Origin: Clostridia bacterium
Lineage (GTDB): Bacteria > Bacillota_A > Clostridia > Lachnospirales > Lachnospiraceae
NCBI GenBank assembly: GCA_012515365.1
Contig: JAAYYM010000770.1
Span: 1-9,434, forward strand
Length of the DNA stretch: 9,434 nucleotides
Reading direction: 5' to 3'
This document shows, piece by piece, positions 1 through 9,434 of this stretch (its first letter is position 1; every line of letters starts with the position of its first letter). The translations under genes and the position numbers were made by a program. Below the pieces are notes generated by a model, which was given only the letters and a program-made list of their open reading frames with translations, searched no databases and was not told the origin of the DNA.

Positions 1-705
1 TCCTGGATATATTTCTCTGATTCGTAAGCTTATGTATTTATACATTTTCTCCTTGGCTATGGTCCTAGCTGCTCGCCGCTTTTTTCCATCCGGGATGGCT
101 TTATGCAAATCATTCAAACGAAATTGCATAGCTCCGAGCACTACATCAGTACATTGCAATATTATATGATTACGCGAATCAACTTCTGCAATATCTTCTT
201 TTCGGATATGAATATTGGCATCTGCAAATTCCCTTTGGGACTGCAAATTATAGATAAAGTTTTTAAATTTATCCGCTTTTACTTTTGTATCGGGCAACTG
301 ATCAAGATATAATCTTAGATAGATTGGTTCGTTAGTATCATTTGAATATATCAAACCAAAACCGTGTTTAAGGAACTGATAATACAATAAGTAATATGAT
401 TCTTCAATCTGTTCACGCGTAAGTCCAACAGGTTGCCGGGCATTCTGAGTAAACATAATCCTTACCTTGATTTTTCCAGCTTCTATTAAATCAAAAAACA
501 GCTTAATCATCGCCTTATATTTTTCCAAATAAGCTGCCGATACTTTTGTCCACTTAATTTCCTGCAAGTTTAAGCGCTTTTTCTCTTCCTCCAATAGTTG
601 CCGTACTGTTTCAACATCCGTTGAACGTACTAAAGCTCCCCCATAGAAGTTGCTATAGTATTGGCCTTTTTGTACTGATTCATCAGTATAAATAATATAT
701 TGCAG
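1..705 (-). CDS. DUF3800 family protein, C-terminus cut by window edge, probable CTG start
   Basis: This frame is open from position 705 to the window edge (235 codons, no stop), so the C-terminus is missing. The product begins QYIIYTDES after the start codon, with D8 in the TDES motif. It continues with a Y-G-G-A-L segment near residue 21, LYLD (D135), and DSRNHIILQCTD followed by LGAM (D176, D187). That spacing of acidic residues, with a D-S-x-x near the end of the domain, is the DUF3800 (Pfam PF12686) pattern. The family is often placed near defence and mobile genes, and an RNase H-like metal-dependent fold has been suggested; the biochemical role is unsettled. A TGA lies four codons upstream of residue 2 in frame, and no ATG, GTG or TTG lies between it and the conserved N-terminus. 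The CTG at 705, 10 nt after GGGAGG, is therefore the best start; ATC at 708 is an alternative. It is the last gene of the accessory group, 117 bp after the 155-aa gene. Its base composition is AT-richer than the helicase gene (for example 15 G/C in 301-360). Family assignment is confident; function is not. Confidence 0.85.
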   Translation of the reverse strand, partial: MQYIIYTDESVQKGQYYSNFYGGALVRSTDVETVRQLLEEEKKRLNLQEIKWTKVSAAYLEKYKAMIKLFFDLIEAGKIKVRIMFTQNARQPVGLTREQIEESYYLLYYQFLKHGFGLIYSNDTNEPIYLRLYLDQLPDTKVKADKFKNFIYNLQSQREFADANIHIRKEDIAEVDSRNHIILQCTDVVLGAMQFRLNDLHKAIPDGKKRRAARTIAKEKMYKYISLRIREIYPG

Positions 706-715
706 GATAAATCAT

Positions 716-721
716 CCTCCC
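716..721 (-). promoter_or_regulatory. Shine-Dalgarno site GGGAGG for the DUF3800 gene
   Basis: The minus strand reads CCGGGAGGATGATTTATC and then CTG. The ATG touching the GGAGG cannot serve this gene: it opens a 10-codon frame ending in TGA at 683-685 and leaves no spacing for the ribosome. The next suitable codon in the DUF3800 frame is CTG at 703-705, 10 nt downstream. The site is reported because it decides an unusual start. Confidence 0.6.
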
Positions 722-765
722 GGCGCATTAAAGAAATAATGGCATGCGGTTCGATTAGTGTCATT

Positions 766-778
766 GGTTAAACTAACC
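766..778. repeat. Small inverted repeat GGTTA-AAC-TAACC upstream of the DUF3800 gene
   Basis: Two 5-bp arms (766-770 and 774-778) are separated by 3 bp, in the 117-bp gap between the 155-aa gene and the DUF3800 start. There is no T-run after it on either strand, so it does not look like a terminator. It could be an operator half-site pair. Arms this short can occur by chance. Confidence 0.3.
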
Positions 779-822
779 CGCTTGCTTTAAATTCCCAAGT
801 TATTAATTCAATGAATGCCACC

Positions 823-1290
823 CTAATATAACCGATTTGACGGAATCAACTCGGCATTATCGCGTCCGCCGCCCAATGAAAGTCGAAATGCCCGTTCACC
901 TTTTTTCCTGCTGAGGCTTAAAGAGTCTTTTCCGGCTCCTAGAATTTTTATTATTTCTTCCTTATGTAAAACCGCATATTGGCTTTTATTCAAAGGTTCA
1001 TCTCCACAAACCAATCCAAGCGACAGATGTCTATTATCATCAACATATTTTTTTAATTCACTTATGTCTTGCTCTGAAAAATTAAATTGCCAACTCATAT
1101 AACCATCTTTTGCCCCTTCGCGCCCTGTTGAACGGTATTTTACAAAAAGGCGAAAGTCTTTTTTGTCTGTTGTAAAGTCATAAACTTGCCGATCGTTACC
1201 TCCTTCAATCAGCATGGGACAAATGCCATTGTTAAACAGGGTTGAGAGCACCGCTCCATAGTAGAAATCTGCTTCTTTCATATTTGACAT
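823..1290 (-). CDS. Conserved-looking protein of unknown function, 155 aa
   Basis: I do not recognise this protein as a named family. It is a complete, soluble-looking protein with no signal peptide or membrane segment. A longer frame starts with TTG at 1311, but that codon lies upstream of the gene's own ribosome site. GGGAGG followed by AATCAAAA leads to the ATG at 1290, which I take as the start (MSNMKEADFYYG). Notable parts are an N-terminal helix with A-D-F-Y-Y-G (residues 7-12), a strand FRLFVKYRS (46-54), W-Q-F-N-F-S (67-72), LGLVCGDEPLN (91-101), an AVLHKEEI segment (106-113), and a basic end with GGGRDNAELIPSNRLY. The alternating strands around D38 and K51 recall small nuclease folds, but no PD-(D/E)xK or other catalytic signature is complete, so I do not claim one. 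It lies 104 bp after the winged-helix gene and 117 bp before the DUF3800 gene, on the same strand. An accessory role in the defence locus is inferred from position only. Confidence 0.72.
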   Translation of the reverse strand: MSNMKEADFYYGAVLSTLFNNGICPMLIEGGNDRQVYDFTTDKKDFRLFVKYRSTGREGAKDGYMSWQFNFSEQDISELKKYVDDNRHLSLGLVCGDEPLNKSQYAVLHKEEIIKILGAGKDSLSLSRKKGERAFRLSLGGGRDNAELIPSNRLY

Positions 1291-1394
1291 TTTTGATTCC
1301 TCCCTTTTCAATCAAATAATTGATAACAGCAACTTTACAAATTCACTATAAGATTCAGCAGTGTCTGTTAACATGTTCACAATTGGCATACTGT

Positions 1395-1988
1395 CTATGG
1401 CTCGTTTTCCAGGTATTTTCGTCCTTCATCACTGATTTCCCATATTCCCCGTGGAGAATTTTTTTTAAGCAAACCTTCATTGACCATAGCCTGGCGAGAC
1501 CATTGGGCAGTATTCCGCCAACGGATGGTATCGGGATCGGATGGCAAGGGGTTATAATCAACATCTTTGAGAATTCCTTGCATTCTTTTTTCCAACTCAT
1601 CCAGAACCTCCCGCATACTGGCTGATCCACCTTTATCCATAAGGACTTTTAACAACGGCACTCGAAACTCTTGTTCAGGAGTGCGCATTCCCCGCTGGAG
1701 CCTACCTAAACTACGCCGTTCTAAAATCTCTTGACTTATAGAAGATTCCACTGGTATATCTGCATCAACCTCTTCATTTGGAAATAGAACCTCCCATTTT
1801 CTTTGCAGTTGCAATACCTCTTCTCGAAAAGCGGTAATGGTTTGAGCTCGTTTTACCAGTTCACCTGCCTGAGTAAAATCCCATTCTTCCCAAGCATGGG
1901 CATTGTTTCTCCCCAACAATGAAACGCGGGTTTCAATCTCTTCCAGCAGCATTTCAAATGCCGCAGAAACATCATCTGGATTGCGCAC
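1395..1988 (-). CDS. Winged-helix protein resembling the Mrr N-terminal domain, no nuclease domain
   Basis: The 197-aa product has two parts. Residues 1-70 are charged and helical, probably coiled-coil (EMLLEEIETRV, then EEVLQLQRKWEVLF). After an acidic linker, residues 103-193 match the winged-helix domain found at the N-terminus of Mrr-type restriction proteins (Mrr_N). Its marks are TPEQEFRVPLLKVL, a helix-turn-helix with SMREVLDELEKRM, RWRNTAQWSRQAMVNEGLL, and a wing RGIWEISDEGRKYL. The Mrr catalytic PD-(D/E)xK domain is absent, so the protein may bind DNA or partners rather than cut. The start is GTG at 1988, 7 nt after GAGGAGG; an ATG overlapping it is in another frame, and a TAA closes the frame just upstream. 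It follows the DprA-like gene after 158 bp that contain a candidate promoter and a small inverted repeat. It could be a transcriptional regulator of the locus or a specificity/adaptor subunit. The domain call is fairly sure, the role is inference. Confidence 0.8.
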   Translation of the reverse strand: MRNPDDVSAAFEMLLEEIETRVSLLGRNNAHAWEEWDFTQAGELVKRAQTITAFREEVLQLQRKWEVLFPNEEVDADIPVESSISQEILERRSLGRLQRGMRTPEQEFRVPLLKVLMDKGGSASMREVLDELEKRMQGILKDVDYNPLPSDPDTIRWRNTAQWSRQAMVNEGLLKKNSPRGIWEISDEGRKYLENEP

Positions 1989-2006
1989 ATTTACCCCTCC
2001 TCGTTG

Positions 2007-2021
2007 TTACCTTTACGGTAA
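2007..2021. repeat. Inverted repeat TTACC-TTTAC-GGTAA upstream of the winged-helix gene
   Basis: Two 5-bp arms with a 5-bp centre lie in the likely 5' leader of the winged-helix gene, between the candidate promoter and the ribosome site. The adjoining bases extend it into GGTAATTAACC (2017-2027), itself nearly palindromic. As the gene downstream encodes a probable DNA-binding protein, an autoregulatory operator is possible. No T-run follows, so it is not a terminator. The arms are short and chance cannot be excluded. Confidence 0.3.
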
Positions 2022-2095
2022 TTAACCTCACTAACATAATCTGCCTATCCGCTTTATTTCTTTTTATTGTCCGCAGTAAACAATCATCAAAAAGA

Positions 2096-2125
2096 ATTGT
2101 AAAAACCAAATCCTAGACTGTCCAA
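2096..2125 (-). promoter_or_regulatory. Candidate sigma-A type promoter for the accessory gene group
   Basis: The minus strand carries TTGGAC at 2125-2120, an 18-bp spacer, and TACAAT at 2101-2096. The -10 box matches TATAAT at five of six positions; the -35 box is weaker. It lies in the 158-bp gap after the DprA-like gene and would give a leader of about 100 nt before the GTG start of the winged-helix gene. It would let the accessory genes be expressed separately from the three-gene core. Confidence 0.4.
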
Positions 2126-2146
2126 GAAAACCTCCCTTAGCCTTGG

Positions 2147-2608
2147 TCAAAGTAAGAAATGTTTCTTATCTTGATGATCCATAAGCAATCTTTCCAGCTG
2201 CCCTCCGGGGCTGGCGTATCCGATAACGATTTTATCGGCTATTTCAATCATCATCTGGTTGCGAATTCGGGCGGTCTCAATGGTTACATATTTTGTATCG
2301 GCATTAAATGGTGTGATGATAAGAAGTCGGCCTTCAGCCAGCGGAGACTTAAGTTCAGGCTCCAAGCGAGATTTCAATCCGCGGGCCAGAGCCAGAATGA
2401 TGGGTTGGGTTCCTTTGAGCAAATAGTGCAGCACATCTTTTTCCATTTGGCTGTGAAAACCACTGATCACGCAGCTGCCCGCATCCCGTTTTTGTACCGC
2501 CCAATCGTAACACTTTAGCACAGCTCTAGCAGGTACCCGGCGGCTGCAGAGGAATGCAGTTTTGGGTAAGGCCAGCAGTTTGTCGTTGCCCAAGGTGGCC
2601 TGTATCAT
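2147..2608 (-). CDS. Short DprA/SMF-like (SLOG superfamily) protein
   Basis: The 153-aa product is a single Rossmann-like domain related to the core of DprA/SMF, the protein that loads RecA on single-stranded DNA. Visible landmarks in order are a CVISGFHSQMEKDVL stretch (residues 46-60, like the DprA SG-x-A-x-G loop), ILALARG (71-77), GRLLIITPFN (93-102), ARIRN (113-117, equivalent to the DprA R-N motif), IADKIVIG (123-130), and a glycine turn with GGQLERLL (135-142). It lacks both the N-terminal SAM-like domain and the C-terminal winged helix of full DprA, which is usually twice this length or more. Related SLOG domains bind nucleotides or DNA, and several serve in conflict systems. Its ATG overlaps the methyltransferase stop (ATGA, 2605-2608), so the two are probably translationally coupled, with GAGG 7 nt ahead as ribosome site. 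I infer a sensor or DNA-binding subunit of the restriction-like core rather than a natural-competence factor. Confidence 0.82.
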   Translation of the reverse strand: MIQATLGNDKLLALPKTAFLCSRRVPARAVLKCYDWAVQKRDAGSCVISGFHSQMEKDVLHYLLKGTQPIILALARGLKSRLEPELKSPLAEGRLLIITPFNADTKYVTIETARIRNQMMIEIADKIVIGYASPGGQLERLLMDHQDKKHFLL

Positions 2609-5600
2609 GATTCTGCCTCATCCCCCTCCAGTTCCTTGCCCATGCGGTATTTAATATCGTAGTTGATTATGAAGTCTAGTTCTTCGGGGGTGAAGCCATA
2701 ATGTTGAGCTAGAATATTATCAACTTTGTCGATAATTGATTTAGATTTCTTTAAATAGTATTCGTCGTATTCTACAGTCCCCGAAGTCGCATATTGATAC
2801 ACTCTCCTTTGAGATTTTGCAATTAAGTCTTCCTCAAGTTCCTTTGAAGTTTTACGGAACTTGGCAATTGAATTTATTTTTACAAAACTAAACGGAAAAT
2901 TAGATATTTCCGGCTTGTTAAGATGATAACAATCAGAAATTGTAATCCACCATACATAAAATAGTGAACTACAAAACAGCCCCGAAGCAACATCAGAATA
3001 TTCTTCAGTTTGGAAGAATATTGCTTTAAGCTGATTTGTGACCTTTTCACCATCTCTCTCACTTTTAAAATATGGAATAAATGAATGCGATCTAATCCAA
3101 AATATTGGAGTATTATGATAATAGATTTGTTTATTACCTTGTTCATATTTAGAAATAACTGATTGGGTATTAATTTTGTTCAGAACCGCCAAATGTCTGG
3201 GATCCGATATTTTTGGAATTACATCATGATACTTAAACCCTTTTACTTCATTAAACTTAACCTGTTGGAATAAGGTGTCGCGTTCTTGGGCATACCATCT
3301 TAGATATTTTGTAGTGAATACACCAACTTTATGATTATCTACCAAAAAGATCGCCAACCTAAATCTGACTCCTGGGAACAAGATACTAGGGTGTGCATCA
3401 GCGCTAATGTTCATAATGAAATTACAGTTAAAACAGTTGTAAAAGTTTTTAACCAAAGGAGCCATTCTTGATGTACTATGACCACTCAAGGGTATTATCA
3501 TTCCGCATCTTGCTTTTTGATGAAGTAAAGTCTTTGTTCTTTCAAGAATGAAAGCATAAAGGTTTCCGCAACTACTCGTTAAATACCCGTAAATCTTGTA
3601 GTTTACAGTTTTAGATTCAACATACGGTGGATTCCCAATTATTACATCAAACCCTCCCCGGCCATGGATAATCTCATAGAATTCGGCAAACCAGTGGAAG
3701 GGCTGATGGGACTGCAGCCAATTTTCAAATTTCATAACAGTGGTTTGTTTGTGCAGGAGCATATTAAGATCATTATTTAGCAATGCCAGTCGTTCTTCCA
3801 ACTCTTCTTTGGCTTGGTGGAATTCCTGGTAGTTTTCCACTCCACCCAGTTGGATTTGCTTATAGCGATTAAACGCCATAGCAACCTGTTCGCAGCGATC
3901 CTTTAACTTTCCTGCATCATCATCAAAATCTAGCTGCCCGGAAAAAGCCTGGTCTATTTCCTTTTCGCTAGCATAGCCTATCAGGGTATTGCCGGTCCGA
4001 ATGTTGTAGTCTATATCCGGCAATGGCTCCAGTCCAAGGTTAGGCTTTTTATAGTTCGGTTCGACGGTGGCCACAAGTTTTAAGAAAAGCCTGAGCTTGG
4101 CTATCTCCACCGCTTCGTGCATTATATCTACGCCATAAAGGTTGTTTAGTATTATGCTCTTGTAAATAAAATACTCGCGATTTGGATGTTCAGGAGCTTT
4201 AACTTTTTCCAGTACCTCGGTAAAGTATTTATGCTTCCGGGGCTGCACTGCTAAGAATTCCTCCATGCGCTGCAGACAAGCTTCATAAAGTGGCTCCAAA
4301 ATGTTCATAGCGGCAAAAAGGAAAGCTCCCGAACCGCAGGTAGGATCTAATATAGAGACGGCTGATCTGGTTTTGCCGTCGCCAGCCAGGGATTTGTAAA
4401 AGTGGAGCAGGAAATCATTATCTTCACAATTTTCAATCACATCGCGTGCAAACTGACGGATATTCAGGTTAAAGGTAATGAAATCATTTATTGAGGTAAT
4501 TTCTCCATTCTCAATTTTGATCCTTACTTCCATATATCGCTTGCGGCGTTCAATCACTTCACGCCATATTTCAGTAGGCAGGGCTACTTCTGATGGCGCA
4601 GACCGGTTCCAGCAGCGCCGCTTCTCGACCAAATCAGACTGGTTCGGCTCCAGACCAGCCCAAATATCATCCGGCAGATCACCCCAGATATCTTCCGGAT
4701 CAACACCGAATTTTACTGCTTCATAAATATACGCGTCCCCGCTGTCTTTGAGCATTGACCAGATCCAGTTTCCAGAGGCAAAAGACGCCGGGCAATGCCG
4801 TTCCGTTTCATCGAATAAATACGGCAGAATGCAATTTTTGCCGATATAGTCCGTAATATCTTCTTTGGTATAATAAGCTCCCATCTGAGCGCGGTCATTG
4901 ATATATTTTTCAAAGATATAACCGATAACATCGGGATTAATATCCTTCCCTGAAGCAGTAACGCGGGTATCCAGATGCCAATTATACTCATCAAAGAAAG
5001 TAAATATGCGGGCAAAGGCCTGGTCGTCGATCTGAATATCAGGATTGGCTTTTTCCAGTTGGTGAACATTAAACAGGCCACCATTTAGATAGGGTATATT
5101 CCCTAATTCAGCTTTTAGTTCAGAACTATGAGCTGGAGCGCCCAATCCGTGATGGAAAAGGGCCAGCAGGAAATCTCGATAGAAAGAATAAAATTTATTC
5201 TTACCCTTCTTTTGCTGACATGCTTGCAGTTTATCGCGTAAATAGTTCTTGTTGTTATCGAGAAATCCTTTCTTTTGAATGAAATAGCAAAACATCAAGC
5301 GATTAAGCATCAGGGAGGCATACCATTCCTGATCGGATTGAGAATCTATACCTTCAATGAATCCCAGGAAGTTTTTATGTTCCTTTTTAAAAACCTCGTA
5401 AAATTTCTTGGTGACCTTTTCCCTGTTCTGCTGGAAGTTCTCCCGTACTTTGCCGGTAACATCAACGATGGTAATGTTCTCTTCTTCATCTAGGGTAAAA
5501 AAGAGGCCGGATGCCTTTTGATACAACAGTTCCGGTTCTTGTCCGTGATACCAGAGGCTTTCACTTATCTGAGGCGGTTTCCCTGATTCACGAAATACCC

Positions 5601-5907
5601 ACTGCCATAGCTGCGCTCTATGATCTTTGTCCAGGAATATGATAAGGTGCTCGCCATATAATCTGGAGATGGCCCGGTCAAGTTTCATGCGGACGCTATA
5701 ACTGGGAATTTTGCCCTTACTGTCCGGCCCGCAAACCAGAATGCGGAAACCACTTTTTTCTGCAACCGTATCCAAGGTGAAAGTAACATCGTCCAACTTG
5801 ACCAAATCCTGATGTTTTTTATAAGACCAGCCAAGGCGATTAAAAAGTCTGGTGAAATCAAATTCTTCAACGTATTGTTTAAATTGCTGTTTACTGATAT
5901 GAGCCAT
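2605..5907 (-). CDS. Eco57I/type IIG-like N6-adenine DNA methyltransferase
   Basis: The 1100-aa protein transfers a methyl group from S-adenosylmethionine to adenine N6 in DNA. The motif order is that of gamma-class enzymes: a YYTKEDI segment (345-351, motif X region), DPTCGSGAF (521-529, SAM-binding motif I), a NNLYGVDI segment followed by IAKLRLFL (motif II/III region, about 588-609), and GNPPYVES with catalytic NPPY at 759-762. About 170 residues separate the motif X region from motif I, more than in many type IIG enzymes. Residues 700-720 look coiled-coil. Residues about 770-1040 should hold the target-recognition region, and the C-terminus ends in a conserved-looking helical unit with YGFTPEELDFI. 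Residues 1-150 form an alpha/beta domain resembling nuclease-like N-termini of this superfamily, but I see no clear PD-(D/E)xK triad. Cleavage therefore probably depends on the PLD partner. It starts 1 nt after the helicase stop with GAGGG 7-8 nt upstream, and overlaps the next gene by 4 nt. The size is like type IIG and BREX PglX enzymes; no BREX partners are present here. Confidence 0.92.
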   Translation of the reverse strand: MAHISKQQFKQYVEEFDFTRLFNRLGWSYKKHQDLVKLDDVTFTLDTVAEKSGFRILVCGPDSKGKIPSYSVRMKLDRAISRLYGEHLIIFLDKDHRAQLWQWVFRESGKPPQISESLWYHGQEPELLYQKASGLFFTLDEEENITIVDVTGKVRENFQQNREKVTKKFYEVFKKEHKNFLGFIEGIDSQSDQEWYASLMLNRLMFCYFIQKKGFLDNNKNYLRDKLQACQQKKGKNKFYSFYRDFLLALFHHGLGAPAHSSELKAELGNIPYLNGGLFNVHQLEKANPDIQIDDQAFARIFTFFDEYNWHLDTRVTASGKDINPDVIGYIFEKYINDRAQMGAYYTKEDITDYIGKNCILPYLFDETERHCPASFASGNWIWSMLKDSGDAYIYEAVKFGVDPEDIWGDLPDDIWAGLEPNQSDLVEKRRCWNRSAPSEVALPTEIWREVIERRKRYMEVRIKIENGEITSINDFITFNLNIRQFARDVIENCEDNDFLLHFYKSLAGDGKTRSAVSILDPTCGSGAFLFAAMNILEPLYEACLQRMEEFLAVQPRKHKYFTEVLEKVKAPEHPNREYFIYKSIILNNLYGVDIMHEAVEIAKLRLFLKLVATVEPNYKKPNLGLEPLPDIDYNIRTGNTLIGYASEKEIDQAFSGQLDFDDDAGKLKDRCEQVAMAFNRYKQIQLGGVENYQEFHQAKEELEERLALLNNDLNMLLHKQTTVMKFENWLQSHQPFHWFAEFYEIIHGRGGFDVIIGNPPYVESKTVNYKIYGYLTSSCGNLYAFILERTKTLLHQKARCGMIIPLSGHSTSRMAPLVKNFYNCFNCNFIMNISADAHPSILFPGVRFRLAIFLVDNHKVGVFTTKYLRWYAQERDTLFQQVKFNEVKGFKYHDVIPKISDPRHLAVLNKINTQSVISKYEQGNKQIYYHNTPIFWIRSHSFIPYFKSERDGEKVTNQLKAIFFQTEEYSDVASGLFCSSLFYVWWITISDCYHLNKPEISNFPFSFVKINSIAKFRKTSKELEEDLIAKSQRRVYQYATSGTVEYDEYYLKKSKSIIDKVDNILAQHYGFTPEELDFIINYDIKYRMGKELEGDEAES
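2790..3630. other. AT-rich block covering the predicted target-recognition region of the methyltransferase
   Basis: Composition drops sharply just downstream of the NPPY codons (3633-3622). Hand counts give 27 G/C in the 120 bases 3061-3180 (about 23%) and 17 of 60 in 2881-2940. By contrast there are 31 of 60 in 3661-3720, on the other side of the boundary, and 24 of 60 in 2641-2700 at the gene's end. The block corresponds to residues about 760-1040, where recognition domains of this family normally sit. The reading frame is intact throughout. Replacement of the recognition domain by recombination is the likely cause; the edges given are approximate. Confidence 0.6.
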
Positions 5908-5908
5908 C

Positions 5909-8900
5909 TTATTCCCTCGCCTTCATCCCTAAAGAACATATGATTTGTGGAATATTAAGTGTATTTGCTTGTTTTTGATCGATTACTGACAAGCGATTCT
6001 CATCGCGCAGTTTGATAAGCATATCCGCCATTTCCTCATCAGATATACCAAAACGGATTCTTCTATTAATCAGTTCCCGGGCACTTTCTTTCAGTGGATA
6101 GCGGTAAATATTATCTATGGTTCTTTTTAGTGCGGCGGTATCAAACAAGGTATCTTTGATGCTCTCATGATAGCGTTCCAATATCTTGTAAGCCCGATAA
6201 CGTGCACCAGCCTGACTCCCCAATTGTCCTCCGGTTTGAGCGGCCTCTTTTTCCGCAACCTCTACTGCACGAGCAACCAGTTCATGATGCAGATCCAAAC
6301 GTTCCAATGCCGGTGTATCAAGCGAACAGGATGCTGTCTTGAGAATGCGTGACTGACTACGCGAAACCACTCTCCCTTTGACATCCAACCAGATCAGGCC
6401 TTCCATGCCATGACTGTTGCGGCTGTATGTAATAACTCCCTCCCCGTCGGATGTCGTGTCTTCAATGGGCTTGGTACTGTAGATCACATCGGGCAGGTTG
6501 GAAATGATTTTTTTTAATTCAGGATTGGCTTTGATTGCCTGGTTCCATATCTCATAAGCCTGGGAAGTGAGATCGATTTCGCCTTCATCTTCGTCAAGAA
6601 TGCCTGCTTTTTCGTTATATAGATCGGCGATATTGACCGGGTCACCATCAAAAAAGGTTTCGTCAGAACCTACTACCTCAGAATTCTCCGATATGCGATG
6701 GGTAAGACGGTTTCTGAGTCTTATGATCTTTTCCAGCCCATCCTGAGGCAAGAAGGAATAACACACTATTTGCGGCGATTGCTGACCAATACGATCAACC
6801 CGGCCGGCGCGTTGGATCAGACGGATTAAGGCCCATGGCAGGTCATAATTTACAATGATATGGGCATCCTGCAGGTTTTGTCCTTCGCTCAGTACATCGG
6901 TGCTGATAAGAATGCGAATTTCATCATACATATCTTTTACTCGATTGCTGATTGGGCTGAAACGATAAGCATATTCGGTAGGGTTTTCAACCGCACCGGT
7001 AACACATCCCAAGTCCTTAATCCCACGGGAACTCAGTTGTTCTTCCAAGTATCGTGCCGTATCGGCAAATTGAGTGAATACCAACACTTTTTCATATTTA
7101 TGTGTTTTGGTCAGCAGTTTTTCCAGGGCGTTCAGCTGGCGATCTTCTTTAGGATTCCAGTACTTGCCGATCTCAATAATCGAGAGTATCGCATCGGCAT
7201 CTTCTTGCAGCCAGCGAGCCAGTTCCGGCATAAACTGACGGCTGCTGATCCAGTCAAATTTATTCTTTTCTATCTGGCAGCGTTCATAATGTTCTTCAGC
7301 CAGTTGGCGATACTTGTCCTTGTCAGTCAACAAGGCCAGCTTGTATTCGCCCCCGCTGTCGTCTTCCTCCAGGAATTCATCCATATCGGCACTTTCCTGT
7401 TGTCCAATCGGAAAGGGCAACCCGTTTTCCATTGCATATAGGAACAAATAATTTCTGGAAACATGGCGAGCCAACGAGACAAGGAAAGAAAAGCCACTGC
7501 TTTCCAAGCGTTTGAAGAGATTGGTTCGGCAAAAACCCATTAATCGTTTCCCTGCCTGAGATAGGTTGGCCATGATCCTTTCTTCTTCCTTCGTAGGTTT
7601 TAGATCAGAATTTGGATCAAGATAATTGCCCAAGCCATAACGAGCCAGATGTAAACTGTTTATCTTGTCAACAACCTCAGTAGAATAGAGCTTGACATAA
7701 ACATCTGAGGGGTCCTTTTCATCAAATCTATATTGCACTTTTTTGGGTACACGTTCTGGAAAATAGTTGATACTGCCATCGTTAAAAGGAATATAGTGTT
7801 GCTTGCGATCTTCGTCCCATATCGCATAATTGCTTTTAATAAAAGTACGGGTACGGCGAACCATATAGGTCTTCAGTAATTCTTGCCAGTCTTCACTAAA
7901 ATCGCTCTTTTCAAAGGCCAATAGCGTGTTTGGCAGATATTGATACTTGGCTACAAATTCGATAGCACCGCCGACACTTTCAACAAAACGCTCCGGACTG
8001 ATTCCAATATCCTTGTCTTCGGGCAGAAACAATCTGAGCTGATTTGAGATATCCAAATAGTTTTTGTTATAAGGTGTTGCGGTTAGCAAGATTACCCGGC
8101 TCTCATTCTTTTCGATATATTCCTTGACCCAGGCATAACGTTTTGCCTGACGATTTCTTAAATTATGACTCTCATCGATGATTACTACCCGGTAACGTCT
8201 GGTCTTTTCAGTAAAACTTGTATTGATCTTAGATATGCTGACCACTCTGGCTCTTAATCCATATTGGTGAACATAATCTTCCCACATATCAGTTAGGTTC
8301 TTCGGACAAATAATCAGGGTTTCGGTAAAAAAGGTTTCCTCAAAAAGCTTGGCAATAGCGGTAGCAGTCAAGGTTTTGCCCAATCCTACTACATCCCCGA
8401 TCAATACCCCTCCCCGTTTGTCGAGATGGCGGGCGGCTATACTAACTGCGCTGGCTTGAAACGGTAAAAGTACATCTTTTAATTCTCGGGGAATGATATA
8501 TTCGCTGATACCGCTGCGGGCCTCCTGTGACAAATGATAAGCCATCTTCAGATAAATATAGTATGGCGGAATCAGCTTTTCCCCTGCCCAGCTTTCTTCC
8601 AGAATATCAATGAGTTCCTGACTGATGTCCAAACACCACATATCGTCCCAGCGTTCTTCAAACCAATCCGATAGTTTCTGAGCCGCGTCCTGTTCCAGGA
8701 CATCCACATTTAGTTCTCCCTGTCCGGACAAACCTGCCATGGTTAGGTTGCTGCTGCCCATATAACCGATCAAGGGAGCCAATTTATCTTTTCTGTGCAT
8801 CAGATAGAGTTTAGCATGCAGCGGATAATCCAGGAAAAGCCTTACCTTGAGTTTTTCTTGCAGTAATTGCAGTTTGAGATTTTGCAGACTTTTTTCATCT

Positions 8901-9226
8901 TTAGCGGTTGGCAGTCCGAAAGTAAGCTGTTGACGAAACGATCGTGCGATTTCCTTCTTCATCGCCAAAGCCTTAGGGTTGTCCATCATACCTTTATCAA
9001 TACGAGCCAGTGCAGCACGTAATAGCTCTTCTTCCGGCCTCTGCATGCCAACCAGCAGACGACAACAGTCCTCTCCGCCACTAAATAAACCAATTTGATC
9101 CTCCACCAATTTCCAACCCCGCAGATTAAAGTAACCAACGCAGAAGTCCGCCCGGTATGAGCTTTCTAAAGTTGTAATCAATCCATCCTTCAGGTGTGTC
9201 TTGATATTGTCATAAATTTTGGGCAT
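5909..9226 (-). CDS. Fused PLD-family nuclease and SNF2-type helicase/translocase
   Basis: The 1105-aa protein joins a nuclease to a DNA motor. Residues 1-210 form a phospholipase D-like domain: LHAKLYLM (H137, K139), GSSNLT (157-162) and GELNVDV (E171). This is the single-HKD pattern of restriction nucleases such as BfiI/NgoFVII relatives, where two chains usually build one active site. Residues 245-840 form an SNF2 superfamily 2 ATPase: an LLPFQ motif (253-257, Q-motif region), Walker A GDVVGLGKT (277-285), DESH (351-354), LTATP (381-385), STDVLSEGQNL (775-785), and QRAGRVDRIGQ with its arginine fingers (805-815). An insertion-rich middle (470-690) and a C-terminal helical region follow. 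The ATG at 9226 is preceded by AGGTGA at good spacing, and a TGA blocks upstream extension. It is the first gene of the operon, 1 nt before the methyltransferase. By analogy with restriction motors it should move along unmodified DNA and cut it; DISARM and related systems use similar parts, but DrmA and DrmB are not seen here. All motor motifs look intact, so it is probably active. Confidence 0.94.
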   Translation of the reverse strand: MPKIYDNIKTHLKDGLITTLESSYRADFCVGYFNLRGWKLVEDQIGLFSGGEDCCRLLVGMQRPEEELLRAALARIDKGMMDNPKALAMKKEIARSFRQQLTFGLPTAKDEKSLQNLKLQLLQEKLKVRLFLDYPLHAKLYLMHRKDKLAPLIGYMGSSNLTMAGLSGQGELNVDVLEQDAAQKLSDWFEERWDDMWCLDISQELIDILEESWAGEKLIPPYYIYLKMAYHLSQEARSGISEYIIPRELKDVLLPFQASAVSIAARHLDKRGGVLIGDVVGLGKTLTATAIAKLFEETFFTETLIICPKNLTDMWEDYVHQYGLRARVVSISKINTSFTEKTRRYRVVIIDESHNLRNRQAKRYAWVKEYIEKNESRVILLTATPYNKNYLDISNQLRLFLPEDKDIGISPERFVESVGGAIEFVAKYQYLPNTLLAFEKSDFSEDWQELLKTYMVRRTRTFIKSNYAIWDEDRKQHYIPFNDGSINYFPERVPKKVQYRFDEKDPSDVYVKLYSTEVVDKINSLHLARYGLGNYLDPNSDLKPTKEEERIMANLSQAGKRLMGFCRTNLFKRLESSGFSFLVSLARHVSRNYLFLYAMENGLPFPIGQQESADMDEFLEEDDSGGEYKLALLTDKDKYRQLAEEHYERCQIEKNKFDWISSRQFMPELARWLQEDADAILSIIEIGKYWNPKEDRQLNALEKLLTKTHKYEKVLVFTQFADTARYLEEQLSSRGIKDLGCVTGAVENPTEYAYRFSPISNRVKDMYDEIRILISTDVLSEGQNLQDAHIIVNYDLPWALIRLIQRAGRVDRIGQQSPQIVCYSFLPQDGLEKIIRLRNRLTHRISENSEVVGSDETFFDGDPVNIADLYNEKAGILDEDEGEIDLTSQAYEIWNQAIKANPELKKIISNLPDVIYSTKPIEDTTSDGEGVITYSRNSHGMEGLIWLDVKGRVVSRSQSRILKTASCSLDTPALERLDLHHELVARAVEVAEKEAAQTGGQLGSQAGARYRAYKILERYHESIKDTLFDTAALKRTIDNIYRYPLKESARELINRRIRFGISDEEMADMLIKLRDENRLSVIDQKQANTLNIPQIICSLGMKARE

Positions 9227-9398
9227 ATAATCACCTGCATCCTTATAGCATAAGATTAATGTTCATTTGTGTTTTTTTTATAAAATAAAATAATTAAAGT
9301 CTTTACCTTACATAATTCACCAACAACGACAATATTCCTGCATTTGGGAGGAAATCCATTTGGTTGAATTAAAATATCGTTTTAACTTATCAATACAC

Positions 9399-9427
9399 AA
9401 AAGCAGTGACATCTATCTGTCACTGCT
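9399..9427 (-). terminator. Probable intrinsic terminator of a gene beyond the right edge
   Basis: A perfect 10-bp inverted repeat, AGCAGTGACA (9402-9411) and TGTCACTGCT (9418-9427), encloses a 6-nt loop. On the minus strand the stem is followed by TTTTGTGT, a short U-tract, and this stands 170 bp before the helicase start. It would insulate the defence operon from a minus-strand gene upstream of the window. On the plus strand the stem is followed only by CTTGT, so termination there would be weaker. Confidence 0.55.
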
Positions 9428-9434
9428 CTTGTAA

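Follow-up and report, generated by a model that had tools for sequence, protein, structure and literature searches.

Among the closest described relatives of the locus analysed here are the Type-2 BREX-Related (BR) systems (Rakesh & Krishnan 2026, PMC12839542) and Hma (PMC8565338). According to the available parts of both papers, they likewise encode, in one operon, an HKD nuclease placed N-terminally to an SNF2 helicase and an N6-methyltransferase. However, BR and Hma carry a DUF499 ATPase and DUF3780, neither of which was found in the present locus, where a DprA-like SLOG protein occurs instead. The CxC ABC-ATPase-DndE (Pbe) systems, as the accessible sections of PMC10853773 describe them, use an HKD and SF2 helicase effector, in some cases with a DNA methylase. 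No ABC ATPase or DndE partner is present in the window, that is, in the whole 9,434-nucleotide stretch of DNA that was analysed.

Type IIG/IIL enzymes (MmeI, DrdV) are likewise single-chain methyltransferases with an extension at the nuclease position and a swappable recognition region, but the extension of the window enzyme is without conserved catalytic acids, and nuclease and ATP motor sit in a second protein. Type ISP enzymes (LlaGI, LlaBIII) are single chains with a non-PLD nuclease, in contrast to the two chains with a PLD nuclease found here. Compared with PglX/BrxX of BREX, the window methyltransferase has an extra N-terminal region of about 160 aa, and neither PglZ nor any further BREX core gene was matched in the window. 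In RqlHI, PsyrTA and ShosTA the partner is RecQ/PRTase, whereas here it is PLD-SNF2 plus methyltransferase; RqlI is described with an HTH domain, whereas the 153-aa SLOG protein has none. The restriction-like (RL) system of Gao et al. 2020 reportedly combines a PLD-helicase with a methylase, and NCBIfam NF042964, a weak match of the motor, is presumably linked to it.

Results and Discussion

All six open reading frames in the window lie on the minus strand: three core genes, then three further downstream. The first core gene (5909..9226, 1105 aa) encodes a PLD (HKD-type) nuclease fused to an SNF2 translocase and the second (2605..5907, 1100 aa) a predicted N6-adenine DNA methyltransferase, both assigned by ORF call and domain search. 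The third (2147..2608, 153 aa) encodes a DprA-like SLOG protein, assigned by ORF call and domain/fold comparison. This agrees with the initial annotation, which had proposed a fused nuclease-translocase, a modification enzyme and a SLOG/DprA-type protein. The DNA_processg_A match of the last stayed below threshold. The tight packing it described was confirmed when the sequence was re-read: a 1 nt gap (TAA-G-ATG) separates motor and methyltransferase genes, and methyltransferase and SLOG genes overlap in ATGA. Promoter and terminator scans gave chance level only.

We compared the loci of the best 80 of 584 motor relatives, which cover 21 named phyla. Of the 78 loci that could be assessed, 76 have a methyltransferase gene downstream of the motor gene and in the same orientation, and the packing is therefore not due to chance. 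This count excludes two loci whose downstream sequence was shorter than 200 bp, and L016 was scored as a miss, though its order is methyltransferase fragment, SLOG, motor. The two genes overlap or lie at most 30 bp apart in 55 of the 76 pairs. A SLOG gene was found by profile in 41 of the 80 loci, and nearby in 34 of the 46 that have at least 8 kb downstream. Homologues that mostly occur apart, named beforehand as an outcome that would speak against a functional unit, were thus not what we found; the association of the three genes across relatives is real. Motor, methyltransferase and SLOG protein also co-diverge across 36 loci and co-occur beyond chance in 296 Bacteroidota genomes (with a motor line of 600 bits, chosen after the scores were seen). 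Seven further Bacteroidota genomes have weaker motors, and one of them, G273, has a SLOG match.

The proposed three-gene set holds up for motor and methyltransferase, which are near-constant; the SLOG gene is frequent but dispensable. It is absent from 12 of the 46 loci, including L005, the nearest motor relative among the fetched loci, and in 11 of these 12 cases the genome is without SLOG elsewhere too. On the motor tree its presence changes 11 times. This pattern would fit a SLOG protein that works on its own, as a DprA-like toxin-antitoxin or nucleotide-signalling module, and is mobile cargo of the locus outside the restriction mechanism, as would its frequent position 0.25-5.6 kb beyond the methyltransferase and the occurrence of GIY-YIG-fused relatives. 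The methyltransferase is moreover missing in 6 of 14 Bacteroidota genomes carrying the SLOG family, although three of the six matches (G178, G273, G277) are fragments close to where a contig ends, and the G273 genome encodes a divergent motor and methyltransferase at another place. But no other neighbour cluster occurred in more than 7 loci (by BLAST clustering, which may split divergent families) against the 41 with SLOG, no recurrent toxin partner stood out among the clusters, and co-divergence and the ATGA overlap in the window likewise argue for a functional tie. We regard the cargo explanation as unlikely.

In the motor protein, PLDc_2, SNF2 and Helicase_C were identified by domain search, confirming the N-terminal fusion of an HKD nuclease to SNF2 that is shared with BR Type-2 and Hma. 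The HKD-type motif (H137/K139/N160/E171), Walker A (K284) and the DESH box (351-354) are accompanied by R806/R809. H137, K139, N160, E171 and K284 are kept in 79 of 81 aligned proteins, the other two being gapped there, and R806 in all 81; H137 and K284, suggested as mutation targets in the initial annotation, are thus both conserved. The motor is not the phospholipase D-like anti-phage protein of NF042964 (135 bits, cut-off 1100). The PADLOC comparison that had been advised gave as its best match a family labelled C3a139 (172 bits, among the best 25 of 47 matches). Viral contigs scanned with the motor contained zero relatives.

The methyltransferase matches Eco57I and MmeI_Mtase in the domain search. 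Its chain is made up of an N-terminal extension (~1-160), a spacer and catalytic domain, a recognition region (~780-1050) and a conserved tail, so that methyltransferase and target-recognition region are fused. Gamma-class N6-adenine methyltransferases have the order SAM-binding motif, NPPY, recognition region. The second gene matches it with DPTCGSG (521-527), NPPY (759-762) and a variable region (780-1050). The motor and methyltransferase pair is also found on the Synechocystis plasmid pSYSX, and by elimination the relative of the methyltransferase in Synechocystis PCC 6803, SGL_RS01600, is M.Ssp6803IV (GAm6AGGC). Through this relative, indirectly and again by elimination, the second gene is predicted to encode an adenine-methylating enzyme. 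No mention of slr6050 was found in the literature searched.

Between the window methyltransferase and that of L005, the recognition region shares 20% identity, as against 80% in the core and 76% in the tail. This cassette-like exchange of the region is a restriction-modification signature. In other close relatives the region is retained (84% versus 86% in the core for L011/L001, 67% versus 72% for L042/L072), and exchange is thus not universal. An epigenetic regulator outside defence, paired with a motor for DNA repair, would fit with the effects on gene expression that methylation by other Synechocystis enzymes has, according to the available parts of PMC6560206 and PMC7296061. However, exchange of recognition regions among close relatives fits restriction specificity and not a fixed regulon, and the family is scattered over the 21 phyla and also occurs on plasmids, which makes a purely regulatory role very improbable.

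In the structure comparison, type ISP enzymes as well as BrxX and MmeI matched the methyltransferase; only families present in the structure-search lists were counted as evidence, and structure alignment A4 omits the two plasmid rows of A3. A PDB sequence search with the methyltransferase alone gave zero matches. The full-length PADLOC model REase_MTase_IIG matches it with 2e-293, in line with a type IIG enzyme that cuts via its own N-terminal domain while the PLD-SNF2 protein assists or degrades products. MmeI and DrdV carry their nuclease at the N-terminal position that matches the first ~160 residues here: the structural alignments start at model residue 165 / MmeI 161 and model 155 / DrdV 143, and the predicted succession of helices and strands in the extension (H-H-E-E-E-H-E) is compatible with an REase-like fold. 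Yet across 49 rows the only conserved acids at aligned positions 28-66 are D/N28, after GW (D in 35 rows; S in the window protein), and E50 (E in 27 rows). No [DE]xK occupies a fixed place in aligned 25-66; scattered instances occur in 10 of the 49 rows. The motor, in turn, retains its PLD active site. The PADLOC label is doubtful because the extension is without conserved catalytic acids, and a type IIG enzyme with an active nuclease is disfavoured for the want of a fixed [DE]xK; we consider a type IIG enzyme with an accessory helicase quite improbable. Judged solely by conservation, the domain at the nuclease position is probably dead.

A housekeeping DprA was rejected for the third gene, given its sub-threshold score with DNA_processg_A (16.4 bits, cut-off 29.6; E 0.0054) and a separate strong DprA (at least 225 bits) in all 20 genomes that were searched. 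The cut-off is exceeded, though, by some of the longer SLOG relatives (G010, G335). The protein has a DprA-type Rossmann fold, and its nearest solved fold in the structure search is the ShosA antitoxin, which suggests that it restrains or licenses the nuclease, although its gene is often lost. In a profile search of the PDB, DprA and ShosA matched weakly (E 0.046-0.093), ranked behind a designed protein; a PDB sequence search with the SLOG protein alone gave zero matches. The DprA ssDNA-binding motifs 1 and 2, as defined in the available part of PMC9769556, appear to be only partly kept. The family shows C-S-R (C in 44, S in 46 and R in 27 of 46 aligned sequences) and A-x-x-R-N (A in 41, R in 45, N in 46), where DprA has F/L/Y-x-x-R-N.

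Alternatively, the SLOG protein might be an activator or sensor that turns on the nuclease after binding ssDNA or an infection-made nucleotide, perhaps triggering abortive infection. Loss of the aromatic residue of the DprA ssDNA motif speaks against this, as do the SLOG-free loci, 11 of 12 of which keep motor and methyltransferase (L051 is without methyltransferase), and we think it doubtful. A brake or licensing factor, by analogy with DprA-like RqlI acting on the helicase-toxin RqlH, is tentatively possible, somewhat short of an even chance; it is weakened by the frequent loss of the gene, which would be unexpected for an antitoxin that holds back a lethal nuclease.

The statement that the window holds no DISARM, BREX or type I system was borne out by domain, NCBIfam and PADLOC scans; these systems and Hma/BR were rejected, their defining genes being missing. 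Neither DrmA nor DrmB is in the complete NCBIfam results for the six window proteins; in PADLOC, a DrmA model aligns with the motor solely over its helicase parts (58 bits, among the best 25 of 47), and the DrmD equivalog score is 145 bits (cut-off 610). Domain and NCBIfam searches found no HsdS-type specificity domain among the six proteins. DUF499, none in the window, matches in 11 of 44 relatives' genomes at E<=0.001 (10 over cut-off) and PglZ, likewise none in the window, in 26 of 44 (25 over cut-off). None of 25 DUF499 and none of 36 PglZ matches lies inside the locus stretch examined, up to 10 kb per side and shorter in some cases; one PglZ match, in the L058 genome, would be separated from the motor by ~13 kb, provided that both are on one contig. 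A name for the three-gene set was not found in the literature searched, and the available parts of PMC11514479, PMC11090510, PMC12458937 and PMC10952713 do not describe it. The set stays outside the named classes compared here, but the motor and methyltransferase pair is already known as sequence, from the PADLOC model and pSYSX. The SLOG partner is the new, unexplained part.

Pairing, recognition-region exchange and the structural match to BrxX, MmeI and type ISP support the restriction-like logic first proposed. We consider a restriction-like core likely; as an explanation of the whole locus, a restriction-modification-like system is favoured on balance. The methyltransferase would mark the adenine of a short, locus-specific site on host DNA via its exchangeable recognition region, as suggested by the sequence, by the structure prediction and by the relative in Synechocystis. 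Unmarked foreign DNA would be engaged, the SNF2 motor translocating with ATP and the fused PLD domain cutting, a division of labour suggested by the conserved active sites. The motor probably depends for site recognition on the methyltransferase chain, whose own nuclease-position domain is presumably dead. The SLOG protein is most plausibly a control subunit; bound to the motor or to DNA that the motor exposes, it may keep the nuclease from acting on the host's own DNA as long as no foreign DNA has entered. That all this amounts to a separate, many-phylum ATP-dependent restriction class, with a dead type IIG-like scaffold, PLD-SNF2 cutting in trans and a DprA-family licence or restraint, seems rather unlikely at present.

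If true, a restriction-like system in at least 21 named phyla is currently annotated as 'type IIG' next to a helicase without a name, and its methyltransferase would be a clear case of an enzyme that retained the architecture of a stand-alone restriction enzyme while cutting passed to the motor protein. DprA-like antitoxins would then be linked to restriction-modification; we know of no earlier restriction system with a control subunit of the DprA-like kind. Swapping of recognition regions on a shared scaffold also helps to read DNA specificity from sequence.

Downstream of the core lie an Mrr_N winged-helix protein (1395..1988, 197 aa, domain search), in which the Mrr nuclease domain was not found, a 162-aa ORF (823..1311, ORF call) and a DUF3800 protein truncated by the window end (1..594, domain search), which matches the PADLOC candidate PDC-M04A. 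In two loci (L041, L047) the Mrr_N protein stands next to SLOG and in L108 next to a motor fragment; it is a possible occasional fourth partner, whereas the link of the DUF3800 protein as an accessory is weak. From the flanks of 34 loci, 110 of 261 proteins match 179 PADLOC families at 1e-20; the 96 control proteins (98 drawn of 209, the two longest dropped) match 46. The controls contain defence genes themselves (a DUF499, CRISPR and GajB-like proteins), and we do not read the two counts as a measure of defence-island enrichment. By Pfam, the flank proteins belong mostly to housekeeping families.

Three tightly packed genes

The initial annotation had placed three genes at 2147-9226, and open reading frames were located there, all on the minus strand: the PLD-SNF2 motor (9226-5909; PLDc_2, SNF2 and Helicase_C in Pfam), the methyltransferase (5907-2605; Eco57I and MmeI_Mtase in Pfam) and the SLOG/DprA-like gene (2608-2147), whose match to the Pfam DprA domain stayed below threshold. 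The tight packing claimed for them was equally borne out, with a motor/methyltransferase junction that reads TAA-G-ATG (1 nt) and an ATGA overlap between methyltransferase and SLOG genes. H137, K139, N160, E171 and K284 are kept in 79 of 81 motor sequences (the other two are gapped), R806 and R809 in all 81.

Conservation of the gene set

Scanning genomes with a motor alignment yielded 584 relatives. We analysed the best 80, which are the most similar and therefore a biased sample; a phylum is given in the record title of 75 of them, with 21 different phyla represented. The neighbourhoods of these homologues agree with the grouping read from the window. Among the best 80 of 584, 78 loci extend 200 bp or more downstream, and in 76 of them a same-strand methyltransferase followed the motor. 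A SLOG gene was present in 41 of 80 overall, in 34 of the 46 where 8 kb or more of downstream sequence was available, and in 24 of the 31 whose flanks were complete. Motor and methyltransferase overlapped or lay within 30 bp in 55 of the 76 loci, 31-1000 bp apart in 18 and further apart in 3. Where its distance was measured (40 loci), SLOG lay within 30 bp of the methyltransferase in 8 cases, 0.25-5.6 kb past it in 31 and upstream of the motor in 1. No further neighbour cluster reached more than seven loci when neighbours were grouped by BLAST, a method that may break up divergent families.

Using a motor cut-off of >600 bits, a line chosen after scores were seen, we found the motor in 10, the methyltransferase in 9 and SLOG in 14 of 296 Bacteroidota genomes. 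Overlaps were 8 genomes for motor-methyltransferase (p = 3e-13), 7 for motor-SLOG (p = 1e-8) and 8 for methyltransferase-SLOG (p = 2e-11), p values that ignore genome kinship. Across the 36 loci with all three genes, protein distances correlated (Spearman 0.61 motor-SLOG, 0.52 motor-methyltransferase, 0.61 methyltransferase-SLOG; each value reached by 0 of 1000 permutations), a signal that could partly reflect common ancestry of the hosts.

Comparison with named systems

Type-2 BREX-Related was the closest named architecture found, sharing an HKD-SNF2 helicase and an N6-methyltransferase. However, DUF499 defines that system and DUF3780 is almost always present (excerpt of PMC12839542), whereas the window proteins have neither. 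In the genomes of 44 relatives, none of 25 DUF499 and none of 36 PglZ matches fell in the stretch examined around the locus; one PglZ match lies about 13 kb from the L058 motor, if on the same contig. DrmD (145 bits versus a cut-off of 610) and the NCBIfam PLD anti-phage equivalog (135 versus 1100) were rejected as identities for the motor. The set thus stays outside the standard named classes, as first proposed, and on these DUF499/DUF3780, PglZ, DrmD and PLD equivalog results we call it restriction-like and new as a variant. No name for it was found in the literature searched, several key papers lying outside that search.

Seven of 60 methyltransferases (L003, L020, L023, L048, L050, L058, L075) carry NPPW instead of NPPY/NPPF, six of them also DPACGSG; standing beside the motor, they indicate that it can pair with a different methyltransferase subclass. 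Divergent PLD-SNF2 and methyltransferase pairs in L124 and L127 (scoring about 345 bits against the motor profile) point to a wider superfamily.

Proposed working

Either direct observation or a prediction of good confidence underlies the gene set, the conservation of active sites, the pairing, the cassette exchange (swapped methyltransferase recognition regions) and the folds. The methyltransferase would supply site recognition, its site-specific adenine methylation would protect self DNA, and the SNF2 motor would translocate, the PLD domain cutting DNA without the mark. SLOG may restrain or license the motor-nuclease, on the model of RqlI, which has a DprA-like region and binds and restrains the helicase RqlH (excerpt of PMC4670107); the DprA-PRTase pair and the ShosTA and SyrTA antitoxins are further cases (excerpt of PMC9122126). 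Frequent SLOG loss speaks for a modulator rather than a strict antitoxin.

A Synechocystis relative

Plasmid pSYSX of Synechocystis PCC 6803 carries the pair (motor 50.6%, methyltransferase 46% identical to the window's). The methyltransferase gene is presumably slr6050, a name without mention in the literature searched. Motor and methyltransferase are separated there by a small gene and one for a VapC toxin (L002:12487-13120). The pSYSX gene table describes itself as incomplete; read across the whole plasmid in three overlapping stretches, it has two entries for DNA methyltransferases, the motor-paired one and a type I subunit. M.Ssp6803IV and M.Ssp6803V are both on pSYSX (excerpt of PMC6604393) and the latter is Slr6095, type I (excerpt of PMC6560206), so that the relative is, by elimination, M.Ssp6803IV, with the site GAm6AGGC (excerpt of PMC7296061).

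Surrounding genes and SLOG diversity

The host of the window is probably a Syntrophomonas-like member of the Bacillota: the loci nearest to the window's are L005 and L006, and its motor shares 83% identity with a partial protein whose name refers to Syntrophomonas wolfei. The Mrr_N winged-helix gene (1988-1395, minus strand) encodes a plausible reader of modified DNA. Since its relatives adjoin SLOG in L041 and L047, from other phyla, and a motor fragment in L108 (three places among the loci searched), its product could be a fourth partner, one that reads methyl marks. A DUF3800 gene (1-594, PADLOC candidate PDC-M04A) occupies the window end; a strong DUF3800 member (L124:6634-7350) sits between the divergent PLD-SNF2 and its methyltransferase. 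Searches of Pfam, NCBIfam and PADLOC at E 0.01 gave nothing for the 162-aa ORF (823-1311), and none of the loci searched yielded a relative.

Two SLOG homologues (P0216, P0227) carry a fused GIY-YIG nuclease domain at the N-terminus. SLOG-family proteins also occur in Bacteroidota genomes without the operon's methyltransferase type (L118:9068-9829, L119:9717-10385), one gene adjoining a ClpC-like gene, itself also a match to PADLOC candidate models; from these cases, a second role of the family is possible.
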